Part shown: positions 1-64,000 of the stretch, one piece after another
Layout of the letters: each line of letters begins with the position of its first letter
Position numbering within the stretch: position 1 is the first letter of the stretch
NCBI RefSeq assembly: GCF_902506145.1
Contig: NZ_LR733519.1
Span: 310,001-374,000 of the forward strand
DNA from: Burkholderia sp. 8Y
Lineage (GTDB): Bacteria; Pseudomonadota; Gammaproteobacteria; Burkholderiales; Burkholderiaceae
Direction of reading: 5' to 3'
DNA: 64,000 nucleotides
The notes under the pieces: generated by a model
The model's input: only the letters and a program-made list of their open reading frames with translations
What the model was told of the DNA's origin: nothing
The model's database searches: none
Translations under genes and position numbers: made by a program

Positions 1-718
1 AGCTCACGCCATGCACGCGCGTGAGGACGCCTTGCGCGTCGAACTCGGGATTGCCGCGCATGCGAAGCCAGCGTCGCGAGGCGGGATTGCCGTCGCGATT
101 GCAGTCGAGCATGAAGTCGAATTCGAACGGGCCGCCATAACGCAGTGCATCGGCGAGCTTGCGTTGAAACGGCTCGCGATAGTCGGGCGCGACGCGGTCC
201 CAGATTTCCGACAGCATCACGGATTCGGTACCCGGCGGAAACGAGTACATGTCCGCGAGCTGTGCCGTCATGCGCACGACGCGCTCTTTCATGTCCCACT
301 CCCACGCGCCCATGCGCGCGCCCGCGAAGGCCGCCTGCAAGCGCCGCTCGCTCGCTTCGTAAAGCGCCCATGCATGACGGCACTCGTGAATGTCGATGGC
401 AACGCCTACCGTATCGCCGATGCGCCCGTCTTCGTCGCGGCGCGCCTGCAAATGCAGCGTATGCCAGCGGAACGCGCCGTCGACGCGCAAGAGACGCACA
501 TCGACGTTGCGAAGCAGCATGCCGTCGCGCATCTGCCTCAGCGCGTCGAGGACCATGCGTTCGTCTTCGGGGTGAACAAAATCTTGCCAATGCCGGCCGA
601 TTAAATCGTCCGACGCAATGCCGAGATAGCGGGACGCCCACGGATTGGCGTACTGGATGAGTCCGTCGCGCGCCGCGCGCCATACGAACGACGGCAAGAA
701 GTGAGCAGGATCGTGCAT
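1..718 (-). CDS. PAS-domain signalling protein (N-terminal part, runs off the window)
   Basis: The reading frame is open from the ATG at 718 to the left edge, about 239 codons. It holds two PAS-like sensor folds in tandem. The first covers about residues 8-110, with an ANPWASRYLG core, a VHPEDE turn and a PAC segment FRWHTLHLQARRDEDG. The second covers about 125-239, starts GAWEWDMKE and has the WLRMRGNPEFD PAC-type strand. AAGGAC lies 7-8 nt upstream of the ATG. PAS folds bind small ligands or partner proteins. The output domain (kinase, GGDEF, EAL or other) lies outside the window, so the effector function is unknown. No membrane segment is visible in the part present. Confidence 0.8.
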   Translation of the reverse strand, partial: MHDPAHFLPSFVWRAARDGLIQYANPWASRYLGIASDDLIGRHWQDFVHPEDERMVLDALRQMRDGMLLRNVDVRLLRVDGAFRWHTLHLQARRDEDGRIGDTVGVAIDIHECRHAWALYEASERRLQAAFAGARMGAWEWDMKERVVRMTAQLADMYSFPPGTESVMLSEIWDRVAPDYREPFQRKLADALRYGGPFEFDFMLDCNRDGNPASRRWLRMRGNPEFDAQGVLTRVHGVS

Positions 719-861
719 GAGCGTCCTTGCTTCGGTTGAACGGCGAGGTTATCGCCGGACGCAGCGCAGTGTCGTTTGTGACGATGCTTCGAACATTGTA
801 CGAATAGCACAGCGCAGCACGACGCGTCAGGGCACGCCGAGTTGCGCGCTGCGGGAATTAG

Positions 862-1035
862 TTAGCCGTCCTCGCCGACATCGTTCGGATCGGGCAAGGG
901 TTTGCCGGCGCCTGTCGGTGGCGCGGGCTCGTTCGTCAGGTTCTGTTTTTGTTCATCGCTCAGCCGGCGGTCGGCAGTGTTTTCGTCGTCGGACGTTTGC
1001 TTAGGGGGAGTCGAACGTTCGGTTTCTTGTGTCAT
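862..1035 (-). CDS. Small hydrophilic hypothetical protein (57 aa)
   Basis: The ATG at 1035 is preceded by GAGGAG at good spacing, so I use it rather than an upstream in-frame start. The product is 57 residues, very polar and rich in T, E, D, N and P (starts MTQETERSTPPK, ends DPNDVGEDG), with no Cys and no hydrophobic stretch. It is probably intrinsically disordered. I recognise no family or function. It stands alone between the PAS gene and the divergent epimerase gene. Confidence 0.55.
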   Translation of the reverse strand: MTQETERSTPPKQTSDDENTADRRLSDEQKQNLTNEPAPPTGAGKPLPDPNDVGEDG

Positions 1036-1174
1036 GGCATGCTCCTCAGGATGAGAGACGAAACGCATAGGCATCGTGATCTGCTTGCATCGAACGTGCC
1101 CGCTGGCAGTAGATACGCGAGGCGTGGGCATAGGCGATGCTTAACCGAAACTTTGTCTCTGCGTTCCCCAAGCC

Positions 1175-2317
1175 ATGACACCGTTTTTCCGAAGCTTCGC
1201 CGCCCTATGCGCCGCTGCATTGCCACTTGCGACGAGTGCGGCCACGGTCACGTCTTCGCCTTATGGCGCCACGCAGCAGGGCCAACCGGTCGTGCAATAC
1301 ACGCTCGCCAACGCGCGCGGCGTCTCGATCAGCTGCATCACATACGGCGGCATCGTCACGCGGATAGACGTTCCCGACAGACGCGGGCGTCGCGCGGATA
1401 TCGTACTCGGCTTCGCGTCGCTCGCCGACTATGAGCGGTATAACGGCGACATTCACTTCGGCAGTCTGATCGGCCGTTATGCGAATCGCATCGCACAAGG
1501 CCGCTTCACGCTCGACGGACACACGTATCAATTGCCGATCAACGATCCGCCCAATACCTTGCATGGCGGCCCGCACGGCTTCGACGAAAAGGTCTGGACG
1601 GTCGTTCGCACGTTTCAGAACGGGAATGGCGCAGGCGTGCAACTGCGATACGTGAGCCCCGACAACGAGAATGGTTTTCCGGGCACGCTCACGGTCGACG
1701 TGACCTACACGCTCACCGACGACAACGAAGTGCGTATCGACTATCGCGCGAAAACGGACAAGCCCACCGTCGTGAATCTCACGAACCACAGCTATTTCAA
1801 TCTGGCGGGCGAGGGTAGCGGGAGCGTCGAGAATCAGCTCATCATGATCGCTGCGTCGAGCTATACGCCGACGCGCGCCGATTCGATTCCGACGGGCGAG
1901 ATCGCATCCGTCGAAGGCACGCCGCTCGATCTACGCGCGTTGACGCCGATCGGCGCGCGCTTGCGTTCGGCGTTTCCGCAATTGCGCTACGCACGCGGCT
2001 ACGACAATAACTTCAAGCTGAACAAGAGCAGCCAGCATGACGGCGAGCCGTCGTTCGCGGCGCGCGCGTACGATCCCGCAAGCGGCCGCGTGCTCGATGT
2101 CTATACAACGCAGCCGGGCTTGCAGTTCTATACCGCGAACGGGCTCAACGGCAGTGCGGTGGGCGTATCGGGCACGGCGTATCGTCAGACGGACGCGTTC
2201 GCGCTCGAAGCCGAGCATTTCCCGGATTCGCCGAATCATGCTTCGTTTCCGTCGACCGAGCTCAGGCCCGGCGACGAGTATCACGAAGTGACGGTGTGGA
2301 AGTTCGGCGTGCGCTGA
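1175..2317 (+). CDS. galM: Aldose 1-epimerase (mutarotase), exported
   Basis: The 380-residue protein begins with a Sec signal peptide (hydrophobic FAALCAAALPLATSAAT), so it is predicted periplasmic, unlike cytoplasmic GalM. The GalM family interconverts alpha and beta anomers of aldoses. Family marks are the NRIAQGRF segment, NTLHGGPHGFD with the general-acid His, TNHSYFNLAG with the second His, and a late LEAEHFPDSPN segment with the catalytic Glu. Length is normal for the family. It converges with the gluconate permease, 13 bp apart. The trehalase nearby is also periplasmic, suggesting local sugar handling. The start lacks a strong ribosome-binding site but is required for the signal peptide. 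Confidence 0.88.
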   Translation: MTPFFRSFAALCAAALPLATSAATVTSSPYGATQQGQPVVQYTLANARGVSISCITYGGIVTRIDVPDRRGRRADIVLGFASLADYERYNGDIHFGSLIGRYANRIAQGRFTLDGHTYQLPINDPPNTLHGGPHGFDEKVWTVVRTFQNGNGAGVQLRYVSPDNENGFPGTLTVDVTYTLTDDNEVRIDYRAKTDKPTVVNLTNHSYFNLAGEGSGSVENQLIMIAASSYTPTRADSIPTGEIASVEGTPLDLRALTPIGARLRSAFPQLRYARGYDNNFKLNKSSQHDGEPSFAARAYDPASGRVLDVYTTQPGLQFYTANGLNGSAVGVSGTAYRQTDAFALEAEHFPDSPNHASFPSTELRPGDEYHEVTVWKFGVR

Positions 2318-2330
2318 TGCGCGCCCTGAT

Positions 2331-3707
2331 TCAAGTCAGCACGTTCCAGAGCAGCAAGGTCAAAGCAAGACCGACGACCGACACGATGGTCTGCAGCACC
2401 GACCACACCGCGACCGTCTCTTTGAGCTTGAGGCCGAAGTACTCGCGGACCATCCAGAAGCCGGCGTCGTTGACATGGCAGAAGAACACGGAGCCCGCGC
2501 CGATTGCAAGCGCCATCAGCGAGTCATGCGTCGCGCTCAACGACCCGACGACGGGCGCGACGATGCCGGCGGTCGTCGTCGTGGCAACCGTCGCGGAGCC
2601 GGTGGCCTGCCGCAGCGCGACCGCGATCAGCCATGCCAGCAGGATCAGCGGCATATGCGCGCCGACGGCGATCTTGCCGATCGTCCCACTGATGCCGGCT
2701 GTGACGAGCATCTGCTTGAGACCGCCGCCCGCGCCGATGGTGAGCAACAGCGCCGCGATAGGCGGCAGGCTCTTGCGCAGAATGCCGCCCACACGTTCAC
2801 GCGCCATGCCGCGTGACCAACCCAGCGCGACGATGGCGAACAGCACCGTCAATGTCAACGCAACGAGCGGCTCGCCGACGAAATCCAGCATGTCGTAAAG
2901 CAATGTGTCCTTGGTGAGCGCGAGCTTCGCGACGGTGCGGCCCAGCATCAACACGACGGGCAGCAGAATGGTGATGAGCGAGATCGCGAAGCCTGGCGTG
3001 GAGGTGCTGTCGGCATGCTCGGTGAAGAGCTTGCCGATTGCGTCCGGTTCTTCCACATGCAGGCGCCTGGAAAGCCACATGCCGTACAACGGTCCCGCGA
3101 GAATGACCGCGGGCAACGCCACGATCAAGCCGAGACCGAGTGTGAGGCCCAGGTCAGCATGCAACGCGCTCACCGCGATCAGCGGGCCCGGATGCGGCGG
3201 CAGCAGCGCGTGCAATGTCGTCATGCCGGCGAGCGCGGGTATGGCGATGCGCAAGATGGGCTGCTTCGAGCGGCGCGCCATCACGAAGATGATCGGCACC
3301 ATCATCACGAGACCGACTTCGAAGAAGAGCGGCAAGCCCACGATGATCGCGACGAACGCCATCATCCACGGCAGGCGGCGCGGCGTGGAGTGTTCGAGCA
3401 ACGTGGTGACGAGCCTGTCCGCTGCGCCCGAATCAGCCATCAACGCTCCGAGCATGGAACCGAGCGCGATGATGATGCCGACATCGCCCAACAACGCGCC
3501 CGCGCCTTTGCTAAAGGCTTGCGCAATGGCTTCGAGCGGTTGATGCGCGGTGAAACCCGCAGCGAACGTGCCGACGAGAATGGAGAGGAACGGCGCGATC
3601 TTGAGCGCACTGATCGAGACGATGATGATCGCGAGACCAATAGCGCACGCAATCAGAAGTTGTGTGTCGTGAGGCGACCACGAAGCGAGAGTTGTCGTTG
3701 GATTCAC
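2331..3707 (-). CDS. GntP-family gluconate:H+ symporter
   Basis: A 458-residue, almost wholly hydrophobic inner-membrane protein with about 12-14 membrane spans. It has the family layout of gluconate permeases: an early ISALKIAPFLSILVGTFAAG span, GVGIIIALG-like helix (here VGIIIALGSMLGALM), LPPHPGPLIAVSALHADLG and a late ATGSATVATTTTAGIV segment. The likely substrate is gluconate or a related sugar acid. Exact substrate cannot be read from sequence. The start is GTG with AAGG 5 nt upstream. It is convergent with the epimerase and divergent from trehalase, with 257 bp of possible promoter DNA between. Confidence 0.88.
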   Translation of the reverse strand: MNPTTTLASWSPHDTQLLIACAIGLAIIIVSISALKIAPFLSILVGTFAAGFTAHQPLEAIAQAFSKGAGALLGDVGIIIALGSMLGALMADSGAADRLVTTLLEHSTPRRLPWMMAFVAIIVGLPLFFEVGLVMMVPIIFVMARRSKQPILRIAIPALAGMTTLHALLPPHPGPLIAVSALHADLGLTLGLGLIVALPAVILAGPLYGMWLSRRLHVEEPDAIGKLFTEHADSTSTPGFAISLITILLPVVLMLGRTVAKLALTKDTLLYDMLDFVGEPLVALTLTVLFAIVALGWSRGMARERVGGILRKSLPPIAALLLTIGAGGGLKQMLVTAGISGTIGKIAVGAHMPLILLAWLIAVALRQATGSATVATTTTAGIVAPVVGSLSATHDSLMALAIGAGSVFFCHVNDAGFWMVREYFGLKLKETVAVWSVLQTIVSVVGLALTLLLWNVLT

Positions 3708-3964
3708 GGTGACCTTGAGGCTGACGTGACATCGGCTTTGCAGCCAATGTCTTTACGGAAGGCTTTCGCGCGTGAAGTCCAGCCTGTGCCGCGCGCGAAG
3801 CCCCGTCGTAATAGCATCTTTCGACCTCACGGTCAAAGAGCGCCAGTGCGCCGGTTGCCATGACCGTGCGCCGCATGCGATGCTTCGCCCTGCTGCAACT
3901 TCCAATTCAAACAGCGCGGCACGAGCGAGACCAGTCCGGTTCATCACCCTTTGAAGGAGTGAGC

Positions 3965-5605
3965 ATGATCGTACTGTCGCGGTATCGCATGACGCTTGAC
4001 GCGTCGCAGCACTTTCCGTTGAACGCGCGCCGCCTGCTCGGCGCGTGGGCTTTGCTTGGCGCAGCGAGCGTCGCTTATGCCGATGCGCAAAGCAGCTATG
4101 TCGTGCCGCCGCCGCCGAGCGAACTGTATGGCGAGCTCTTCGTTGCAGTGCAAACGCAGCAGATCTATCCCGATCAAAAGACCTTTGTCGATGCAACGCC
4201 GAAGATGGACCCGGCGCAAATCAATCAACTCTATCTGCAACAGCGCATCGTTCCGGGCTTTAGCCTCTCCGCATTTGTCGCGCAGTATTTCACGCCGCCG
4301 ACGGATCAGGTGATCACGCCGCCGCCTAATCAGAGCTTGCGCCAGCACATCGACTGGCTATGGCCCGAACTCACGCGGAACTCGGCGACAGTGCCGCCAT
4401 ACAGCACGCTGATTCCAATGCCCAAGCCGTATGTCGTGCCGGGCGGACGCTTTCGCGAGGGCTACTACTGGGACACCTATTTCACGATGCTGGGCCTTCA
4501 GGAGGCCGGCCGCGAAGATCTCGTCGATAACATGCTCGACAACTTCGCATATCTGATCGACACCATCGGCCATATTCCGAACGGCAATCGCACGTACTAT
4601 GTGAGCCGTTCGCAGCCGCCGTTCTTTTCGTACATGGTCGAGCTTGCCGCGCATAAGGAGGGCGGGCGCGTCTATCAGAAGTATTTGCCGCAAATGCGCC
4701 GCGAATATGGCTACTGGATGCAAGGCGCGCATTCGCTGCAACCGGGCGCCGCCGTGCGCAACGTGGTCATGCTGCCGGATCGCACCGTGCTCAACCGCTA
4801 TTGGGACGAACGCGACACGCCGCGCGACGAGTCGTATCTCGAAGACGTCCAGACAGCCAGCACGGTTCCGAGCCGTCCCGCGAACGAGGTGTATCGCGAT
4901 CTGCGTGCGGCAGCGGAAAGCGGCTGGGATTTCAGCTCGCGATGGTTCGGCGACAATCAGACGCTGGCCACCATCCGCACGACATCCATTGTTCCCGTGG
5001 ATCTGAACAGCCTGATGTTCCATCTCGAGACGACGATTGCGCGCGGCTGCGGCGAGGCGCGGGACTTCGGTTGTGTCGCGGAGTTCATCGGCAAGGCGGC
5101 AAAGCGCGCCATCGGCATCAACACGTATCTGTGGAACACCAACGGCTACTACGGCGACTATGACTGGCAACTGGGTCAGCCGCGCAACAACCCGTCGGCC
5201 GCGATGCTTTATCCCTTGTTTGCAGGGGCCGCATGGCCCGAACGCGCGCACGCCACGGCGCGCACGGTGGAAACGCTACTGCTCAAGCCGGGCGGCCTGA
5301 CGACAACCACCTTCAATACGGCGCAGCAGTGGGATGCGCCCAACGGCTGGGCGCCGCTGCACTGGATCGCGGTCGAAAGTTTGCGGCGCTATGGTCGCGG
5401 CGATCTCGCGCAGCAAATCGGCACGCGCTTCCTGTCTGACGTGAATCACGTCTATGCGACCGAGCAGAAGCTGGTGGAGAAATACGTCGTGGAAGGCACG
5501 GGTACCGGCGGGGGAGGGGGCGGTGAATATCCGCTGCAAGACGGCTTCGGATGGACGAACGGCGTGACCTTGCGTCTGCTCGATCTATACGCGCCCGGTC
5601 AGTGA
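3965..5605 (+). CDS. treA: Periplasmic trehalase (GH37)
   Basis: Hydrolyses trehalose to two glucose. The ATG at 3965 follows GAAGGAG with 6 nt spacing, so I reject the longer frame starting at 3860. The 546-residue product begins with a signal peptide ([18 protein letters not shown]). Both GH37 signatures are present: [15 protein letters not shown] and [23 protein letters not shown] carries the catalytic Asp, and the Gly-rich run before [14 protein letters not shown] is the lid and base region. Length fits E. coli TreA. It is transcribed alone and ends facing the DUF1330 gene across a strong hairpin. Confidence 0.95.
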
Positions 5606-5618
5606 AGCACAAAGGATT

Positions 5619-5648
5619 GCGATGGCGGCTCGAGCGCGCCGCCATCGC
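5619..5648. terminator. 11-bp hairpin between convergent genes
   Basis: GCGATGGCGGC (5619-5629) and GCCGCCATCGC (5638-5648) form a perfect 11-bp stem with an 8-nt loop. It starts 13 bp after the trehalase stop and ends 11 bp before the DUF1330 stop on the other strand. There is no U-tract, so if it terminates it may need Rho, or it may act as a bidirectional 3'-end stabiliser. Confidence 0.6.
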
Positions 5649-5659
5649 GTCGTCGCGTG

Positions 5660-5953
5660 TTACTCGACGCCTTCTACCACGCGGAAGTCGCGCTCGCATG
5701 CATCGCCGAGCACCTTCAACGCTTCCTGATACTTCTCGCCATTAAACGCGGCGAGCGCCTGATCGAGTGAATCGAATTCGACGAGCACCGTGCGCTCTGC
5801 CACGCCCGCGCCCTGCACGGTCGACGCCACGCCGCGAACCAGCACGCGGCCGCCGCCTTCCTTGATCGCTACCGTTGCGAGCTTCGAATACTCAGCGACC
5901 TGATCGGGCTTCGCAATCTTGCGGTATGCGCTAACCCAATAGCCTTTTGCCAT
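5660..5953 (-). CDS. DUF1330 family protein
   Basis: A 97-residue protein beginning MAKGYWVSAYRKI, the typical opening of DUF1330, a small ferredoxin-like dimeric alpha-beta barrel family. The ERTVLVEFDSLDQALAAF and KYQEALK segments match the family's second half. Function in this family is unknown. A start 27 codons earlier exists, but AGGAG 8 nt before 5953 and family length favour this one. It converges with trehalase. Confidence 0.85.
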   Translation of the reverse strand: MAKGYWVSAYRKIAKPDQVAEYSKLATVAIKEGGGRVLVRGVASTVQGAGVAERTVLVEFDSLDQALAAFNGEKYQEALKVLGDACERDFRVVEGVE

Positions 5954-6178
5954 CTGCAATCTCCTGATTTCGTTGAGCGCCATGCGCCATGAGGTGTCTT
6001 CTTGCGAAGGCGAGCATAGCAAAATTCGGCTCAAGCCTCTTGCGACGCATTGTGCGCGCGTGATGAAGGCTCCCTTCCTGGTTTAGGGGTTAACCCCAAA
6101 CGACCACGCGCCTAGACTTCGGTCACTGCCTGAGCGGCAAGCGCCCAGGCAAGCCCTGAAACCTTTGGAGTATTGGTC

Positions 6179-6478
6179 ATGAAGTCTTTGATTCGCGCAG
6201 TCGTCGTCGCCACCGTTTTTGCTGTTCCCGCCCTGTCGTTTGCAGAGGGCAGTCAGATCACGCGTGCGCAGGTGCGTGCGGAACTGGCCGATTTGCAAAG
6301 CGTCGGCTACCACGCCGGCGACGGCGACCAGGCGCACTATCCGGCTGCCGTTCAAGCGGCCGAAGCGAAGCTGGCCGCACGCAACGGCGCGACGGCATAC
6401 GGCGGCACTGCGGGCGGCGCGACGCAATCCGGCAATCGCGTGTCGCAGGCGGACTGGAACGCAATGTATTCCCGCTAA
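6179..6478 (+). CDS. DUF4148 family exported small protein
   Basis: 99 residues with a clear signal peptide (MKSLIRAVVVATVFAVPALSFA). The mature part holds the ITRAQVRAELADLQSVGYH core typical of DUF4148, a family of short periplasmic proteins that is expanded in Burkholderiales. The tail is Gly/Thr-rich and ends NAMYSR. GGAG lies 8 nt before the ATG. No molecular function is established for the family. It converges with the next gene, 3 bp apart. Confidence 0.85.
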   Translation: MKSLIRAVVVATVFAVPALSFAEGSQITRAQVRAELADLQSVGYHAGDGDQAHYPAAVQAAEAKLAARNGATAYGGTAGGATQSGNRVSQADWNAMYSR

Positions 6479-6481
6479 GTC

Positions 6482-7363
6482 TCAATCCGCCGCGTATTTG
6501 CGGTCGAGTTCGTCGAAAAGAGGCTTATTGACGAGCCTCTGGCGTTCCGAAAACGGCGCGACGACAGCGGGGTCTTCATCCAGTTTGCCTTGTTGCCTGA
6601 GCGCGGTCAGCGCGGTCTGCATGCCGCGCACCGCGCTTTGCAAAGCGGCGTTCGCGTAAAGCACGAGACTGAAGCCAAGGTTCTGCAATTCGTCGCGGCC
6701 CGTGACAGGCGTCTTGCCGCCAATCACGATATTGATGAGTTGCGGCGCGGCGACGGGCTGCGTCAGCGACGTGATCTGCTCCTGCGTTTCGATCGCTTCG
6801 ATAAAGAGAATATCCGCGCCTGCCTCGGCGAACTGGTTCGCGCGCTCGATGGCGGCATCGAACCCGTGTACCGCGCAAGCGTCGGTGCGCGCGATGATCT
6901 GGAAGTTCTCGTCCTCCCGCGCGTCCACGGCGGCGCGTATCTTGCCAAGCATCTCGCTTGTCGAGATGACGCTCTTGCCCGCGAAGTGGCCGCATTTCTT
7001 GGGCATCACCTGATCTTCCAGTTGAATCGCATCGGCGCCGGCGCGCTCCAGCGTACGTACCGTATGGCGTACATTGAGCGCATTGCCGAAGCCCGTGTCG
7101 GCATCGACGACAAGGGGAAGATCCACCACATCGCGAATTCGATTCGTATGTTCGGCGATTTCCGCCAGTCCCATGAAGCCGAGATCGGGCATGCCGAGCG
7201 ACATATTCGTGACGCCCGCGCCCGTGATGTAGATGGCTTCGAAGCCGAGGTCCGCGATGAGGCTCGCGCTCATCGCATTGAATGCGCCGGGCAGAAGCAG
7301 ACCACGGCGTGCGTTCACCAGTTCTTTGAAGGCGGCGCGGCGGCGGGAGGACGGAGTTGTCAT
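6482..7363 (-). CDS. Isocitrate lyase/PEP mutase superfamily enzyme
   Basis: 293 residues with the superfamily's TIM-barrel marks: PGAFNAMSASLIADLGFEAIY near the start, VVDADTGFGN (Mg2+-binding acidic cluster), AIQLEDQ, and KKCGHFAGK with the catalytic Cys on the gating loop. Members cleave or rearrange C-C or C-P bonds of 2-oxo or 2-hydroxy acids (methylisocitrate lyase, oxaloacetate hydrolase, carboxyphosphonoenolpyruvate mutase). The K-K-C-G-H loop favours a lyase over a phosphomutase. No prp or phosphonate genes are nearby, so the substrate is open. Confidence 0.85.
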   Translation of the reverse strand: MTTPSSRRRAAFKELVNARRGLLLPGAFNAMSASLIADLGFEAIYITGAGVTNMSLGMPDLGFMGLAEIAEHTNRIRDVVDLPLVVDADTGFGNALNVRHTVRTLERAGADAIQLEDQVMPKKCGHFAGKSVISTSEMLGKIRAAVDAREDENFQIIARTDACAVHGFDAAIERANQFAEAGADILFIEAIETQEQITSLTQPVAAPQLINIVIGGKTPVTGRDELQNLGFSLVLYANAALQSAVRGMQTALTALRQQGKLDEDPAVVAPFSERQRLVNKPLFDELDRKYAAD

Positions 7364-7492
7364 GAGTAATGATTCCGGAAAGAGGCGCTAAATGTGCACG
7401 AAAATGCACCATGATCTGTCATGTTAAAGCGTGCAGCGCTTGAGCGCCTAACGGAAATGGCATGATGTTGCTCTCGCCAAAAGGAGCCGCGC

Positions 7493-8641
7493 ATGAGTGA
7501 GACCTTGCCCGCTTTGCCCTTGCCCGACGGCGTGCGTGCGCGCTTTGTCGATAATGGCAACGGCCTGTCGATGCATATGCTGGAAGCGGGGTACGACACG
7601 CCGCAAAGGCCGTGCATCGTGTTGCTTCACGGCTTTCCCGAACTGGCCTATAGCTGGCGCAAGGTCATGAAACCGCTCGCGGACGCGGGGTTTCACGTTG
7701 TCGCGCCCGACCAGCGAGGCTTTGGCAGAACCGGCGGGGCGGACATGAGCTTCGCTGCGGATCTCGCCGATTACGCCATGCCGAACCTCGTCGCTGACAC
7801 ACTGGGCCTCGTTTTCGCACTGGGCCATACGTCCGTTGCCGCTGTCGTGGGCCATGATTTCGGCTCCTTCGTGGCAGCGTGGTGCGCGCTCATCCGGCCC
7901 GATGTGTTCAGCTCGCTGGTGATGATGAGTGCGCCGTTCGCAGGGCCGCCGCGTTTCCAGTTCGACGATGCGCCTTCCCCCACGATGGCCGATGCCTTGG
8001 ACGCGCTTGCCTCGCTCGATCCGCCGCGCAAGTACTATCAACGCTATTTCAGCGAGCCGCAGGCTAACGATGACATGTGGCATGCGCCGCAAGGACTTGC
8101 CGATTTTTTGCGTGCGTACTGGCACGTCAAGAGCGCGGACTGGTCCGGCAATCGGCCGCATCCGCTCGTCGCGCCCGCTGTTGAAGAACTCGCGTTGCTG
8201 CCCGCGTATTACGTGATGCGCGCCGATCAGACGATGCCGGCGACCGTCGCGCAGTACATGCCGTCGCCCGAACAGATCGCATCATGTGGATGGCTCGACG
8301 ACGCCGAACTGCACGTCTATGCCGGCGAATTCGCGCGCACGGGATTCCAGGGTGGTTTGAACTGGTACCGAGCGAGCGGCGACGAACGGCAGGCCGCGCG
8401 CTTGCGGCTGTGGTCGGGCCGCACGATCGACGTGCCTGCGTGCTTTATCGCGGGAAGCAGCGACTGGGGCTGTTATCAGAGACCGGGCGATCTCGAAGCC
8501 ATGCGCCAGCGCGCTTGCACGAATCTTCGCGCGATGCATTTCATCGAAGGCGCGGGGCATTGGGTGCAGCAGGAACAGGCGCGAACCGTGGTGAGCCGCA
8601 TCCTGCGCTTTCTGCGGCAGGATGCCCCGCCGATCTTCTGA
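7493..8641 (+). CDS. Alpha/beta hydrolase, epoxide-hydrolase-like
   Basis: 382 residues with AAGGAG before the ATG. HGFPE at about 46-50 is the HGxP oxyanion motif. GHDFG places the nucleophile at Asp122, the class used by epoxide hydrolases and haloalkane dehalogenases rather than Ser esterases. SSDWG supplies a likely acid and GAGHWVQQE the catalytic His. The cap region between carries several Tyr that could polarise an epoxide. It is predicted cytosolic, with no signal peptide. It is convergent with the sigma-54 activator gene; whether that activator controls it is unknown. Confidence 0.85.
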   Translation: MSETLPALPLPDGVRARFVDNGNGLSMHMLEAGYDTPQRPCIVLLHGFPELAYSWRKVMKPLADAGFHVVAPDQRGFGRTGGADMSFAADLADYAMPNLVADTLGLVFALGHTSVAAVVGHDFGSFVAAWCALIRPDVFSSLVMMSAPFAGPPRFQFDDAPSPTMADALDALASLDPPRKYYQRYFSEPQANDDMWHAPQGLADFLRAYWHVKSADWSGNRPHPLVAPAVEELALLPAYYVMRADQTMPATVAQYMPSPEQIASCGWLDDAELHVYAGEFARTGFQGGLNWYRASGDERQAARLRLWSGRTIDVPACFIAGSSDWGCYQRPGDLEAMRQRACTNLRAMHFIEGAGHWVQQEQARTVVSRILRFLRQDAPPIF

Positions 8642-8661
8642 GCGCGCGATCGATGCGCCGC

Positions 8662-10035
8662 TCAGGCGCTCGATACCTGTAGCGGACGGTCTTCCTTCGC
8701 GCGCAGTCCGTACGCGGTCAGCAAGCGATAAAGCGTGACGCGTGAGATGCCCAGTTCGTCGGCCGCTTCGCCGAGCCGTCCGCGATGCCGCAGGAGCGCC
8801 ACCTCGATGGCCTGCCGCTCCGCTGTTTCGCGCGCTTGCGCAAGCGTCGTCGGCGCGGCTTCGACGTAATCGCCCAGTTCGAGATCGCTCGCGAGAATCT
8901 GCCGTCCTTCGCACATGACGATGGCGCGCCTCACGCGATTGATCAGCTCGCGCACGTTGCCGGGCCAGCCATAGTTGTGAAGCGCGGCGATGGCGCAGGG
9001 CGCAAAGCCGCGCAAACGGCGGCTCGCGTCGCGCCTGAAGCGTTCCAGCATGTGATTGGCGAGCAGTTCAATGTCCTTGCCGCGCACGCGCAACGGCGGC
9101 TCGTCGATCTGCAACACGCATAGACGGTGATAAAGGTCGGCGCGAAAGCGCCCTTCGAGCATCGCGGTCTGCATATCGACGTGCGTCGCCGAAATGATGC
9201 GGACGTCCACGGCCGTCGAACTCTGTCCGCCGAGGCGCTCGATCTTGCGTTCCTGAAGGAAGCGAAGCAGGCTCGCCTGGCTTTCGAGCGGCAAATCGCC
9301 GATTTCATCGAGAAACAGCGTGCCGCCGTCCGCCGCTTCCACGCGGCCGATCTTGCGCTGATTCGCGCCCGTGAACGCGCCGCGCTCGTAGCCGAAGAGC
9401 TCGGATTGCAGCAGATGCGGAGGAATCGCGCCGCAGTTGATCGCGACGAAAGGCTGCTCGCGGCGTGCCGAACGCGCGTGAATGGCGAGCGCGGTCAGTT
9501 CCTTGCCGGTGCCCGATTCGCCCGAGATGAACACCGGCGCATCCGTCATCGCGACTTTGCGGATAGAGCGGTACAGGGCCTGCATCGCTTCGCAGGTGCC
9601 CACCATGCCGATTTCGTTGCCATCGGGCTTGTGTGCATCGTTGCAGGCGGCATCGTGCAACGAGACCATGCCGTAAGCGTGACCCACGGCATCGACAATG
9701 CGCTCGGCCGCCGAAGGCACCGTCACGTAGTCGAAGCAGTAGTCGCGGATCAGACGGCAGACATCCGGGTTATCGCCGTGATCCGGATCGACGGTCGCGA
9801 CCCAGCCGATGCGATGCCCCGACAGCAGCGCCGTGAGCGAGGACGCGTCCTTCGCATGCCCTCGGCTGGTCAGATCGATGATGCCGGCCGCCGCGCGTTT
9901 GTCGTGCTTGGCGGCTTTGGGCGGCTTGGCCGGCGTGACGTACTCGATCGCCCAGCCGCGCGCATGCAGGCGCTCGGCTAGATCATCCGACACGGCGCGT
10001 CCTGCGAAGTAGAGTGTTCTCGATTCCCCGTACAT
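8662..10035 (-). CDS. Sigma-54-dependent activator, VpsR-like
   Basis: 457 residues. The N-terminal 130 residues form a degenerate receiver-like domain as in VpsR, without an obvious phosphorylation pocket. Then comes a complete AAA+ activator domain: Walker A GESGTGKE (172-179), the sigma-54 contact loop GAFTGA (219-224), Walker B GGTLFLDEIGDL (from 237), and WPGNVRELINRVRRA. The C-terminus is a Fis-type helix-turn-helix (ADELGISRVTLYRLL). It should bind upstream enhancers and open sigma-54 promoters. VpsR-like proteins often answer to c-di-GMP and control exopolysaccharide, but the target here is not evident. Confidence 0.92.
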   Translation of the reverse strand: MYGESRTLYFAGRAVSDDLAERLHARGWAIEYVTPAKPPKAAKHDKRAAAGIIDLTSRGHAKDASSLTALLSGHRIGWVATVDPDHGDNPDVCRLIRDYCFDYVTVPSAAERIVDAVGHAYGMVSLHDAACNDAHKPDGNEIGMVGTCEAMQALYRSIRKVAMTDAPVFISGESGTGKELTALAIHARSARREQPFVAINCGAIPPHLLQSELFGYERGAFTGANQRKIGRVEAADGGTLFLDEIGDLPLESQASLLRFLQERKIERLGGQSSTAVDVRIISATHVDMQTAMLEGRFRADLYHRLCVLQIDEPPLRVRGKDIELLANHMLERFRRDASRRLRGFAPCAIAALHNYGWPGNVRELINRVRRAIVMCEGRQILASDLELGDYVEAAPTTLAQARETAERQAIEVALLRHRGRLGEAADELGISRVTLYRLLTAYGLRAKEDRPLQVSSA

Positions 10036-10181
10036 GGCTTTCTCTCAGTATCTATTTTGTATGTAGACACAGTATGCCCTTGAGACTGCTGAGGCAAAAA
10101 GCCGCGCAAACGATCTCCGTAAGTTAATTGTTTGCATTGCCCGCTGAAAGCGATTAAGAAAGCTTGAGCAAATTTTGCATG

Positions 10182-10212
10182 ACATTCGTTCGCTTTTATG
10201 GCGAACGAATGT
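10182..10212. repeat. Perfect 12-bp inverted repeat
   Basis: ACATTCGTTCGC (10182-10193) and GCGAACGAATGT (10201-10212) are exact reverse complements around a 7-nt spacer. It lies 147 bp upstream of the sigma-54 activator start and 98 bp after the CHA aldolase stop, both on the minus strand. It could be an operator or enhancer for the activator gene, or a transcription end for the aromatic operon. Confidence 0.7.
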
Positions 10213-10309
10213 TCTATTGCGCGAGAGGCGCGTCATTGCAGGGCCGCAGGGCCTTAGGAGACAGGGCGCTTTTACTTGTTTGTTTTTATTGGCGCGGGCA
10301 GGACGCCGC

Positions 10310-10978
10310 TTAACCCTTCATCGCCCGTTCGAGTTGGCCGGGAACCCACGCGCGGTCGAACGCGCCTTCGAGAATGGAACGCAACGCCTGCGCTTCCTTC
10401 AGTTCTTGCGCGCGCGCGCCTTTGAGCACGTCGGCTGCATCGGCTTGCGCGATGGCGAGCACGCCGTCCTCGTCGCCGACGACGATATCGCCCGGATGAA
10501 CCACCATGCCGCCGACGGAAACCGGCACGTTGATCTCGCCCGGGCCGTTCTTATACGGGCCGCGATGCGTCACGCCGCGCGCATAGACCGGAAAATCGCG
10601 GGCGCGCAGCGACGCCACATCGCGGATCGCGCCGTCGATCACGAGGCCCTTGAGGCCGATGCTCTCGGCGTAGCTCGCCATGATGTCGCCCATGAGCGCC
10701 TGATGCAGGTCGCCGCCGCCGTCGATCACGAGCACGTCGCCGGGTCGGCAGAAATCGAACGCCAGGTGAATGGCGAGGTTGTCGCCGGGGCGCGTGCGTA
10801 CGGTGACCGCGGTGCCCGCCATCGCTTTGGGCCGATGATAAGGCGTGAGGCCGATCGCGCCCGACGCGCGCGCCATGTTGTCCGACAAGAGCGATACGGC
10901 AAGTGAGCCGAGCGCGTCGAGCAATTCGGCGCTCGCTTGCGCAGCGGACGGATTGTGCCGCCATCCGGGAGCATTCAT
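10310..10978 (-). CDS. 4-carboxy-4-hydroxy-2-oxoadipate (CHA) aldolase / oxaloacetate decarboxylase, RraA fold
   Basis: 222 residues of the RraA-like/HMG aldolase family. Diagnostic segments are RPGDNLAIHLAFDFCRPGDVLVIDGGG, GLVIDGAIRDVASL (the R and D that bind substrate and metal), HPGDIVVGDEDGVL and the C-terminal ALRSILEGAF. The enzyme splits CHA into pyruvate and oxaloacetate, the last step of gallate and protocatechuate 4,5-cleavage. Its start overlaps the hydratase stop by 4 bp (ATGA) with AAGGAG upstream, so the two are translationally coupled. That context supports CHA over a generic RraA role. Confidence 0.88.
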   Translation of the reverse strand: MNAPGWRHNPSAAQASAELLDALGSLAVSLLSDNMARASGAIGLTPYHRPKAMAGTAVTVRTRPGDNLAIHLAFDFCRPGDVLVIDGGGDLHQALMGDIMASYAESIGLKGLVIDGAIRDVASLRARDFPVYARGVTHRGPYKNGPGEINVPVSVGGMVVHPGDIVVGDEDGVLAIAQADAADVLKGARAQELKEAQALRSILEGAFDRAWVPGQLERAMKG

Positions 10979-12015
10979 GGTGCGACTCCTTGGGTTGAAG
11001 TGTTGCGTTCGAGCCGTGCGCCGAGGCGCGGATAAACGGCGCGCGCATTGCCTTCGAAGATGCGCTGCCTGTCGTCGTCGGCAAGCCAGGTAATGCCGTC
11101 GATATAGCGGCGGGTATCGTCGAAGTGATGGCCCGTCTCGGGATCGATGCCTTGCACCGCACCGATCGTTTCTGACGCGAAGAGAATGTTCTTCGCCGGT
11201 ATGACGCGCGCGAGCAGTTCCGCGCCGGGCTGGTGATAGACGCAGGTATCGAAGAAAACGTTATTCAGCAGATAGTCGGACAGAAGCGGACGCTTCATGT
11301 CCTGCGCGAGACCGCGATACCGTCCCCAGTGATAGGGAACCGCGCCGCCGCCGTGGGGAATCACGAGCTTGAGCGTCGGGAAATCGGCGAACAGGTCGCC
11401 CGCGAGCAACTGCATGAACACGGAGGTGTCGCCGTTGATGTAATGCGCGCCGGTGGCGTGAAAGTTCGGATTGCACGACGACGACACATGGATCATCGCG
11501 GGCACGTCCAATTCGACGAGAGCTTCGTAGAGCGGATACCAATGGCGGTCGGTCATCGGCGGGCCGGACCAGTGACCACCCGACGGGTCCGGATTCAGAT
11601 TGCAGCCGATGAAGCCCAGCTCTTCGACGCAGCGCCGCAATTCGGGGATGCAGTTCTTCGGATCGACGCCCGGAGCTTGCGGCAACTGACATACGCCGAT
11701 GAAATTCTGCGGAAACAAGTCCACGACGCGATGAATCAGGTCATTGCATTCGCTCGACCATAGTGCGTTGGCGTTCGCATCGCCGAGATGATGGCCCATG
11801 CCGGCGGCACGCGGCGAGAAGATCGTCAGATCGATGCCGCGCTCCTGCTGCACGCGCAGTTGCGCATTGCCGATGGTGTCGCGAATCTGGTCGTCGCTGA
11901 TATGCGGGCGGGGCGGCACCGGCGTGCCGTCGGCGAGCGCCTGAATCTGGCGCGTGCGCCACGCCTCATGTTCCGGCGGTGAAGTCGTGTAGTGGCCGTG
12001 ACAGTCGATAATCAT
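10975..12015 (-). CDS. ligJ: 4-oxalomesaconate hydratase (amidohydrolase family)
   Basis: 346 residues beginning MIIDCHGHYTTSPPEHEAW, the known opening of LigJ-type hydratases. It is a metal-dependent amidohydrolase-fold enzyme: HGHY near the N-terminus, MIHVSSS with a metal His, VIPHGGGAVPYHWGRYRG, and the active-site segment before FASETIGAVQ. It hydrates 4-oxalomesaconate to CHA, feeding the aldolase encoded next. An earlier GTG at 12045 would overlap the MFS gene and adds residues not in the family. The site before 12015 is weak, so translation may be coupled to the upstream MFS gene, which ends 26 bp earlier. Confidence 0.9.
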   Translation of the reverse strand: MIIDCHGHYTTSPPEHEAWRTRQIQALADGTPVPPRPHISDDQIRDTIGNAQLRVQQERGIDLTIFSPRAAGMGHHLGDANANALWSSECNDLIHRVVDLFPQNFIGVCQLPQAPGVDPKNCIPELRRCVEELGFIGCNLNPDPSGGHWSGPPMTDRHWYPLYEALVELDVPAMIHVSSSCNPNFHATGAHYINGDTSVFMQLLAGDLFADFPTLKLVIPHGGGAVPYHWGRYRGLAQDMKRPLLSDYLLNNVFFDTCVYHQPGAELLARVIPAKNILFASETIGAVQGIDPETGHHFDDTRRYIDGITWLADDDRQRIFEGNARAVYPRLGARLERNTSTQGVAP

Positions 12016-12041
12016 GAATGGCTCGCGTAAGTATCGTTGAT

Positions 12042-13400
12042 TCACAGCGAATGCTTGGCGCTGCGGCGCGTGTCGCCGGTGCGTTCATCGACCGCTTCAT
12101 CGTCGGCGGGACGCACGCGCATGACGAGCGCGATGATCGTCGCGATCACGAGGAAGGCTGCGATGGTCACGAGCGCGAGCTTGAAACTGCCGGTCGCGCT
12201 GCGCACGAGGCCGATGCTCCACGGCCCGACGAGCCCGCCGAACTGCGCGATGGTGTTGATGAGCGCAATGGTCGCGGCACCCGCCGCGCCCGTGCGGAAC
12301 GAGGCCGCGAGGCTCCAGAACAGCGGATTGCCCGCGTAGATGAAGAGGCCGGTGACGCACAACAGCGCATAAGCGATGACAGGCGAGGGCGCGTAGGCGC
12401 TCGCGGCAATCGCAACGGCGCTCATGCCATACACGAATGCGAGGTGCTTCTTGCGATCGCCCGTGCGGTCAGAGCTGCGGCTGATGATGAACGTGCCCAG
12501 CACGCCGAGCAGAGGCGGCGCGGCGGACAGAAAGCCCACTTCGATATTGCTGAGATGTCCGAGGCTCTTGACGATTTGCGGCAGCCACAGGAAGAGCCCG
12601 TAGATGCCCACGAGCGCGCATCCGAAAAGGCATGCAAGGCTCCAGACGCGGATATCGCCGGCCACGCGCCACATCGAAACGTGCGTGTCGCCGCCGAGTT
12701 GCTTGCGTTCTTCCTGAAGCGTGCTTTCCAGCCATTGCTTTTCTTCGGTGGTGAGCCAGTCCGCATCGGCGGGGCGCTCCTGCATCACTTTCAGCGTGAC
12801 GACGCCGAGCAGGATGGCGGGCACGCCTTCGCAGATGAACATCCATTGCCACCCGGCGAGCCCGAGCACGCCATTGGCATAGGTCATAAGCGCCGTCGAA
12901 ATGGGACCGCCCAATACGGCCGAGAACGAGCCGGCGATGATATAGCCGCCCACTGCACGCGCCCGATAACGCTCGGGAAACCATTTGGTCAGATAGACAG
13001 CCACGCCCGGCAGAAAGCCCGCTTCCATCACGCCGAGCAGAAAGCGCAACGTATAGAAGCTCTTGTCATTGAAAACGAAAGCGGTCGCCGCCGCCACCGC
13101 GCCCCACGTGATGAGAATGCGCGCGATCCATCTTCGCGCGCCCACGCGATGCAGCAGCAAGTTGCTCGGTACTTCCAGCAGCATGTAGCCGACGAAAAAC
13201 ACGCTACCCGCGAAGCCGAATACGGCCGGGCTGAAGTTCAGCGCGTGATTCATGTCGAGCGCCGCGAAGCCGATGTTGATGCGGTCGAGATAATTGAAGA
13301 ACATCATCGCGAACAAGAGCGGCATGAGGCGGCGGTAGACCTTGTGCATCGTGGCCGAAGCGGTCGCGGACGCGATCCCGGATGCGGGCGCTGGGGTCAT
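12042..13400 (-). CDS. MFS transporter, anion:cation symporter type (aromatic acid uptake likely)
   Basis: 452 residues, 12 predicted membrane helices with a central hydrophilic loop. ACS-family marks are FFNYLDRINIGFAAL in helix 1, EVPSNLLLHRVGARRWIARI, and LLGVMEAGFLPGVAVYLTKWFP. The ATG at 13400 has GGAG 6 nt upstream; an ATG four codons earlier lacks one. It lies between a LysR gene and ligJ on the same strand, so a carboxylated aromatic (gallate, protocatechuate or a 4,5-cleavage intermediate) is the probable substrate. That is inferred from context only. Confidence 0.88.
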   Translation of the reverse strand: MTPAPASGIASATASATMHKVYRRLMPLLFAMMFFNYLDRINIGFAALDMNHALNFSPAVFGFAGSVFFVGYMLLEVPSNLLLHRVGARRWIARILITWGAVAAATAFVFNDKSFYTLRFLLGVMEAGFLPGVAVYLTKWFPERYRARAVGGYIIAGSFSAVLGGPISTALMTYANGVLGLAGWQWMFICEGVPAILLGVVTLKVMQERPADADWLTTEEKQWLESTLQEERKQLGGDTHVSMWRVAGDIRVWSLACLFGCALVGIYGLFLWLPQIVKSLGHLSNIEVGFLSAAPPLLGVLGTFIISRSSDRTGDRKKHLAFVYGMSAVAIAASAYAPSPVIAYALLCVTGLFIYAGNPLFWSLAASFRTGAAGAATIALINTIAQFGGLVGPWSIGLVRSATGSFKLALVTIAAFLVIATIIALVMRVRPADDEAVDERTGDTRRSAKHSL

Positions 13401-13546
13401 CGTTGTCTCCATGCGCCGGCTTCGTTGCCGGCGTCTATTCGATGGCTAGTCAATGGGGGGCGAGCGCGAACACATGCGCTCGCCTCACGCGAAGGTCATC
13501 ATAGGGATGCAAGGGCGCGGCCGTCCAAGACGGAATCGGCATGCTT

Positions 13547-13566
13547 CTATAGGCTTTTACTTATAG
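13547..13566. promoter_or_regulatory. Candidate LysR box CTATA-N10-TATAG
   Basis: An interrupted palindrome with arms CTATA (13547-13551) and TATAG (13562-13566) in the 190-bp gap between the LysR gene and the MFS > ligJ > aldolase unit. The spacing and T...A ends fit the loose LTTR pattern. It would be the natural target of the adjacent LysR protein. Confidence 0.4.
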
Positions 13567-13590
13567 CAGCGGTGAAGCTGCGCTGGACGG

Positions 13591-14484
13591 TCAGCGTTGC
13601 GGCTCTGCGAGAGGAAGGCACGCAAGAAAGGCCTGCACGTGAGGCGAGGCGTCAGGGCTTCGAAAGGTCGCCGTGAGCGACGTGATCTGCGCGGCGCCCG
13701 GTCCCGTCAGATGCCGATAGACGACATCCGAGCGGCCGTGCAGCGCCACCGATTCCCCGACATAAGTCACACCCAGGCCGGCCGCGACGAGCGCGATGGC
13801 CGTCTGAATCTCGTAAGCCTCGTGCGCCACGTTGAGCGTGGCGCCCGCGTCGCGATAGAGCGAAGCAATGAAGCGTGGAAACTGCGCGGCAGGGTGCTTC
13901 GGATAAACGATAAGCGGCGTTTGCGCGAGTTCGTCGATGCGGACCGTCTTACGTTCGGCGAGCGGATGGTCGGATGCCAGCACCGCCATCACGCGTTCGT
14001 GCAGCAGCGTGCGCGTAGCGCAGCCGGGACGGTCGGGGGCCTGTCTGCCGATTCCGATATGAATGCGCGCATCGCGAAATGCATCGGCCTGTTCCTCGGT
14101 GAGCATTTCGAAGAGCTTGAGTTCGACCTTCGGATAGGCTGCGTGGAATGCCTTGAGCGCGGGCGGCAGCACGCTGTACATGGCCGAGCGCGTGAAGCCG
14201 ATGGCAAGCCAGCCGTGCGTGCCGGCATCGATGGCGCGCACGCCGAGCGTCGCCTGCTCGCAGCGTTCCAGAATTTGCCGCGCTTCGGTGTAGAAATAAC
14301 TGCCCGCTTCGGTCAGCCGCAACGGCCGGCTGCCCCGATCCACCAACTGGCTGCCGAGACGTTCTTCGAGCGAACGAATCTGCTGTGAAAGCGCGGGCTG
14401 CGCAATATGCAGACGTTCTGCCGCCCGGCTGAAGTTGAGTTCTTCAGCGAGCACGATGAAGCACTGCAATCCCCGAAGATTCAT
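13591..14484 (-). CDS. LysR-family regulator, BenM/CatM-like
   Basis: 297 residues. The N-terminal winged helix reads MNLRGLQCFIVLAEELNFSRAAERL and continues with the recognition helix around QPALSQQIRSLEERLG. The C-terminal effector domain has the periplasmic-binding-protein fold, with AIGFTRSAMYSVLP and GLGVTYVGESVAL. I place the start at 14484 because LTTRs begin directly with this helix and AGGAG lies upstream. The C-terminal motifs resemble the CatM/BenM subgroup that senses aromatic ring-cleavage products. It probably controls the MFS > ligJ > aldolase genes directly downstream on the same strand. Confidence 0.9.
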   Translation of the reverse strand: MNLRGLQCFIVLAEELNFSRAAERLHIAQPALSQQIRSLEERLGSQLVDRGSRPLRLTEAGSYFYTEARQILERCEQATLGVRAIDAGTHGWLAIGFTRSAMYSVLPPALKAFHAAYPKVELKLFEMLTEEQADAFRDARIHIGIGRQAPDRPGCATRTLLHERVMAVLASDHPLAERKTVRIDELAQTPLIVYPKHPAAQFPRFIASLYRDAGATLNVAHEAYEIQTAIALVAAGLGVTYVGESVALHGRSDVVYRHLTGPGAAQITSLTATFRSPDASPHVQAFLACLPLAEPQR

Positions 14485-14604
14485 TGCATGGCGCTCCTGA
14501 CCGCCGGCGTGTTCATGTGAATGACTCGACCGCGGGCGTCCGCCCGATCGGCGGAACATGATAACGAAGCGCGCGGGTCCCGCGCAAAGCGGAGCCGTCT
14601 TGTT

Positions 14605-14913
14605 TTATCTGGCGTTGCCTGCCGCCGCGCCTGCGCGAGCGGTCGCGCCTGCATTCGTCGCCGCGTTGGCCGGGCTTTGACCATTGACCCCGTTCGTCGT
14701 GTTTCCGTAATTCGCTCCGGCGGACGTGGAATTCGAAATGGAATTCGAATAGGCCGGCGACGATTTCGCCGGCTTCGGCTGAAGCGTCTGATTGATGACG
14801 CCTATTTGCCCGAGCTTTTGCGCAGCGGAGCTGTCCGCATGCGATGCCGTGGTGACGCACAAGCCGCCCGCGCCGATCGCGAGCGCAATGGCGGAAGTCA
14901 ACGCTGTTTTCAT
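14605..14913 (-). CDS. Exported Ala/Asn/Ser-rich small protein
   Basis: 102 residues with a signal peptide (MKTALTSAIALAIGAGGLCVTTASHA) preceded by AGGGAG. The mature part is low complexity, rich in A, N, S, T and G, without Cys beyond the leader. No domain is recognised. It is likely a periplasmic or surface protein of unknown role. Confidence 0.65.
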   Translation of the reverse strand: MKTALTSAIALAIGAGGLCVTTASHADSSAAQKLGQIGVINQTLQPKPAKSSPAYSNSISNSTSAGANYGNTTNGVNGQSPANAATNAGATARAGAAAGNAR

Positions 14914-15148
14914 GCTTTCTCCCTGCGGGAACGTGTCGTCCCAAGAGACACCATGGTGCGCGAGAAACGTGCCCGAAGGCAGAGGGGTTTTCGCCTACTG
15001 CCCGAGACGTGCGCCGCAATGCAGACATGCGGCGATATCACGCAGCACCGAAACAGGCAGCTTCGGACGAAAGATCGCCGGTAATCGGTAAGATGTACTA
15101 CGCAGTGTTGATTAACGCTGTCGTTGAACCTGCATGGAGAATCGCAAC

Positions 15149-15370
15149 ATGTTTCCCGAATATCGTGACCTCATCTCTCGCCTCAAGACCGAAGACGCGC
15201 ACTTCTCGAGGCTTTTCGAACGGCACAATGCGCTCGACCACGAGATCCGCAACATGGAAACCGGCGTCACGCCCGCGGATTCGTTTGCCATTGAATCGTT
15301 GAAAAAGGAAAAGCTGCTGCTGAAGGACAAGATGTACGTCGTCTTGCGCAGGGCCGCCGAAGCCGCTTGA
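15149..15370 (+). CDS. YdcH/DUF465 family protein
   Basis: 73 residues starting MFPEYRDLISRLKTEDAHF, nearly the same opening as E. coli YdcH, followed by FERHNALDHEIRNME and KEKLLLKDKMY. The family is a small helical coiled-coil protein of unknown function. I choose 15149, not the ATG at 15134, because GGAG sits 9 nt before it and YdcH proteins start here. It lies 57 bp before the polyphosphate kinase gene and may be co-transcribed. Confidence 0.88.
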   Translation: MFPEYRDLISRLKTEDAHFSRLFERHNALDHEIRNMETGVTPADSFAIESLKKEKLLLKDKMYVVLRRAAEAA

Positions 15371-15427
15371 ACGCGCAAGAGTACGCGCCGCCGCACACGC
15401 TGCACACGCGATATGGAGTAAAAGACT

Positions 15428-16546
15428 TTGAAAAACACACGATCAACCGGGACACAGGCAGGCAAGGCTGCCCAGCGTCAAAAGCAGGAACAGGACGGCG
15501 ATGTGAGCGTCGTCGAACCGTCAGAAGCGATACTCGAACAGGAAACGCAGGACGCAGTGGATACGGCCAATGACCTCATATCCAGCGGCATGGAAGACAT
15601 CCTCACGTATGCCGCGTCGAGCGGCAGCAGCGCAGAAACGAGGCTCGACACGCTGAAGGCCATGATGGGCGGTCTATCGCCGGACGAAGCGGCGACCCTG
15701 CGCGCGTATCTTTTCGAGGCTACGTCGCTCGTCAGCGCGCCGGCGTCGCGCAGGCAGCGGCAGGACGAAGAACTGTCGCCCGGCTGGCGGCATGGCGATT
15801 ATCCGTACAAGCACCTGATGTCGCGCCAGGCGTACGAGAAGCAGAAATATCGGCTACAGGTCGAATTGCTGAAGCTTCAGGCGTGGGTCAGGGAGACCGG
15901 CCAACGCGTCGTCATCCTGTTCGAAGGGCGCGATGCGGCCGGCAAGGGCGGCGCCATCAAACGCTTCATGGAACACCTGAATCCGCGTGGCGCGCGCGTC
16001 GTCGCACTTGAGAAGCCGTCGGAACGCGAAAAGGGGCAATGGTACTTTCAGCGTTACGTCGAGCATCTCCCGACCGCCGGCGAGATCGTGCTATTCGACC
16101 GTTCGTGGTACAACCGCGCGGGCGTCGAGCGCGTGATGGGCTTCTGCACGAACCAGGAGTACGACGCCTTCATGCAACAGGTGCCGGCCTTCGAGCGGCA
16201 TCTGACGCAAAGCGGCATGCACATCATCAAGTTCTGGTTCTCGGTGAGCCGCGCGGAGCAGCGCCGCCGTTTCAAGGAGCGCGAAGTGCATCCGCTCAAG
16301 CAATGGAAACTGAGTCCGGTGGACCTGGCATCGCTCGACAAGTGGGACGACTACACAGCCGCGAAAGAAGCCATGTTCGCGCATACCGATACCGCCGATA
16401 CGCCGTGGACCGTCGTGCGCTCCGATTGCAAGAAGCGGGCGCGTCTCAATGCAATGCGTTATGTGTTGCATCGCCTGCCGTTTGCGAATCGCGACATCCA
16501 GACGATCGGTCCTGTCGATCCGCTGATCGTGGGGCGGGCGTTCTAG
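15428..16546 (+). CDS. ppk2: Polyphosphate kinase 2
   Basis: 372 residues. The first 115 form a polar extension. The PPK2 domain then shows Walker A GRDAAGKGG (167-175), EKPSEREKGQWYFQRYVEHLP, and Walker B with lid FDRSWYNRAGVERVMGF (Asp224), followed by SVSRAEQRRRFKER and SPVDLASLDKWDDYT. The enzyme transfers phosphate between polyphosphate and nucleotides; the single PPK2 domain is typical of the class phosphorylating nucleoside diphosphates. The start is TTG, supported by GGAG 9 nt upstream; no nearer ATG fits. It overlaps the convergent LysR gene by 4 bp. Confidence 0.93.
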   Translation: MKNTRSTGTQAGKAAQRQKQEQDGDVSVVEPSEAILEQETQDAVDTANDLISSGMEDILTYAASSGSSAETRLDTLKAMMGGLSPDEAATLRAYLFEATSLVSAPASRRQRQDEELSPGWRHGDYPYKHLMSRQAYEKQKYRLQVELLKLQAWVRETGQRVVILFEGRDAAGKGGAIKRFMEHLNPRGARVVALEKPSEREKGQWYFQRYVEHLPTAGEIVLFDRSWYNRAGVERVMGFCTNQEYDAFMQQVPAFERHLTQSGMHIIKFWFSVSRAEQRRRFKEREVHPLKQWKLSPVDLASLDKWDDYTAAKEAMFAHTDTADTPWTVVRSDCKKRARLNAMRYVLHRLPFANRDIQTIGPVDPLIVGRAF

Positions 16547-17427
16547 GCGGCGGCTTCCATCAATTGATGCGCAAGCAGGCGCGCATGCGGCGTCAAGGTA
16601 TCGAAATCGCGTGCGCATAGATGCAGGCGGCGCGCGGCCCACGGCTCAGATAACGGCACGATCGCGAGCCCCGGCCGCCGCAACGCCTGCGCCGACACGT
16701 CGGAAAGAATCGCGATGCCGATCCCGGCTTCAATCAGCATCCCGACGCTGTCGAGACTGCGCATATGAATGCGGTAATGCAACTGCCTGCCAAGGCGCGA
16801 CGCGCGCTCGGACAGATGCATTTCCAGCGCGGCATCCGCGAGTCCGACGTACGCTTCGTTCACGATATCCGCGAATGCCACCGCCCGTTGCTGTGCCACG
16901 CGATGCGCGCGGTGCGCGACCACCACGAGCTGATCCTGCGCGATCACGTGTGTCTGAAGGCTCGCGAGATCGGTGATATCGGCCACGATGCCCAAGTCCG
17001 CGCGACCCTCGGCCAGCGCCTGCACGATATCGACGCTCGGCCGTTCGTCGAGGTCGATGGAAAGGTCGGGATGCGCCGCGAGAAAGCGCGCAAGCTGCAT
17101 CGGCAGGAACGCGGCAAGGGCGGCCGTATTCGAAAGCAGCTTGATGCGTCCTTTGAGACCAGTGGCGTAGTGGCGCAACTCTCCCTTCATGTATTCGACC
17201 TGAGCCAGAACCATGCGTGCATGGCGCACGAATGTTTCGCCCGCGGCGGTCGCCTGTACGCCGCGGCGGTTGCGTTCGAGAAGCGGTGCGCCGAGCGCCG
17301 CTTCCATTCCCGCGATGCGTTCGCTCGCCGACGCCAGCGCAAGATGCATGGCCTGTGCGCCCGCCGTGATGCTGCCGCGCTCAAGCACGGTCAGAAAGAG
17401 CCTCATGTCGATGAGATCGAACCGCAT
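16543..17427 (-). CDS. LysR-family regulator of the divergent TSUP gene (inferred)
   Basis: 294 residues. The N-terminal winged helix (IDMRLFLTVLERGSITAGAQAMHLALASASERI) is followed by an effector-binding domain with GRIKLLSNTAALAAFLP and the GIGIAILSDVSAQAL strand. GAAGG precedes the ATG by 6 nt. It is divergent from the TauE/SafE-type exporter gene across 81 bp, the usual arrangement for an LTTR and its target. The ligand is unknown; an organic sulfonate or small anion would fit the neighbour. Confidence 0.88.
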   Translation of the reverse strand: MRFDLIDMRLFLTVLERGSITAGAQAMHLALASASERIAGMEAALGAPLLERNRRGVQATAAGETFVRHARMVLAQVEYMKGELRHYATGLKGRIKLLSNTAALAAFLPMQLARFLAAHPDLSIDLDERPSVDIVQALAEGRADLGIVADITDLASLQTHVIAQDQLVVVAHRAHRVAQQRAVAFADIVNEAYVGLADAALEMHLSERASRLGRQLHYRIHMRSLDSVGMLIEAGIGIAILSDVSAQALRRPGLAIVPLSEPWAARRLHLCARDFDTLTPHARLLAHQLMEAAA

Positions 17428-17434
17428 GCCATGC

Positions 17435-17451
17435 CTTCGGTCTCGCCGAAG
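17435..17451. promoter_or_regulatory. Palindrome in the LysR/TSUP divergent promoter
   Basis: CTTCGG-TCTCG-CCGAAG contains the T-N11-A core of LysR boxes (T17437 to A17449). It overlaps the ribosome-binding region of the LysR gene, a position suited to autorepression as well as control of the exporter gene. Confidence 0.4.
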
Positions 17452-17508
17452 CCTCGCATTGGAAATGCCAGATTGTAAGCGCGCAGGCGGCCCGCTACGA
17501 TTGGCCGC

Positions 17509-18276
17509 ATGGAACCTCTCATCGTTGTGACGGGCGCGGGTCTGGTCGCGGGCGCCATGAACGCGCTCGCGGGCGGCGGTTCGTTCGTGAGCCTGCCGGC
17601 GCTGATTGCAGCCGGTTTGCCACCGGTTCAGGCGAATGCTTCGTCGACCGTGGCGCTCTTTCCGGGCGGCGTCGTGAGCGCGTGGGCCTATCGCGACGGC
17701 CTGAGTCCGGTCGGTCCCGTGTCGATACGCGCGATGCTCGTCATCACCGTGATCGGCGGGCTGATCGGCGCGGCGTTGTTGTTGTCCACGTCGTCATCCA
17801 CATTCTCGTTTCTGTTGCCGTGGCTCATGCTATGCGCGAGCTTGGCCCTCGCATTCGGCCGCAGGATCGGCGAAGCGTTACGGCAACGGTGGCGGATCGG
17901 CGCGCCGGCGGTCCTCGCGATCCAGTTGGCGCTTGGCGTCTATGGCGGCTATTTTGGCGGAGCCGTGGGCATCATGATGATGGCCGTCTGGGGGCTGCTC
18001 GATACGCGCGATCTCAAGAGCCTCAATGCGCCCCGTACGTTACTGGTCAGCGCGGCGAACTCGGTCGCCGTATTGACGTTCGCGCTCGCGCATGCGGTGC
18101 GCTGGCCGGAAACCTTCGCGATGCTCGTCGCGGCCATGGCGGGCGGATATGGCGGCGCGCAGCTCGGTCGCCGCATGCCGCCCGGCGCGATCCGGATCGG
18201 TACGTTGATTCTGAGCACGGGCATCACGATCGCATTCTTTGCGCGAACCTATGGGCCGATGTTTTGGCATCGGTGA
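17509..18276 (+). CDS. TSUP (TauE/SafE) family anion exporter
   Basis: 255 residues with about 8 membrane helices. The N-terminal half carries GALVAGAMNALAGGGSFVSLPALIAAGLPPVQANASSTVAL-type features (seen as MNALAGGGSFVSLPAL and QANASSTVAL), and the second half repeats the pattern with GGYFGGAVGIMMMAVWG and NAPRTLLVSAANSVAV. This internal duplication is the family hallmark. Members export sulfite, sulfoacetate or related organic anions. It is controlled, by position, by the divergent LysR gene. Confidence 0.88.
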   Translation: MEPLIVVTGAGLVAGAMNALAGGGSFVSLPALIAAGLPPVQANASSTVALFPGGVVSAWAYRDGLSPVGPVSIRAMLVITVIGGLIGAALLLSTSSSTFSFLLPWLMLCASLALAFGRRIGEALRQRWRIGAPAVLAIQLALGVYGGYFGGAVGIMMMAVWGLLDTRDLKSLNAPRTLLVSAANSVAVLTFALAHAVRWPETFAMLVAAMAGGYGGAQLGRRMPPGAIRIGTLILSTGITIAFFARTYGPMFWHR

Positions 18277-18427
18277 CACGCTTGTCCTGCTCATGAAAAC
18301 GTCATGATTTCCGCATTGCTGGAGACGATCGGCGCGCTATCGGTGCTCGTAAGCGTGGCGGCGAAGATCGCGTGGGCGCGCGAACAGCGGGAAGAATCGG
18401 CGCATGCCGATTCTGTCCGCGCAGGCT

Positions 18428-18931
18428 TCACTGAGGGGAGCTTGCGTAGGGCGGCAAGCCCAGCGGCTTCAAAGCGGATTCATAGGCGCGGACAAAACGG
18501 GGATCGTCGTCCGCTTCGCGCGCCATCCACGCGCCGAGTTCCTCGCTGCAAGCGGCCTGCGCGATGGAATCGAAACACGCGGACTTCTCGTTCATCATGC
18601 TCGCCGCCCAATAGAAGCTGAATAGCGTTCGTTTCTCGGCAGGGCTCATGTGAATTGCGTCGGGATCAGTGCCCGAAAGCCAGTGCGCGAGCTTTGCCTT
18701 GAGCGTCGCATCGGTTTCGTGGACGTCATATGAAAAGAGATAGCCGCCGCCGGACTGAGCGGTATGGAAGTCATCCATCACGACCGCGCTCACGAAACGG
18801 GCCGCACGCGCATTCAGCGCAAACGATTGCGCCTGGGCGCTCGCGAACACACACCAGAGCATGACGAGCAACGCATTCGTTCCATACCGTGACCAGACAC
18901 GGCGCCTTTCTTGACTGCTTCGCGGATTCAC
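18428..18931 (-). CDS. Exported hypothetical protein (167 aa)
   Basis: The N-terminus (basic MNPRSSQERRRVW..., then ALLVMLWCVFASAQAQS) looks like a long signal peptide. The mature part is helical, with two Cys close together (SACFDSIAQAACSEE) that could form a disulfide. I do not recognise the family. The start is GTG at 18931 without a good ribosome-binding site; an internal start is possible, so the N-terminus is uncertain. Confidence 0.6.
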   Translation of the reverse strand: MNPRSSQERRRVWSRYGTNALLVMLWCVFASAQAQSFALNARAARFVSAVVMDDFHTAQSGGGYLFSYDVHETDATLKAKLAHWLSGTDPDAIHMSPAEKRTLFSFYWAASMMNEKSACFDSIAQAACSEELGAWMAREADDDPRFVRAYESALKPLGLPPYASSPQ

Positions 18932-19064
18932 GCCAATGAAGACCAGAGAATGGGCTGCAAGAACATACGCAGCGTTGAGTGAGATGCTTGAATTCTACTG
19001 ACTTATAAGCAAGTCCGCGCCACTGAATCGGGCAGTGCCGGACAATCGACCTGAATCAGATCTA

Positions 19065-19092
19065 CAAAAGACAAACGGCCCCGAAGGGCCGT
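19065..19092 (-). terminator. Rho-independent terminator of the cold-shock gene
   Basis: Read on the minus strand: ACGGCCC, tetraloop TTCG, GGGCCGT, then TTGTCTTTTG. A 7-bp GC stem with a UUCG-type loop and a U-rich tail, 28 bp after the csp stop, is a textbook intrinsic terminator. Confidence 0.88.
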
Positions 19093-19120
19093 CGTGCGCC
19101 GAGGCAGCCTGCTTACTGCG

Positions 19121-19324
19121 TTACAGCGGCTGGATCGTCGAAGCCTGCTTGCCCTTGGGGCCTTGCTTGACTTCGAAGCTCACCTTCTGGTTTTCCTGAA
19201 GCGACTTGAAACCCTTGGACTGGATTTCGGAGAAATGTGCAAACAGGTCCTCACCGCCGTCGTCCGGCGTAATGAAACCAAAACCCTTTGCATCGTTGAA
19301 CCACTTGACGGTACCTGTTGCCAT
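19121..19324 (-). CDS. cspA: Cold-shock protein (CspA family RNA chaperone)
   Basis: 67 residues, [34 protein letters not shown] and so on: a single OB-fold cold-shock domain with both nucleic-acid-binding motifs KGFGFI (RNP1) and DLFAHF (RNP2). It binds single-stranded RNA and DNA and melts RNA structure. It is monocistronic, ends at a strong terminator, and has nearly 300 bp of gene-free DNA upstream, as expected for a long regulated cold-shock leader. The genome probably has paralogues, so the symbol denotes the family. Confidence 0.95.
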
Positions 19325-19620
19325 TTTTCCAACCTTAAGAGACGAATTTCGTTGAAGATGCGCCCGTGATGTCGAGCGAATACATTTTTACCATGACTCG
19401 GGATTTTGGTCCAATACGCGTTTCTGCTAACCAAGTGGACTTAAGCGCGTCACATTGAACGAATTACTTGGCGTCTCCCAAGTGTCGGTTCAATTTGCCG
19501 CTTTATGTTCGCGAGGCATTAGACATATCGAATGCCCTTTAGCGCGGCAACGGCCTAAGCACGTTCGCCGCATTGCGCTCAAAATGACTGACACGCCGCC
19601 ATCTTCCACGGAGACAAGCA
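19325..19620. other. Gene-free region upstream of cspA
   Basis: 296 bp between the divergent cold-shock and SDR genes. It should hold both promoters and the cspA 5' leader. A 6-bp hairpin, ACTTGG (19466-19471) with CCAAGT (19478-19483), is visible. I see no further gene. GGAGA precedes the SDR start. Confidence 0.45.
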
Positions 19621-20475
19621 ATGTCAGCTTCATCCAGCGATTCGCCTGTGTGGTTCATCACGGGCTGTTCGACCGGCTTTGGCCGTGAGCTCGCCGCCGC
19701 CGTCATCGATCGCGGATGGCGCGCGGTGGTTGCCGCACGCAATCCGCAGAGCGTCACCGATCTCGTCGAGCGTGCAGCGGGACGCGCGATTGCGGTCCAA
19801 CTGGACGTGACGCGCGCCGAGGAAATCGCAGCCGCTGTGAACGCCGCGCATGAATCGTTCGGCCATATCGATGTGCTCGTGAACAACGCGGGCTTCGGCT
19901 ATCTCGCTGCCGTCGAGGAGGGCGAGGAGGACGAAGTGCGGGCCATGTTCGAAGCCAACTTCTTCGGCGCGGCCGCGATGATCCGGGCGGTCCTGCCAAG
20001 AATGCGCGAGCGCCGCGCGGGGCATATCGTCAATATCACGTCGGTGGGCGGGCTCGTCGGCAATCCGGGCAGCGGCTATTACGCCGCGACGAAATTCGCG
20101 TTGGAAGGACTCGGCGAGGCGCTCGGGCGCGAGACGGAAGGGCTCGGCATCAAGGTGACGGCGGTGGAGCCCGGGCCGTTCCGCACGGACTGGGCGGGCC
20201 GCTCGCTGCGTCAGGCGAAGCAGGCGATCGACGACTACGCCGAAGTCGCGGGCCGCCGGCGTGCCGGCATCGCGCAACAGAGCGGCAAGCAGCCCGGCGA
20301 TCCGGCACGGGCGGCGCAGGTCATCATCGAAGCGGTGCAGTCCTCGCGACCGCCCGCGCATCTCGTGCTCGGCAACGCCGGCATGGAACTGGTGCGCGGC
20401 AAGCTCGGCCGCCTCACACGCGACCTCGACGCCTGGCAGGCGCGTAGCGCATGGAGCGACAACCCCGTCGAATAA
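19621..20475 (+). CDS. Short-chain dehydrogenase/reductase
   Basis: 284 residues, classical SDR. The cofactor motif is TGCSTGFG near residue 15, with NNAG in the fourth strand and the catalytic SVGG...YYAATK (Ser, Tyr, Lys) in the middle. An Arg after strand 2 (VVAARNPQSV) suggests NADP(H) preference. It belongs to the 'oxidoreductase, SDR' subgroup acting on unknown alcohols or ketones. GGAGA lies 8 nt before the ATG. The next gene starts inside its 3' end, pointing to co-transcription. Confidence 0.9.
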   Translation: MSASSSDSPVWFITGCSTGFGRELAAAVIDRGWRAVVAARNPQSVTDLVERAAGRAIAVQLDVTRAEEIAAAVNAAHESFGHIDVLVNNAGFGYLAAVEEGEEDEVRAMFEANFFGAAAMIRAVLPRMRERRAGHIVNITSVGGLVGNPGSGYYAATKFALEGLGEALGRETEGLGIKVTAVEPGPFRTDWAGRSLRQAKQAIDDYAEVAGRRRAGIAQQSGKQPGDPARAAQVIIEAVQSSRPPAHLVLGNAGMELVRGKLGRLTRDLDAWQARSAWSDNPVE

Positions 20476-21038
20476 CGCTCGACATGGACGAGAGGGAAGC
20501 GCACGCGTCGCGTCTCGTCGCGGACTATGCGGCGGCGCTGGGCATCGCGCCGCCCGACGTCCGGTTCGTCCAGACGTCGCCTGGACCCTGCTACGAGGCG
20601 TTGTTCAACCGCATAGAGATCGACTCGCGCACGCTCGGCTTACCCGAGCCTGCGCTTCGCCTCGTTCTCGCACATGAAGTCGCGCACGCAACGCAACGCG
20701 CCGCGCTGCTTGCCGACTTTCTGTGGATCGTGCTTCGCGTGACCGTAATGTTCTCGGTGCCCTGCATCCTGTTTGCGGCCTTGCCGGATCGTGAGCTTTG
20801 GCGCGTGTCCATTCCCGGTGCATGCTTTGCGCTGATATGGGTGGCTTCTTGGTGGGCGTGGCGCATACGGGCGAGCAAACGCGCCGTTACGCTGGAACTC
20901 GACGCAGACGCCAAGGCCACCCAGCTTTGCGGTTCGCAAGCGACTTTGAGCGCCCTCGAAGTCATGTTGATGCGCGGTTATATCGACGCTGATCGCTTTC
21001 ATGCGATGCAAGACCGCTTGCCTCCGTCTTCGCCATGA
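20451..21038 (+). CDS. Membrane zincin-like protein (HEVAH motif)
   Basis: 195 residues. LVLAHEVAHATQ holds the HExxH zinc motif, and a later ELDADAKATQL supplies a plausible third ligand Glu, as in M48-type and related metallopeptidases. Two hydrophobic segments lie between (about 90-112 and 118-137), so both motifs would face the cytoplasm. It is shorter than HtpX (about 290 residues). The start at 20451 overlaps the SDR gene by 25 bp; an ATG at 20484 is an alternative. The substrate is unknown. Confidence 0.72.
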   Translation: MERQPRRITLDMDEREAHASRLVADYAAALGIAPPDVRFVQTSPGPCYEALFNRIEIDSRTLGLPEPALRLVLAHEVAHATQRAALLADFLWIVLRVTVMFSVPCILFAALPDRELWRVSIPGACFALIWVASWWAWRIRASKRAVTLELDADAKATQLCGSQATLSALEVMLMRGYIDADRFHAMQDRLPPSSP

Positions 21039-21152
21039 ATCCCTAAAGAACGATGAACGCCTGCCGTTACTGGGCTGGATACGCCTTTTCTTATCCGGTC
21101 GCTTTGACATCCTAATGGCGTGGGACCGGGAAAATATTACGGGGATTCACTC

Positions 21153-21956
21153 ATGAACGTTGAACGAGGCGTTGCGAGCCATATCGCCATTCAGTCGGCT
21201 TCGTCGGCTTCGTCTGGTTGCGCAGGCTGCAAGACCGACTCCGATACGGCGCTCGCCTTCGCGTTTGCGTTTCAGCCTATCGTCGATGTCGTCGCAGGCG
21301 CGCCATTCGCGCACGAGGCGTTGGTGCGCGGTTTGAAAGGCGAACCGGCGGGCACGGTGCTCTCGCAAGTCATCGACAGCAACCGCTACCACTTCGATCA
21401 ACGCTGCCGCACGACGGCCATCGCGCAGGCGGTGGAACTCGGGCTCGAAGGCTTTCTCTCCATCAACTTCATGCCGAACGCGGTGTATCGGCCGGAAGCG
21501 TGTATTCGCAGCACGTTCGACGCCGCGGAGAAGCACGGCTTTCCGATCGAGCGCATCATCTTCGAGACGGTCGAAGGCGAGAACATCATCAGCCGGCCGC
21601 ATCTCGTCGATATCTTTCGTGCGTACAAGCGTTTCGGCTTTCAGACTGCAATCGACGATTTCGGCGCAGGCTACTCGGGCCTGACCTTGCTCGCCGATTT
21701 TCAGCCGGACCTCATCAAGCTCGATATGGACCTCGTGCGCGGCATCGACACGGATTCGGTGCGGCAGCGGATCGTCTGCGGCGTGCTGGCCATTTGCCGC
21801 GACCTCGGCATTCGTGTGATTGCGGAAGGCATCGAGACGAAGGGCGAGCGCGACTTCTTCCTTGCCAACGATGTGCGTCTCATGCAGGGCTACTTCTTCG
21901 CGAAGCCTGCTTTCAATGCGATTCCCGCATTAAGCGAGGCTTCGTTCGCGGCCTGA
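21153..21956 (+). CDS. EAL-domain c-di-GMP phosphodiesterase
   Basis: 267 residues, essentially one EAL domain after a 35-residue tail. All catalytic positions look intact: HEALVRG (Glu55), INF (Asn105), FETVEGEN (Glu138), IDDFGAGYSG (Asp168-Asp169), KLD (Lys189), AEGIET (Glu225) and MQGYFF (Gln245). It should cleave c-di-GMP to pGpG. There is no sensory domain or membrane segment. GGGGA lies 7 nt before the ATG. A lone receiver-domain gene follows 83 bp later on the same strand. Confidence 0.93.
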   Translation: MNVERGVASHIAIQSASSASSGCAGCKTDSDTALAFAFAFQPIVDVVAGAPFAHEALVRGLKGEPAGTVLSQVIDSNRYHFDQRCRTTAIAQAVELGLEGFLSINFMPNAVYRPEACIRSTFDAAEKHGFPIERIIFETVEGENIISRPHLVDIFRAYKRFGFQTAIDDFGAGYSGLTLLADFQPDLIKLDMDLVRGIDTDSVRQRIVCGVLAICRDLGIRVIAEGIETKGERDFFLANDVRLMQGYFFAKPAFNAIPALSEASFAA

Positions 21957-22039
21957 GAATGGCTCGCTTCTTGCGTGCGTTTGAGGCTTGGCGCTTGGCC
22001 TCAAGCGCGACGCGCATCAACGCCCCCGGATGACCGATC

Positions 22040-22384
22040 ATGTATGTCCTGTTTGTAGAAGATGACGCCCGTCTTTGCGATGCATTCAGAGACCTGGCTG
22101 TGTCGCTTGGACACGTCGCGCACGTGGCCTACGACGGTCATCAGGCGATGCTGCTCGCAGCGGAGAATCGCTACGACACCATCTTCATCGATATCGGCTT
22201 GCCCGACGTCGACGGCCGGGACTTGTGCCGGCGCTTGCGGGCGGCGGGGCCGAGTCAGCTTGCGTGCGTCGTGGCCGTCACGGGCGATGATCGGCACAGG
22301 AACGAGTTGCACGAGCATTTCGACGGCTATTTTCTGAAGCCTTTCACGGCGGATGGCTTCAGGGCAGTGCTGGACGCCTGCTGA
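22040..22384 (+). CDS. Single-domain response regulator (CheY-like)
   Basis: 114 residues, a receiver domain and nothing else. Acidic pocket Asp8/Asp9 (FVEDD), phospho-acceptor Asp51 (FIDIGLPDVDG), Thr81 and Lys100 (FLKPF) are all present, so it should be phosphorylated. There is no output domain; it must act by protein contact. It follows the EAL gene, so it may tune c-di-GMP turnover or take phosphate from a hybrid kinase elsewhere. No cognate kinase is in the window. Confidence 0.92.
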   Translation: MYVLFVEDDARLCDAFRDLAVSLGHVAHVAYDGHQAMLLAAENRYDTIFIDIGLPDVDGRDLCRRLRAAGPSQLACVVAVTGDDRHRNELHEHFDGYFLKPFTADGFRAVLDAC

Positions 22385-22408
22385 CGCTTGGAGCATTGCG
22401 TGTCTTGT

Positions 22409-22666
22409 TCAAACATCGAGATCGTCAGCCGCCTTGCGTTCGCGGCGTTCTTCGTTCGCGCGCCGCGCGCGCAGGCGCTGCCGTGACAACTGGGCGATCA
22501 CTTCGCCCGTCGATGCACCGGCAGGAATCTCGTTACGAATGACTTTGGGAACCATGGGCAAGCCCATGCGCTGCCTGCGCAGCGCAATGGCGATAGCAGT
22601 CCGGCATGTTTGTCCGTGACAGTCCCATTCGTCGCGGATTCTTTCGCAATAGGGGCACTTTTCCAT
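22409..22666 (-). CDS. Small Cys-containing hypothetical protein (85 aa)
   Basis: The N-terminus MEKCPYCERIRDEWDCHGQTC has two Cys pairs (CPYC and CHGQTC) that look like a small zinc ribbon. The rest is basic and helical, with a charged RRANEERRERKAADD tail. GCAGG precedes the ATG closely. No family recognised. A zinc-binding nucleic-acid or protein adaptor is possible, but that is inference. Confidence 0.6.
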   Translation of the reverse strand: MEKCPYCERIRDEWDCHGQTCRTAIAIALRRQRMGLPMVPKVIRNEIPAGASTGEVIAQLSRQRLRARRANEERRERKAADDLDV

Positions 22667-22722
22667 GCCTGCAGTTTACTGCCAAACGCGGCACGCTCGC
22701 CGCGCTTGGGCCTCGGGCGACT

Positions 22723-23823
22723 CTAGGCGCCCGAACGCTCGCTCATGCGCAACCGTTCTTGCGCAAGCGGGCGCCGCGCACGCTGATGATGATCGAGGCT
22801 GCGTCTTAGCACTTTCTTCACGAGCGACTTGAGAAAGTGAATGGACCTGTCCTTGCGCACGTCCAGATCGAAAGGCTTCAGTTCGACCACTTGGCGACCG
22901 TTGCGCTCACCGAGCCTTGCGCGCGTGTCGCGATGGTCCGCCGCCATCCTCGATAGTATTTCCGACGCCTCGCGGAACGATGCACGATCGACTCGGGCGC
23001 AGACATGACACGCGCGATGAAAGATCTTGTCGAACACGGCAAGCCAGAAATCGTCCATCTCGCCGCCGTCGCAGCGCGCGAGCGCCTCGACACCGTTGAC
23101 CTGCAGGTCGCGCATGTCGTGCAGCGTGGACTTCTGCGTGATACTGCCAAAGCGCCTGCGATAGCCGATCAACGGCTCGGCGATGCGGTAGAAGCGTTTG
23201 GCGCGCAGAAAGATGGAAGGGATGAGCGCCATGTCCTCATACACGCGGCCCACGGGAAACTGCATCGTCTTGAAGAACTCAGTGCGATAGACGCGCGCCC
23301 ATACAAACGTATGGAACTTGTCGGCGAAGTCGAGCCGCGCACTGCGATCCACTGCGTGATCGCCGCCTTCAGTCTTGGTGACCAGTTCGAGTTGTTCGAG
23401 CTCGCGATCTTCGTCGTCGATGATGCTCACGTTGTACTCGATCATGTCGTAATTACCTTCCGCGAGCCGTGGAATGACGGCTTCGGTAAAACCCTTGAGG
23501 TAAATATCGTCGCCATCCAGAAAGCCGACATAAGGCGTGCTTACCGACGCCAGCCCCGTATTGCGCGCGGCGCTGACGCCACTGTTCTGCTGGCGAATAA
23601 GTTGAATATGCGCGCCGCCGTCGCGTTCGATCATGGCTTGCACGGCGGCGTGCGTCTCGTCGGGCGAACCGTCGTCGACGACGATGATCTTCAGCCTGTC
23701 GATATGAGGCTGGCTCAGTAGCGACTCGAGCGCTTCTTCGATGTAACCCTCGACGTTATAGGCTGCCACCACGATGGTGAGCAGCGGACTTGTGGCTTGC
23801 ACAGAGTCACGTTCGAAAGACAT
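22723..23823 (-). CDS. Family 2 glycosyltransferase
   Basis: 366 residues. GT-A fold: LTIVVAAYNVEGYIEEAL, then IIVVDDGSPD (nucleotide-binding Asp), RQQNSGVSAARNTGL, and FLDGDD (metal-binding DxD, 103-106). The C-terminal third is basic and could dock on membrane or acceptor. It resembles capsule and exopolysaccharide GT2 enzymes. I use the ATG at 23823, with GGAGCG upstream; the frame continues upstream but without family similarity. No other polysaccharide genes flank it, so the acceptor is unknown. Confidence 0.88.
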   Translation of the reverse strand: MSFERDSVQATSPLLTIVVAAYNVEGYIEEALESLLSQPHIDRLKIIVVDDGSPDETHAAVQAMIERDGGAHIQLIRQQNSGVSAARNTGLASVSTPYVGFLDGDDIYLKGFTEAVIPRLAEGNYDMIEYNVSIIDDEDRELEQLELVTKTEGGDHAVDRSARLDFADKFHTFVWARVYRTEFFKTMQFPVGRVYEDMALIPSIFLRAKRFYRIAEPLIGYRRRFGSITQKSTLHDMRDLQVNGVEALARCDGGEMDDFWLAVFDKIFHRACHVCARVDRASFREASEILSRMAADHRDTRARLGERNGRQVVELKPFDLDVRKDRSIHFLKSLVKKVLRRSLDHHQRARRPLAQERLRMSERSGA

Positions 23824-24380
23824 AAGGACGCTCCGTCGTAAATCGGATTGAAAGGTGCGCCGCTGTAAGGGCGACGCAGTAGCGCGAATGGACTTCGCGC
23901 TCCCCGGACGAATCTCCTGGTCAATTGCATCGCACACGGCGCGGCATGCCGTGAACAGAACGGCACTGCGCGCGTTGCGATGTCTAGTTATAGGTGCTGG
24001 CGGACCCGGTCGACATGTCGAAGAGACAGTGGACGAGCCAGTCGATGCCTTGGCACCGGAGCGGCATGCTCCGATGTGATGCACGTGTTGTCAACCGCGC
24101 CACGCAATAGAGCGGGTTCTCTGCGGTGGGTTCCCCGACTATGCCCGAATTTCTGCATTCTGCTTGAATTCGCTTGCTTGCTACATCGTAGCTGTACAAA
24201 AAGTCTGAATGCGATGTTCGCCGTCTAAATACTATGTTGGCATCGCGAGGTCAATGCCATGATGGACGACGCTTGGTAAGCTTCATAGCAAGGACGGTGC
24301 CACGCGTCTATCGAGCGTGTGGAACAAGAGAGGCGCGCCAAGGAGTGGACAGCGCCGAAGCGTCCTGGATCACGCACTGG
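23824..24380. other. 557-bp stretch without a recognisable gene
   Basis: It lies between the start of the glycosyltransferase gene and the 3' end of the chemoreceptor gene. Short open frames exist on both strands, but none has a ribosome-binding site plus protein-like composition. Part of it (about 24130-24260) is more A+T-rich than its surroundings. It presumably carries the glycosyltransferase promoter; nothing else is supported. Confidence 0.4.
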
Positions 24381-26336
24381 TCACACGCGAAACGCACTGA
24401 CTGCCCGAGCGAGCCGCTCCGCCTGTTCGCGCAGTTCCGTGGTGGAATGCTCTGCTTCGCCGACGAGCGCCGCATTCTGCTGCGTCGCTTCGCCGATCTG
24501 CATGACCGCCGTGTTGACTTGCTCGATGCCGCAAGCCTGCTCGCGCGAGGCCACGCCGACTTCGCCGACGATCGCATTCACGCGTGCGACGTGCTCGACG
24601 ATGCCGCTCATCGTGCTGCTTGCTTCCTCTGCGATCTTGAAACCATGCGACACCTTGGTCGCGGACTCCGTGATTAACGCTTCGATCTCCTTGACCGCGC
24701 CCGCGCTGCGTTGCGCAAGCGCGCGGACTTCGGATGCGACCACCGCGAAGCCCTTGCCATGCTCGCCCGCGCGCGCCGCCTCGACGGCTGCGTTGAGCGC
24801 GAGGATATTCGTCTGGAACGCAATGCCCTCGATGGTCGCCGTGATGTCGGCGATGCGCCGCGCGGATGCGTCGATCTCGCTCATCGTTTCGACGACGCGC
24901 GCCACGGCCTCGCCGCCCGCACGTGCTGCGTCGGATGCGGACGACACCAGCGTTCCGGCCTGCTGGGTATTGGCCGCGTTCTGCTGCACGGTGGACGTGA
25001 TCTGCTCCATGCTGGCCGCTGTTTCTTCGACGCTCGATGCCTGCGTGGCGATGCGCGATGCGATATCGCTGCTCCCCGAGGCGATGCGCGCGGTGCCATC
25101 CGTCATGTCGGCGGATGCGCTTCGCACTTGCCCGACGATGCCGGCGAGCCCTTGCGAGACGCCGTCGATCGCGCGCATCAGGCGACCGATATCGTCCTCG
25201 CGCGCAGTGTCGATACGCACGGTCAGATCGCCTGCGGCAATACGCTCGGCAGCACGCGTCACTTCATCGATAGGATGACCAACGAGTTTCGCGACGGCAT
25301 AGAGCAACGCACCGACGAGCGCGGCGATCACGACCAACCCAAGCATCAGGAAACGGTTGCGGCTTGCGTGAATGCCGGCAAGCAGTTCGTCGCGATAGGC
25401 GATGCCGCCGATCATCCAGTTCCATTGCGGCACGGTCGTGAAGACGATTTCCTTCGCGCCGCCATGGACGTGTGCATCGGCGCCGGGAATGTCGGCGCCA
25501 TCGAACGCGAGCTTGCCTTCATGCGCGTCGAGCATGTGCTTGAAGGGCGCAACGCGCTCATCCGCCGCTTGTCCCTCGTTGCCGGGATGCACGAGCAGCT
25601 TGCCGCGATTCGGCCCGTTCGAGGCATCGACGACGAAGTAATAGCCGCTCTCGCCGATGGTCAGCTTGCGGATGTCGTCCTGTAGCGCGGACATCTCGGC
25701 TGTCACGTCCACGCCTACGAAGAGCGCGCCGATCACGCGGCCTGTCGCATCGGTCACGGGTTTATATTCGGTGATGTACTGCTTGCCGAAGAGCGCAGCC
25801 ATGCCGATATAGCTCTTCCCGGCGAGGATCGGACCGTAAGCGGGGCCTTTGCGGTCGAGCAGCGTGCCGATGGCGCGCGAACCGTCTTGCGTCTTGAGTG
25901 ACGTCGTCACGCGCACGAAGTCGTCGCCGGTGCGGGCGAAGATCGTCGATATGGCGCCGCTTTCTTCGAGGAACGCATCGGGAATGGAGAAGTCGCCATT
26001 CAGGGGCTTGTCGCCCGCATTCAGGCTCGGCGTCGCTGCGCCGGCGACATCGACGGTATGCGCTTCGTCGAGCGCGAAAGCGTTCGGCAGGCGATGCGAA
26101 AACATCGTCATGAAGCGCGCGACTTCGGCGTTCACCGCGGTGTCGTAGAGACGGATCATGGTGACGATCGAGCGGTTGTCGCTCTCGACGCGGGCGAGTG
26201 CGTGGGCGTCGACTTGCTCGCCTGCGGAGCGGGTGACGGCGAGCGTGAAGCTCGCGACGACGATAGCCGCGAGCGTGCACGCAAGAATGGCGAACTGGGT
26301 TCCCGCATTTGCGCGGGTGAAACGTTTGAAAGGCAT
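24381..26336 (-). CDS. Methyl-accepting chemotaxis protein
   Basis: 651 residues. N-terminal membrane helix (about 10-35), a large periplasmic Cache-type sensor (about 36-305, with [22 protein letters not shown] and [17 protein letters not shown]), a second membrane helix ([21 protein letters not shown]), HAMP, then the cytoplasmic coiled-coil with the hairpin tip [22 protein letters not shown] region. No NWETF-like CheR tether is present at the C-terminus. It should signal to CheA/CheW encoded elsewhere. A FliA-like promoter sits directly upstream. I use the ATG at 26336 rather than the GTG two codons earlier. Confidence 0.93.
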
Positions 26337-26369
26337 GGACACGTTAAGTTAATGAAAGGTGTCCGGTTT

Positions 26370-26397
26370 TTATCGGCAAGAATGGGCTCTTTCTTTA
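26370..26397 (-). promoter_or_regulatory. Candidate sigma-28 (FliA) promoter for the chemoreceptor
   Basis: Read on the minus strand: TAAAGAAA, a 12-nt gap, then GCCGATAA. The -10 element matches the flagellar sigma-28 consensus fully and the -35 is close; TAAA to GCCGATAA is 16 nt against the usual 15. The expected start of transcription is about 25 nt before the chemoreceptor ATG at 26336. This ties the receptor to the flagellar regulon. Confidence 0.75.
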
Positions 26398-26625
26398 ATG
26401 ATTGAGACGTTTTTACCGCTTGGCGGGCGGGAGCCAGTCACAGGTGTTTGGTCTTTTGCATGCCGCATTCGGCATCCCGGAATGCAACATGCCGGATGCA
26501 CTAGAAAACGATTAACGGCGCGCACGCCTAGGTGCGTTTGCAGGATGACATCATGCGCAGCGGACGCGCCTGCGTCAGGGTAGTCCCGGGGTAGGCGCGA
26601 TCGTCCAACGACGATACTCTTCGGA

Positions 26626-26635
26626 AAAACGTTTT
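26626..26635. promoter_or_regulatory. LacI-type operator AAAACGTTTT upstream of the hexuronate carrier
   Basis: A perfect 10-bp palindrome with central CG, within the near-symmetric GGAAAAACGTTTTCC (26623-26637), 106 bp before the carrier ATG. The same 10-mer occurs in the lacI/udh intergenic region. A central CpG palindrome is typical for GalR/LacI-family repressors. Confidence 0.6.
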
Positions 26636-26740
26636 CCAAGAAACTGCAGCGCGGCGCATTTGCTCGCCGCATGCCACCGGCGCCCGTCGCCTTCTACTGA
26701 CACGCGGCACGACGAGCGCCGCCGCGTAACGGAGACAACC

Positions 26741-28030
26741 ATGCAAACAGCCGTCGTCGGCATCGCCCGCACCGCCAGCCGGTATCGGTGGATCGTGTGT
26801 GCGTTGCTGTTCTTCGCGACCGTCATCAACTACATGGACCGGCAAATCCTCGGCTTGCTGGCACCGTTGCTGCAACATGACATCGGCTGGACGCAGATTC
26901 AGTACGGGCGCATCGTCATTGCGTTCTCGGCCTTCTATGCCGTCGGCCTGCTGTGCTTCGGACGCATCGTCGACTGGCTCGGCACACGGGTCTCCTACGC
27001 GCTGGCGATGTTCGTCTGGAGCGTTGCCGCCATGCTGCACGCGGCAGTCGGCTCGGTGATGGGATTCGCGATGGTGCGCGCGCTCCTCGGCATCGGCGAA
27101 GGCGGCAACTTTCCGGCGGCCATCAAGACGACGGCCGAATGGTTCCCGCGTCACGAGCGCGCGCTCGCCACTGGTATTTTTAATTCAGGTGCCAACATCG
27201 GCGCGGTTTTCGCGCCGGCCATCATTCCGGCGCTCGCCGTGGCCATGGGCTGGCGCTCGGCGTTCGTGATCGTGGGCGCAATCGGACTCGTGTGGCTCGC
27301 GGTCTGGTTCGTCATGTATCGCCAGGCGGACAGCCGCACGGACGACGACGAACTCTCGCACGAAAAAGACGAAGCCGAAGCCGCCGACGCCGGACGGGCG
27401 AAGGCGGGCGCGCCCGGTTTCAAGGTGCTGATCCGCAAACGCGAAACGTGGGCGTTTCTGATCGGCAAGTTCCTGACCGATCCGGTGTGGTGGTTCTATC
27501 TGTTCTGGCTGCCGAAATGGCTGAACGAATCGCGCGGCATGGACATGCAGCACATCGGCCTTCCGCTCGTCGTGATCTACGCGATCACCACGGTGGGCAG
27601 CATCGGCGGCGGCTGGATTTCGTCGGCGTTGCTGCGCGCGGGCTGGAGCGTGAATGCAGCACGCAAAACCGCGATGTTGATTTGTGCATGCTGCGTGCTG
27701 CCGATTGCATTCGTTTCGCAGGTCCACGATCTTTGGTTGGCCGTGGCGATCGTCGGTCTCGCGGCTGCGGCGCATCAGGGATGGTCGGCTAATCTTTTCA
27801 CGACGGCTTCCGACATGTTCCCGCGTCGTGCCGTAGGCGCGGTCGTGGGTATCGGCGGGATGGCCGGGTCGATCGGCGGCGTGCTTTTCTCGGAAGTGAT
27901 CGGGCAGGTTCTGCAACGCACCGGTCAGTATTGGGCGCTCTTTGCGATCGGCGCACTGGCTTATCTCGTCGCCTTCGTCGTCATGCACGTGCTCACGCCG
28001 AAGATGGCGCCGGCCCGGCTCGACGCGTGA
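26741..28030 (+). CDS. MFS hexuronate transporter, ExuT-like
   Basis: 429 residues, 12 predicted helices. Marks of the ExuT/ACS group: FFATVINYMDRQILGLLAPLL in helix 1, GIGEGGNFPAAIKTTAEWFP, and GIFNSGANIGAVFAPAIIP. ExuT-type proteins import galacturonate and glucuronate with protons. ACGGAGACAACC precedes the ATG. The neighbouring uronate dehydrogenase, lactonase and LacI regulator, and the shared operator, support a uronate substrate. It converges with the LacI gene. Confidence 0.88.
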   Translation: MQTAVVGIARTASRYRWIVCALLFFATVINYMDRQILGLLAPLLQHDIGWTQIQYGRIVIAFSAFYAVGLLCFGRIVDWLGTRVSYALAMFVWSVAAMLHAAVGSVMGFAMVRALLGIGEGGNFPAAIKTTAEWFPRHERALATGIFNSGANIGAVFAPAIIPALAVAMGWRSAFVIVGAIGLVWLAVWFVMYRQADSRTDDDELSHEKDEAEAADAGRAKAGAPGFKVLIRKRETWAFLIGKFLTDPVWWFYLFWLPKWLNESRGMDMQHIGLPLVVIYAITTVGSIGGGWISSALLRAGWSVNAARKTAMLICACCVLPIAFVSQVHDLWLAVAIVGLAAAAHQGWSANLFTTASDMFPRRAVGAVVGIGGMAGSIGGVLFSEVIGQVLQRTGQYWALFAIGALAYLVAFVVMHVLTPKMAPARLDA

Positions 28031-28045
28031 GTGCGGCCGTGCGAC

Positions 28046-28072
28046 GCATCGTGATGCACGTCGACACGATGC
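28046..28072. terminator. Hairpin between convergent carrier and lacI genes
   Basis: GCATCGTG (28046-28053) and CACGATGC (28065-28072) pair over an 11-nt loop, inside the 50-bp gap between two convergent stops. No long U-tract follows, so a bidirectional terminator is likely but unproved. Confidence 0.45.
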
Positions 28073-28080
28073 GCCGCGTT

Positions 28081-29088
28081 TCACTCGGTCGTCATGGCAG
28101 TGGCCGCAGCCGTCGATTCACGCACGATCAATCGCGGCTCGAACATGGAATTGCCGGGGTCCGGATGGCCCGCGAGCGCGTCGATCAGCTTCTGCATCGC
28201 GAGTTCGCCCATCTTCTCGCTCTGGATATCGACTGTGGTGAGGCCGGGCGCGGCGTATGCGCCGTACGGCACGTTGTCGATGCCAGTGACCGAAACGTCC
28301 TGAGGCACGCGAATGCCGAGCGTCGCCGCTTCTTTCATGAAGCCGAGCGCAATCAGATCGTTGTAGCAGATGACCGCCTGCGGACGCCGCGGACCCAGCA
28401 TCACGCGCGAGCAGGCATGTTCGCCGGCGAGCGAAGTCGGAGCGTGGGCATCATGAACGTCGAGTTCGAGGCCGGCATCTTGAAGACATTCGCGCACGCC
28501 GCGAATCCGTTCATCGTTAATGCGGGCCTGGCCGAAGCCAAGGTATGCAATATGCCGATGTCCGAGGTTCAGCAGATGCCGCGCGAGCATGTGCGCGGCC
28601 AAGCGGTTGTCGATGCCGACGCTCGGAATAGGCAGCGCCTCGGCGTTGCGCAGAAGCACGACGGGCTTGTCGAGGTCGATCATCCAGCGCGCGTCTTCGT
28701 CGGACAGGCGCGAACTGACGATCAGGCCGTCCACGCGCTGAGACAACGCTTCGATGAGCGGACGCTCGCGCGCCTGATTTTCGTCGATATCCACGAGCAG
28801 CAGCGTGTAGTCGTGTCTCAGCGCAATGCGGTTCGCGCCCTTGACCACGTTGGTGAAGTGCGGATTGCTGATGTCGAGGATCGTGAGGCCGATGGTGCGC
28901 GTGCGGCCTGTGATCATCGAGCGCGCCAGCGGGTTGGAGCGATAACCGAGCGAGTCGATCGCAGCCTTGAGCCGCGCTTCGACCGGCGCCGAGAACCGTT
29001 GGGCGCCGTTCATGTATTTGGATACCGTCGCGACCGACACGCCGGCAGCGGCGGCGACATCGCGAATGGTCGGAGAAGTTTTTTTCAT
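28081..29088 (-). CDS. LacI-family regulator of the uronate genes
   Basis: 335 residues. The N-terminal helix-turn-helix is TIRDVAAAAGVSVATVSKYMNG, followed by the hinge helix (SNPLARSMITGRT) and a sugar-binding-protein-type effector domain with GLTILDISNPHFTNVV, DGLIVSSR and DVSVTGIDNVPYG. It is divergent from udh-lactonase and convergent with the carrier gene. Operators with core AACGTTTT lie near its own start, before udh and before the carrier, so I infer one regulon including autoregulation. The inducer is probably a uronate or an aldaric acid. The frame extends upstream, but the family starts at this Met. Confidence 0.92.
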   Translation of the reverse strand: MKKTSPTIRDVAAAAGVSVATVSKYMNGAQRFSAPVEARLKAAIDSLGYRSNPLARSMITGRTRTIGLTILDISNPHFTNVVKGANRIALRHDYTLLLVDIDENQARERPLIEALSQRVDGLIVSSRLSDEDARWMIDLDKPVVLLRNAEALPIPSVGIDNRLAAHMLARHLLNLGHRHIAYLGFGQARINDERIRGVRECLQDAGLELDVHDAHAPTSLAGEHACSRVMLGPRRPQAVICYNDLIALGFMKEAATLGIRVPQDVSVTGIDNVPYGAYAAPGLTTVDIQSEKMGELAMQKLIDALAGHPDPGNSMFEPRLIVRESTAAATAMTTE

Positions 29089-29094
29089 GTCGGG

Positions 29095-29104
29095 GTAACG
29101 TTTT
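29095..29104. promoter_or_regulatory. Half-matched operator near the lacI start
   Basis: GTAACGTTTT, 8 of 10 positions equal to the AAAACGTTTT palindrome, 7 bp upstream of the lacI ATG. The position suits autorepression. Confidence 0.4.
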
Positions 29105-29226
29105 CTCGCGGTTTCCAATATTTTCGGATTGTCGCAGAAATTTGGGAAACAGAATTGCGTTTTGGATGCAGCATGCAAGTTGAGGTGGCAAACTACACGG
29201 GCGACCATCCAAGGTGGGACGACCAA

Positions 29227-29236
29227 AAAACGTTTT
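29227..29236. promoter_or_regulatory. LacI-type operator AAAACGTTTT upstream of udh
   Basis: Perfect 10-bp palindrome, identical to the site at 26626-26635, located 35 bp before the udh ATG. It would overlap the promoter or early transcript, a typical repressor position. Confidence 0.62.
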
Positions 29237-29270
29237 ACTTTTTTGCATCCGGTAAGGACGAGGAGTTTCG

Positions 29271-30101
29271 ATGAACCAGACCAACGCAGCGGGCAAACCG
29301 TACAAACGCCTGCTTTTGACCGGCGCTGCCGGCAATCTCGGTCGCCAGTTGCGTGGCGCGCTCGCAGAGTGGGCCGACGTCGTGCGCGCATCCGACATCG
29401 CTCCGCTCGACGATGCCGCAGCGCATGAAGAAGTGAGCGCCGTCGATCTCGCGGACCGCGATGCGGTGATGCGCCTGGTCGAAGGCGTCGATGCAATCGT
29501 GCATCTCGGCGGCATCTCGATCGACGCGCCGTTCGACGACTTGATCGAGGCGAACATCCGAGGCACCTACAACCTCTATGAAGCCGCGCGCCGTCACGGC
29601 GTGAAGCGCGTCGTTTTCGCGAGCTCGAATCACGCGATCGGTTTTCATCCGGTAACGGAGGTTCTCGATGCAGACGCGCCGCAACGGCCCGACAGCCTCT
29701 ACGGGGTGACGAAGTGCTTCGGCGAGGCGCTTTCGCGTTACTACTTCGACCGTTTCGGCATCGAGACGGTGTGTATGCGCATCGGCTCGTCATTCGAGGA
29801 GCCGAAGAATCCGCGCATGCTGGTGACCTATCTCAGCTACCGCGATTTCATTGAACTCGTGCGTTGCTCGCTCTTCACGAATCGCGTTGGGCACACCGTC
29901 GTGTACGGCGCGTCGAACAATCCGCTGAAGTGGTGGGACAACACGAAGGCGAGCTTCCTTGGATTCAATCCACAAGACAGCTCGGCCAAATTCAACGACC
30001 GCTTCCCGGCCTCGGCGCCGACCGCCGAGCGTGATGACCCCGCGCAGCGGTTCCAGGGCGGCGCGTTCGTGCTGGGCGAACCGATGGAGCGCGGCCAATG
30101 A
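29271..30101 (+). CDS. udh: Uronate dehydrogenase
   Basis: 276 residues, extended-SDR fold. TGAAGNLGRQL holds the dinucleotide-binding Gly motif, SSNHAIGF is characteristic of uronate dehydrogenases, and Tyr144/Lys148 (LYGVTKCFGE) are the catalytic pair. It oxidises galacturonate or glucuronate with NAD+ to the aldarolactone. The next gene, a lactonase, overlaps it by 4 bp (ATGA), so product opening follows directly. The operator AAAACGTTTT lies just upstream. AGGACGAGGAG precedes the ATG. Confidence 0.92.
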   Translation: MNQTNAAGKPYKRLLLTGAAGNLGRQLRGALAEWADVVRASDIAPLDDAAAHEEVSAVDLADRDAVMRLVEGVDAIVHLGGISIDAPFDDLIEANIRGTYNLYEAARRHGVKRVVFASSNHAIGFHPVTEVLDADAPQRPDSLYGVTKCFGEALSRYYFDRFGIETVCMRIGSSFEEPKNPRMLVTYLSYRDFIELVRCSLFTNRVGHTVVYGASNNPLKWWDNTKASFLGFNPQDSSAKFNDRFPASAPTAERDDPAQRFQGGAFVLGEPMERGQ

Positions 30102-31006
30102 GCAATGCGCCTCGGGTGGAGCGGCTGGAGGCGGCGGGGCGTGCGACGGTCGGCGAGTGTCCGGTCTGGCATGCAAAAGACCGCGCGCTGTATTTTGTCG
30201 ACATTCCGGAACGGCGCTTCGTGCGTCTGGACGTCGAAAGCGGGCGGCGCGCCGACTGGACGCTTCCCGAGCAGATCGCGTGTTTCGCATTCGATGCTGC
30301 GGGCACTATCGTCGCCGGCATGGAGAGCGGGCTGCATGCCGTGACGCTGCATGCTGAAGGCGAAACGCGCGTGACCCGGCTTGCCGCGCCACGCTTCGAC
30401 GCGCCGGGCATGCGCTTCAACGATGGCCGCTGCGACCGGCAAGGGCGTTTCTGGGCAGGGACGATGGTGCAGGACATGTCGCTCGCGAGCACCGCGGGCG
30501 CGCTGTATCGCTACGACACCGGCGGCATTCTGTCCGAGCCGCTCGTCGATGGTCTCGTCACGCAGAACGGGCTCGCGTTCTCGCCGGACGGCGCGATTCT
30601 GTATCTGTCCGATTCGCATCCGACGAGGCGGCTCATATGGGCGTTCGATTTCGACGTCGACACGGGCACGCCTCATAACCGCCGAGTGTTGGCGGATCTG
30701 CACCAGCATGCGGGGCGCCCCGATGGCGCAGCGGTCGACGCGGACGGCTGTTACTGGACCTGCGGCAATGATGCCGGCCGCCTGCTGCGCTTCACGCCGC
30801 AAGGCAAGCTCGACCGAACGATCCTATTGCCGGCCACCAAGCCGTCGATGTGCGCGTTCGGCGGCGACGATCTTTCGACGCTTTACGTCACGTCGATTCG
30901 TCCGGCCGCCAATGCGACCGAAGACGACGGTTGCGTCTTTGCGCTGCGCCCCGGCGTGCAAGGATTACCGGAACCGGCGTACGGCGGTATGTTACCGGTC
31001 GCATAA
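30098..31006 (+). CDS. SMP-30/gluconolactonase-family aldarolactonase
   Basis: 302 residues, six-bladed propeller of the SMP-30/regucalcin family: GECPVWHAKDRALYFVDI with the first metal Glu, FNDGRCDRQGRFWAGTM, TQNGLAFSPDG and LYLSDSHPTRRLIWAFDFD. Metal ligands (Glu, Asn, Asp) are in their family places. Coupled by a 4-bp overlap to uronate dehydrogenase, it most likely hydrolyses galactaro- or glucaro-lactone to the open aldaric acid. Aldarate dehydratase genes are not in the window, so the route must finish elsewhere. Confidence 0.9.
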   Translation: MSNAPRVERLEAAGRATVGECPVWHAKDRALYFVDIPERRFVRLDVESGRRADWTLPEQIACFAFDAAGTIVAGMESGLHAVTLHAEGETRVTRLAAPRFDAPGMRFNDGRCDRQGRFWAGTMVQDMSLASTAGALYRYDTGGILSEPLVDGLVTQNGLAFSPDGAILYLSDSHPTRRLIWAFDFDVDTGTPHNRRVLADLHQHAGRPDGAAVDADGCYWTCGNDAGRLLRFTPQGKLDRTILLPATKPSMCAFGGDDLSTLYVTSIRPAANATEDDGCVFALRPGVQGLPEPAYGGMLPVA

Positions 31007-31161
31007 ATGCCATGAAAACGAAGTAATGACTGTCGCCAAGTGTGGGATTGGTCCGCACAGTACAGGCTAAACACCAGTTCTGTACTTGCTCCGTAGAGAG
31101 TAGGCTTGCAAGTCGCATTCAAGTCAACGATCGGCCGCTTGCCTATTCGGAGGAGACATTG

Positions 31162-32505
31162 ATGGACCTTGAAACTCGCACCATGAAGCGCGTGATGGTT
31201 CGGCTCGTGCCGTTCCTCATCGTGTGTTACTTCGTCGCTTATCTGGATCGTGTCAACGTCGGCTTTGCTGCATTGCAGATGAACAAGGCGCTCGGCTTTT
31301 CCGCGAGCGCATTCGGCTTCGGCGCGGGCATCTTCTTTATCGCCTATTTCTTTTTCGAAGTCCCGTCGAATCTCTTGCTCGAACGCTTCGGCGCACGACG
31401 GTGGATTGCCCGCATCATGTTCACGTGGGGCATTCTCGCGGCGGCAATGGCGTATATCCCGCACATCGCGCAAGCGACCGGCTTGTCCAATGCGTACGTG
31501 TTCTATGGCTTGCGCATCTTGCTCGGCATCGCGGAGGCGGGCTTCTTCCCCGGCATCATCTTCCTGCTGACGCTGTGGTTTCCTGCAAAATATCGCGGAC
31601 GTGTCGTGGGTTATTTCATGGCGGCCATCCCGCTGTCTACCGTGATCGGCGGCCCGATCTCCGGTGCGCTTCTGCAGCTAGACGGCCTTCACGGCATGGC
31701 GGGCTGGCAGTGGCTTTATCTGATCGAAGCGTTGCCGGCGCTGCTGCTAGCGTTCGTCGTGTTCTTCTATTTGACCGATAAACCCGCAGACGCACATTGG
31801 CTCGCCGACGACGAACGTAAGTGGCTCGTGGACCGGCAAGCGCATGAGCGCGCGCATCGCGAGGCGGTACATGCGTTCAGCGTGAAAGAGGCGTTGTTCA
31901 ATCGTCGCGTGCTCGCCATTGCGCTGATCTATTTCGGCGCCAATGCCACCAACTATGGCTTGAGCTTCTTCTTGCCGCAGATCGTCAAAGCCTTCGGTTT
32001 GACCAACCTGCAAACCGGCTTCGTGACCTCGCTGCCGTATGCGGTCGGCGTCGTCAGCATGGTGCTTTGGGGGCGTCATTCGGACCGCACACTCGAACGA
32101 CGCTGGCACGTTGCCATCGCGCTGATGGTCGCGGCGGCGGGTATCGCAGCGTCGGCTGGCCTGGATAATCCGGTGCTCAAGATGATTGCGTTGTCGATCG
32201 CGGGCTTTGGCATCTTCGGCTGCTTGCCGGTCATCTGGACGTTGCCTGCTGCGTTCCTTTCGGGCGCTGCGGCCGCGGGCGGCATCGCGGCAATCAATTC
32301 GCTCGGCAATCTGGCGGGCTTCTTCGGGCCGTATGCGATGGGCTGGATCAAAGACAGCACGGGCGGCTTCGGCGCAGGTTTGCTGTGTCTCGCGGGCGCC
32401 GGAATGGTCGGTGTCGCGGCCGTGTTATTGCTGCATCACGATTCCGCGCTCGAGACGATATCGGGGCCGCAGGATATGGAAGAAGGCGAGCCGGTGAGGT
32501 CATAG
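31162..32505 (+). CDS. MFS transporter, ACS family (sugar acid or dicarboxylate)
   Basis: 447 residues, 12 helices. ACS marks: VCYFVAYLDRVNVGFAALQMN, FEVPSNLLLERFGARRWIARIMFTWG, GIAEAGFFPGIIFLLTLWFP. GGAGGAG lies upstream of the ATG at 31162; earlier in-frame starts are ignored. It follows the lactonase by 155 bp on the same strand and ends at a strong terminator. The likely cargo is an aldarate or related acid, but this subfamily also carries tartrate and aromatic acids. Confidence 0.88.
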   Translation: MDLETRTMKRVMVRLVPFLIVCYFVAYLDRVNVGFAALQMNKALGFSASAFGFGAGIFFIAYFFFEVPSNLLLERFGARRWIARIMFTWGILAAAMAYIPHIAQATGLSNAYVFYGLRILLGIAEAGFFPGIIFLLTLWFPAKYRGRVVGYFMAAIPLSTVIGGPISGALLQLDGLHGMAGWQWLYLIEALPALLLAFVVFFYLTDKPADAHWLADDERKWLVDRQAHERAHREAVHAFSVKEALFNRRVLAIALIYFGANATNYGLSFFLPQIVKAFGLTNLQTGFVTSLPYAVGVVSMVLWGRHSDRTLERRWHVAIALMVAAAGIAASAGLDNPVLKMIALSIAGFGIFGCLPVIWTLPAAFLSGAAAAGGIAAINSLGNLAGFFGPYAMGWIKDSTGGFGAGLLCLAGAGMVGVAAVLLLHHDSALETISGPQDMEEGEPVRS

Positions 32506-32531
32506 AATCCGGATCGGTTGTCTGCTTCTTC

Positions 32532-32554
32532 AAGCCCGCTATCGCGGGCTTTTT
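32532..32554 (+). terminator. Rho-independent terminator after the MFS gene
   Basis: AAGCCCGC, loop TATC, GCGGGCTT followed by TTT: an 8-bp GC-rich stem running into a T-tract, 26 bp after the MFS stop. It closes the uronate unit. Confidence 0.9.
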
Positions 32555-32724
32555 CGTGTATGCGACCGACTAATGCTCTCTCAGCGACGACAGAGTTCTT
32601 TAAGTTGCAAGCGCACGGGTCGCGCCAAGCAACGCATCGCAACCTGCGCTAATGTCGTCCTTTCAGCCTCTCACGCGCGAAGACGCTACCTTCCGACAAC
32701 CAATCGACAGCACGGAGAATCTCG

Positions 32725-33702
32725 ATGGACTATGTGAAACTCGGCACAACCGGTCTGGAAGTGTCCCGCCTCTGCCTTGGCTGCATGACCTTCGGCGTGC
32801 CCGAACGCGGCACGCATCCCTGGACGCTGGACGAAGAGAAAAGCCGTCCTATCATCCAGCAGGCGCTGGATGCGGGAATCAATTTCTTCGACACGGCCAA
32901 TACCTATTCCGATGGAACGTCGGAGGAAATCGTCGGGCGCGCGCTGCGCGAGTTCACCCGGCGCGACGACATCGTGATTGCCACGAAGGTCTTCAACCGC
33001 ATGCGCCCTGGCGCTAACGGCGCGGGGCTGTCGCGCAAAGCCATCTTCAATGAGATCGACAACAGCCTGCGACGCCTCGGGACCGACTACGTGGATCTTT
33101 ATCAGATCCATCGCTGGGACCATACGACGCCGATCGAGGAGACGCTCGAAGCATTGCATGACGTGGTGAAAGCCGGCAAGGCGCGCTATATCGGCGCTTC
33201 TTCGATGTTTGCGTGGCAATTCAGCAAGGCGCTCTATACGTCGCGCGAAAACGGCTGGACCGAATTCAAGACGATGCAGAACCACTTGAATCTTCTGTAT
33301 CGCGAGGAAGAGCGCGAGATGTTGCCGCTGTGTGCGGATCAGGGCATCGGTGTACTTCCTTGGAGTCCGCTTGCACGTGGACGTCTCACGCGCGAATGGG
33401 ATGCGACATCCGAGCGTCAGCAAACGGATACGTTTGGCAGCACGCTCTATCAGACGCATGACGCGGACCGGGCTGTGGTCGAGGCCGTGGCGGCCGTCGC
33501 GAAGGCGCGCAACGTTCCACGCGCTCAGGTTGCACTTGCCTGGGTGGCGCAGAAAACGCCGGTGACTGCGCCTATCATTGGCGCTTCGAAGCCCAACCAT
33601 GTGAGCGATGCGGTCGAAGCTTTGTCGTTGAAGCTGACGCCCGAGGAGCTTGCACAGCTCGAAGCACCGTACGTTCCGCATGCAGTCGCGGGCTTCAAGT
33701 GA
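32725..33702 (+). CDS. Aldo/keto reductase
   Basis: 325 residues, (beta/alpha)8 barrel. MDYVKLGTTGLEVSRLCLGCMTFG is the usual AKR opening. The tetrad Asp and Tyr lie in FFDTANTYSDGTSEE, Lys in VIATKVF and His in YQIHRWD. IIGASKPNHVSDAV near the end binds NADPH. The length and TFG-VPERGTHPWTLDEE loop resemble the YajO-like group. The substrate is unknown. GGAG precedes the ATG. It is preceded by a terminator, so it is a separate unit. Confidence 0.92.
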   Translation: MDYVKLGTTGLEVSRLCLGCMTFGVPERGTHPWTLDEEKSRPIIQQALDAGINFFDTANTYSDGTSEEIVGRALREFTRRDDIVIATKVFNRMRPGANGAGLSRKAIFNEIDNSLRRLGTDYVDLYQIHRWDHTTPIEETLEALHDVVKAGKARYIGASSMFAWQFSKALYTSRENGWTEFKTMQNHLNLLYREEEREMLPLCADQGIGVLPWSPLARGRLTREWDATSERQQTDTFGSTLYQTHDADRAVVEAVAAVAKARNVPRAQVALAWVAQKTPVTAPIIGASKPNHVSDAVEALSLKLTPEELAQLEAPYVPHAVAGFK

Positions 33703-33722
33703 TGCGTTGAGCGCGGGTTGAT

Positions 33723-33764
33723 CATCAGGTTGCAGTTCATGCGCGGCATGGCTGCGACCTGATG
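33723..33764. terminator. 13-bp hairpin between convergent genes
   Basis: CATCAGGTTGCAG (33723-33735) pairs with CTGCGACCTGATG (33752-33764) with one G-T wobble and a 16-nt loop. It lies between the aldo/keto reductase stop and the TAXI-protein stop and lacks a U-tract. Confidence 0.5.
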
Positions 33765-33852
33765 CGGCCTGAGTCATCTTGTTGGCTAAATAATACGAGG
33801 TACTAAGCGAAGGTTCAGTGCGTGCGACGAGATGTTGGCAGGTCCGCGCCTG

Positions 33853-35208
33853 CTAAACGGCTTGCCTGTCTCTTCTTCCGGCGGCACTCAAACGCGAGCG
33901 CACAAAGCCGATATGCTCGCGAAGCACATACAGCGCATCCGTATGAGCGAGCGGCAACTTGAGCGTATCGAGTGATGCTTCGATGTCGTCGAGTTCGGCG
34001 AGCAGCGCGCGCCGTTCGTCGTCGCCCGAAAGATGCATCGCGCCGCGCTCCACCGCGATCAGCGCGCCGTAATAGCGATAGATGCGCGAGCGCACGCGCC
34101 ATCGATACAGCGCCGGCACAACCCGAAGCGCCGGAAAAATCAGCACCGCAATAGGCAGCAGCAAGACGAGCGCGCGGTCCGCAACGTTTGCCAGCCAGAA
34201 CGGCAGAGCGCGATAAAGGAAGCTCTTGCCCGAGCGGTAATAGCGGCTTGCATCTTCGCTGATCGGGAACTCGTGCGCGACAGGGCTCGGGAATTGGCCC
34301 GCGCGCTGCAACAGGCCCGCCTTGCCATGCACTTCCTGCGCTGCTTCGATCAACAAGTCGGACAGCGCCGGATGCAGGCTCGTGCGTGCGACGAGTTCAA
34401 CTGTCGGGCTGATCAGATGCACCGGCTGCGGCGGAATACGTCTGCCAAGATCGAGGACGCCGGGCGGTAACTCGATGTCGTCGAGATACGGGAAAAGGCG
34501 CGTATAGGCGTCCGCTTCGTTGAAGTCCATCACCGAGATGCCGGGTACCTTCAGAAGGCGCAGCATCAACGTACGCGTCGCGGAATCGCCGCTCAGGAAG
34601 ACTGCATCGGCTTGATTGCTGACGAGTTGCGTTGCGGCCGGCAGGCCATCGGTCGGAAGCAGCTGTGTACTGCCGCCGGGCGTGATGCCATTAGCTTCGA
34701 GCAGCTTGAGCGACAGTGTGCGTGTGCCGCTGCCTTCGCGCCCGATTGCAATGCGCTTGCCTTCCAGTTGCGAGAGCAGCGTCAGGCCCTTGCCGCGATA
34801 GAACACGACCATCGGCACATAAGCCACGCTGCCGAGAGACATCAGCGACGACGCTTGTTGAGGAGTGGCGATGCCGCCCTGCACGAGCCCGAGATCGACA
34901 TGGTCCCTTGGATCGAGTAGGCGTTGCAGATTCTGCACGGAGCCGTCGGATGGCAGCACCTTGAGCGTGACGCCGTTGCGCGCAAGAAGCTTCGCATAGT
35001 CCTCGGCAATCTGATAAAGCGAACTATCGGGCGGGCCCGCCGTGATGGTGATGGAACGCGGCGGCGCGGGATCCACGAGCCATACGACGAGCACGATCGC
35101 CAGCGCGGAAGCAAGCACGAGCGGCCCGATGGACCAGGTGAGGTCGTGCAACAGTCGCCTTGCATGATCGTGCGCAAGCGGCGAGCGTGTCATGCGAGAC
35201 CGCGTCAT
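33853..35208 (-). CDS. TAXI-type solute-binding protein anchored by membrane segments
   Basis: 451 residues. An N-terminal hydrophobic helix (SIGPLVLASALAIVLVVWLVD) is followed by a TAXI/TRAP-type binding fold: ITAGPPDSSLYQIAEDYAKLLARNG, VDLGLVQGGIATPQQASSL, and KRIAIGREGSGTRTLSLKLLEANGI. Then comes a second hydrophobic span (about 350-385, ALVLLLPIAVLIFPALRVVPALYRW) and a cytoplasmic tail of about 65 residues. Canonical TAXI proteins are soluble and paired with a fused DctQM permease; none is here. The protein may sense rather than transport. Start 35208 has AAGG 10 nt upstream; 35193 is an alternative. Confidence 0.8.
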   Translation of the reverse strand: MTRSRMTRSPLAHDHARRLLHDLTWSIGPLVLASALAIVLVVWLVDPAPPRSITITAGPPDSSLYQIAEDYAKLLARNGVTLKVLPSDGSVQNLQRLLDPRDHVDLGLVQGGIATPQQASSLMSLGSVAYVPMVVFYRGKGLTLLSQLEGKRIAIGREGSGTRTLSLKLLEANGITPGGSTQLLPTDGLPAATQLVSNQADAVFLSGDSATRTLMLRLLKVPGISVMDFNEADAYTRLFPYLDDIELPPGVLDLGRRIPPQPVHLISPTVELVARTSLHPALSDLLIEAAQEVHGKAGLLQRAGQFPSPVAHEFPISEDASRYYRSGKSFLYRALPFWLANVADRALVLLLPIAVLIFPALRVVPALYRWRVRSRIYRYYGALIAVERGAMHLSGDDERRALLAELDDIEASLDTLKLPLAHTDALYVLREHIGFVRSRLSAAGRRDRQAV

Positions 35209-35348
35209 AGGCGGAACGCCTTTGCATCTTGCATACCGGAGAAGACATTGCGCATGTCGAGCCCGCTCGGAAGCTGCGTTGACTTCGCAGTGTACCGCCA
35301 GGCGAGGGCGAAGCGGCAGGGGGCCTCGAACGCAACTGCATTTTGCAT

Positions 35349-36230
35349 TCAGGCCCAGTGCGCTGGAATCCAGACGGCGCCTACCCAGTGACCCGGAACC
35401 CAAACGGCGGGGCGAGGAACGGGGGCGACGTACACCACTGGCGCCGGCGGCGGGGGCGGTGCCACCACGACGGTGGTCGGAGGCGGGGGCGGTGCGACCA
35501 CGATCGTCGAGGAGGGCGGCGGCACGGCCACGACTGTGGTTCCCGCAGTGACGGTGGCGCCCGCCACGACCGTCGTGCTGTGGGTGCCCGTGGTGGCCGT
35601 TGCGCTGCCTGACGTGACGACGACGCCCGGTGCGACGCTGGTCGCGCTGCCTGCATGAGTGACCGTGCTGCCGTTCGCGGTGTCGATGGTTCCCGAGCGG
35701 TTGCACGTATAGCCGGCGCAACTCGTGGATGCATTATGCGTGGATGTATTGCCGTTTGGTCCGGTCACCGAGCCCGAGGACGAGTACTGGCCGGGTGCGT
35801 TGCGCGTGACAGTATTCGCCGTCGTTGCGGTCTTGCCGCTGGGGCCAGTCATGTCGCCCGTGTGCGAGCAGGAGCCGCCCGCGCACGATGTGTCGCCTGC
35901 ATGCTGCACCGAACGTCCGTAGGGGCCGTAAGCCGTGCCCGAATTCGAAAACTGGCCGGGGGCCGTGCGGGTGACCGTGCCGGAGTTCGTCGCGACGCCG
36001 CCCCACGGGTTCATCACGCCGCCCGCATGCGAGCAGCTTCCGCCGCCGCAAGAGCCCACATGCGCGCCGCTGTATGCACCGCGGCCGGTGTATGCGGTGC
36101 CGCCGCGCGCCCAGCCCGCGAAAGCCGAGCCGCTCGACAGTGCGAGCGCCGTGGTCGCGACGGCAACCAGCAGTCGGCGCAAGGCTGCCTTCGATGAGAA
36201 TGAGCTGGCGAGATTCGATCTGTCGTTCAC
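35349..36230 (-). CDS. Secreted Cys-repeat protein with C-terminal YXWGXW-like motif
   Basis: 293 residues from a GTG with GAGGAG 7 nt upstream. A signal peptide (LLVAVATTALALSSGSAFA) is followed by about three imperfect repeats of 40-50 residues. They begin CGGGSCSHAG, CAGGSCSHTG and CAGYTCNRSG; the first two continue through a TVTR.APGQ(F/Y)S stretch. A Val/Thr-rich and then poly-Pro region (PPPSSTIVVAPPPPPTT) leads to the tail PAVWVPGHWVGAVWIPAHWA, a YXWGXW-type Trp repeat. The layout suggests an envelope or surface protein. The function is unknown. Confidence 0.78.
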   Translation of the reverse strand: MNDRSNLASSFSSKAALRRLLVAVATTALALSSGSAFAGWARGGTAYTGRGAYSGAHVGSCGGGSCSHAGGVMNPWGGVATNSGTVTRTAPGQFSNSGTAYGPYGRSVQHAGDTSCAGGSCSHTGDMTGPSGKTATTANTVTRNAPGQYSSSGSVTGPNGNTSTHNASTSCAGYTCNRSGTIDTANGSTVTHAGSATSVAPGVVVTSGSATATTGTHSTTVVAGATVTAGTTVVAVPPPSSTIVVAPPPPPTTVVVAPPPPPAPVVYVAPVPRPAVWVPGHWVGAVWIPAHWA

Positions 36231-36883
36231 GTTGATTCTCCTCGATGAGCGAGCCACTTGACGTTGCGTGTGGCGACGGACTGACTATAGGAGAAGCCCG
36301 CTGCTAAGTCCCGTGCAGACTTATTTCATGGGATGTCGTGAAAGGCTGATTCGACATTTCCTATCTGTCCGACGAATCGCATAACGATGCTCGACAGTGG
36401 TTGGCTTCGTCGATGCGTTCCGATCACCGCGACGCCAGGTGGAGGCGACGCGAACAATGGTTCGATGGCGGTGCTCGATTGCCGCTCGCTTTCTCAGTGC
36501 AAGAGCACGACGACTGTGAGTACCGCGACAACCGCATGGATCGTCGCCACACGCGCTTTGCGCACCGAAAGTCGCATCACTTCGAGCATGGGCGCGGCGA
36601 TGCCTGAAAGAGGCTTTGTATCGAGGGTTCTTAGTCGAAGGCTCAGGTTTGCCCGAGAGCCAGAGGTATGCGTGTCTTCTCTGCTGCAAGTGATAGCGGC
36701 GATGAGGGCCGCCGTGGTCTTCAGTGAGGAATTGTCGGCGAAGGCATCGAGTTATCTGTCGATGGCCGCGTATGCGACGGCTTCGTGATTCGTTCGCGAT
36801 CTTGCAAGGCGGCATGCCCTGCGCGTCCTCGTTCTGGCTTGGTTGATTAACAAGAAATCATCGCGCGTCATCCGTACGCGCTG
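36231..36883. other. 653-bp region without a convincing gene; possible degraded ORF
   Basis: The left end holds the promoter of the secreted repeat protein. On the minus strand one frame (open 36494-36751) reads protein-like, with a hydrophobic stretch ARVATIHAVVAVLTVVVLLH ending at a TGA. The same frame continues plausibly on both sides of stops at 36754 and 36496. This could be a decayed membrane-protein gene. I cannot assign a family, and a chance open frame is possible. Confidence 0.3.
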
Positions 36884-37321
36884 TCAAGGCGTGTCGTAGG
36901 TGGGCGGCTGTGGATTGTGGGCCGGGTTCGTGTCGAATTTGCTGATGTCGATGATCGCATCACTAACACGCGCTTTGAGCTGAACGAGATCGGCTTCTAG
37001 CGCATCGGCTAGAGCTTTGTCGTAGACCTCGGCGCCATGTACATAGATTGTGAAGGCCTGAAGGTACTTCGCTTCCTTGGCTGGATTCTCGATAGTCTCG
37101 CGCGTCCAGCGATATAGCGGATAGTGCTGCGTGCCTTCGCGTTCGGCTTCGGCTACGTAGTCGGCGAAGGCATCGAACTGACATTTGATTGTGGCGTCGT
37201 GCTTCCTTAGCAGTGCATCGAGCGATGACAGCCCAGCGTTCTGCGGTTCTTTGCGCGCCATCTCGGCGTACTGCGGACTGAGTCGAATACGCACTTGATA
37301 CTGCCATCTGTCGTCGTTCAT
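36884..37321 (-). CDS. Hypothetical protein (145 aa)
   Basis: The protein starts MNDDRWQYQVRIRLSPQYAEMARKE, with GGAG upstream of the ATG at 37321; the frame extends further upstream only through a low-complexity GCATGC-rich stretch. It is soluble, mixed alpha/beta in composition, with a single Cys and a Pro-rich tail NPAHNPQPPTYDTP. I recognise no domain. It is monocistronic by position. Confidence 0.65.
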   Translation of the reverse strand: MNDDRWQYQVRIRLSPQYAEMARKEPQNAGLSSLDALLRKHDATIKCQFDAFADYVAEAEREGTQHYPLYRWTRETIENPAKEAKYLQAFTIYVHGAEVYDKALADALEADLVQLKARVSDAIIDISKFDTNPAHNPQPPTYDTP

Positions 37322-37433
37322 GGTGTGCTCCGCTCGAACCGAAAGTAGACTATACGCCTCGATGCGCACGCTATTGTGACTTCGCGAGGTGAGCGACGCG
37401 CCTCTGGAAGAAGCGTGAGCGCATCTGGCATGC

Positions 37434-37482
37434 AAGCGACCGGCATGCGGCATGCCGCATGCAATCAACGGGCATGCCGCAT
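37434..37482. repeat. GCATGC-rich short repeat cluster
   Basis: Within 49 bp the hexamer GCATGC or the near form GCATGCGGCATGCCGCATGC recurs: GGCATGCGGCATGCCGCATGC, a short spacer, then GGGCATGCCGCATGC. The units are themselves palindromic, so single strands could fold several ways. It sits between AlkA and the hypothetical gene, both on the minus strand. Confidence 0.6.
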
Positions 37483-37488
37483 GCAGAA

Positions 37489-38412
37489 TCATCCGCCCTT
37501 GGCGCGTCCGGCTTGCATGGCGACACCGTTCCAGAGATGCATCGCGGCGTAAGCCCGCCACGGCCGCCAGCGATCCGCATACGCTCGCTGTTGAACAGGC
37601 GTGGTCAGCGACGGATCATGCCGTGCGATAGCCTGCATGAGCACGAGATCGGCGTCCGGCCAGGCGTCGGGATCGCGTAGGGCCCGCATGGCGACATAGC
37701 CGACGGTCCATGGTCCGATGCCCGGCATGGCGAGCAGATCGCGTTTCAGGCGCTCGCGATCGATGCCCGGCGTGTCGATCGGTAGCGCGCCTGACGCTAC
37801 GTCGTGCGCAAACCGCTGCACGGTCTCGACGCGCTTCCCCGGCATGCCGATCTGTTGAAGATCGGCGGCGGCCAGCTCCGCTGGCGTCGGGAATCGCCAT
37901 GACGTAGCTTCGTGTAGATGCCCGTCGATGCGCCGCCCGGCACGCTGGACGATGCGCGCCATGATCGTCGATGCGCCTTTCACGCTCACCTGTTGCCCGA
38001 CGATCGTTCGCACGACGAGTTCGAAGCCGGACCACGCGCCCGGCACGCGTAAGCCCGGCGCAGCCTCGACGAGCGGCCCAAGTAGCGGATCACGCACCAG
38101 GCATCGACCGATGGCTCGCGGATCGGCGCCGGTGTCGAACATGCGTGATAGCGGCTCCGCGAGTTCATCAGCGTGGCGACCGACGTCGCCTTCCACCGTC
38201 ACGATCAGACGATGCTTGCACTCGTGTGGCCTGACCTCGACTGTGCCGTCCTCGCCGCGCCATTCGATCGCGCGACGGTATATGCCGCCCTCGACCGTCT
38301 CGACGCCCGCCGACGCCCGTCCGCTTATGAAGGCGCACAGCCGCGACCAGTCGAAGGGGCGTGTGAAGGGCAGTTCGATCACGGTCGCAGCGACGCGTTT
38401 GGTGGAATGCAT
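37489..38412 (-). CDS. alkA: DNA-3-methyladenine glycosylase II
   Basis: 307 residues. The N-terminal AlkA domain starts ELPFTRPFDWSRLCAFISGR and runs to about 110. The helix-hairpin-helix GPD region follows: IVGQQVSVKGASTIMARIV, LLAMPGIGPWTVGYVAMRAL (hairpin) and DAWPDADLVL with the catalytic Asp of the GPD loop, then RWRPWRAYAAMHLW. It excises alkylated purines from DNA. The ATG at 38412 gives the family N-terminus; upstream in-frame ATGs (for example 38451) would add unrelated residues. There is no Ada domain, and ada is not adjacent. Confidence 0.92.
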   Translation of the reverse strand: MHSTKRVAATVIELPFTRPFDWSRLCAFISGRASAGVETVEGGIYRRAIEWRGEDGTVEVRPHECKHRLIVTVEGDVGRHADELAEPLSRMFDTGADPRAIGRCLVRDPLLGPLVEAAPGLRVPGAWSGFELVVRTIVGQQVSVKGASTIMARIVQRAGRRIDGHLHEATSWRFPTPAELAAADLQQIGMPGKRVETVQRFAHDVASGALPIDTPGIDRERLKRDLLAMPGIGPWTVGYVAMRALRDPDAWPDADLVLMQAIARHDPSLTTPVQQRAYADRWRPWRAYAAMHLWNGVAMQAGRAKGG

Positions 38413-38701
38413 GCTGAGTGCCGAATGAAGAATGCAATGCTGTTGCGGCATGACTGCGTTCATCCTTCGCCGGCTGTCGAGGTCGACAAGGCGTTCCCGA
38501 CGACATCGAAAAAAACACGACCCTGCGGTCATCACACCGATGAGAACGCCGTCGCGAGATCGCCTGTTCTATGGGCGCATACCACGGCGAAAGCGGCCAG
38601 CGGAGAACCTCGACCGACCGCGTACACGCGTAGCCCGCCGACTTTCCTCTGCGTGTACGGGCAACACTTCCGCTTGCAGTGAAGCCCGCAACCTGCATTC
38701 A

Positions 38702-39445
38702 TTATGCGTCTTTGGCGCCGCGCTTTGCCGGCACTGCGGGCTTGACCGTCGCTAGGGTACGCTCCGCCAGCACCGCATCCCGCTTGCCCAACAGATGCCG
38801 ACGCAGGATGGCGGCCATGCGCGGACCATCTCGCGTTTCCAGTGCCGCGATCATTTCCTCGTGTTCGCGAATGGCGCTGTCCCACTTGGGCGTCTGAAAG
38901 TTGGAACGAAACCGCAGCGCCTGCAAACGACGGTTGATCGACACGTAGGTTTGCCGCAAAGCGGAATTGCGCGCGGCCTCGTTGATCTTGTCGTGAATCG
39001 CACGGTTGCGTGCGTAGTACCCGGACAGATCATTCTGCGCGCGGCATCCGACCATCTCTTCATGCAATGCCTTGATGTCCGCGATCTCGGCAGCGGTGAT
39101 GCGCTCGCACGCGAGCTCACCGGAGAACGCTTCCAGCCCGCTCATCAGTTCGAACATCTCGCGGATTTCGAGGTCGCTGATCTGCGCCACTGATGCGCCT
39201 CTGTTTGGCGCTATCTCGATCAGCCCTTCCGCAGCCAATACCTTCAATGCTTCACGCAAGGGCGTGCGCGAGATTCCCAGCGTCTCACAGAGCTTGCGCT
39301 CGTTCAGCTTGACCCCCGGCGCCAGCAAACCCTCGACGATGAAGCTGCGCAGATTGTCGACCACGGTGTCATGCAGGCGAAGCCGTTCCAGCTTCGGCAG
39401 CAGGGAGGACGACAAACGCGCCTCCGGTATGTCCATATTTTGCAT
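38702..39445 (-). CDS. GntR-family regulator (FCD subgroup)
   Basis: 247 residues. Winged helix at about 20-85: LHDTVVDNLRSFIVEGLLAPGVKLNERKL and LGISRTPLREALKVLAAEGLIE. The all-helical FCD domain follows, with the metal/ligand His and Asp set spread over EMFELMSGLEAF, NRAIHDKIN and RSAIREHEEM-like segments (here DSAIREHEEMI). GAGG lies 6 nt before the ATG. It is divergent from the aminotransferase-led cluster, and an imperfect copy of the intergenic palindrome overlaps its own start codon. I infer that it represses the cluster and itself; FCD ligands are usually small organic acids. Confidence 0.92.
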   Translation of the reverse strand: MQNMDIPEARLSSSLLPKLERLRLHDTVVDNLRSFIVEGLLAPGVKLNERKLCETLGISRTPLREALKVLAAEGLIEIAPNRGASVAQISDLEIREMFELMSGLEAFSGELACERITAAEIADIKALHEEMVGCRAQNDLSGYYARNRAIHDKINEAARNSALRQTYVSINRRLQALRFRSNFQTPKWDSAIREHEEMIAALETRDGPRMAAILRRHLLGKRDAVLAERTLATVKPAVPAKRGAKDA

Positions 39446-39450
39446 TCAAT
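39437..39450. promoter_or_regulatory. Imperfect operator copy over the GntR start codon
   Basis: ATTTTGCATTCAAT matches the left part of the ATTTTGCATGCAAAAT palindrome and overlaps the GntR ATG (39445-39443), well placed for autoregulation. Confidence 0.4.
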
Positions 39451-39570
39451 ACCTCGAAATCCGTTTTCGGCAATTCTAGCCCACCGACAGCGGAAAAAAC
39501 CGCCAGCGGGTTATCCCTAGGCCATTCGGCCTGATAAATCCTTTGCCGGCGCAACTCACTGCGTTAGAGT

Positions 39571-39586
39571 ATTTTGCATGCAAAAT
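39571..39586. promoter_or_regulatory. 16-bp perfect palindrome ATTTTGCATGCAAAAT
   Basis: Exact self-complementary 16-mer, 24 bp before the aminotransferase ATG and 126 bp from the GntR start. It is the strongest dyad in this divergent promoter region, and I take it as the primary GntR operator. Shorter TGCATGCA cores occur at 46350, 50742, 51776, 53203 and 55891. Confidence 0.6.
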
Positions 39587-39609
39587 TCAATTTCTAAGGA
39601 TGCGCACCC

Positions 39610-40830
39610 ATGCTGAAGCTCGACTTCCATCCCGCTGGCCGTCACTTTTTGCAGATTCCGGGGCCCAGCCCCGTTCCCGATCGCATCCTGCGTGCAATGA
39701 GCTACCCGACAATCGACCATCGGGGTCCGGAGTTCGGCGCGCTCGGGCTGAAGGTGCTCGACGGCATCAAGCGGATCTTCAAGACGACGCAGCCGGTGGT
39801 GATCTATCCAGCGTCGGGAACGGGTGCGTGGGAAGCGGCGCTGTGCAATACGCTCAGTCCGGGCGACGCTGTCCTCATGTACGAGACCGGCCACTTCGCG
39901 AGCCTCTGGAAAAAGATGGCCGAGAACCTCGGCCTCAAGCCGGAGTTCCTGGGCTTGCCCGGTATCGAAGGCTGGCGTCGCGGCGTGCAGCCGGACATGA
40001 TCGAAAAGCGTCTGCGCGAAGACACGCAGCATGCGATCAAGGCGGTATGCGTCGTGCATAACGAGACATCGACCGGCGTGACATCCGACATCGCCGCGGT
40101 GCGCCGCGCGATCGACGCCGCCGGTCATCCCGCGCTGCTGCTCGTGGACACCATCTCGGGTCTCGCATCCGCCGATTACCGTCACGACGAATGGGGCGTG
40201 GATGTCACGGTTTCGGGCTCGCAGAAGGGCCTGATGCTGCCGCCCGGCATCAGCTTCAACGCGGTGTCGCCGAAGGCGATCGAGGCGTCGAAGGAGGCCA
40301 AGCTCCCGCGTGCGTTCTGGGACTGGAAAGAGATCATCGAGATGAACAAGCAGGGCTACTGGCCCTACACGCCGAATACGAATTTGCTATACGGCCTGCT
40401 CGAAGCACTCGACATGATTCTCGGGGAAGGGCTCGACAATGTATTCGCGCGCCATCAGCGACTTGCTGCCGCGTGCCGTTCAGCGGTTACGGCGTGGGGA
40501 CTCGAGATTCAGTGCGCCGATCCCGCCGTGTATTCGCCGGTGCTGACGGGCGTGATGATGCCGGAAGGCGTCGATGCCGATGCCGTTCGCAAGCTCATCT
40601 ACGAACACTTCGACATGTCGCTGGGCACGGGCCTCGGCAAGCTGAAGGGGCGCATGTTCCGCATCGGGCACCTGGGCGATTGCAACGATCTCACGCTAAT
40701 GGCCGCGCTCACGGGATGCGAGATGGGCCTGAAGCTCGCGGGAATCGCGCTGAAGGACAGCGGCGTCGCCGCTGCGATGGACTATCTGACGAGCCACGTC
40801 GCAAAGCCCGAGTTGAAGGTGGCCGCGTGA
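39610..40830 (+). CDS. Class V aminotransferase, serine/aspartate-glyoxylate type
   Basis: 406 residues, fold-type I PLP enzyme. IPGPSPVPDRILRAM opens the fold, ASGTGAWEAALCNTLSPGD contacts cofactor, HNETSTGVTSDIAAVRRAID is the AGAT/SGAT hallmark, LVDTISGLAS holds the PLP-binding Asp, and SGSQKGLMLPPG carries the Schiff-base Lys206. The pattern resembles serine-glyoxylate aminotransferases and, among characterised enzymes I remember, BhcA of the beta-hydroxyaspartate cycle. It would aminate glyoxylate to glycine. The next gene overlaps its stop (GTGA). AAGGA precedes the ATG. Confidence 0.88.
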   Translation: MLKLDFHPAGRHFLQIPGPSPVPDRILRAMSYPTIDHRGPEFGALGLKVLDGIKRIFKTTQPVVIYPASGTGAWEAALCNTLSPGDAVLMYETGHFASLWKKMAENLGLKPEFLGLPGIEGWRRGVQPDMIEKRLREDTQHAIKAVCVVHNETSTGVTSDIAAVRRAIDAAGHPALLLVDTISGLASADYRHDEWGVDVTVSGSQKGLMLPPGISFNAVSPKAIEASKEAKLPRAFWDWKEIIEMNKQGYWPYTPNTNLLYGLLEALDMILGEGLDNVFARHQRLAAACRSAVTAWGLEIQCADPAVYSPVLTGVMMPEGVDADAVRKLIYEHFDMSLGTGLGKLKGRMFRIGHLGDCNDLTLMAALTGCEMGLKLAGIALKDSGVAAAMDYLTSHVAKPELKVAA

Positions 40831-41618
40831 ACGCCGTATTCGACGCTGCCTCCGTCGCCCGGCTATTCCTTCAGGCGAAGGCGCACCGCGCGAAGCTCGA
40901 CACGTTGCCAGAAGGCGTGCGCCCTTCCAATGCAGATGAAGCCTACGCTGTGCAAGAAGCAACGTTGCACGTGCTTCGCGCCGATGCCGCCGATGCGGGC
41001 GATGCACACGCGATCGGCGGCTGGAAGGTCGGAGCAAAATCGGCGGACGGTCCGATTCAGGGCGCGCTCCTGCCGGCGTATGGCGTGCATCGTTCGGGCG
41101 CGCATCTCTCGATGCAGGCTTTCGGCAAGGTCGCCCTGGAACTCGAAGTGGCGTTCACGTTCAATCGCCCGTTCGACGCTGGCAGCGGTCCGTACGACGA
41201 CGCGGAAGTCTTAGCGGCTATCGGTTGCATACATTCGACAATCGAGGTTGTTGCGAGCCGCTTCGCCGCGTGGCCCGATGTCGACAAACTCTGGCAGCTC
41301 GCCGATTTGCAAAACCATGGCGCACTGGTTGTCGGTGAAGGCGTGCCGTACGACGATGCGTTCGCGTTTGTATCGCCGACGATGACGTTCACGTACGACG
41401 GCGCGTCCCTATTCGACGCAGCGCCCGCGAATCCCGCAGGCGACCCACGCCGGCTGCTGACGTGGACGATCAATCACGCGGTATCCCGTGGACTCTCAGT
41501 GGAGAAGGGCACGGTGATCACGGCGGGTTCTTATACCGGCATGGCGTTTCCGGACAAACCTGGCACGGCGATCGGCGCGATCGACGGCCTTCCGCCGGTT
41601 GTTCTGCATTTTGAATGA
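40827..41618 (+). CDS. 2-keto-4-pentenoate hydratase-like protein (FAH superfamily)
   Basis: 263 residues from a GTG overlapping the aminotransferase stop, with AAGG upstream. Hydratase marks are ATLHVLRADAADAG..IGGWKVGAKS, ALELEVAFTFNRP (metal-binding Glu pair ELE), and GSYTGMAFPDKPGTAIGAIDGLPPVVLHF at the end. The family hydrates 2-hydroxypenta-2,4-dienoates or decarboxylates 2-oxo acids; no meta-cleavage genes accompany it. In this cluster it may instead act on another unsaturated or 2-oxo dicarboxylate. Confidence 0.85.
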   Translation: MNAVFDAASVARLFLQAKAHRAKLDTLPEGVRPSNADEAYAVQEATLHVLRADAADAGDAHAIGGWKVGAKSADGPIQGALLPAYGVHRSGAHLSMQAFGKVALELEVAFTFNRPFDAGSGPYDDAEVLAAIGCIHSTIEVVASRFAAWPDVDKLWQLADLQNHGALVVGEGVPYDDAFAFVSPTMTFTYDGASLFDAAPANPAGDPRRLLTWTINHAVSRGLSVEKGTVITAGSYTGMAFPDKPGTAIGAIDGLPPVVLHFE

Positions 41619-41690
41619 AGCGTGCCGGGATTCCGCATCAGGCATTAAGCATTAAGCATTCAAAAGACCACGCCCTCACTGACCGCGACA

Positions 41691-44600
41691 ATGCTCAACT
41701 CAACTACCGACCGTCTAGTCAAGCCGATACATCTGATGCCGGCTTCGGCGCGGGCTCGGCTCGCCTCGGCGCCCACGCCTCTGCAGGAACGTTTGCAGCG
41801 TGAGTTGAAGGGCGATGTGCTATTCGACCGCGCATCCCGCGGGCGCTATGCGACGGATGCATCGATCTACCAGATCATGCCGCTTGGCGTCGTGGTGCCG
41901 AAAGACCAGGACGACCTTCGCCTGGCCTTGGACGTAGCGCGTGCGCAAGGCGCGAGTGTCCTGGCGCGCGGTGCGGGAACGAGCCAATGCGGACAGACGG
42001 TGGGCGAGGCACTTGTTATCGACACGACGAAATGGCTGAACAATATTGTTCATTTCGACAAAAACGCTTGCACGGTCACCGTCGAGCCGGGCGTCGTGCT
42101 CGATCATCTGAATGCGTGGCTTAAGCCACATGGCCTGTGGTTTCCTGTGGACGTTTCGACGAGCGCGCAATGCACGATAGGCGGCATGGCCGGCAACAAC
42201 TCGTGCGGCTCGCGTTCGATGGAATACGGCATCATGGTGCACAACGTCGAGGCGATCGATACGATCCTCGCCGACGGTCACGATGCGCATTTTGGCAAGC
42301 TGTCCACGATGCAACTCGATGCACGCATGCGCGATCTCGTCGATGGCGTGCGCGGCATTGCAATGCGCGAACGCGATGAACTGCGCGAGCGCATTCCGAA
42401 GGTATTGAGGCGCGTGGCCGGCTATAACCTTGATCTGTTCGATTGTCAGAGCCCGCTGTCCTTCAGTGACGGCGAGCCCAATCTCGCGAACCTGCTGGTC
42501 GGCTCGGAAGGCACCCTTGCGTTCAGCCGTCAGTTGACGCTCAAGCTGTCGCCGCTGCCAGCGCATAAGACGCTCGGCGTCGTGAACTTTCCGAGCTTCT
42601 ATGACGCGATGGACATGACGCAGCACATCGTCAAGCTCGGGCCGGTCGCCGTCGAACTTGTCGATCGCACGATGATCGACCTCGCGATGTCCAATCCGTC
42701 GTTTCGTCCGGTCATCGAGAAGGCTTTGGTGGGCGATCCCGAAGCGGTGTTGCTGGTCGAATTCGCGGGCGCGGACCGCGATACGCAGTTAATGAAGCTC
42801 GCGCAACTTGTCGAGTTGATGGGCGATCTGGGCTTGCCCGGTTCGGTCGTCCAAATGCCTGAAGCGGGCCCGCAAAAGGCGCTATGGGAAGTGCGCAAGG
42901 CCGGGCTCAACATCATGATGAGCATGAAGGGCGATGGCAAGCCGGTGTCGTTCATCGAGGATTGCGCGGTGCCGCTCGAGCATCTCGCGCAATACACGAG
43001 CCGTCTGACTGAAGTGTTCAGAAAGCACGGCACCGAGGGTACATGGTATGCGCATGCAAGCGTCGGTACGTTGCATGTGCGACCTATCCTCGACATGCGA
43101 CGCGACGGTGCGGTCAAAATGCGCGCCATCGCGGAAGAAGCTGCGGCTATGGTGTGCGAGTACAAGGGCGCTTATTCAGGCGAACACGGCGATGGTCTCT
43201 GCCGTGGCGAGTGGGTCGCATGGCAATACGGACCGCGCATCAACGAAGCATTCCGCGACATCAAGCGGCTCTTTGATCCGGACAACCGCATGAGCCCGGA
43301 CCGCATCGTTGCTCCGCCAAAGATGGACGATGCCGCGAATTTTCGCTTTCCGCCGTCGTATCGCGAACGGGCCATTGCCCCGCAACTCGACTGGTCCGCG
43401 TGGAATGTGACGCGTGATCCGATGACGGGTATGGAAGGCGTCGCTGGCTCGGGCACCGATCTCGCGGAAGGACTCGCGAAGGCGGTCGAGATGTGCAATA
43501 ACAATGGTCACTGCCGCAAATTCGATGCGGGAACCATGTGCCCGAGTTACCGCATCACGAAGGACGAGCAGCACGTGACACGAGGCCGCGCGAATACGCT
43601 GCGCCTGGCTCTCTCAGGCCAACTCGGCGACGAGGGAGAAGGACTCGCGAGTCAGGACGTCAAGGACGTCCTCGACCTCTGCGTATCCTGCAAGGGATGC
43701 AAGCGCGACTGTCCGACGGGCGTCGATATGGCGCGCATGAAAATCGAAGCGCGTGCGGCATGGACAGCGCGCCATGGTCTGCGCATGCGTGAACGATTGA
43801 TTGCGTTCCTGCCGCGCTATGCGCCATTTGCAAGCCGCATGCCGTCGCTTGGCAGCACCATCGAAACGAACATGCCTTGGGCGGCGCGTTGGCTGAAGAC
43901 GAAGCTCGGACTCGCGCCGCAACGTGCGTTTCCTCGCATCAGGAAGCCTTTTCTCAGTGAAGCGGCAAGCAAGCCGGTCCTGTCTGCGACGAAGGAAGTG
44001 CTGCTCTTTGTCGATACGTTCAACAACTACATCGAGCCGGAAAACGCCCGCGCCGCGCAGCGCGTTCTGCAAGCGGCCGGCTACACGGTACATGTGAACA
44101 CGAAGAAGAGCGAGCGACCGCTCTGCTGCGGCCGGACCTTTCTCGCGGCTGGGCTTGTTGCTGAAGCCAAGGCCGAAGCACGCCGAACGCTCGATGCGCT
44201 GATGCCCTACGTGGAGCGCGGTGTAGCGATAGTCGGTCTGGAGCCTTCCTGTCTGCTGTCTTTACGCGACGAATTCCTCGGCTACGGATATGGAGAAATC
44301 GCTAATAAGGTGTCCGAAGCATCATTTCTGTTTGAAGAGTTTCTGGTGCGCGAGCGTGCCGCGGGACGATTCGATCTCGCGCTGAAGCCGCTGGACAAGC
44401 CGCGGGCGTTGCTTCATGGCCATTGTCATCAAAAGGCGTTCGACGCCGTGCGACCTGTCGAAGCAGTGCTCGGATGGATCCCCGAGCTGCACGTCGCCAC
44501 CATCGAGTCGTCGTGCTGTGGCATGGCCGGAAACTTCGGCTACGAAGCGGAGCACTACGAGGCCTCGCAAGCCATGGCGGAGTTGTCGCTGATGCCGGCG

Positions 44601-44732
44601 GTGCGCAAAGCAAGAGACGCGCGCGATGCCATCATCGTCGCGGACGGCACGAGCTGCAGGCATCAGATCGCGGACGGCGCGCAGACTGAAGCGTGGCATG
44701 TAGCGCGCGTGCTAGAGCGTGCGCTGGCATGA
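41691..44732 (+). CDS. FAD/4Fe-4S D-2-hydroxyacid dehydrogenase, YdiJ-like (1013 aa)
   Basis: Three modules in one chain. Residues about 60-300: FAD-binding PCMH domain (VLARGAGTSQCGQTVGEALVID, GGMAGNNSCGSRSMEYG, LLVGSEGTLAFS). About 300-560: FAD-oxidase C-terminal domain with HASVGTLHVRP and GEHGDGLCRGEW. About 595-690: ferredoxin-like clusters, CNNNGHCRKFDAGTMCP and CVSCKGCKRDCP. The rest has two CCG-type redox regions (PLCCGRTFLAAG and SSCCGMAGNFGYEAEHYE). The build matches membrane-linked D-lactate/D-2-hydroxyglutarate dehydrogenases such as E. coli YdiJ. No strong ribosome site precedes 41691. Confidence 0.9.
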   Translation: MLNSTTDRLVKPIHLMPASARARLASAPTPLQERLQRELKGDVLFDRASRGRYATDASIYQIMPLGVVVPKDQDDLRLALDVARAQGASVLARGAGTSQCGQTVGEALVIDTTKWLNNIVHFDKNACTVTVEPGVVLDHLNAWLKPHGLWFPVDVSTSAQCTIGGMAGNNSCGSRSMEYGIMVHNVEAIDTILADGHDAHFGKLSTMQLDARMRDLVDGVRGIAMRERDELRERIPKVLRRVAGYNLDLFDCQSPLSFSDGEPNLANLLVGSEGTLAFSRQLTLKLSPLPAHKTLGVVNFPSFYDAMDMTQHIVKLGPVAVELVDRTMIDLAMSNPSFRPVIEKALVGDPEAVLLVEFAGADRDTQLMKLAQLVELMGDLGLPGSVVQMPEAGPQKALWEVRKAGLNIMMSMKGDGKPVSFIEDCAVPLEHLAQYTSRLTEVFRKHGTEGTWYAHASVGTLHVRPILDMRRDGAVKMRAIAEEAAAMVCEYKGAYSGEHGDGLCRGEWVAWQYGPRINEAFRDIKRLFDPDNRMSPDRIVAPPKMDDAANFRFPPSYRERAIAPQLDWSAWNVTRDPMTGMEGVAGSGTDLAEGLAKAVEMCNNNGHCRKFDAGTMCPSYRITKDEQHVTRGRANTLRLALSGQLGDEGEGLASQDVKDVLDLCVSCKGCKRDCPTGVDMARMKIEARAAWTARHGLRMRERLIAFLPRYAPFASRMPSLGSTIETNMPWAARWLKTKLGLAPQRAFPRIRKPFLSEAASKPVLSATKEVLLFVDTFNNYIEPENARAAQRVLQAAGYTVHVNTKKSERPLCCGRTFLAAGLVAEAKAEARRTLDALMPYVERGVAIVGLEPSCLLSLRDEFLGYGYGEIANKVSEASFLFEEFLVRERAAGRFDLALKPLDKPRALLHGHCHQKAFDAVRPVEAVLGWIPELHVATIESSCCGMAGNFGYEAEHYEASQAMAELSLMPAVRKARDARDAIIVADGTSCRHQIADGAQTEAWHVARVLERALA

Positions 44733-44830
44733 AGCCGACCGATTGAAGCAGGACGTACACGAGCCAATAGATTCATTCATCGACACCACAACAGCGGACA
44801 CTTCCACGATCCGCGACAGGAGACGACGCC

Positions 44831-44884
44831 ATGAAAACCACCAGCAAACCACGCAGTCGACGCTTACGCCGACGCACGCAATAG
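44831..44884 (+). CDS. Possible 17-residue Arg-rich leader peptide
   Basis: AGGAG (44818-44822) with 8-nt spacing precedes an ATG opening MKTTSKPRSRRLRRRTQ, then TAG. It lies in the 288-bp gap before the MFS carrier. A strong ribosome-binding site on so short a frame suggests either a regulatory leader peptide or the truncated start of a lost gene. Arg codons are mainly CGC/CGA. Translation is not shown by sequence alone. Confidence 0.3.
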   Translation: MKTTSKPRSRRLRRRTQ

Positions 44885-45020
44885 ACACATAGGCGGTCAT
44901 CCGTTACCGATGATCGCCACCCATCGATCTTTAATTCGACGCACCAAGACGCTGTTCCGTATGTCGTGGCCAGGCGCCCTTGCGCTCGGCTCACGCACGC
45001 GATCACTCAAGGAGACGATG

Positions 45021-46307
45021 ATGTTCCGTCGAGCCACCACGCGCGTTCTGCTGCTGCTATGCGCGATGTATTTCATTACCTATATCGACCGCGTCAACGT
45101 CAGCACCGCCGCAAGCCAGTTCGGCGCGGAGCTCGGTCTGTCGCACACTCAGATCGGCTTCGTGTTTTCTGCATTCGCGTATCCGTATCTCGTCTTCCAG
45201 ATCATCGGTGGATGGGTGGGCGACCGCTTCGGGCCGCGCCGCACGCTAGCGGTGTGCGCCATCATCTGGGCCGGTGCGACGGTGCTGACAGGCTTGGCCG
45301 GGGGCTTCTTCTCGCTGATCGTCGCCCGCGTGCTGCTCGGCCTGGGGGAAGGTGCGACCTTCCCGACGGCGACGCGCGCGATGTCCAACTGGATGCCGGC
45401 CGACCAGCGAGGTTTTGCACAAGGTATTACGCATGCAGCATCCCGCATTGGAAATGCAGTCGCGCCGCCGCTGATCGTCTGGCTGATGATCGCGACGAGC
45501 TGGCGAGGTGCGTTCATCATCACCGGGGTCATCAGCTTCGCGTGGGCGCTGGTGTGGATGTTCTACTTTCGCGACAACCCGCGCGATCATCCACGCATCA
45601 CGGAAACCGAATGCCAGACCCTCGCCACGTATTCTGGCGTCAAGGAGCGCAAGGCCGTGCCGTGGCGCACCTTGCTCGGCCGGATGGCGCCTGTGACCGC
45701 CGTGTACTTTTGCTACGGCTGGGTTCTGTGGCTCTTCCTCGGCTGGATCCCGCAGTACTTCCTGCACAGCTATCACATGCAGCTTGGAAAGTCGGCACTG
45801 TTTGCATCCGGCGTGTTCTTCGCGGGCGTGCTCGGCGACTGGCTCGGGGGTTCGCTGACGGACCGTGTCCTGCGCAAAAGCGGCAACGTGCGACTGGCGC
45901 GCAATGTGATGGTCGGCGTATGCATGCTGCTGACGCTGTTGTCCCTCGCGCCGATCATGCTCGTAACGAATCTTTCGATCACGCTCGTCGCGCTGTGCCT
46001 GTCGGCTGGCTTCTTCTTCAACGAGATGACGATCGGCCCGATGTGGTCGGTGCCGATGGACATCGCGCCGAAGCACTCAGGGACAGCCGCTGGCATTATG
46101 AATTCCGGCTCGGCACTGGCTGCGATCATCAGCCCGGTCGTTGGCGGTTGGCTCATCGACCGCACCGGCAACTGGAACCTACCGTTCACGGTCTCGATGA
46201 TCCTGATGGCAGCGGGCATCATCCTCTCGTTCACGATGCGCCCCGACCGCGCGCTCGAAGTAGAAGAGGAAAAAACCGAGACGGTGCCTGCGAGCAAGTT
46301 CGTGTGA
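45021..46307 (+). CDS. MFS transporter, ACS family (sugar acid or dicarboxylate)
   Basis: 428 residues, 12 helices. CAMYFITYIDRVNVSTAASQFGAELGLSHTQIG and GLGEGATFPTATRAMSNWMP place it with glucarate/galactarate-type ACS carriers; RGFAQGITHAASRIGNAVAPPL follows. AAGGAG lies 6 nt before the second of two adjacent ATGs (45021). It lies inside the GntR-linked cluster, so it likely imports the cluster's substrate. The last 15 residues are acidic (EVEEEKTETV). Confidence 0.88.
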   Translation: MFRRATTRVLLLLCAMYFITYIDRVNVSTAASQFGAELGLSHTQIGFVFSAFAYPYLVFQIIGGWVGDRFGPRRTLAVCAIIWAGATVLTGLAGGFFSLIVARVLLGLGEGATFPTATRAMSNWMPADQRGFAQGITHAASRIGNAVAPPLIVWLMIATSWRGAFIITGVISFAWALVWMFYFRDNPRDHPRITETECQTLATYSGVKERKAVPWRTLLGRMAPVTAVYFCYGWVLWLFLGWIPQYFLHSYHMQLGKSALFASGVFFAGVLGDWLGGSLTDRVLRKSGNVRLARNVMVGVCMLLTLLSLAPIMLVTNLSITLVALCLSAGFFFNEMTIGPMWSVPMDIAPKHSGTAAGIMNSGSALAAIISPVVGGWLIDRTGNWNLPFTVSMILMAAGIILSFTMRPDRALEVEEEKTETVPASKFV

Positions 46308-46377
46308 CATGCGAGGCGTTCCTCGCGGCCGTTCAGTGACGTCCGGAAGTGCATGCAACATTCAATCAGGAGGCGAA

Positions 46378-47160
46378 GTGACGGAACCATCCATCGTGAC
46401 GGAGCGTGACGGCGATATCGCGACGGTCATCATCGACCGGCCCGAGAAACTCAACGCGATGACGAAGCACTTGTGGCAATCGCTCGGCGAGACTATCGAG
46501 GCGCTCTCCGCAGACGATGCGCTGCGCTGCATCGTGCTGCGCGGCGCGGGGGAAAAGGCGTTCTCACCCGGCAACGATATCGGCGAGTTCCGCACCGACC
46601 GGTCGAACGTCGAGCAGGCGCGTGCATACGGCGCGATCATGCATCGCACGCTCGCGGCGTTGAAGAACTGTCGCCACCCGCTGATTGCGATGATTCACGG
46701 CATCTGCGTGGGAGGCGGTCTGGAAATCGCGGCGATGTGCGATCTGCGTATTTGCGGCGAATCGAGCCGCTTCGGTGTACCGATCAAGAATCTCGGCCTC
46801 GTGATGGCACATGCGGAAATGGAGGGGCTCGTGCAGCTCGCGGGCCCTGCCGTCGCGCTGGAGATTCTGCTCGAAGGGCGAATATTCGACGCTGCGGAAG
46901 CCCTCGCGAAGGGGCTCGTCACGCGGATCGTCCCGGACGGCGAAGTAACGTCGCATACCTATGGCACGGCGCGCCGCATCGCCGATGGCGCTCCGCTGGT
47001 CGCACGCTGGCATAAAGAATTCGTGCGTCGCGTGATGGACCCGGCACCGCTCACCGACGACGAGCGCGACGAAGGCTTTGCCTGCTTCGGCACGGAGGAT
47101 TTCCATACCGGATACGAGGCGTTCCTGAGCAAGATCAAACCTGAATTCAAAGGGCGTTGA
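46378..47160 (+). CDS. Enoyl-CoA hydratase/isomerase (crotonase family)
   Basis: 260 residues. Crotonase marks: ATVIIDRPEKLNAMTKHLW, RGAGEKAFSPGNDIGEF (oxyanion hole), HGICVGGGLEIAAMCDLRI and the VPIKNLGLVMAHAEMEGLVQLAG helix. The usual hydratase Glu pair is not clear, so it may be an isomerase, hydrolase or lyase of acyl-CoA. The start is GTG with AGGAGG closely upstream. It is followed after one base by a CoA transferase gene, so acid activation and acyl-CoA processing are coupled. Confidence 0.88.
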   Translation: MTEPSIVTERDGDIATVIIDRPEKLNAMTKHLWQSLGETIEALSADDALRCIVLRGAGEKAFSPGNDIGEFRTDRSNVEQARAYGAIMHRTLAALKNCRHPLIAMIHGICVGGGLEIAAMCDLRICGESSRFGVPIKNLGLVMAHAEMEGLVQLAGPAVALEILLEGRIFDAAEALAKGLVTRIVPDGEVTSHTYGTARRIADGAPLVARWHKEFVRRVMDPAPLTDDERDEGFACFGTEDFHTGYEAFLSKIKPEFKGR

Positions 47161-47161
47161 A

Positions 47162-48427
47162 ATGGCATTCGGAATACCAGAAGATGCATCCGCGAAGTCG
47201 GCTCAAGCGACGAACGCTGGCAAGGGGCCGTTAGCAGGTATGCGCGTGATCGAACTCGCGCACATCATGTCCGGGCCCATCTGCGGGATGATGCTCGCGG
47301 ACATGGGCGCGGAGGTCATCAAGGTCGAGAAGATACCGAGCGGTGACGATTGCCGAAGGTTCGCGCCGATCCTCGAAAGCGGCGAATCCGCATCGTTCAT
47401 GATCGTGAACCGGAATAAGCGAGGCATCGCGCTCAACCTGAAGACTGAGGGCGGCCAGGACGTGCTCAAGAAGATGCTCGCGAGTGCGGACGTCGTCACC
47501 GAGAACTATCGGCGCGGCACGATGGAGAAGCTCGGCATGGGCTATGAAACGCTGAGAGCTGTCAACCCGGGTCTCATCTACTGCGCAATTTCCGGGTATG
47601 GACGTAGCGGGCCGATGGCGGACAAAGGCGGATTCGATCTTATCGCGCAGGGCATGAGCGGTTTGATGAGCATGACCGGCGAGCCTGGCCAGGCGCCGAT
47701 CAAGGCCGGCTCGCCCGTCACCGACATCAACGCGGGCATTCTCGCGGCCCTCGGCATCAGCGCGGCGTATGCGAGAAAGCAGGTCACGGGCGTGGGGCAG
47801 ATGGTCGATACATCGCTCTTTGAAGCGGGACTGCAGCAAATGTACTGGGCGTTTGCGAACTATTTCGCGGACGGGACGGTGCTGCCGAAGGCGGGCTCGG
47901 CGAACCCGACTAGCGCGCCGTATCAGGCGTTTCGCACCCGCGATGGCTGGGTGAACATCGGCGCGGCTAACCAAAGCAACTACGAACGATTAGTCGGTGT
48001 ACTAAATATTGCGGGATTAGTCGGCGATCAACGATTCCAGACCAATGCGGGACGGCTGAAGCATCGTGATGCGCTCGTCGAGATACTCACTGCGCGCCTG
48101 GTGGAGCGCACCACGGACGAGTGGCTCGCCGCGTTCGACGAGATCGGGCTGCCGAGCGGGCCGGTGCTGGGTGTTCCGGAGGCGTCATCGCACGAGCAAG
48201 CGTTGGCGCGGGGAATGATCGTCGAGACGGAGCATCCGCTCGCGGGCCGCATGCGCGGCATCGGCTTGCCGATCCATTTTTCGGATCCTGCTGCGCAGTC
48301 GTCGCGTCCAGCCCCGCTTCTCGGGCAGCACACGTCCGAAGTGCTGCATGAGTATGGTTTCGACGACGCACGCATTCAGGCGCTGAAAGATGAAGGCGCG
48401 ATTCTGGAGACGGAAGTGCCGGCGTGA
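47162..48427 (+). CDS. Class III (CaiB/BaiF family) CoA transferase
   Basis: 421 residues. GMRVIELAHIMSGPICGMMLADMGAEVIKVEKIPSGD is the family N-terminus. RNKRGIALNLKTEGGQ and NPGLIYCAISGYGRSGP follow, and KGGFDLIAQGMSGLMSMTGE contains the catalytic Asp that forms the acyl-anhydride. It moves CoA between carboxylates; CoA donor and acceptor are unknown. It begins one base after the crotonase stop, so the two act together. It ends before the aldolase relic. Confidence 0.92.
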   Translation: MAFGIPEDASAKSAQATNAGKGPLAGMRVIELAHIMSGPICGMMLADMGAEVIKVEKIPSGDDCRRFAPILESGESASFMIVNRNKRGIALNLKTEGGQDVLKKMLASADVVTENYRRGTMEKLGMGYETLRAVNPGLIYCAISGYGRSGPMADKGGFDLIAQGMSGLMSMTGEPGQAPIKAGSPVTDINAGILAALGISAAYARKQVTGVGQMVDTSLFEAGLQQMYWAFANYFADGTVLPKAGSANPTSAPYQAFRTRDGWVNIGAANQSNYERLVGVLNIAGLVGDQRFQTNAGRLKHRDALVEILTARLVERTTDEWLAAFDEIGLPSGPVLGVPEASSHEQALARGMIVETEHPLAGRMRGIGLPIHFSDPAAQSSRPAPLLGQHTSEVLHEYGFDDARIQALKDEGAILETEVPA

Positions 48428-48536
48428 AGCATCGTGCTCCGGTTCTTTGCATGCGGCATCTGGTATGTCGCATGCAGGGGAAGGCACGTCTTCCAGTGGC
48501 ACTTTGTTCAGTCGTCTCACGTCCACGAAGGATCAT

Positions 48537-49606
48537 GACGCTCGCTTCCCCGCCCGCCGCCCGCTTCGGCGACGCGCTCGCCGACGTCGCGCGCCTTCTC
48601 TACTGCTCGGCCTCAAAGCCTGCGATGCGAATCTCCGGCAGATGGCCTTGTTGGCGGCCCGTCATGGCGTCGCCTTACGGCCGCATTCAAAGGCGCACAA
48701 GTCCAGCGCGATAGCGCGCCGTCAGACGGGTGCCGGCGCGGTGGGCGTGTGCTGCCAGAAACTGTCCGCGGCTTGCCCGTTCGCGGCAGCGGGCATCGCG
48801 AGCATACACATCAGCAACGAGTTCGTCGGCGCGGACAAGCTCGCAATGGCTGTCGATCGCATCGCGCGTGCGCTTGTCGGTCTGCGTCGATGCGTTGCCC
48901 CGGGTCGTCGCTCTCGGTGACGTGGCGGCACGCGCGGGCGTACATATCGACGTATTCGCGGAAGTGAATGCGGGCCAGCGTCCTTGCGGCGTGACCCGTG
49001 ACGACGCGCTGCTGTCCCTCGCCGATGCGATCGCCGTGCAGCCGCGCTGGGCTTCTCAGGTATTCAGGCTCGCCACGGCGGCACGCAGCATATCGCCGAC
49101 TGGTAGGCGCGCAAGACGGCTGCGAGCCCTGGGGCAGAATGCGCGCGCATTTTGTATGCGCACTTGAGGCACGCGGCATTCAATGTACCGTGGTCACAGG
49201 CGGCGACACAGGCACCGTCGAGTTCGATGCCGCCAGTGGCGTCTATTCGGAAGTGCAGCCAGGGTCGTATCTGTTCATGGATGGCGACTCCGGTGGATTG
49301 ACGCGGCGCGACGAATCGCGCTGGCGGCAAAGGTTGTTCGTGTTGTCGACCATCATGGGTGCCTCGCGGCCTGCCGGCGGCGTATGCGATGTGGATCTCA
49401 AAGGACTGGCGGTGGACTCAGGATTGCCACGTAGCGTGCACTGGCTGAATGCATCGGACCAGCAGACCCTTACATACATTGCCGCCAACGACGAGCACGG
49501 AATGCTGGAAGCGAAGCTCGCGCCGCATGGGGATACGAGCGCACTGCGCGGCACGCGCATTCGCTTGCCGCCCGGCCATTGCGATCCGACCGTGAACCCC
49601 AAATGA
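48537..49606 (+). pseudogene. DSD1/D-threonine-aldolase-like PLP enzyme, broken by several frameshifts
   Basis: Pieces of one family member occur in order but in changing frames. First MTLASPPAARFGDALADVA from 48537. Then LLLGLKACDANLRQMALLAARHGVALRPHSKAHKSSAIARRQ-GAGAVGVCCQKLS (PLP-Lys region) in another frame. Then VHIDVFAEVNAGQRPCGVTRDDA in a third, and a HGGTQHIADW stretch ending at TAG. Last CTVVTGGDTGTVEFDAASGVYSEVQPGSYLFMDGD to the C-terminus at 49606. At least three indels and one stop are needed to explain it. Intact relatives (about 370-390 aa) cleave D-3-hydroxy amino acids to glycine plus aldehyde, including hydroxyaspartate aldolases. Assembly error is possible but would need several separate errors. 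Confidence 0.82.
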
Positions 49607-49672
49607 ATACGTGTGCTATCGCGACCAACGAGTCGTCGATATTTGGCTCATCGATGCGCGAGGATTGTCGCG

Positions 49673-50746
49673 TTAGCGAGCTTTCGACTGGTTGCTGGGA
49701 TAAATCGCGGCAATCAATGCATCGAGGTCGGTCACGATCAGGCCGACGACGAAATAAGCAACGTCGTGGGCCTGTCCGTTCAACCTGTTGCGCTCCAGCG
49801 CCTGCTGCAAGTGGTGCACGCACGCGCGCACGCGTTCGAGCTTCGTCTCGTCCGCCTGCGTGCCGGAGAGCGCGTCGGTCAGTGCTGCGAACGGCGCCTG
49901 CAAGGCGCGGCCCATCTCGCGATACCGAATTTTGTATGCATCGGGCTGCCCATGCGAGAGTGCCTTGCCGAGAAACTGCGCATCGCTGTGCAGACGGCGC
50001 AGAAAGGGCGCGGCCTTGTCGATTGCGTCGGAACGATGACTTTGCAAGGGCACGATGATGTGCTCGCGCTCGGCTTCGTGGAGCGCGTCGTCGAGTGCCT
50101 GCTGCGCCTGGGCGCTGCGTGCTTCGAGACGCGCGGCCTGGGCTTCATCCGCTTTTCCCGAAAGCTGGATATCAATGAGTTGACGCAGGCTGTCGAGCGT
50201 ATCCGCGACGCATCGGTGCGCGGTGCGAAGGGCGCGATTCGGCCAGATCGCGGCGACGATGAAAGCCGACGCTGCGCCAATGAGAATTTCCAGCACGCGA
50301 TGCAGCGGCCGCTGAAACGGCGATCCGCCGCCCGCCGGTATCAGCACGACGATCACCAGCGTCACGCAGGCCAGCCGCAGCGCCGGACGCTTCGCGGTCA
50401 GGACGGCGAGAGGTATCAGCGCGACGGCGAACACCGCGAGCGGCGAAGCGCCGTGAAGGATCGCCATCACCCCGAGCACGCCCGCCACGCCGCCAATGCA
50501 TGCGCCAATGACCTGATCGCGGGCGGTGCCGAGGGCTTGCGTGAGGCTCGGCTGAGTGACGACGACCAGCGTTGTGATGAGTGCCCAATAACCTTCCGGC
50601 AACGCGGCCAGGCGCGCGCCCCCATAGCTGATTGCACACGCGATGAGGGTGCGCACGAGACGGCGCGTTTCTGGGACACCGAAGGACAACCAGGCGGGCA
50701 TACTTCGTCGTTTTGAATTCTTTATCGTTTTGGCGGAATCTTGCAT
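49673..50746 (-). CDS. FUSC-family inner-membrane protein (aromatic acid exporter-like)
   Basis: 357 residues. Six hydrophobic segments fill the first half (RTLIACAISYGGARLAALPEGYWALITTLVVV, GACIGGVAGVLGVMAILHG, FAVALIPLAVL, LACVTLVIVVLIP, IGAASAFIVAAIWP), followed by a cytoplasmic helical domain. The PEGYWALITTLVV segment is the FUSC signature. The family exports fusaric acid or aromatic carboxylates, usually with an HlyD partner, absent here. The ATG at 50746 lies 11 bp after the LysE stop and inside a CTTGCATGCAAG palindrome, so expression is probably coupled to LysE. Confidence 0.82.
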   Translation of the reverse strand: MQDSAKTIKNSKRRSMPAWLSFGVPETRRLVRTLIACAISYGGARLAALPEGYWALITTLVVVTQPSLTQALGTARDQVIGACIGGVAGVLGVMAILHGASPLAVFAVALIPLAVLTAKRPALRLACVTLVIVVLIPAGGGSPFQRPLHRVLEILIGAASAFIVAAIWPNRALRTAHRCVADTLDSLRQLIDIQLSGKADEAQAARLEARSAQAQQALDDALHEAEREHIIVPLQSHRSDAIDKAAPFLRRLHSDAQFLGKALSHGQPDAYKIRYREMGRALQAPFAALTDALSGTQADETKLERVRACVHHLQQALERNRLNGQAHDVAYFVVGLIVTDLDALIAAIYPSNQSKAR

Positions 50747-50751
50747 GCAAG
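50740..50751. repeat. Palindrome CTTGCATGCAAG over the FUSC start codon
   Basis: A perfect 12-bp palindrome sharing TTGCATGCAA with the proposed GntR operator at 39571-39586. It overlaps the FUSC ATG (50746-50744) and the LysE-FUSC junction. It may be regulatory or a chance outcome of a GCATGC-rich genome. Confidence 0.4.
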
Positions 50752-50756
50752 CCTGC

Positions 50757-51395
50757 TCAAATGCCGCGTTCGCCTGCGGCAACGATGAGCCGTAGCCCTA
50801 GTGCGGCCACCATCGTTGCCGCGATGCGGTCAATCCATACTCTTGCCCAAAGATACAACTCGCGCGGCCGACGGCTCGAAAAACAGACGGCGACGACGGC
50901 GTACCAGCCGAATTCGACGCCGAACACAAGCGAAGGCAGTACGAAGTAGCACCAGAGCGGCGGATGCTGCGGCAAAAGCGCGGCGAAAATGCTGCCGTAC
51001 CAGATTGCGGTCTTCGGGTTGCTGAGTTGGGTGCTCAGTCCGAGCCAGAACGAGCGGCCCGCGTTAGCTGTTGCCCGTGTGCCGCCTTCCTGCATTGACA
51101 GCGGTTGCGAGGCGCCCCGCCAGATCCGCAGCGCGATGTAAATGAGATAGACGCCGCCCGCCACCTTCAATGCGATATAGAGCCATTCGACCGCGAACAG
51201 CAGTGTGTACAGACCCGCGAGCGCAGTTCCGGCGAACGTTATGCCACCGATGCCCATGCCGAACGCAGTGGCCAGGCCGTCGGCCCGCGAGAGCCCGATC
51301 GCGTTGCGCGCGACCATGACGAAGCTTGGCCCGGGAATCATCGCGCCCAGAAGGATCGCCAACAGGATCGCGGATATGGCCGCGGACGTCGTCAT
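50757..51395 (-). CDS. LysE/RhtB-family amino acid exporter
   Basis: 212 residues, six predicted helices. ILLGAMIPGPSFVMVARNAIGLSRADGL is the family signature, then GMGIGGITFAG, LYIALKVAGGVYLIYIALRIWRG and QLSNPKTAIWYGSIFAALLP. It exports neutral amino acids or homoserine-type compounds. AAGGAG lies 9 nt before the ATG. It is followed by the FUSC gene with 10 bp between, probably one transcript of two exporters. Confidence 0.9.
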   Translation of the reverse strand: MTTSAAISAILLAILLGAMIPGPSFVMVARNAIGLSRADGLATAFGMGIGGITFAGTALAGLYTLLFAVEWLYIALKVAGGVYLIYIALRIWRGASQPLSMQEGGTRATANAGRSFWLGLSTQLSNPKTAIWYGSIFAALLPQHPPLWCYFVLPSLVFGVEFGWYAVVAVCFSSRRPRELYLWARVWIDRIAATMVAALGLRLIVAAGERGI

Positions 51396-51453
51396 TGGAT
51401 GGCTCCTTGGTATTCAGAATGCCAGCGCGCGGCTTACGCTGTGTTCTCCGAGT

Positions 51454-53034
51454 CTATGCATCGCCGCTCGCCATGCTGTTCTCGTGAACTGCCCGATTGC
51501 GGCCGGCGCCTTTCGCGCGGTAAAGCGCGGCGTCGGCGCTATTGAGCAATTTCAGCGCGTCGTCGCCCTGCCGGGGCTGGACCGTTGCACAGCCGATGCT
51601 GATCGTGAGCACGCCCTTCGGCGACCGGCTGTTCGGGATGGCGAGCGCCTCGACACTGGCGCGCAGGCGCTCTGCAAAGATCACAGCGGCGGCTGCCGGC
51701 GTGCCAGGCAGCACGAGCACGAACTCCTCACCCCCGTACCGGGCCACAATATCCCCGGGGCGTTGGGCGGCATGTTGCATGCAATCGGCAACGGCGACGA
51801 GAGCATCGTCGCCCATCGCATGACCGTACGTGTCGTTATAGAACTTGAAGTGGTCGACATCGACGAAAAGGGCAGAAATCGGATGATCGACACGGCGCGC
51901 GCGCCGCCACTCTTCGGCGAGACGTCGATCGAGCGCGCGGCGGTTGCTCAGGCCCGTCAGGGAATCGGTGCCGGCAAGGCGCTGCAGCTTCTCGTGAGCG
52001 ATGGCGCGTGAACGCAGCGAGATCGCGAGCAACCATGAGATCGCAATGAAGCCGCAGCCGAACATGAGCGTCAGGCCGCCGATGATCGTGCTGCGTTCCC
52101 GCCATCCTGCGAGCACGTCTTCTTCGGCCGGCGCGACGGCGGCGATCAGATTCGTTCCCGGCACGCGCACGAAGGTGTAGAGGCGGCGCACGCCGTCTAG
52201 CGGAGAGGTCGAAATGTAGGAGCCGGAGCGTTCGTCCTTCATCGCAGCGAAGGTCGGCGATCCCAGCACACTGCTCGGGCTAGCGGCCGTCAACTGCGGT
52301 TTGCGGGCGAGCACGAGCCCGTCGCGTTGCACAATGAATACCGATCCGGAGCGTCCCACGTTCACTCGCGACAGCAGCGAGTCGAAATAGCTGGTGTTCA
52401 TCGCGATGACCGCCACACCCGCCAACGAGCCGTCGGGTGCGTTGATGCGCCGGCTCAACGCAAGCGAACGCTGGTCGTTGCGCAGCCGCGAGCGGTACGG
52501 TCCGGAGATATAGAGACCGACGTCTGGCCGCTCGACGTGGACCTTGAAATAGTCGCGGTCGTCGAACAGGAGGTCCGCATGACTGGAAGAATCGCGTTCA
52601 TCGACGATATGGCCTTGCGCATCCATGACGAACGCGCCGCCGATGTAGCTGACGGCCGTCGCGCCGTCGAAAAGAATTAGCCTCCGCAATTCGGGCGACA
52701 GGCGGGACACGACTGGATTCTGCATGCCGCTCACGATCGTGCGCAGCGACAGGTCGCTCGATTCAATATTGCGTGCAATATCCGCGCTCAATGTGGCGAC
52801 GACGTTCGCCGACGCCTCGTGCGCATTCTGCAATGCCTGTGCGCGACCTTGCCAAAGGGCGGCGAACGAAAGCACGGCCATCGAAAGGGCCACTGCCGTC
52901 CCAAGCGCACCCGCCAGCAGCGGAAAGCGCGAGAACATGTCGGCTATGCGCATCCATGCATGGCTATTGCGGCGAAACAGCCGCCGCCCGACGGCTCGGC
53001 CGCTTTGGCGTACGGCTTTGAATCTGCGGGGCAT
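51454..53034 (-). CDS. Membrane diguanylate cyclase (Cache sensor, GGDEF)
   Basis: 526 residues. First membrane helix about 38-61, periplasmic dCache-like sensor about 65-310 (FVMDAQGHIVDERDSS, YFKVHVERPDVGLYISGPYRS, SVFIVQRDGLVLARKP), second helix about 315-340, then the cyclase domain. Active site GGEEF is at 434-438. The inhibitory I-site RxxD (Arg425-Asp428) stands exactly five residues before it, so product feedback is expected. It makes c-di-GMP. GGAGA precedes the ATG. With the EAL protein at 21 kb it gives the window both arms of c-di-GMP turnover. Confidence 0.94.
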   Translation of the reverse strand: MPRRFKAVRQSGRAVGRRLFRRNSHAWMRIADMFSRFPLLAGALGTAVALSMAVLSFAALWQGRAQALQNAHEASANVVATLSADIARNIESSDLSLRTIVSGMQNPVVSRLSPELRRLILFDGATAVSYIGGAFVMDAQGHIVDERDSSSHADLLFDDRDYFKVHVERPDVGLYISGPYRSRLRNDQRSLALSRRINAPDGSLAGVAVIAMNTSYFDSLLSRVNVGRSGSVFIVQRDGLVLARKPQLTAASPSSVLGSPTFAAMKDERSGSYISTSPLDGVRRLYTFVRVPGTNLIAAVAPAEEDVLAGWRERSTIIGGLTLMFGCGFIAISWLLAISLRSRAIAHEKLQRLAGTDSLTGLSNRRALDRRLAEEWRRARRVDHPISALFVDVDHFKFYNDTYGHAMGDDALVAVADCMQHAAQRPGDIVARYGGEEFVLVLPGTPAAAAVIFAERLRASVEALAIPNSRSPKGVLTISIGCATVQPRQGDDALKLLNSADAALYRAKGAGRNRAVHENSMASGDA

Positions 53035-53271
53035 TCGTCTCTCCGTGACGCGAGCCTGGCTTCGATCGATCCTCGCGCGCTTCTTAAGCTCCTGGGATGT
53101 TCTAACTCAGCACTCTTACGTATGCCGGTATCGTCGAACCGGGACGTTTCCATTCCTCAATTGTAGTGGGTCATACTACGTCCCAAGCATGCGTTGGTCT
53201 TTTGCATGCACTCGAACAAACGCCTGAGACCAGTGACCGGACTTGCCAAGTTTTTGTCCGCCTGTTGTAGG

Positions 53272-54138
53272 CTATTTGACGAGACGCAGCCGCCTTGTGA
53301 CGATGGTGCCGTCGTTTCGATCCACGAGCCAAACCGCATCGATGTGCCCGTGCAATGTCGACGTCCTCCGTGTGATGTCTGTGGGCTCTTCGTCGGTCGG
53401 GTCGCTATGTTCTATCCGATCCGACAGATACGGGGGCTCGAGTGAGCAGACGAGCACGATCGCGAAATCGCTACTGCCACGCGATACGTCGAAGCTCGGC
53501 ACGACCGCACGCCCACGCACGCTGGTATTCGCGTGCGCGTCGGTTTCGAGCTGGATCGTGTCGATGGTCTGGACGAAGCCCTTCGCCTTCGCTTCCGGAG
53601 CGATTACCAGTTTGCGTCCGCTCTGTCCGTGGACCTCACGCTTGAGAAGAACGGCGTCGGGCTGGTCCGGCGCGGCAAGCGATACATCCACCGACAGTAC
53701 CTTTTTCTTGGATTCGAAACGCACGCCGTACGCAGCCGGAATAACGAATACAAAAGTTCGGTCCGAACGCGATGCGTCGTTGCTCGCCGGCAGAGGGCCG
53801 CTTGAGACTTGCGCCGAATGCCTCGTTGCAACGAAGGGCCGCGACAGAATGCGGCGGACACGACTGACCATCGACGGGTTCGTCGGCGGTTGCGGCCCGG
53901 ACGATGTCGCTGCGGCGAGCGCGTCCCTGACATGCTCAGGGTCGTCGCCTGCGAAATGAGGCGGCAGCGATGCAGCGGAGAGAATGCTTGCATCAGTGGC
54001 GCTCGTGTCAGGTACCGCGCTCCCAGCGGTCGTCGGCACTGCGCCGTGCGCTTGTTGCACATGTATCGCTATCGACAGGCAAAGCGCCGCGCTGGCGGTG
54101 CACGCCACGGTGTTGCGAGCTGGTATCGGGATGAACAC
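53272..54138 (-). CDS. Exported hypothetical protein (288 aa)
   Basis: The start is GTG with AGGGG 6 nt upstream. Signal peptide NTVACTASAALCLSIAIHVQQAHG, then a disordered Ala/Ser/Thr/Pro linker to about residue 120. After that a beta-rich domain has alternating hydrophobic strands (TFVFVIPAAYGVRF, KKVLSVDVSL, DFAIVLVCSLEPPYL, AVWLVDRNDGTIVTRRL). I do not recognise the fold. It is likely periplasmic. Neighbours (diguanylate cyclase, tartrate dehydrogenase) do not suggest a role. Confidence 0.65.
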   Translation of the reverse strand: MFIPIPARNTVACTASAALCLSIAIHVQQAHGAVPTTAGSAVPDTSATDASILSAASLPPHFAGDDPEHVRDALAAATSSGPQPPTNPSMVSRVRRILSRPFVATRHSAQVSSGPLPASNDASRSDRTFVFVIPAAYGVRFESKKKVLSVDVSLAAPDQPDAVLLKREVHGQSGRKLVIAPEAKAKGFVQTIDTIQLETDAHANTSVRGRAVVPSFDVSRGSSDFAIVLVCSLEPPYLSDRIEHSDPTDEEPTDITRRTSTLHGHIDAVWLVDRNDGTIVTRRLRLVK

Positions 54139-54646
54139 AAACTGCCCCTGGCAAACGTTGCCGAGTCACCGAGAAGCGGTTATCTTAAAATAAAAGCAGG
54201 GGATTCGGCCCACCGTTTGCATTTCGCGTGCGGCGCTCGGCACTTTGCATTCCGCGTGCAAGCCGGGGAGCACCGACAGGCTCTCGCGATCGACGCAAAG
54301 CCTTACATGTCGGCAACAGGCCATTGCGACGGTAAGCGTACGCGGCGGATGAGGAATCGCATCACCTAATTCGGCGCGAGCGCGGAAGACGTGGAAACGG
54401 CGTAGCCCCACGGGTCATGCGCCGTTCCGCACACGAAATAATCGAACCATCGGAGCTAGCGGCTCCGAGGCTGGCTGTTGAGAACCAAAGAACGTGTCCG
54501 GTCATCGGCAGCGCCGCGCTGCGGTAATTAAAAGAACCAGCATTCGCAGCGCCTCGCGTCAATCCTCCTTGATTCGCATTGAAGCCAAGGCGACGATTCG
54601 CGGCGGCCGGGCGAACGCCAGCCGCACGTCCTGGGGCCGACGCCGG
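54139..54646. other. 508-bp gap with a direct repeat and a possible gene remnant
   Basis: TTTGCATTTCGCGTGC (54216-54231) and TTTGCATTCCGCGTGC (54244-54259) are direct repeats with one mismatch, 28 bp apart. An A+T-rich TCTTAAAATAAAAG run lies before them. On the minus strand a short frame ending at the TAG 54368-54366 reads DYFVCGTAHDPWGYAVSTSS, which looks like the tail of a real protein, but no upstream body is found. No intact gene is supported. Confidence 0.4.
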
Positions 54647-55744
54647 TCAGGAAGTCGCCCTGGTTGCACGACTCCCGCGGCGCTCGATGACGCCGCACAC
54701 TGCGGCCGTCACTTGTGCGGTCGTCGCGTTGCCGCCGAGGTCGCCCGTGTGCAACGATTCGTCCGCAGTCGCCGCTTCGATCGCAGCCATGACACGCTTT
54801 GCGGCTTCTCGCTCGCCGAGATGCTCGAGCAGCATCACGACAGACCAGAACGTGCCGATCGGATTAGCGAGACCCTTTCCCATGATGTCGAATGCGGACC
54901 CGTGGATCGGCTCGAACATCGAAGGATGCCGACGCTCAGGGTCGATGTTGCCGGTCGGCGCAATGCCGAGACTGCCCGCGAGGGCGGCGGCGAGATCGCT
55001 CAGGATATCGGCGTGCAGGTTGGTCGCGACGATGGTGTCGAGCGTCGCAGGGCGGTTGACCATGCGCGCCGTGGCGGCATCCACCAACTCCTTGTCCCAC
55101 GTCACGTCGCTGAATTCCTGCGCGACTTCCTGCGCAATCTCGTCCCACATGACCATCGCGTGCCGCTGTGCGTTGCTCTTGGTGATGACGGTCAATAACT
55201 TGCGCGGACGCGACTGCGCGAGCTTGAATGCATAACGCAAAATCCGCTCGACGCCGGCGCGCGTCATGATCGAGACGTCGGTCGCGACCTCGAGCGCATG
55301 ACCCTGATGTACTCTGCCTCCGACGCCTGAGTACTCGCCTTCCGAATTCTCCCGGACGATCACCCAGTCCAGATCTTCCGGTCTGCAGTGCTTGAGCGGG
55401 GCGTCGATACCGGGCAGGATGCGCGTCGGGCGGACGTTCGCGTATTGATCGAGGCCCTGGCATATCTTCAGGCGCAGGCCCCACAGCGTGATGTGGTCCG
55501 GCACATCGGGGTCCCCCGCGGAGCCGAAGAGAATCGCGTCTTTCTCTCGAAGCGCGTCGAGTCCATCGGCGGGCATCATCACACCGTGCGCACGGTAATA
55601 GTCGGCGCCCCAGTCGAAGTTCTCGAATTCGAATGCAAAATCCCGCGTGGTTCGGGCGAGCGCGTCCAGGACCTGCCGTCCGGCGGGCACGACTTCCTTG
55701 CCGATGCCGTCGCCAGGGATCGTAGCAATGCGATACGTCTTCAC
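54647..55744 (-). CDS. Tartrate/D-malate dehydrogenase (decarboxylating family)
   Basis: 365 residues of the isocitrate/isopropylmalate dehydrogenase superfamily. ATIPGDGIGKEVVPAG is the N-terminus, SAGDPDVPDHITLWGLRLKICQGLDQYANVRP and ENSEGEYSGVGGRVHQGH are the substrate loops, TKSNAQRHAMVMWDE follows, and FEPIHGSAFDIMGKGLANPIGTFWSVVMLLEHLG binds NAD. The loop pattern is that of TtuC/DmlA, oxidising D-malate, tartrate or similar 2-hydroxy dicarboxylates. The GTG start is secured by AAGGAGGAG 4-6 nt upstream. It is monocistronic. Confidence 0.9.
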   Translation of the reverse strand: MKTYRIATIPGDGIGKEVVPAGRQVLDALARTTRDFAFEFENFDWGADYYRAHGVMMPADGLDALREKDAILFGSAGDPDVPDHITLWGLRLKICQGLDQYANVRPTRILPGIDAPLKHCRPEDLDWVIVRENSEGEYSGVGGRVHQGHALEVATDVSIMTRAGVERILRYAFKLAQSRPRKLLTVITKSNAQRHAMVMWDEIAQEVAQEFSDVTWDKELVDAATARMVNRPATLDTIVATNLHADILSDLAAALAGSLGIAPTGNIDPERRHPSMFEPIHGSAFDIMGKGLANPIGTFWSVVMLLEHLGEREAAKRVMAAIEAATADESLHTGDLGGNATTAQVTAAVCGVIERRGSRATRATS

Positions 55745-56069
55745 GTCTCCTCCTTATCCGCAGAATGCGTTGTTTGTCCAAGCAGCATGACGCCACTCTA
55801 TCCAACTTCGCCTTTAAGCGTGGCTTCACGAAGGACGACTGCTCGCAAGTTAGACGGCTCATGCGATGCCGAATGCGATCGTCCGCACGCTGCATGCAGA
55901 ATGCCACCAGATGGCGTATGCATTCGCAGAGCAGATACGAATCGCGCAGGGACATGTAAGCAGCTGTAAGCGCCGGCGCTATACTGAACATCCCTTGACC
56001 GCAACACGCGCCGGACCGCTGCCTCAGGCAGCCAATCCGCAGGCACCTAACGGCGCTTTACGTCCAAAA

Positions 56070-57284
56070 TTGGCTGAACACGACCTAGAAAAACTCCGAA
56101 TCGACCGGGGACCGGCTCCGGGCGCCATCGCCCCGCGACGCCGACGCAGCTGGCTTCGCTACGCGGGGATCATCGTCATTGTTCTTGCGTTGATCGGCGT
56201 CGCTCTGCGGCTGGCCGGTCCGCAGACGGTAGAGACAGCTACCGTGACGTCCGTGTACCCGTCGCAGACCTATACCATTTTGAATGCAACCGGCTATGTG
56301 GTGCCGCAGCGCAAGGCGGCGGTCGCATCCAAAGCGCAAGGGCGCGTCGAATGGCTGGGCGTGCTTGAGGGGACGCCCGTCAAAGAAGGGCAGATCATTG
56401 CACGGCTCGAGAGCGCGGATGTCGCCGCCGCCCTTGCGCAGGCGCAAGCGCAAGTCAAGGTCGCTCAAGCAAATCTGGAGTTGCAGCGTGCAGAACTGGA
56501 GAACGCTTCGGCCAATCTGAAGCGTTCACTCGTGCTCGCTCCCCACGGCGCAATTTCCACTTCGCAATACGACGCCGACCGCTCCCGCTACGATAAAGCG
56601 AAGGCCTCGATCAATAGCGAGCAAGCGGCCATTCAATCCGCGCAGGCCAACGCGCGTGCGGCTCAGGTTGCCGTCGATCAGACGGTGATTCGCGCGCCCT
56701 TCGATGGCGTCGTGATCGAGAAGCATGCGAACGTCGGCGACAACATCACGCCTTTCTCTTCCGCATCGGACAGCAAGGGCGCGGTCGTGACGATCGCGGA
56801 CATGAAAACGCTGGAAGTCGAAGCCGACGTAGCGGAATCGAACATCGGGCGCATCGTCGTCGATCAGCCTTGCGAGATTCAACTCGATGCGTTGCCCGAT
56901 ACGCGCTTCGCAGGCCGTGTATCGCGCATCGTGCCGACCGTCGATCGCTCTAAAGCCACCGTGCTGGTGAAGGTGCGTTTTGTCGAGCGCGATGAGCGCG
57001 TGCTGCCCGATATGAGCGCGAAAATCGCTTTCCTTTCGAGGCCGGTACCGCCTGAACAAAAGAAAGCGGTAGTGGCTGTCCAGCCGAGTGCTGTCGTGAC
57101 TCGCGACGGCAGAAACGTCGTGTATAGGGTCGACAATGACAAGGCGCGTGAAGTGCCCGTGACAACCGGCGAGCGCATCGGCGACCTCTTGGCGGTGTCG
57201 GGCGTCAAGCCCGGCGATACGCTCGTGCTCGCGCCCGGAGACAAGATCAAGAACGGCGCCAGCGTCACCGTGGCGAAGAAGTGA
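56070..57284 (+). CDS. MacA/HlyD-type periplasmic adaptor of an ABC exporter
   Basis: 404 residues if the TTG at 56070 (AEHDLEKLRIDRGPAPG follows) is used, an N-terminus I recall from relatives; the frame is open 68 codons further and the ribosome site is weak. One membrane anchor (YAGIIVIVLALIGVALRLAG), a biotinyl-lipoyl-like domain (GYVVPQRKAAVASKAQGRV, VKEGQIIARLES), a coiled-coil hairpin rich in A, Q and E (about 140-235), then beta-barrel and membrane-proximal domains. It links inner-membrane ABC permeases to an outer-membrane channel. The ATPase gene starts 2 bp after its stop. Confidence 0.86.
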   Translation: MAEHDLEKLRIDRGPAPGAIAPRRRRSWLRYAGIIVIVLALIGVALRLAGPQTVETATVTSVYPSQTYTILNATGYVVPQRKAAVASKAQGRVEWLGVLEGTPVKEGQIIARLESADVAAALAQAQAQVKVAQANLELQRAELENASANLKRSLVLAPHGAISTSQYDADRSRYDKAKASINSEQAAIQSAQANARAAQVAVDQTVIRAPFDGVVIEKHANVGDNITPFSSASDSKGAVVTIADMKTLEVEADVAESNIGRIVVDQPCEIQLDALPDTRFAGRVSRIVPTVDRSKATVLVKVRFVERDERVLPDMSAKIAFLSRPVPPEQKKAVVAVQPSAVVTRDGRNVVYRVDNDKAREVPVTTGERIGDLLAVSGVKPGDTLVLAPGDKIKNGASVTVAKK

Positions 57285-57285
57285 C

Positions 57286-57978
57286 GTGAGCACAGCGCCC
57301 CTCGTTCAGATCAGCCATGTCGTCAAGTCGTATCGGCGCGGCGTGCAGACGGTGCCCGTACTGACCGACATTTCGTTGTCCATATCAGAAGGCGACTTTG
57401 TCGCGCTGATGGGACCGTCGGGTTCGGGCAAGAGTACGTTGCTCAATCTCATTGCCGGCATCGACAGGCCCGACGGCGGCGAGTTGCGCGTGGGCGGGCT
57501 CGACATCGCGCGTGTGCCTGAAGCGGCGCTTGCGGACTGGCGTGCATCGAATGTCGGCTTCATCTTCCAGTTTTATAACTTGATGCCGGTGCTCACCGCG
57601 TTCGAGAACGTCGAGCTTCCGCTCATGCTCACGCGCCTCTCGCGTGCGCAGCGGCGCGAGCGTGTGGCGATGGTGCTCGACATGGTGAACATGAGCGAGC
57701 GCATGAGCCACTATCCGTCGGAGTTGTCGGGCGGGCAGCAGCAACGCGTCGCGATTGCGCGTGCAGTGGTGACTGATCCGAAGCTGATTGTCGCCGACGA
57801 ACCGACGGGCGACCTCGACCGCACGTCCGCCGCCGACGTGCTGACCATGTTGCAGCGATTGAACGATCGGCTCGGCAAGACGATCATCATGGTGACGCAC
57901 GACGCGCACGCGGCGAATGCGGCCAGAAAGCTCGTGCATCTGGAGAAAGGAGAACTGATCGATGCCGAGGCGCGCTGA
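57286..57978 (+). CDS. ABC transporter ATPase, MacB/LolD type
   Basis: 230 residues. Walker A GPSGSGKST (43-51), Q-loop FIFQFYNLMP, signature LSGGQQQR (147-154), Walker B LIVADEPTGDLD and switch MVTHD. The LolD-like spacing and PTGDLD ending fit the FtsX/MacB type that drives envelope transport without moving substrate through the membrane. The start is GTG, one base after the adaptor stop. It forms one operon with the adaptor and both permeases. Confidence 0.94.
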   Translation: MSTAPLVQISHVVKSYRRGVQTVPVLTDISLSISEGDFVALMGPSGSGKSTLLNLIAGIDRPDGGELRVGGLDIARVPEAALADWRASNVGFIFQFYNLMPVLTAFENVELPLMLTRLSRAQRRERVAMVLDMVNMSERMSHYPSELSGGQQQRVAIARAVVTDPKLIVADEPTGDLDRTSAADVLTMLQRLNDRLGKTIIMVTHDAHAANAARKLVHLEKGELIDAEAR

Positions 57979-57981
57979 ATC

Positions 57982-59136
57982 ATGTACGTGCTCAAGCTGA
58001 TTCTTCGGAACGCGACGCGCCATACATTGCGCACCGCGTTGACTGTACTTGGCCTCACCATTGCCGTGCTCGCCTATGGCTTGCTCTATACCGTCGTCGA
58101 TGCGTGGTATGCCGGTGCGGCGGCGGCCTCCAACGCGAGACTCGTCACGCGCAACGCGATATCGCTCGTATTTCCACTGCCGCTCGCTTACGAGAACCGC
58201 ATTCGCGGCGTCGATGGTGTAACGATGGTTGCACGTTCGAACTGGTTCGGCGGCATTTATCGAGACCCGAAGAATTTCTTTGCGCAATTCGCGGTGTCCG
58301 ACAACTACCTCGACCTTTACCCCGAATTCATCATCTCGCCGCAAGCGCGCTCCGACTATCAGCGCGACCGCAAGGGATGTCTGATCGGGCGTCAACTCGC
58401 GACCCAATACGGCTTCAAGGTCGGCGACGTGATACCACTCAAAGGCACGATCTATCCCGGCACCTGGGACTTTGTAGTGCGCGGCATCATGGAAGGACGC
58501 GATGAATCGACCATTACGCGGCAGCTTGTGTTCCATTGGGAGTATCTAAACGAAACGATCCGCAAGACCACGAAGCGCAATGTCGATCAGGTGGGCGTGT
58601 ATGTCGTCGGCATCGCCAACCCTGATCGAGCCGCGACGGTTTCGCGCACCATCGATGCTGTCTTCAAGAACTCGCTAGCCGAGACACTGACCGAAACCGA
58701 GCAGGCTTTTCAGCTCGGCTTCGTCGCGATGTCGAATCAGATCATTGCCGCGATACGCGTGGTGTCGTACGTAGTTATCCTTATCATCATGGCGGTCATG
58801 GCCAATGCCATGGCGATGAGTGCCCGAGAACGTACCGTCGAATATGCGACCCTTAAGGCGCTCGGATTCGGTCCCGCGTTTCTTTCCGGTCTCGTGTTCG
58901 GCGAATCGTTTGCCATTTGTGCTATCGGCGGCGGCATCGGCATACTGGCGACGCCGCCTGCAGCTGTGGTGTTCCAGCATGCAACGGGCGGCGTGTTTCC
59001 CGTCTTCAAGGTGTCGCACGAGACCATGCTGCTACAAGCCGCCTGTGCGTTCGTCATTGCGATCGCCGCGGGCATCGTGCCGGCTGTGCAGGCTAGCCGC
59101 GTGCGTATCGTCGAAGGCCTCCGGGCTATCGGCTAA
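57982..59136 (+). CDS. ABC permease with FtsX-like domain (first)
   Basis: 384 residues. Layout: N-terminal helix (LRTALTVLGLTIAVLAYGLLYTVV), a periplasmic domain of about 220 residues, then three C-terminal helices (VVSYVVILIIMAVMANAMAMSARERTVEYATLKALG, SFAICAIGGGIGILATPPAAV, ACAFVIAIAAGIVPAVQASR). The RERTVEYATLKALG motif couples to the ATPase. It is a MacB-like mechanotransmission permease; the ATPase is a separate chain here, so the complex probably uses this and the next permease as a heterodimer. Confidence 0.9.
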   Translation: MYVLKLILRNATRHTLRTALTVLGLTIAVLAYGLLYTVVDAWYAGAAAASNARLVTRNAISLVFPLPLAYENRIRGVDGVTMVARSNWFGGIYRDPKNFFAQFAVSDNYLDLYPEFIISPQARSDYQRDRKGCLIGRQLATQYGFKVGDVIPLKGTIYPGTWDFVVRGIMEGRDESTITRQLVFHWEYLNETIRKTTKRNVDQVGVYVVGIANPDRAATVSRTIDAVFKNSLAETLTETEQAFQLGFVAMSNQIIAAIRVVSYVVILIIMAVMANAMAMSARERTVEYATLKALGFGPAFLSGLVFGESFAICAIGGGIGILATPPAAVVFQHATGGVFPVFKVSHETMLLQAACAFVIAIAAGIVPAVQASRVRIVEGLRAIG

Positions 59137-59148
59137 GGACATACGGCG

Positions 59149-60315
59149 ATGGCTATTCCCGTCACTTACGTCGCACGCAATCTATGGGCGCGGCGTCTCA
59201 CGACGCTGCTGACCGCCGGTGGCCTCGCGCTAGTGGTGTTCGTATTCGCCACCGTGCTGATGCTCGATGCGGGCCTGAAGAAAACGCTCGTGTCGACGGG
59301 AGAGCGCGACAACGTCGTCGTGATTCGCAAGGGCGCGGAAACGGAGATACAGAGTTCGATCGATCGGGCGCAAGCGAATGTGATGGAGACGCATCCGTCC
59401 GTCGCGATGAATCGCGATGGCCAGCCGCTAGCCTCAAAAGAAACCGTAGTGCTGATCTCGCTGACAAAGCTCGGCGCGAACGCGCCCGCGAACGTGGTGA
59501 TACGCGGGGTGTCGCCCATGGGCGTCGATTTGCGCCCGCAGGTGAAGCTGACGGCAGGGCGCATGTTCAGACATGGGTCTTCGGAAATCATCGTTGGCAG
59601 CAATATCGCCAGGGGCTTCGCGGGCACGCGCATTGGCGAGCACTTGCGCTTTGCGCAGCGCGACTGGACCGTGGTCGGTCATTTCGATGCGGGCGGCAGC
59701 GGCTTCGACTCGGAAATATGGGGCGACGTGGATCAACTCATGCAGTCGTTCCGCCGCACGAGCTATTCATCGATGGTGGTGCGCCTTGCGCGCAGCGACG
59801 CGTTGGAACAATTCAGAGCCGACATCGACGTAGACCCGCGCCTCGCGGACGAAGCCAAGCGCGAACAGGTCTTCTACGGCGATCAGTCCAAAGCCCTCTC
59901 CACGTTCATTAATATTCTCGGCTTCACGCTTTCCATCATCTTTTCGATTGCCGCTATGATCGGCGCGATGATCACCATGTATGCTTCCGTGGCCAATCGC
60001 GTCGCGGAGATAGGAACGCTGCGCGCGCTCGGCTTCAAGCGCCTCGACGTGCTCCTCGCGTTTCTGATCGAAGCCTTGTTGCTTGGCCTCGTAGGCGGCA
60101 TCGCAGGCCTATGCTGCGCCTCGCTGATGCAGTTCGCGTCATTCTCCACGACGAACTTCCAGACGTTCTCGGACCTGTCGTTCCGTTTCACGCTGACGCC
60201 TTCGGTGGCGCTTCAGACAGTCGTGTTCTCGCTCATCATGGGCTTCGTGGGTGGCTTCTTGCCTGCGCTCAAGGCATCGCGAATGAATATCGTCGATGCC
60301 TTGCGAGCACACTAA
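59149..60315 (+). CDS. ABC permease with FtsX-like domain (second)
   Basis: 388 residues, same layout as the preceding permease: first helix LLTAGGLALVVFVFATVLML, periplasmic domain with LGANAPANVVIRGVSP and RMFRHGSSEIIVGSNIARGF, then AEIGTLRALGFKRLDVLLAFLIEALLLGLVGGIAGL and a last helix pair. The two permeases share only the framework, indicating an old duplication and a heterodimer. AAGGA lies before the ATG, 12 bp after the first permease. It converges with the DUF2278 gene with a 4-bp overlap. Confidence 0.9.
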   Translation: MAIPVTYVARNLWARRLTTLLTAGGLALVVFVFATVLMLDAGLKKTLVSTGERDNVVVIRKGAETEIQSSIDRAQANVMETHPSVAMNRDGQPLASKETVVLISLTKLGANAPANVVIRGVSPMGVDLRPQVKLTAGRMFRHGSSEIIVGSNIARGFAGTRIGEHLRFAQRDWTVVGHFDAGGSGFDSEIWGDVDQLMQSFRRTSYSSMVVRLARSDALEQFRADIDVDPRLADEAKREQVFYGDQSKALSTFINILGFTLSIIFSIAAMIGAMITMYASVANRVAEIGTLRALGFKRLDVLLAFLIEALLLGLVGGIAGLCCASLMQFASFSTTNFQTFSDLSFRFTLTPSVALQTVVFSLIMGFVGGFLPALKASRMNIVDALRAH

Positions 60316-60986
60316 TTCCGCTTGGCAGGATTACCGTTGTCGTCGGTTAGCGTCGCCTGCGTTGCAAAACGTACAAAAAGGGCGAACGTCTCGCCGCCCG
60401 AGAAGCGGATGAAGAGCGCGCCGTCGCCGTTGATGCGGTTGTCGTCCGCGAAGCTGCCTGAGTTTCCCTGCATCATATGAATATCGTGCACGCCACGACC
60501 CAGCGAGAACGCGAGCGGCTCGCGCGTCGCGTAGTCGTCGAATTTGTCACCGATGGCAAGCACGACTGCTTGCGCATCGTTCTTCACGCGCTGAATCTGT
60601 GCATCGAGAAGTGTGGACATCGTGCCGCCTTTTCCGTCCGGCGGGACCGGCTTCATTTCGTCGAGCGGGAAGAGGTCATCGCGTAGATAGTCGAGTCCCT
60701 GTCCGTTCTTGCCCGTGGCGAGAGGCGTGAAACCGTGCGTTCCTGAGAGGCGTTGCGATAGACCGAGCTTGGTATCGTTGCTGTATTGGCTGTCGCTATA
60801 GGCGAGCACTTCGCTGCCTTCCACCGAACGAATATTGACCGCGATGCGATACGGCGTGCCGGCCGCATCGACAAGAATCTCGTAATGTGGAGAGTTGCCG
60901 TTCGGATTCTCCTTGCCGTCGGTGATGTGTCCAACAAGCGCGCCGTACACATACTTCGATGCTGCCGGACGAAAGCGTTCGATCAT
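60312..60986 (-). CDS. DUF2278 family protein (YukJ-like)
   Basis: 224 residues. Family marks: YVYGALVGHITDGKENPNGNSPHYEILVDAAGTPYRIAVN, LDYLRDDLFPLDEMKPVP and GRGVHDIHMMQGNSG with the conserved HDIHM, then DGALFIRF. DUF2278 proteins are of unknown function; Bacillus YukJ is the reference. The His-rich HDIHMxQGN segment looks like a possible metal or nuclease site, but that is inference. GAGGA precedes the ATG. It is divergent from the TonB receptor gene, with 200 bp between. Confidence 0.88.
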   Translation of the reverse strand: MIERFRPAASKYVYGALVGHITDGKENPNGNSPHYEILVDAAGTPYRIAVNIRSVEGSEVLAYSDSQYSNDTKLGLSQRLSGTHGFTPLATGKNGQGLDYLRDDLFPLDEMKPVPPDGKGGTMSTLLDAQIQRVKNDAQAVVLAIGDKFDDYATREPLAFSLGRGVHDIHMMQGNSGSFADDNRINGDGALFIRFSGGETFALFVRFATQATLTDDNGNPAKRN

Positions 60987-61186
60987 CGTTCAATCCTCGT
61001 ATTAGGTCGGTCCTGACTCATGGCATAGGCAACGCACAACGTTCTGCCGCTTTCATAGCGCCTTCGGGAGCCTTTCCCTACGCAATCGGGAGAAAGTCCC
61101 GGCGCGCGGGCAATTCCTTATGCGACTCTTTCAAAGCCGGAACGGTTCACGTGTTTCGCCAGAAAGAACAAATCAAGGAGACGACG

Positions 61187-63502
61187 ATGACGAGCAATTC
61201 GTGCCTGCTCGAACAGGGGCGTCCATGCAAGCCGCGCGTGCGGTACAGGCTCGCGTTCGGTGGCGCGTTGGCGAGCATGACTTTCGGCGCATCGGCACAA
61301 ACGGCGAACGAGCCGCAGACCACGGCATTGCCGACTATCGTCGTGATCGGTACCACGCCGCTCGTGGGTGTCGGTACTCCGCTCGAAAAGGTGCCCGCAA
61401 ACGTGCAGACCATCAAGGGCAGTGAGATGCAAGCACAGCATACGTCCACCACTTCGACCATAACAGATTACATGCAGAAGAATGTGACGAGTGTCGATGT
61501 CAACGATGCACAGGGCAACCCGTCGCAAACGGACATTCTCTATCGCGGGTTCACGGCCTCTCCGCTGTTGGGCACACCGCAGGGCTTGTCGGTCTTTCTC
61601 GATGGCGTGCGGATCAATGAACCATTCGGCGATGTAGTCAATTGGGATCTCATTCCGCAAGCGGCGATCCAGACCATGCAGATCATCCCGGGTTCGAACC
61701 CGACGTTCGGTCTTAATACGCTTGGCGGTGCGGTGGCAGTGACGACCAAGAACGGCCGCAGTAATCCCGGAGGAAATATCGACGTAAGCGGCGGCTCTTG
61801 GGGACGAAAAGCGGCGCAGATAGAGCAGGGCGGCGCGATTGGCGACCACCTCGATTATTACTTCACAGCCAACATCACTAATGACAACGGCTGGGCCGAA
61901 CACAATTCCAGCCGCTTGCGCCAGGCGTTCGGAAAGCTGCGCTACACCGATGCCGATACCACGGTGTCAGTATCGATGGGCGGCGCCGACAATACGCTCA
62001 ACGGATCGCAAACCATCCCCAGGTCATTTCTCGACAACTACAAGCAGGCGTACACTTTTCCCGACACGAACGAGAATCAGGTCGGCTATCTGACGATCAA
62101 CGCCGAGCACTACTTTTCCGCGAACGTAGAAGTCAGCGGCAACGTCTATTACCGGCACTATCGAAACAAGAACATCAGCAGCAACGTCAATGACGACTAC
62201 AACCCGGGCACGAGCGGCGGCGATAATGATATCGACCTCGTACAGGCGACGAATCAGCAGTCGGTCATACTGACCGACAGCTATGGTGCAAGTCTCCAGC
62301 TGACGCTTTTGAATAAGTTATTCGGCAGAGACACTCAACTGATTCTCGGGGCCGCGGGCGACTTCGCGAACACGCATTTCACGCAAGCGACGCAGCCGGC
62401 GGAATTCACCGACACGCGCGCGACCATTGGCATCGGCCCCTTCGTTCCCGGTACCAACGCAAGGACACGCAACGAGAACTGGGGCATCTATTTCGAGAAT
62501 ACTTTCTCATTCACGGAACAATGGTCGATGACGCTCGCGGGGCGATACAACTGGTCCAAGGCATCCATTGGCGACGAGAGCGGCGTGCAACCTTTGCTCG
62601 ACGGAAATCACACGTTCTCGCGCTTCAACCCCGCTATTGGCTTCAACTGGAACCCGACGCCCTGGCTTACCGCGTACGCAACGTATAACGAAGGCATGCG
62701 CTCGCCCACTGCCATCGAGCTTGCTTGCGCGGACCCCAATGCACCTTGTTCGTTGCCGAATGACTTTATTGCCGATCCGGATCTAAAGCCTGTGATTTCG
62801 CGTACGTTCGAGATCGGTGCACGCGGCCGCATTGGCAGCACGACGACGTGGAGCGCCGCAGCGTATAGCACGACGCTCTCCGACGATATCCAGTTCGTCA
62901 GCAGCCAGGGCGCTTCCAGCACGCTGGGCTATTTTCAGAACGTGGGCAAGACTCGTCGTCAGGGCTTCGAGCTTGCGGGCCGAACGCAATGGGGGCCTGT
63001 CGGCGTGTCAGCGAGCTATAGCTATGTCGATGCGACGTACCGCTCGACGTGGATCGAGAACAGTGCCAGCAACTCGAGCGCGGACGGTGATGGCAACATC
63101 ACTGTGCACTCTGGCGACCGCATTCCCGGCATTCCGGCTAACACGGTCAAGCTCCGTGTAGATTACAACCCGATCGCGCGATGGAACATCGGCACCAATA
63201 TGACTTACCGTGGCAACGTCTTTGCACGCGGGGACGAGAACAATCAGGACGTGAATGGCAGCATCGCGGGCTACTTCCTGATCGACCTGGACACGACTTA
63301 TAACGTGACGAAGCAGTTGCAAGTCTATGCGACCGTTAAGAACCTACTGAACAAACGCTATGCGAGTTTTGCGATTCTCGGGCAGAACGCGTTCAACGGG
63401 CCGGGTCATACTTTCAGTGGACCTGATACGACTAGTGAGCAGTTCCTGGGTCTCGGTGCGCCGCGTGGCGTGTGGGTCGGACTCAGATACGCGTGGAAGT
63501 GA
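61187..63502 (+). CDS. TonB-dependent outer-membrane receptor
   Basis: 771 residues, ATG at 61187 with AAGGAG 6 nt before. Signal region YRLAFGGALASMTFGASAQ, a possible TonB box around LPTIVVIGTTP, plug domain (ANVQTIKGSEM, LYRGFTASPLLGTPQGLSVFLDGVRINEPFGDVVNWDLIP, TFGLNTLGGAVAVTTKNG), then a 22-strand barrel with PNPTPWLTAYATYNEGMRSPTAIEL-like repeats and a terminal aromatic strand GVWVGLRYAWK. It imports a siderophore, cobalamin or other large ligand; the plug resembles CirA/FecA-like receptors only generally. No Fur box was evident upstream. Confidence 0.92.
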   Translation: MTSNSCLLEQGRPCKPRVRYRLAFGGALASMTFGASAQTANEPQTTALPTIVVIGTTPLVGVGTPLEKVPANVQTIKGSEMQAQHTSTTSTITDYMQKNVTSVDVNDAQGNPSQTDILYRGFTASPLLGTPQGLSVFLDGVRINEPFGDVVNWDLIPQAAIQTMQIIPGSNPTFGLNTLGGAVAVTTKNGRSNPGGNIDVSGGSWGRKAAQIEQGGAIGDHLDYYFTANITNDNGWAEHNSSRLRQAFGKLRYTDADTTVSVSMGGADNTLNGSQTIPRSFLDNYKQAYTFPDTNENQVGYLTINAEHYFSANVEVSGNVYYRHYRNKNISSNVNDDYNPGTSGGDNDIDLVQATNQQSVILTDSYGASLQLTLLNKLFGRDTQLILGAAGDFANTHFTQATQPAEFTDTRATIGIGPFVPGTNARTRNENWGIYFENTFSFTEQWSMTLAGRYNWSKASIGDESGVQPLLDGNHTFSRFNPAIGFNWNPTPWLTAYATYNEGMRSPTAIELACADPNAPCSLPNDFIADPDLKPVISRTFEIGARGRIGSTTTWSAAAYSTTLSDDIQFVSSQGASSTLGYFQNVGKTRRQGFELAGRTQWGPVGVSASYSYVDATYRSTWIENSASNSSADGDGNITVHSGDRIPGIPANTVKLRVDYNPIARWNIGTNMTYRGNVFARGDENNQDVNGSIAGYFLIDLDTTYNVTKQLQVYATVKNLLNKRYASFAILGQNAFNGPGHTFSGPDTTSEQFLGLGAPRGVWVGLRYAWK

Positions 63503-63688
63503 GAGGGTCATGGCGTGAAGCCAAGGATTCGGAGTGTAGGTTCAACGCTTTGTATTCTCAATATCAGTCGCGCAGCACAGATTTCACTTCCTAACAAGCA
63601 TTGGTCGAAACGTTCAAATTGGACGCCATCTATCGCGTGCCTCCTTATAGCGAGATGCTAAAACGCTGAGCAAAGCGAGAAGAATGCT

Positions 63689-64000
63689 TCACGCGCGATA
63701 CGTTGCGCCTGCCGTTCCATCGATCGCGAAGACATCGCCTTCCGGCTTCGAGCATGAGTCAGTACGACGCGCGATGAGTGGAATCCGTCGCGTTCGACCG
63801 GGCGCGAGATGGAACCAGTCATTTTCCGCGTAATAGTTGGGGTCGACCACATGCACCCAGCGCGCGAGTCGCGTCGTGCTCACATCGAGGTACCATCCGT
63901 CTGCATGCTTTTCGACGATCACGCTCAGGCCCGGATCGCGGCGTTCTGCAACCGTAGGACCGGGAAAATGAAAGGCCTCCGACAGGAGTTCCCCTGTAGC
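63689..64000 (-). CDS. GH2 beta-mannosidase-like protein, C-terminal end (runs off the window)
   Basis: The frame is open from the right edge to a stop at 63689, 103 codons. VIVEKHADGWYLDVSTTRLARWVHVVDPNYY, ENDWFHLAPGRTRRIPLIAR and FAIDGTAG match the C-terminal Ig-like domain of GH2 beta-mannosidases. The catalytic barrel lies outside the window, so activity cannot be judged. Its 3' end faces the TonB receptor, suggesting possible glycan use nearby. Confidence 0.8.
   Translation of the reverse strand, partial: ATGELLSEAFHFPGPTVAERRDPGLSVIVEKHADGWYLDVSTTRLARWVHVVDPNYYAENDWFHLAPGRTRRIPLIARRTDSCSKPEGDVFAIDGTAGATYRA

Follow-up and report, generated by a model that had tools for sequence, protein, structure and literature searches.

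Genes and operator-like sites at the locus

We analysed a 64,000-nucleotide stretch of DNA from Burkholderia sp. 8Y, called the window below, and assigned domains to its genes with Pfam and NCBIfam models. A GntR/FCD-family transcriptional regulator gene (38702..39445, minus strand; Pfam GntR 62.6 bits, FCD 87.5 bits) is divergent from an operon on the plus strand. The operon opens with a class-V PLP aminotransferase gene (AT; 39610..40830; Pfam Aminotran_5) and a gene for an FAH-family, 2-keto-4-pentenoate-hydratase-like protein (40827..41618), whose GTG start at 40827 overlaps the AT stop codon. These are followed by genes for a YdiJ-like fused FAD/4Fe-4S D-2-hydroxyacid dehydrogenase of 1013 residues (41691..44732; FAD_binding_4, FAD-oxidase_C, Fer4 and CCG domains), an MFS carrier of the anion:cation symporter (ACS) type (45021..46307), a crotonase-like protein (46378..47160; GTG start; ECH_1) and a class III, CaiB/SUGCT-like CoA-transferase (47162..48427; CoA_transf_3). 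The last feature is a frame-shifted relic of a DSD1-type (D-threonine/3-hydroxy-D-aspartate) aldolase gene (48597..49673), also on the plus strand. All the genes named in the sequence-only reading were found where it had put them, the aldolase by its match to a Caballeronia grimmiae gene. The carrier had been called an ACS transporter, and a carboxylate type is supported; its best subfamily is TIGR00893 (249 bits, under the model cut-off of 395).

The GntR control proposed for this operon gains support from the position of the regulator gene, which adjoins it, and from an operator-like palindrome, ATTTTGCATGCAAAAT (39571..39586), 23 bp upstream of the AT start. This is the sole match with at most two mismatches in the window, and 100 shuffles gave none. 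A second, imperfect site, TTTTGCATTCAA (39438..39449), lies at the GntR start codon. Among 61 Burkholderiaceae GntR-AT intergenic regions, the central 14 bases of the palindrome are perfect in 48 and carry one mismatch in 10. The palindrome is present in 31 of 41 Caballeronia genomes (one site in 30, two sites in one; backward control, 0), and in 29 of these 31 it lies directly upstream of AT. Thirty of the 32 sites are so placed; the others are in G055 (contig C38) and G056, and offer only hints that the GntR regulon may reach beyond the AT operon. A promoter scan returned two sigma-70-like sites, both within the dehydrogenase gene and in a number below that of shuffles, and none upstream of the operon.

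A conserved core of four components

The gene set is a genuine, widely conserved bacterial cluster, and its conserved unit, AT, dehydrogenase, GntR and a carboxylate transporter, is smaller than the full gene list. GntR, the operator-like palindrome, AT and the YdiJ-like dehydrogenase recur as a group, to which a carboxylate-type transporter often belongs. Across 349 Burkholderiales genomes, AT (E <= 1e-150) is present in 97, the dehydrogenase (E <= 1e-280) in 100 and both in 90, of which 84 have the two genes no more than 10 kb apart; at the threshold used, 10 of the 100 dehydrogenase-bearing genomes are without AT. Other classes have the pair too, accompanied by different carboxylate transporters.

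Caballeronia are the nearest relatives of the host. We compared 26 Caballeronia loci, the window and 25 fetched for carrying a cluster-type FAH gene. GntR, AT, dehydrogenase and MFS genes were each within length limits in 26/26; with the same limits the CoA-transferase was counted in 25, the aldolase in 23 and the crotonase in 21. FAH, for which the count was selected because the loci were fetched through it, scored 25/26, the match in L033 being one residue below the limit. Two Caballeronia FAH matches at contig ends were left out, in G045 (69%, decayed) and G055 (50% identical). The remaining ones (38-48%) are a paralogue, which in the host (44%) adjoins a chemotaxis receptor and PrkA and was uninformative as a clue.

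A wider, AT-anchored scan covered the best 80 of 594 confirmed candidates, including metagenome bins that are possibly misassigned; its gene tallies depend on the similarity limit and include weak matches. Among these best 80 of 594, the dehydrogenase lies near AT in 60 loci, FAH in 3 and the DSD1 aldolase in none. In the 49 of them with full flanks, 39 have the dehydrogenase and 10 do not, and 32 have a carboxylate-type carrier (TctA, TRAP or MFS). The neighbourhood search proposed by the sequence-only reading thus upheld AT, dehydrogenase, GntR and transporter as a conserved combination and failed to recover the full list; beyond the Burkholderiaceae, both FAH and the aldolase are seldom found. 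In 34 other Burkholderiaceae loci, hand-picked for diversity (from 35 stretches, one AT-less stretch being dropped), the dehydrogenase is near AT in 26, FAH (at least 45%) in 13 and the aldolase (at least 59%) in 9. Carriers vary by locus, ACS-MFS here and TRAP, tripartite Tct or BASS elsewhere, all of them organic-anion families. In Tateyamaria the AT-dehydrogenase pair adjoins bhcABCD, and at some loci AT adjoins hydantoin or purine genes.

We know of no pathway that accounts for the AT-dehydrogenase partnership. A literature search over titles and abstract openings found no published description of the gene set among the matches listed, in keeping with the earlier view that it corresponds to no described pathway. 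The reading we favor, tentatively, is that the cluster is a substrate-induced module for uptake of a 2-hydroxy-dicarboxylate, its oxidation at C2 and transamination with glycine/glyoxylate.

The dehydrogenase and its candidate substrates

Residues R402, H455, H462, E498 and H499 of the dehydrogenase (C1-carboxylate, metal and base) are invariant in all 139 rows of an alignment that represents 134 loci, some sharing a genome, with five sequences entered twice. Judged by these active-site residues, which support the D-2-hydroxyacid oxidation first proposed, the enzyme is predicted to keep a D-2-hydroxyacid site. Tyr453 and Arg464 align with the distal-carboxylate positions known for human D-2-HGDH (PMC7801405), and Arg464 could bind a second carboxylate; on these site residues, the C4-C5 hydroxydicarboxylate substrate suggested earlier is plausible. 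Thr390 and Lys401, C5-carboxylate residues of the human enzyme, correspond to Leu and to Ile/Val in the cluster dehydrogenase. Arg464 is common to all nine fused enzymes compared, including E. coli YdiJ, and may therefore be a family trait rather than a mark of specificity. It also occurs in fused relatives that adjoin a DUF1338 gene and a hydroxyacid-oxoacid transhydrogenase gene, contexts that we take to be D-2-hydroxyglutarate (D-2-HG) metabolism.

These contexts favor a housekeeping or scavenging role, in which the enzyme would be a second D-2-HG/D-malate oxidase and AT would return a central oxo acid to its amino acid; we consider this unlikely. Its best NCBIfam family is indeed YdiJ, a D-2-HG dehydrogenase, but the score is 479 bits against a cut-off of 1350 (503 for the Limimaricola homologue). 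E. coli YdiJ, described as strictly specific for D-2-HG (PMC9504171), shares the fused FAD/Fe-S architecture, the catalytic residues and the Arg464 equivalent. In contrast, the two are only 30% identical, YdiJ has Phe at the Tyr453 position, and ydiJ of E. coli K-12, unlike the cluster gene, has no adjacent AT gene. In another member of the Burkholderiales, Achromobacter denitrificans, the DhdR-D2HGDH operon likewise places a GntR gene beside a D-2-hydroxyacid dehydrogenase, but its published operator is GTTATCAGATAAC rather than the palindrome found here, and no adjoining gene of hydroxycarboxylic-acid metabolism is reported for it (PMC8651671). A DhdR-type D-2-HG operon was set aside on the operator difference. 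Moreover, a dedicated AT would arguably be superfluous in such a role.

Glycolate or glyoxylate use, with the dehydrogenase as a one-piece glycolate oxidase and AT making glycine, which the aldolase could then optionally join to glyoxylate, is improbable. AT has a GlcG-like gene nearby at 8 of the best 80 of 594 loci, the Tateyamaria pair sits in a bhcABCD neighbourhood, and relatives of AT use glyoxylate. However, of 25 module-bearing genomes, 23 have a match above the cut-off of the GlcE model, which marks the classical glycolate oxidase, and replacement of that enzyme was set aside as the main reading on this count. Tyr453 and Arg464, moreover, stand where glycolate and lactate enzymes are described as having small or hydrophobic residues (PMC7801405).

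The FAH protein and the CoA genes

Scored with extra, spurious N-terminal residues in its ORF, the FAH protein reached 20.0 bits with Pfam FAA_hydrolase (cut-off 23.9) and 36.9 bits with a 2-oxopent-4-enoate hydratase model. Its E105, E107 and E140, presumably metal-binding, are invariant in 11 sequences.

Among 64 crotonase homologues, the first catalytic glutamate is kept in 48, as it is in the window protein, and the second, for which the window protein reads FGVPI, in none. The protein is therefore unlikely to be an ordinary hydratase. The CoA-transferase (424 bits with CoA_transf_3) belongs with 56 homologues of which 55 carry a GFD/GYD motif, taken here to hold the catalytic Asp of class III CoA-transferases. 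Succinate--hydroxymethylglutarate CoA-transferase (SUGCT) is its best PDB relative (298 bits), but it stays under the cut-off of the NCBIfam succinate--glutarate model (333 against 750 bits).

The SUGCT resemblance, with a presumed dicarboxylate substrate range, and the neighbours of the CoA-transferase and crotonase genes, TctA in several Burkholderiales and TRAP genes in Limimaricola, could point to a CoA-dependent route whose substrate is a dicarboxylate, unsaturated or branched (itaconate, mesaconate or maleate), with these two enzymes at its center. Such a route is quite improbable: the crotonase is full length in only 21 of the 26 Caballeronia loci and is without the second hydratase glutamate, the two genes occur together in just 6 of the 34 other Burkholderiaceae loci, and no CitE-type lyase is among the operon genes. 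Crotonase and CoA-transferase are optional members of the cluster.

The aminotransferase and the aldolase relic

The host genome has a single AT of this kind, the next match being 27%. Its best NCBIfam match is BhcA (L-aspartate--glyoxylate aminotransferase), at 455 bits under a cut-off of 650 that the BhcA of L215, a control, exceeds (754 bits). All are class V enzymes. AT is 43-46% identical to three BhcA and 45-48% to three serine-cycle SgaA, and BhcA and SgaA are closer to each other (52-56%) than AT is to the three BhcA. An unrooted tree separates it from both with a 100/100 split; score and tree together indicate that AT is neither BhcA nor SgaA. AT has cluster-specific residues at H12, R123, Y261 and R327. 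The neighbours differ as well: SgaA genes adjoin malyl-CoA lyase and malate-CoA ligase, which we take as the signature of the serine-cycle enzyme. BhcA and the serine-cycle enzyme, the families nearest to AT here, both use glyoxylate, and annotation agrees. By analogy, AT likely shares the glyoxylate acceptor with BhcA, and the glyoxylate-type assignment made at the outset is supported at the level of family.

In Defluviimonas, Aminobacter, Oceanimonas and Zobellella, AT lies beside hydantoinase, amidase, Asp/Glu racemase or urate genes, which might suggest nitrogen salvage from ureides or hydantoins, with the dehydrogenase link secondary. This is very improbable: hydA appears in 2 and amidase in 8 of the best 80 of 594 loci, against 60 for the dehydrogenase.

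The aldolase had been read as a relic, and the match to the intact C. grimmiae gene confirms it: the copy is broken into three pieces in two frames, 48597-49139 (53%), 49145-49597 (72%) and 49602-49673 (75%). The relic thus extends about 70 bp beyond the end first given, 49606. The window strain has lost the aldolase. Within the DSD1 family of D-threonine aldolase and BhcC, the intact C. grimmiae protein matches 4v15 with 369 bits, but intact copies from three relatives reach only 361-377 bits with the BhcC model, far under its cut-off of 690, which a control, the BhcC of L124, exceeds (752 bits).

A partial beta-hydroxyaspartate cycle, with AT as BhcA, the aldolase as BhcC, and dehydratase and reductase encoded elsewhere, deserves very little credence and was rejected; by the curated models, AT and aldolase are not orthologues of the two cycle enzymes with which the sequence-only reading had compared them. 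BhcB-like genes (best 40-44% identity), which may or may not be orthologues, do occur elsewhere in 10/10 genomes checked, but the best BhcD match is 34% with none in three of the ten at E 1e-20, AT and aldolase miss cut-offs that annotated members pass, and the aldolase is absent from all of the best 80 of 594 AT-anchored loci and broken in the window. Overall, the earlier interpretation is partly supported.

A proposed route for 2-hydroxy-dicarboxylates

In the 2-hydroxy-dicarboxylate module that we favor, the small dicarboxylate would lift GntR repression and be imported. The YdiJ-like enzyme would convert its R-configured C2 hydroxyl to give the 2-oxo-dicarboxylate, with electrons passing through the Fe-S domain to the respiratory chain, and AT would then swap the keto group for an amino group, glycine/glyoxylate serving as partner pair. 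Relatives with an intact aldolase might further cleave 3-hydroxyaspartate, yielding glycine and glyoxylate. Optional side routes may be served by FAH and by the CoA-transferase and crotonase; the latter two have no place in the proposed scheme.

Since the transaminase is dedicated and nearly inseparable from the dehydrogenase, the oxo acid is presumably not oxaloacetate or 2-oxoglutarate, both of which housekeeping transaminases handle. This suggests an uncommon one, for instance oxaloglycolate, which tartrate would give, or mesoxalate, which tartronate would give, and tartrate-like acids are our best guess for the food molecule. Glyoxylate would be a product of the route. Transaminases of class V usually form L-amino acids, whereas DSD1-type aldolases act on D ones, which leaves a stereochemical gap in the tartrate version.

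A bolder and doubtful extension would have the cluster represent a widespread, undescribed aerobic route for the tartrate class. After C2 oxidation by the Fe-S flavoprotein, the unusual 2-oxo-dicarboxylate would be transaminated, giving 3-hydroxyaspartate (or aminomalonate); strains with an intact aldolase would go on to a retro-aldol split into glycine and glyoxylate, and cycling between these two would serve as amino carrier. If true, it would give a physiological job to enzymes of the DSD1/D-threonine-aldolase type. The function of D-threonine aldolases has been called largely unknown (PMC4401734), and solving the pathway could assign them a role. It would also sharpen the annotations 'aminotransferase class V-fold PLP-dependent enzyme' and 'FAD-binding and (Fe-S)-binding domain-containing protein'. 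The partnership of AT and dehydrogenase, in 90 of 349 Burkholderiales genomes and in other classes with exchangeable transporters, points to a nutrient used by many bacteria. It counts against the proposed route that the tartrate dehydrogenase-like gene of the window, at 54674-55744, is outside the operon, and that such genes occur in only 2 of the best 80 of 594 AT-anchored loci.

Locus organization and the conserved core

In the window, a GntR gene on the (-) strand diverges from (+)-strand genes for a class-V PLP aminotransferase (AT; 39610 to 40830), an FAH-family protein (FAH), a YdiJ-like fused FAD/4Fe-4S dehydrogenase (41691 to 44732), an ACS-type MFS carrier, a crotonase, a CoA-transferase and the relic of a frame-shifted DSD1-type aldolase (48597 to 49673). 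The AT and FAH genes overlap by four bases (GTGA). A tartrate dehydrogenase-like gene (54674 to 55744, (-) strand; 91.6% identity to its counterpart in Caballeronia sp. SL2Y3) lies outside the operon, 5 kb downstream of the relic. The closest named matches are Caballeronia megaplasmids, the three best records showing 83-85% identity for FAH and 90-92% for the dehydrogenase. Among 26 Caballeronia loci (the window and 25 picked for carrying the cluster-type FAH), none lacks a full-length GntR, AT, dehydrogenase or MFS gene; the crotonase is absent or broken in five, and the CoA-transferase is absent from one. The aldolase is absent or broken in just three, window included, so its decay here looks like local loss.

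The sequence-only reading had described an unassigned GntR-controlled catabolic cluster. That observation was right, and the arrangement is more general than stated: in a Burkholderiales sample of 349 genomes, the dehydrogenase (E <= 1e-280) occurs in 100, the AT (E <= 1e-150) in 97, and both in 90. The strongest fact is that in this order sample the two are nearly inseparable, lying within 10 kb in 84 of the 90 genomes with both and on separate contigs in five of the other six. The AT is also near the dehydrogenase in 18 of 20 order-sample loci fetched around the latter, and the dehydrogenase near the AT in 26 of 34 hand-picked loci. G575 is the sample's only genome with the two on one contig (C19) yet far apart, at 116 kb. 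At E <= 1e-180, the AT is found in 183 of 299 genomes of the family sample. Among the papers listed in the literature searches, none gives an account of this core, which is a promising target for biochemical study.

An AT-alignment scan of named genomes, from which the best 80 of 594 loci were kept, gave the dehydrogenase in 60 loci, GntR in 48, TctC in 31, TctA in 23, TRAP in 18 (19 counting anywhere in the locus) and MFS in 12. Crotonase-like genes occur in 31 of these 80, CoA-transferase in 19 within 9 kb (23 anywhere), GlcG and amidase in eight each, FAH in three, and DSD1 and Bhc (beta-hydroxyaspartate cycle, BHAC) genes in none. The transporter varies between loci and the AT and dehydrogenase are mostly retained; the gene list first proposed contained the conserved core, with accessories such as FAH and DSD1 mixed in.

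By record title, the scan loci include Alpha-, Beta- and Gammaproteobacteria, Acidobacteria/Terriglobia, one Opitutaceae and one Thermodesulfobacteriota bin; the pair proper was observed in Proteobacteria and a single Acidobacteria bin (L179). The two genes are adjacent in Nonomuraea (matches H60 and H126), with a dehydrogenase just 37% identical. The annotated orders are GntR-dehydrogenase/AT-TRAP-crotonase-CoA-transferase in Limimaricola and GntR/CoA-transferase-crotonase-BASS-AT, without the dehydrogenase, in Acidiphilium; in Tateyamaria the annotated pair, TRAP and a GlcG-like gene adjoin bhcABCD. Bradyrhizobium loci L135-L140 carry a tandem pair of cluster-group AT paralogues by dehydrogenase, GlcG-like, crotonase and Tct transporter genes. 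Two further loci (L125, L127) lack the dehydrogenase and have a cluster-group AT by hydantoinase/amidase/racemase or urate genes, which suggests a second use for the AT.

A candidate operator

A candidate operator palindrome, ATTTTGCATGCAAAAT (39571 to 39586), stands in the GntR-AT intergenic region, 23 bp 5' of the AT start and preceded by a TAGAGT element. It is the sole match at <=2 mismatches within the window, and 100 shuffles gave none. Of 61 Burkholderiaceae GntR-AT intergenic regions, some of which share one genome, 48 match the central 14 bases perfectly and 10 with a single mismatch. Sixteen order-sample loci show closest matches with a single mismatch (seven loci) or more (nine), with TTTTGTATACAAAA-like forms. 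A search for ATTTTGCATKCAAAAT found it in 31 of 41 Caballeronia genomes (a single site in 30, two in G051); the backward control matched none of the 41. Every site is directly 5' of an AT gene in 29 of the 31, a pattern that fits a putative dedicated local repressor. The other two genomes have perfect sites at G055 C38:84104-84119, on a contig without an AT match, and at G056 C411:15173-15188, in a genome without the AT. Genome G051 carries two AT copies on contig C19 (24704-25955 and 98204-99455), 73 kb apart in opposite orientation, with equal scores, 91% identity to the window AT and a palindrome each; they may have arisen by recent duplication or be an artefact of the assembly.

The aminotransferase

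The window AT scores 455 bits on the BhcA model, not reaching the cut-off of 650. On that model a protein annotated as BhcA reaches 754, and an AT encoded next to malyl-CoA lyase and malate-CoA ligase, which we take to be the serine-cycle type (SgaA), 600. BhcA and SgaA share 52-56% identity, whereas the window AT shares 43-48% with either. An unrooted 35-sequence tree splits all 29 cluster ATs from the three BhcA and three SgaA by a 100/100 branch. When a very remote outgroup (end branch 10) was added, the tree was rooted within the cluster ATs, which may therefore not be a single clade. At 16 positions the 172 cluster ATs hardly vary and all six comparators differ from them. The host genome has no further AT of cluster type above 27% identity; some other Caballeronia have a second at 40%. 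From the neighbouring BhcA and SgaA families, we infer that glyoxylate may be used.

The dehydrogenase

E. coli YdiJ is 30% identical to the window dehydrogenase, which scores 479 bits on the YdiJ model (cut-off 1350) and by this score is not YdiJ. PMC7801405 names human D-2-HGDH residues for the C1-carboxylate, metal and proton abstraction, and four for the C5-carboxylate. Of the residues so named, the former are all retained in the cluster dehydrogenases (134 loci); among the latter, Tyr432 is retained as Tyr453, Thr390 becomes Leu, Lys401 Ile/Val and Asn443 Arg464. The same paper places a large hydrophobic residue at the Thr390 position in glycolate/lactate enzymes. A stand-in glycolate oxidase is disfavoured, since GlcE is above cut-off in 23 of 25 module-bearing genomes. 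The Arg464/Tyr453 pattern moderately supports a substrate with a second carboxylate; alternatively, all fused enzymes may share it, Arg464 being common to E. coli YdiJ and two fused proteins 35-36% identical (C. grimmiae, Rhodococcus).

The C. grimmiae protein is a second fused FAD/Fe-S dehydrogenase, encoded on a conjugative plasmid (L222:3928-9151) together with LysR, a DUF1338 protein and a PLP aminotransferase and with IS elements on either side; the set resembles the branch of lysine breakdown that leads from 2-aminoadipate to 2-oxoglutarate. On a Rhodococcus ruber plasmid (L223:2472-6892), a hydroxyacid-oxoacid transhydrogenase gene is immediately 5' of a fused dehydrogenase, a pair that likely recycles D-2-hydroxyglutarate. 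We assume that both contexts belong to D-2-hydroxyglutarate metabolism.

A tentative pathway

If the dehydrogenase yielded oxaloacetate or 2-oxoglutarate, a special transaminase would be superfluous; an unusual 2-oxo-dicarboxylate would need one. We tentatively favor C2-oxidation of a 2-hydroxy-dicarboxylate followed by transamination by the dedicated AT, at somewhat less than even odds. A specific tartrate-class route is less likely still. There, the dehydrogenase would convert tartrate to oxaloglycolate, to be handled by the AT, and relatives with the aldolase would split 3-hydroxyaspartate into glycine and glyoxylate. Oxaloglycolate from tartrate would fit best with that aldolase reaction and the BHAC neighbors in Tateyamaria; the route has a gap, a D-specific aldolase downstream of an L-type transaminase. 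Mesoxalate from tartronate is an alternative oxo acid.

Accessory genes

The intact C. grimmiae aldolase is nearest to D-threonine aldolase (PDB 4v15, 369 bits), versus 272 bits for 3-hydroxyaspartate aldolase (6qkb). At the alignment positions we take to be the two catalytic hydratase positions, the crotonase has Glu at the first in 48 of 64 sequences and at the second in none (Ile in 63, Val in one), which makes ordinary hydration unlikely; the protein may instead be a decarboxylase or carry out some other chemistry of the crotonase family. The CoA-transferase GFD/GYD motif is present in 55 of 56 homologues, and three FAH glutamates are kept in all 11 aligned sequences.
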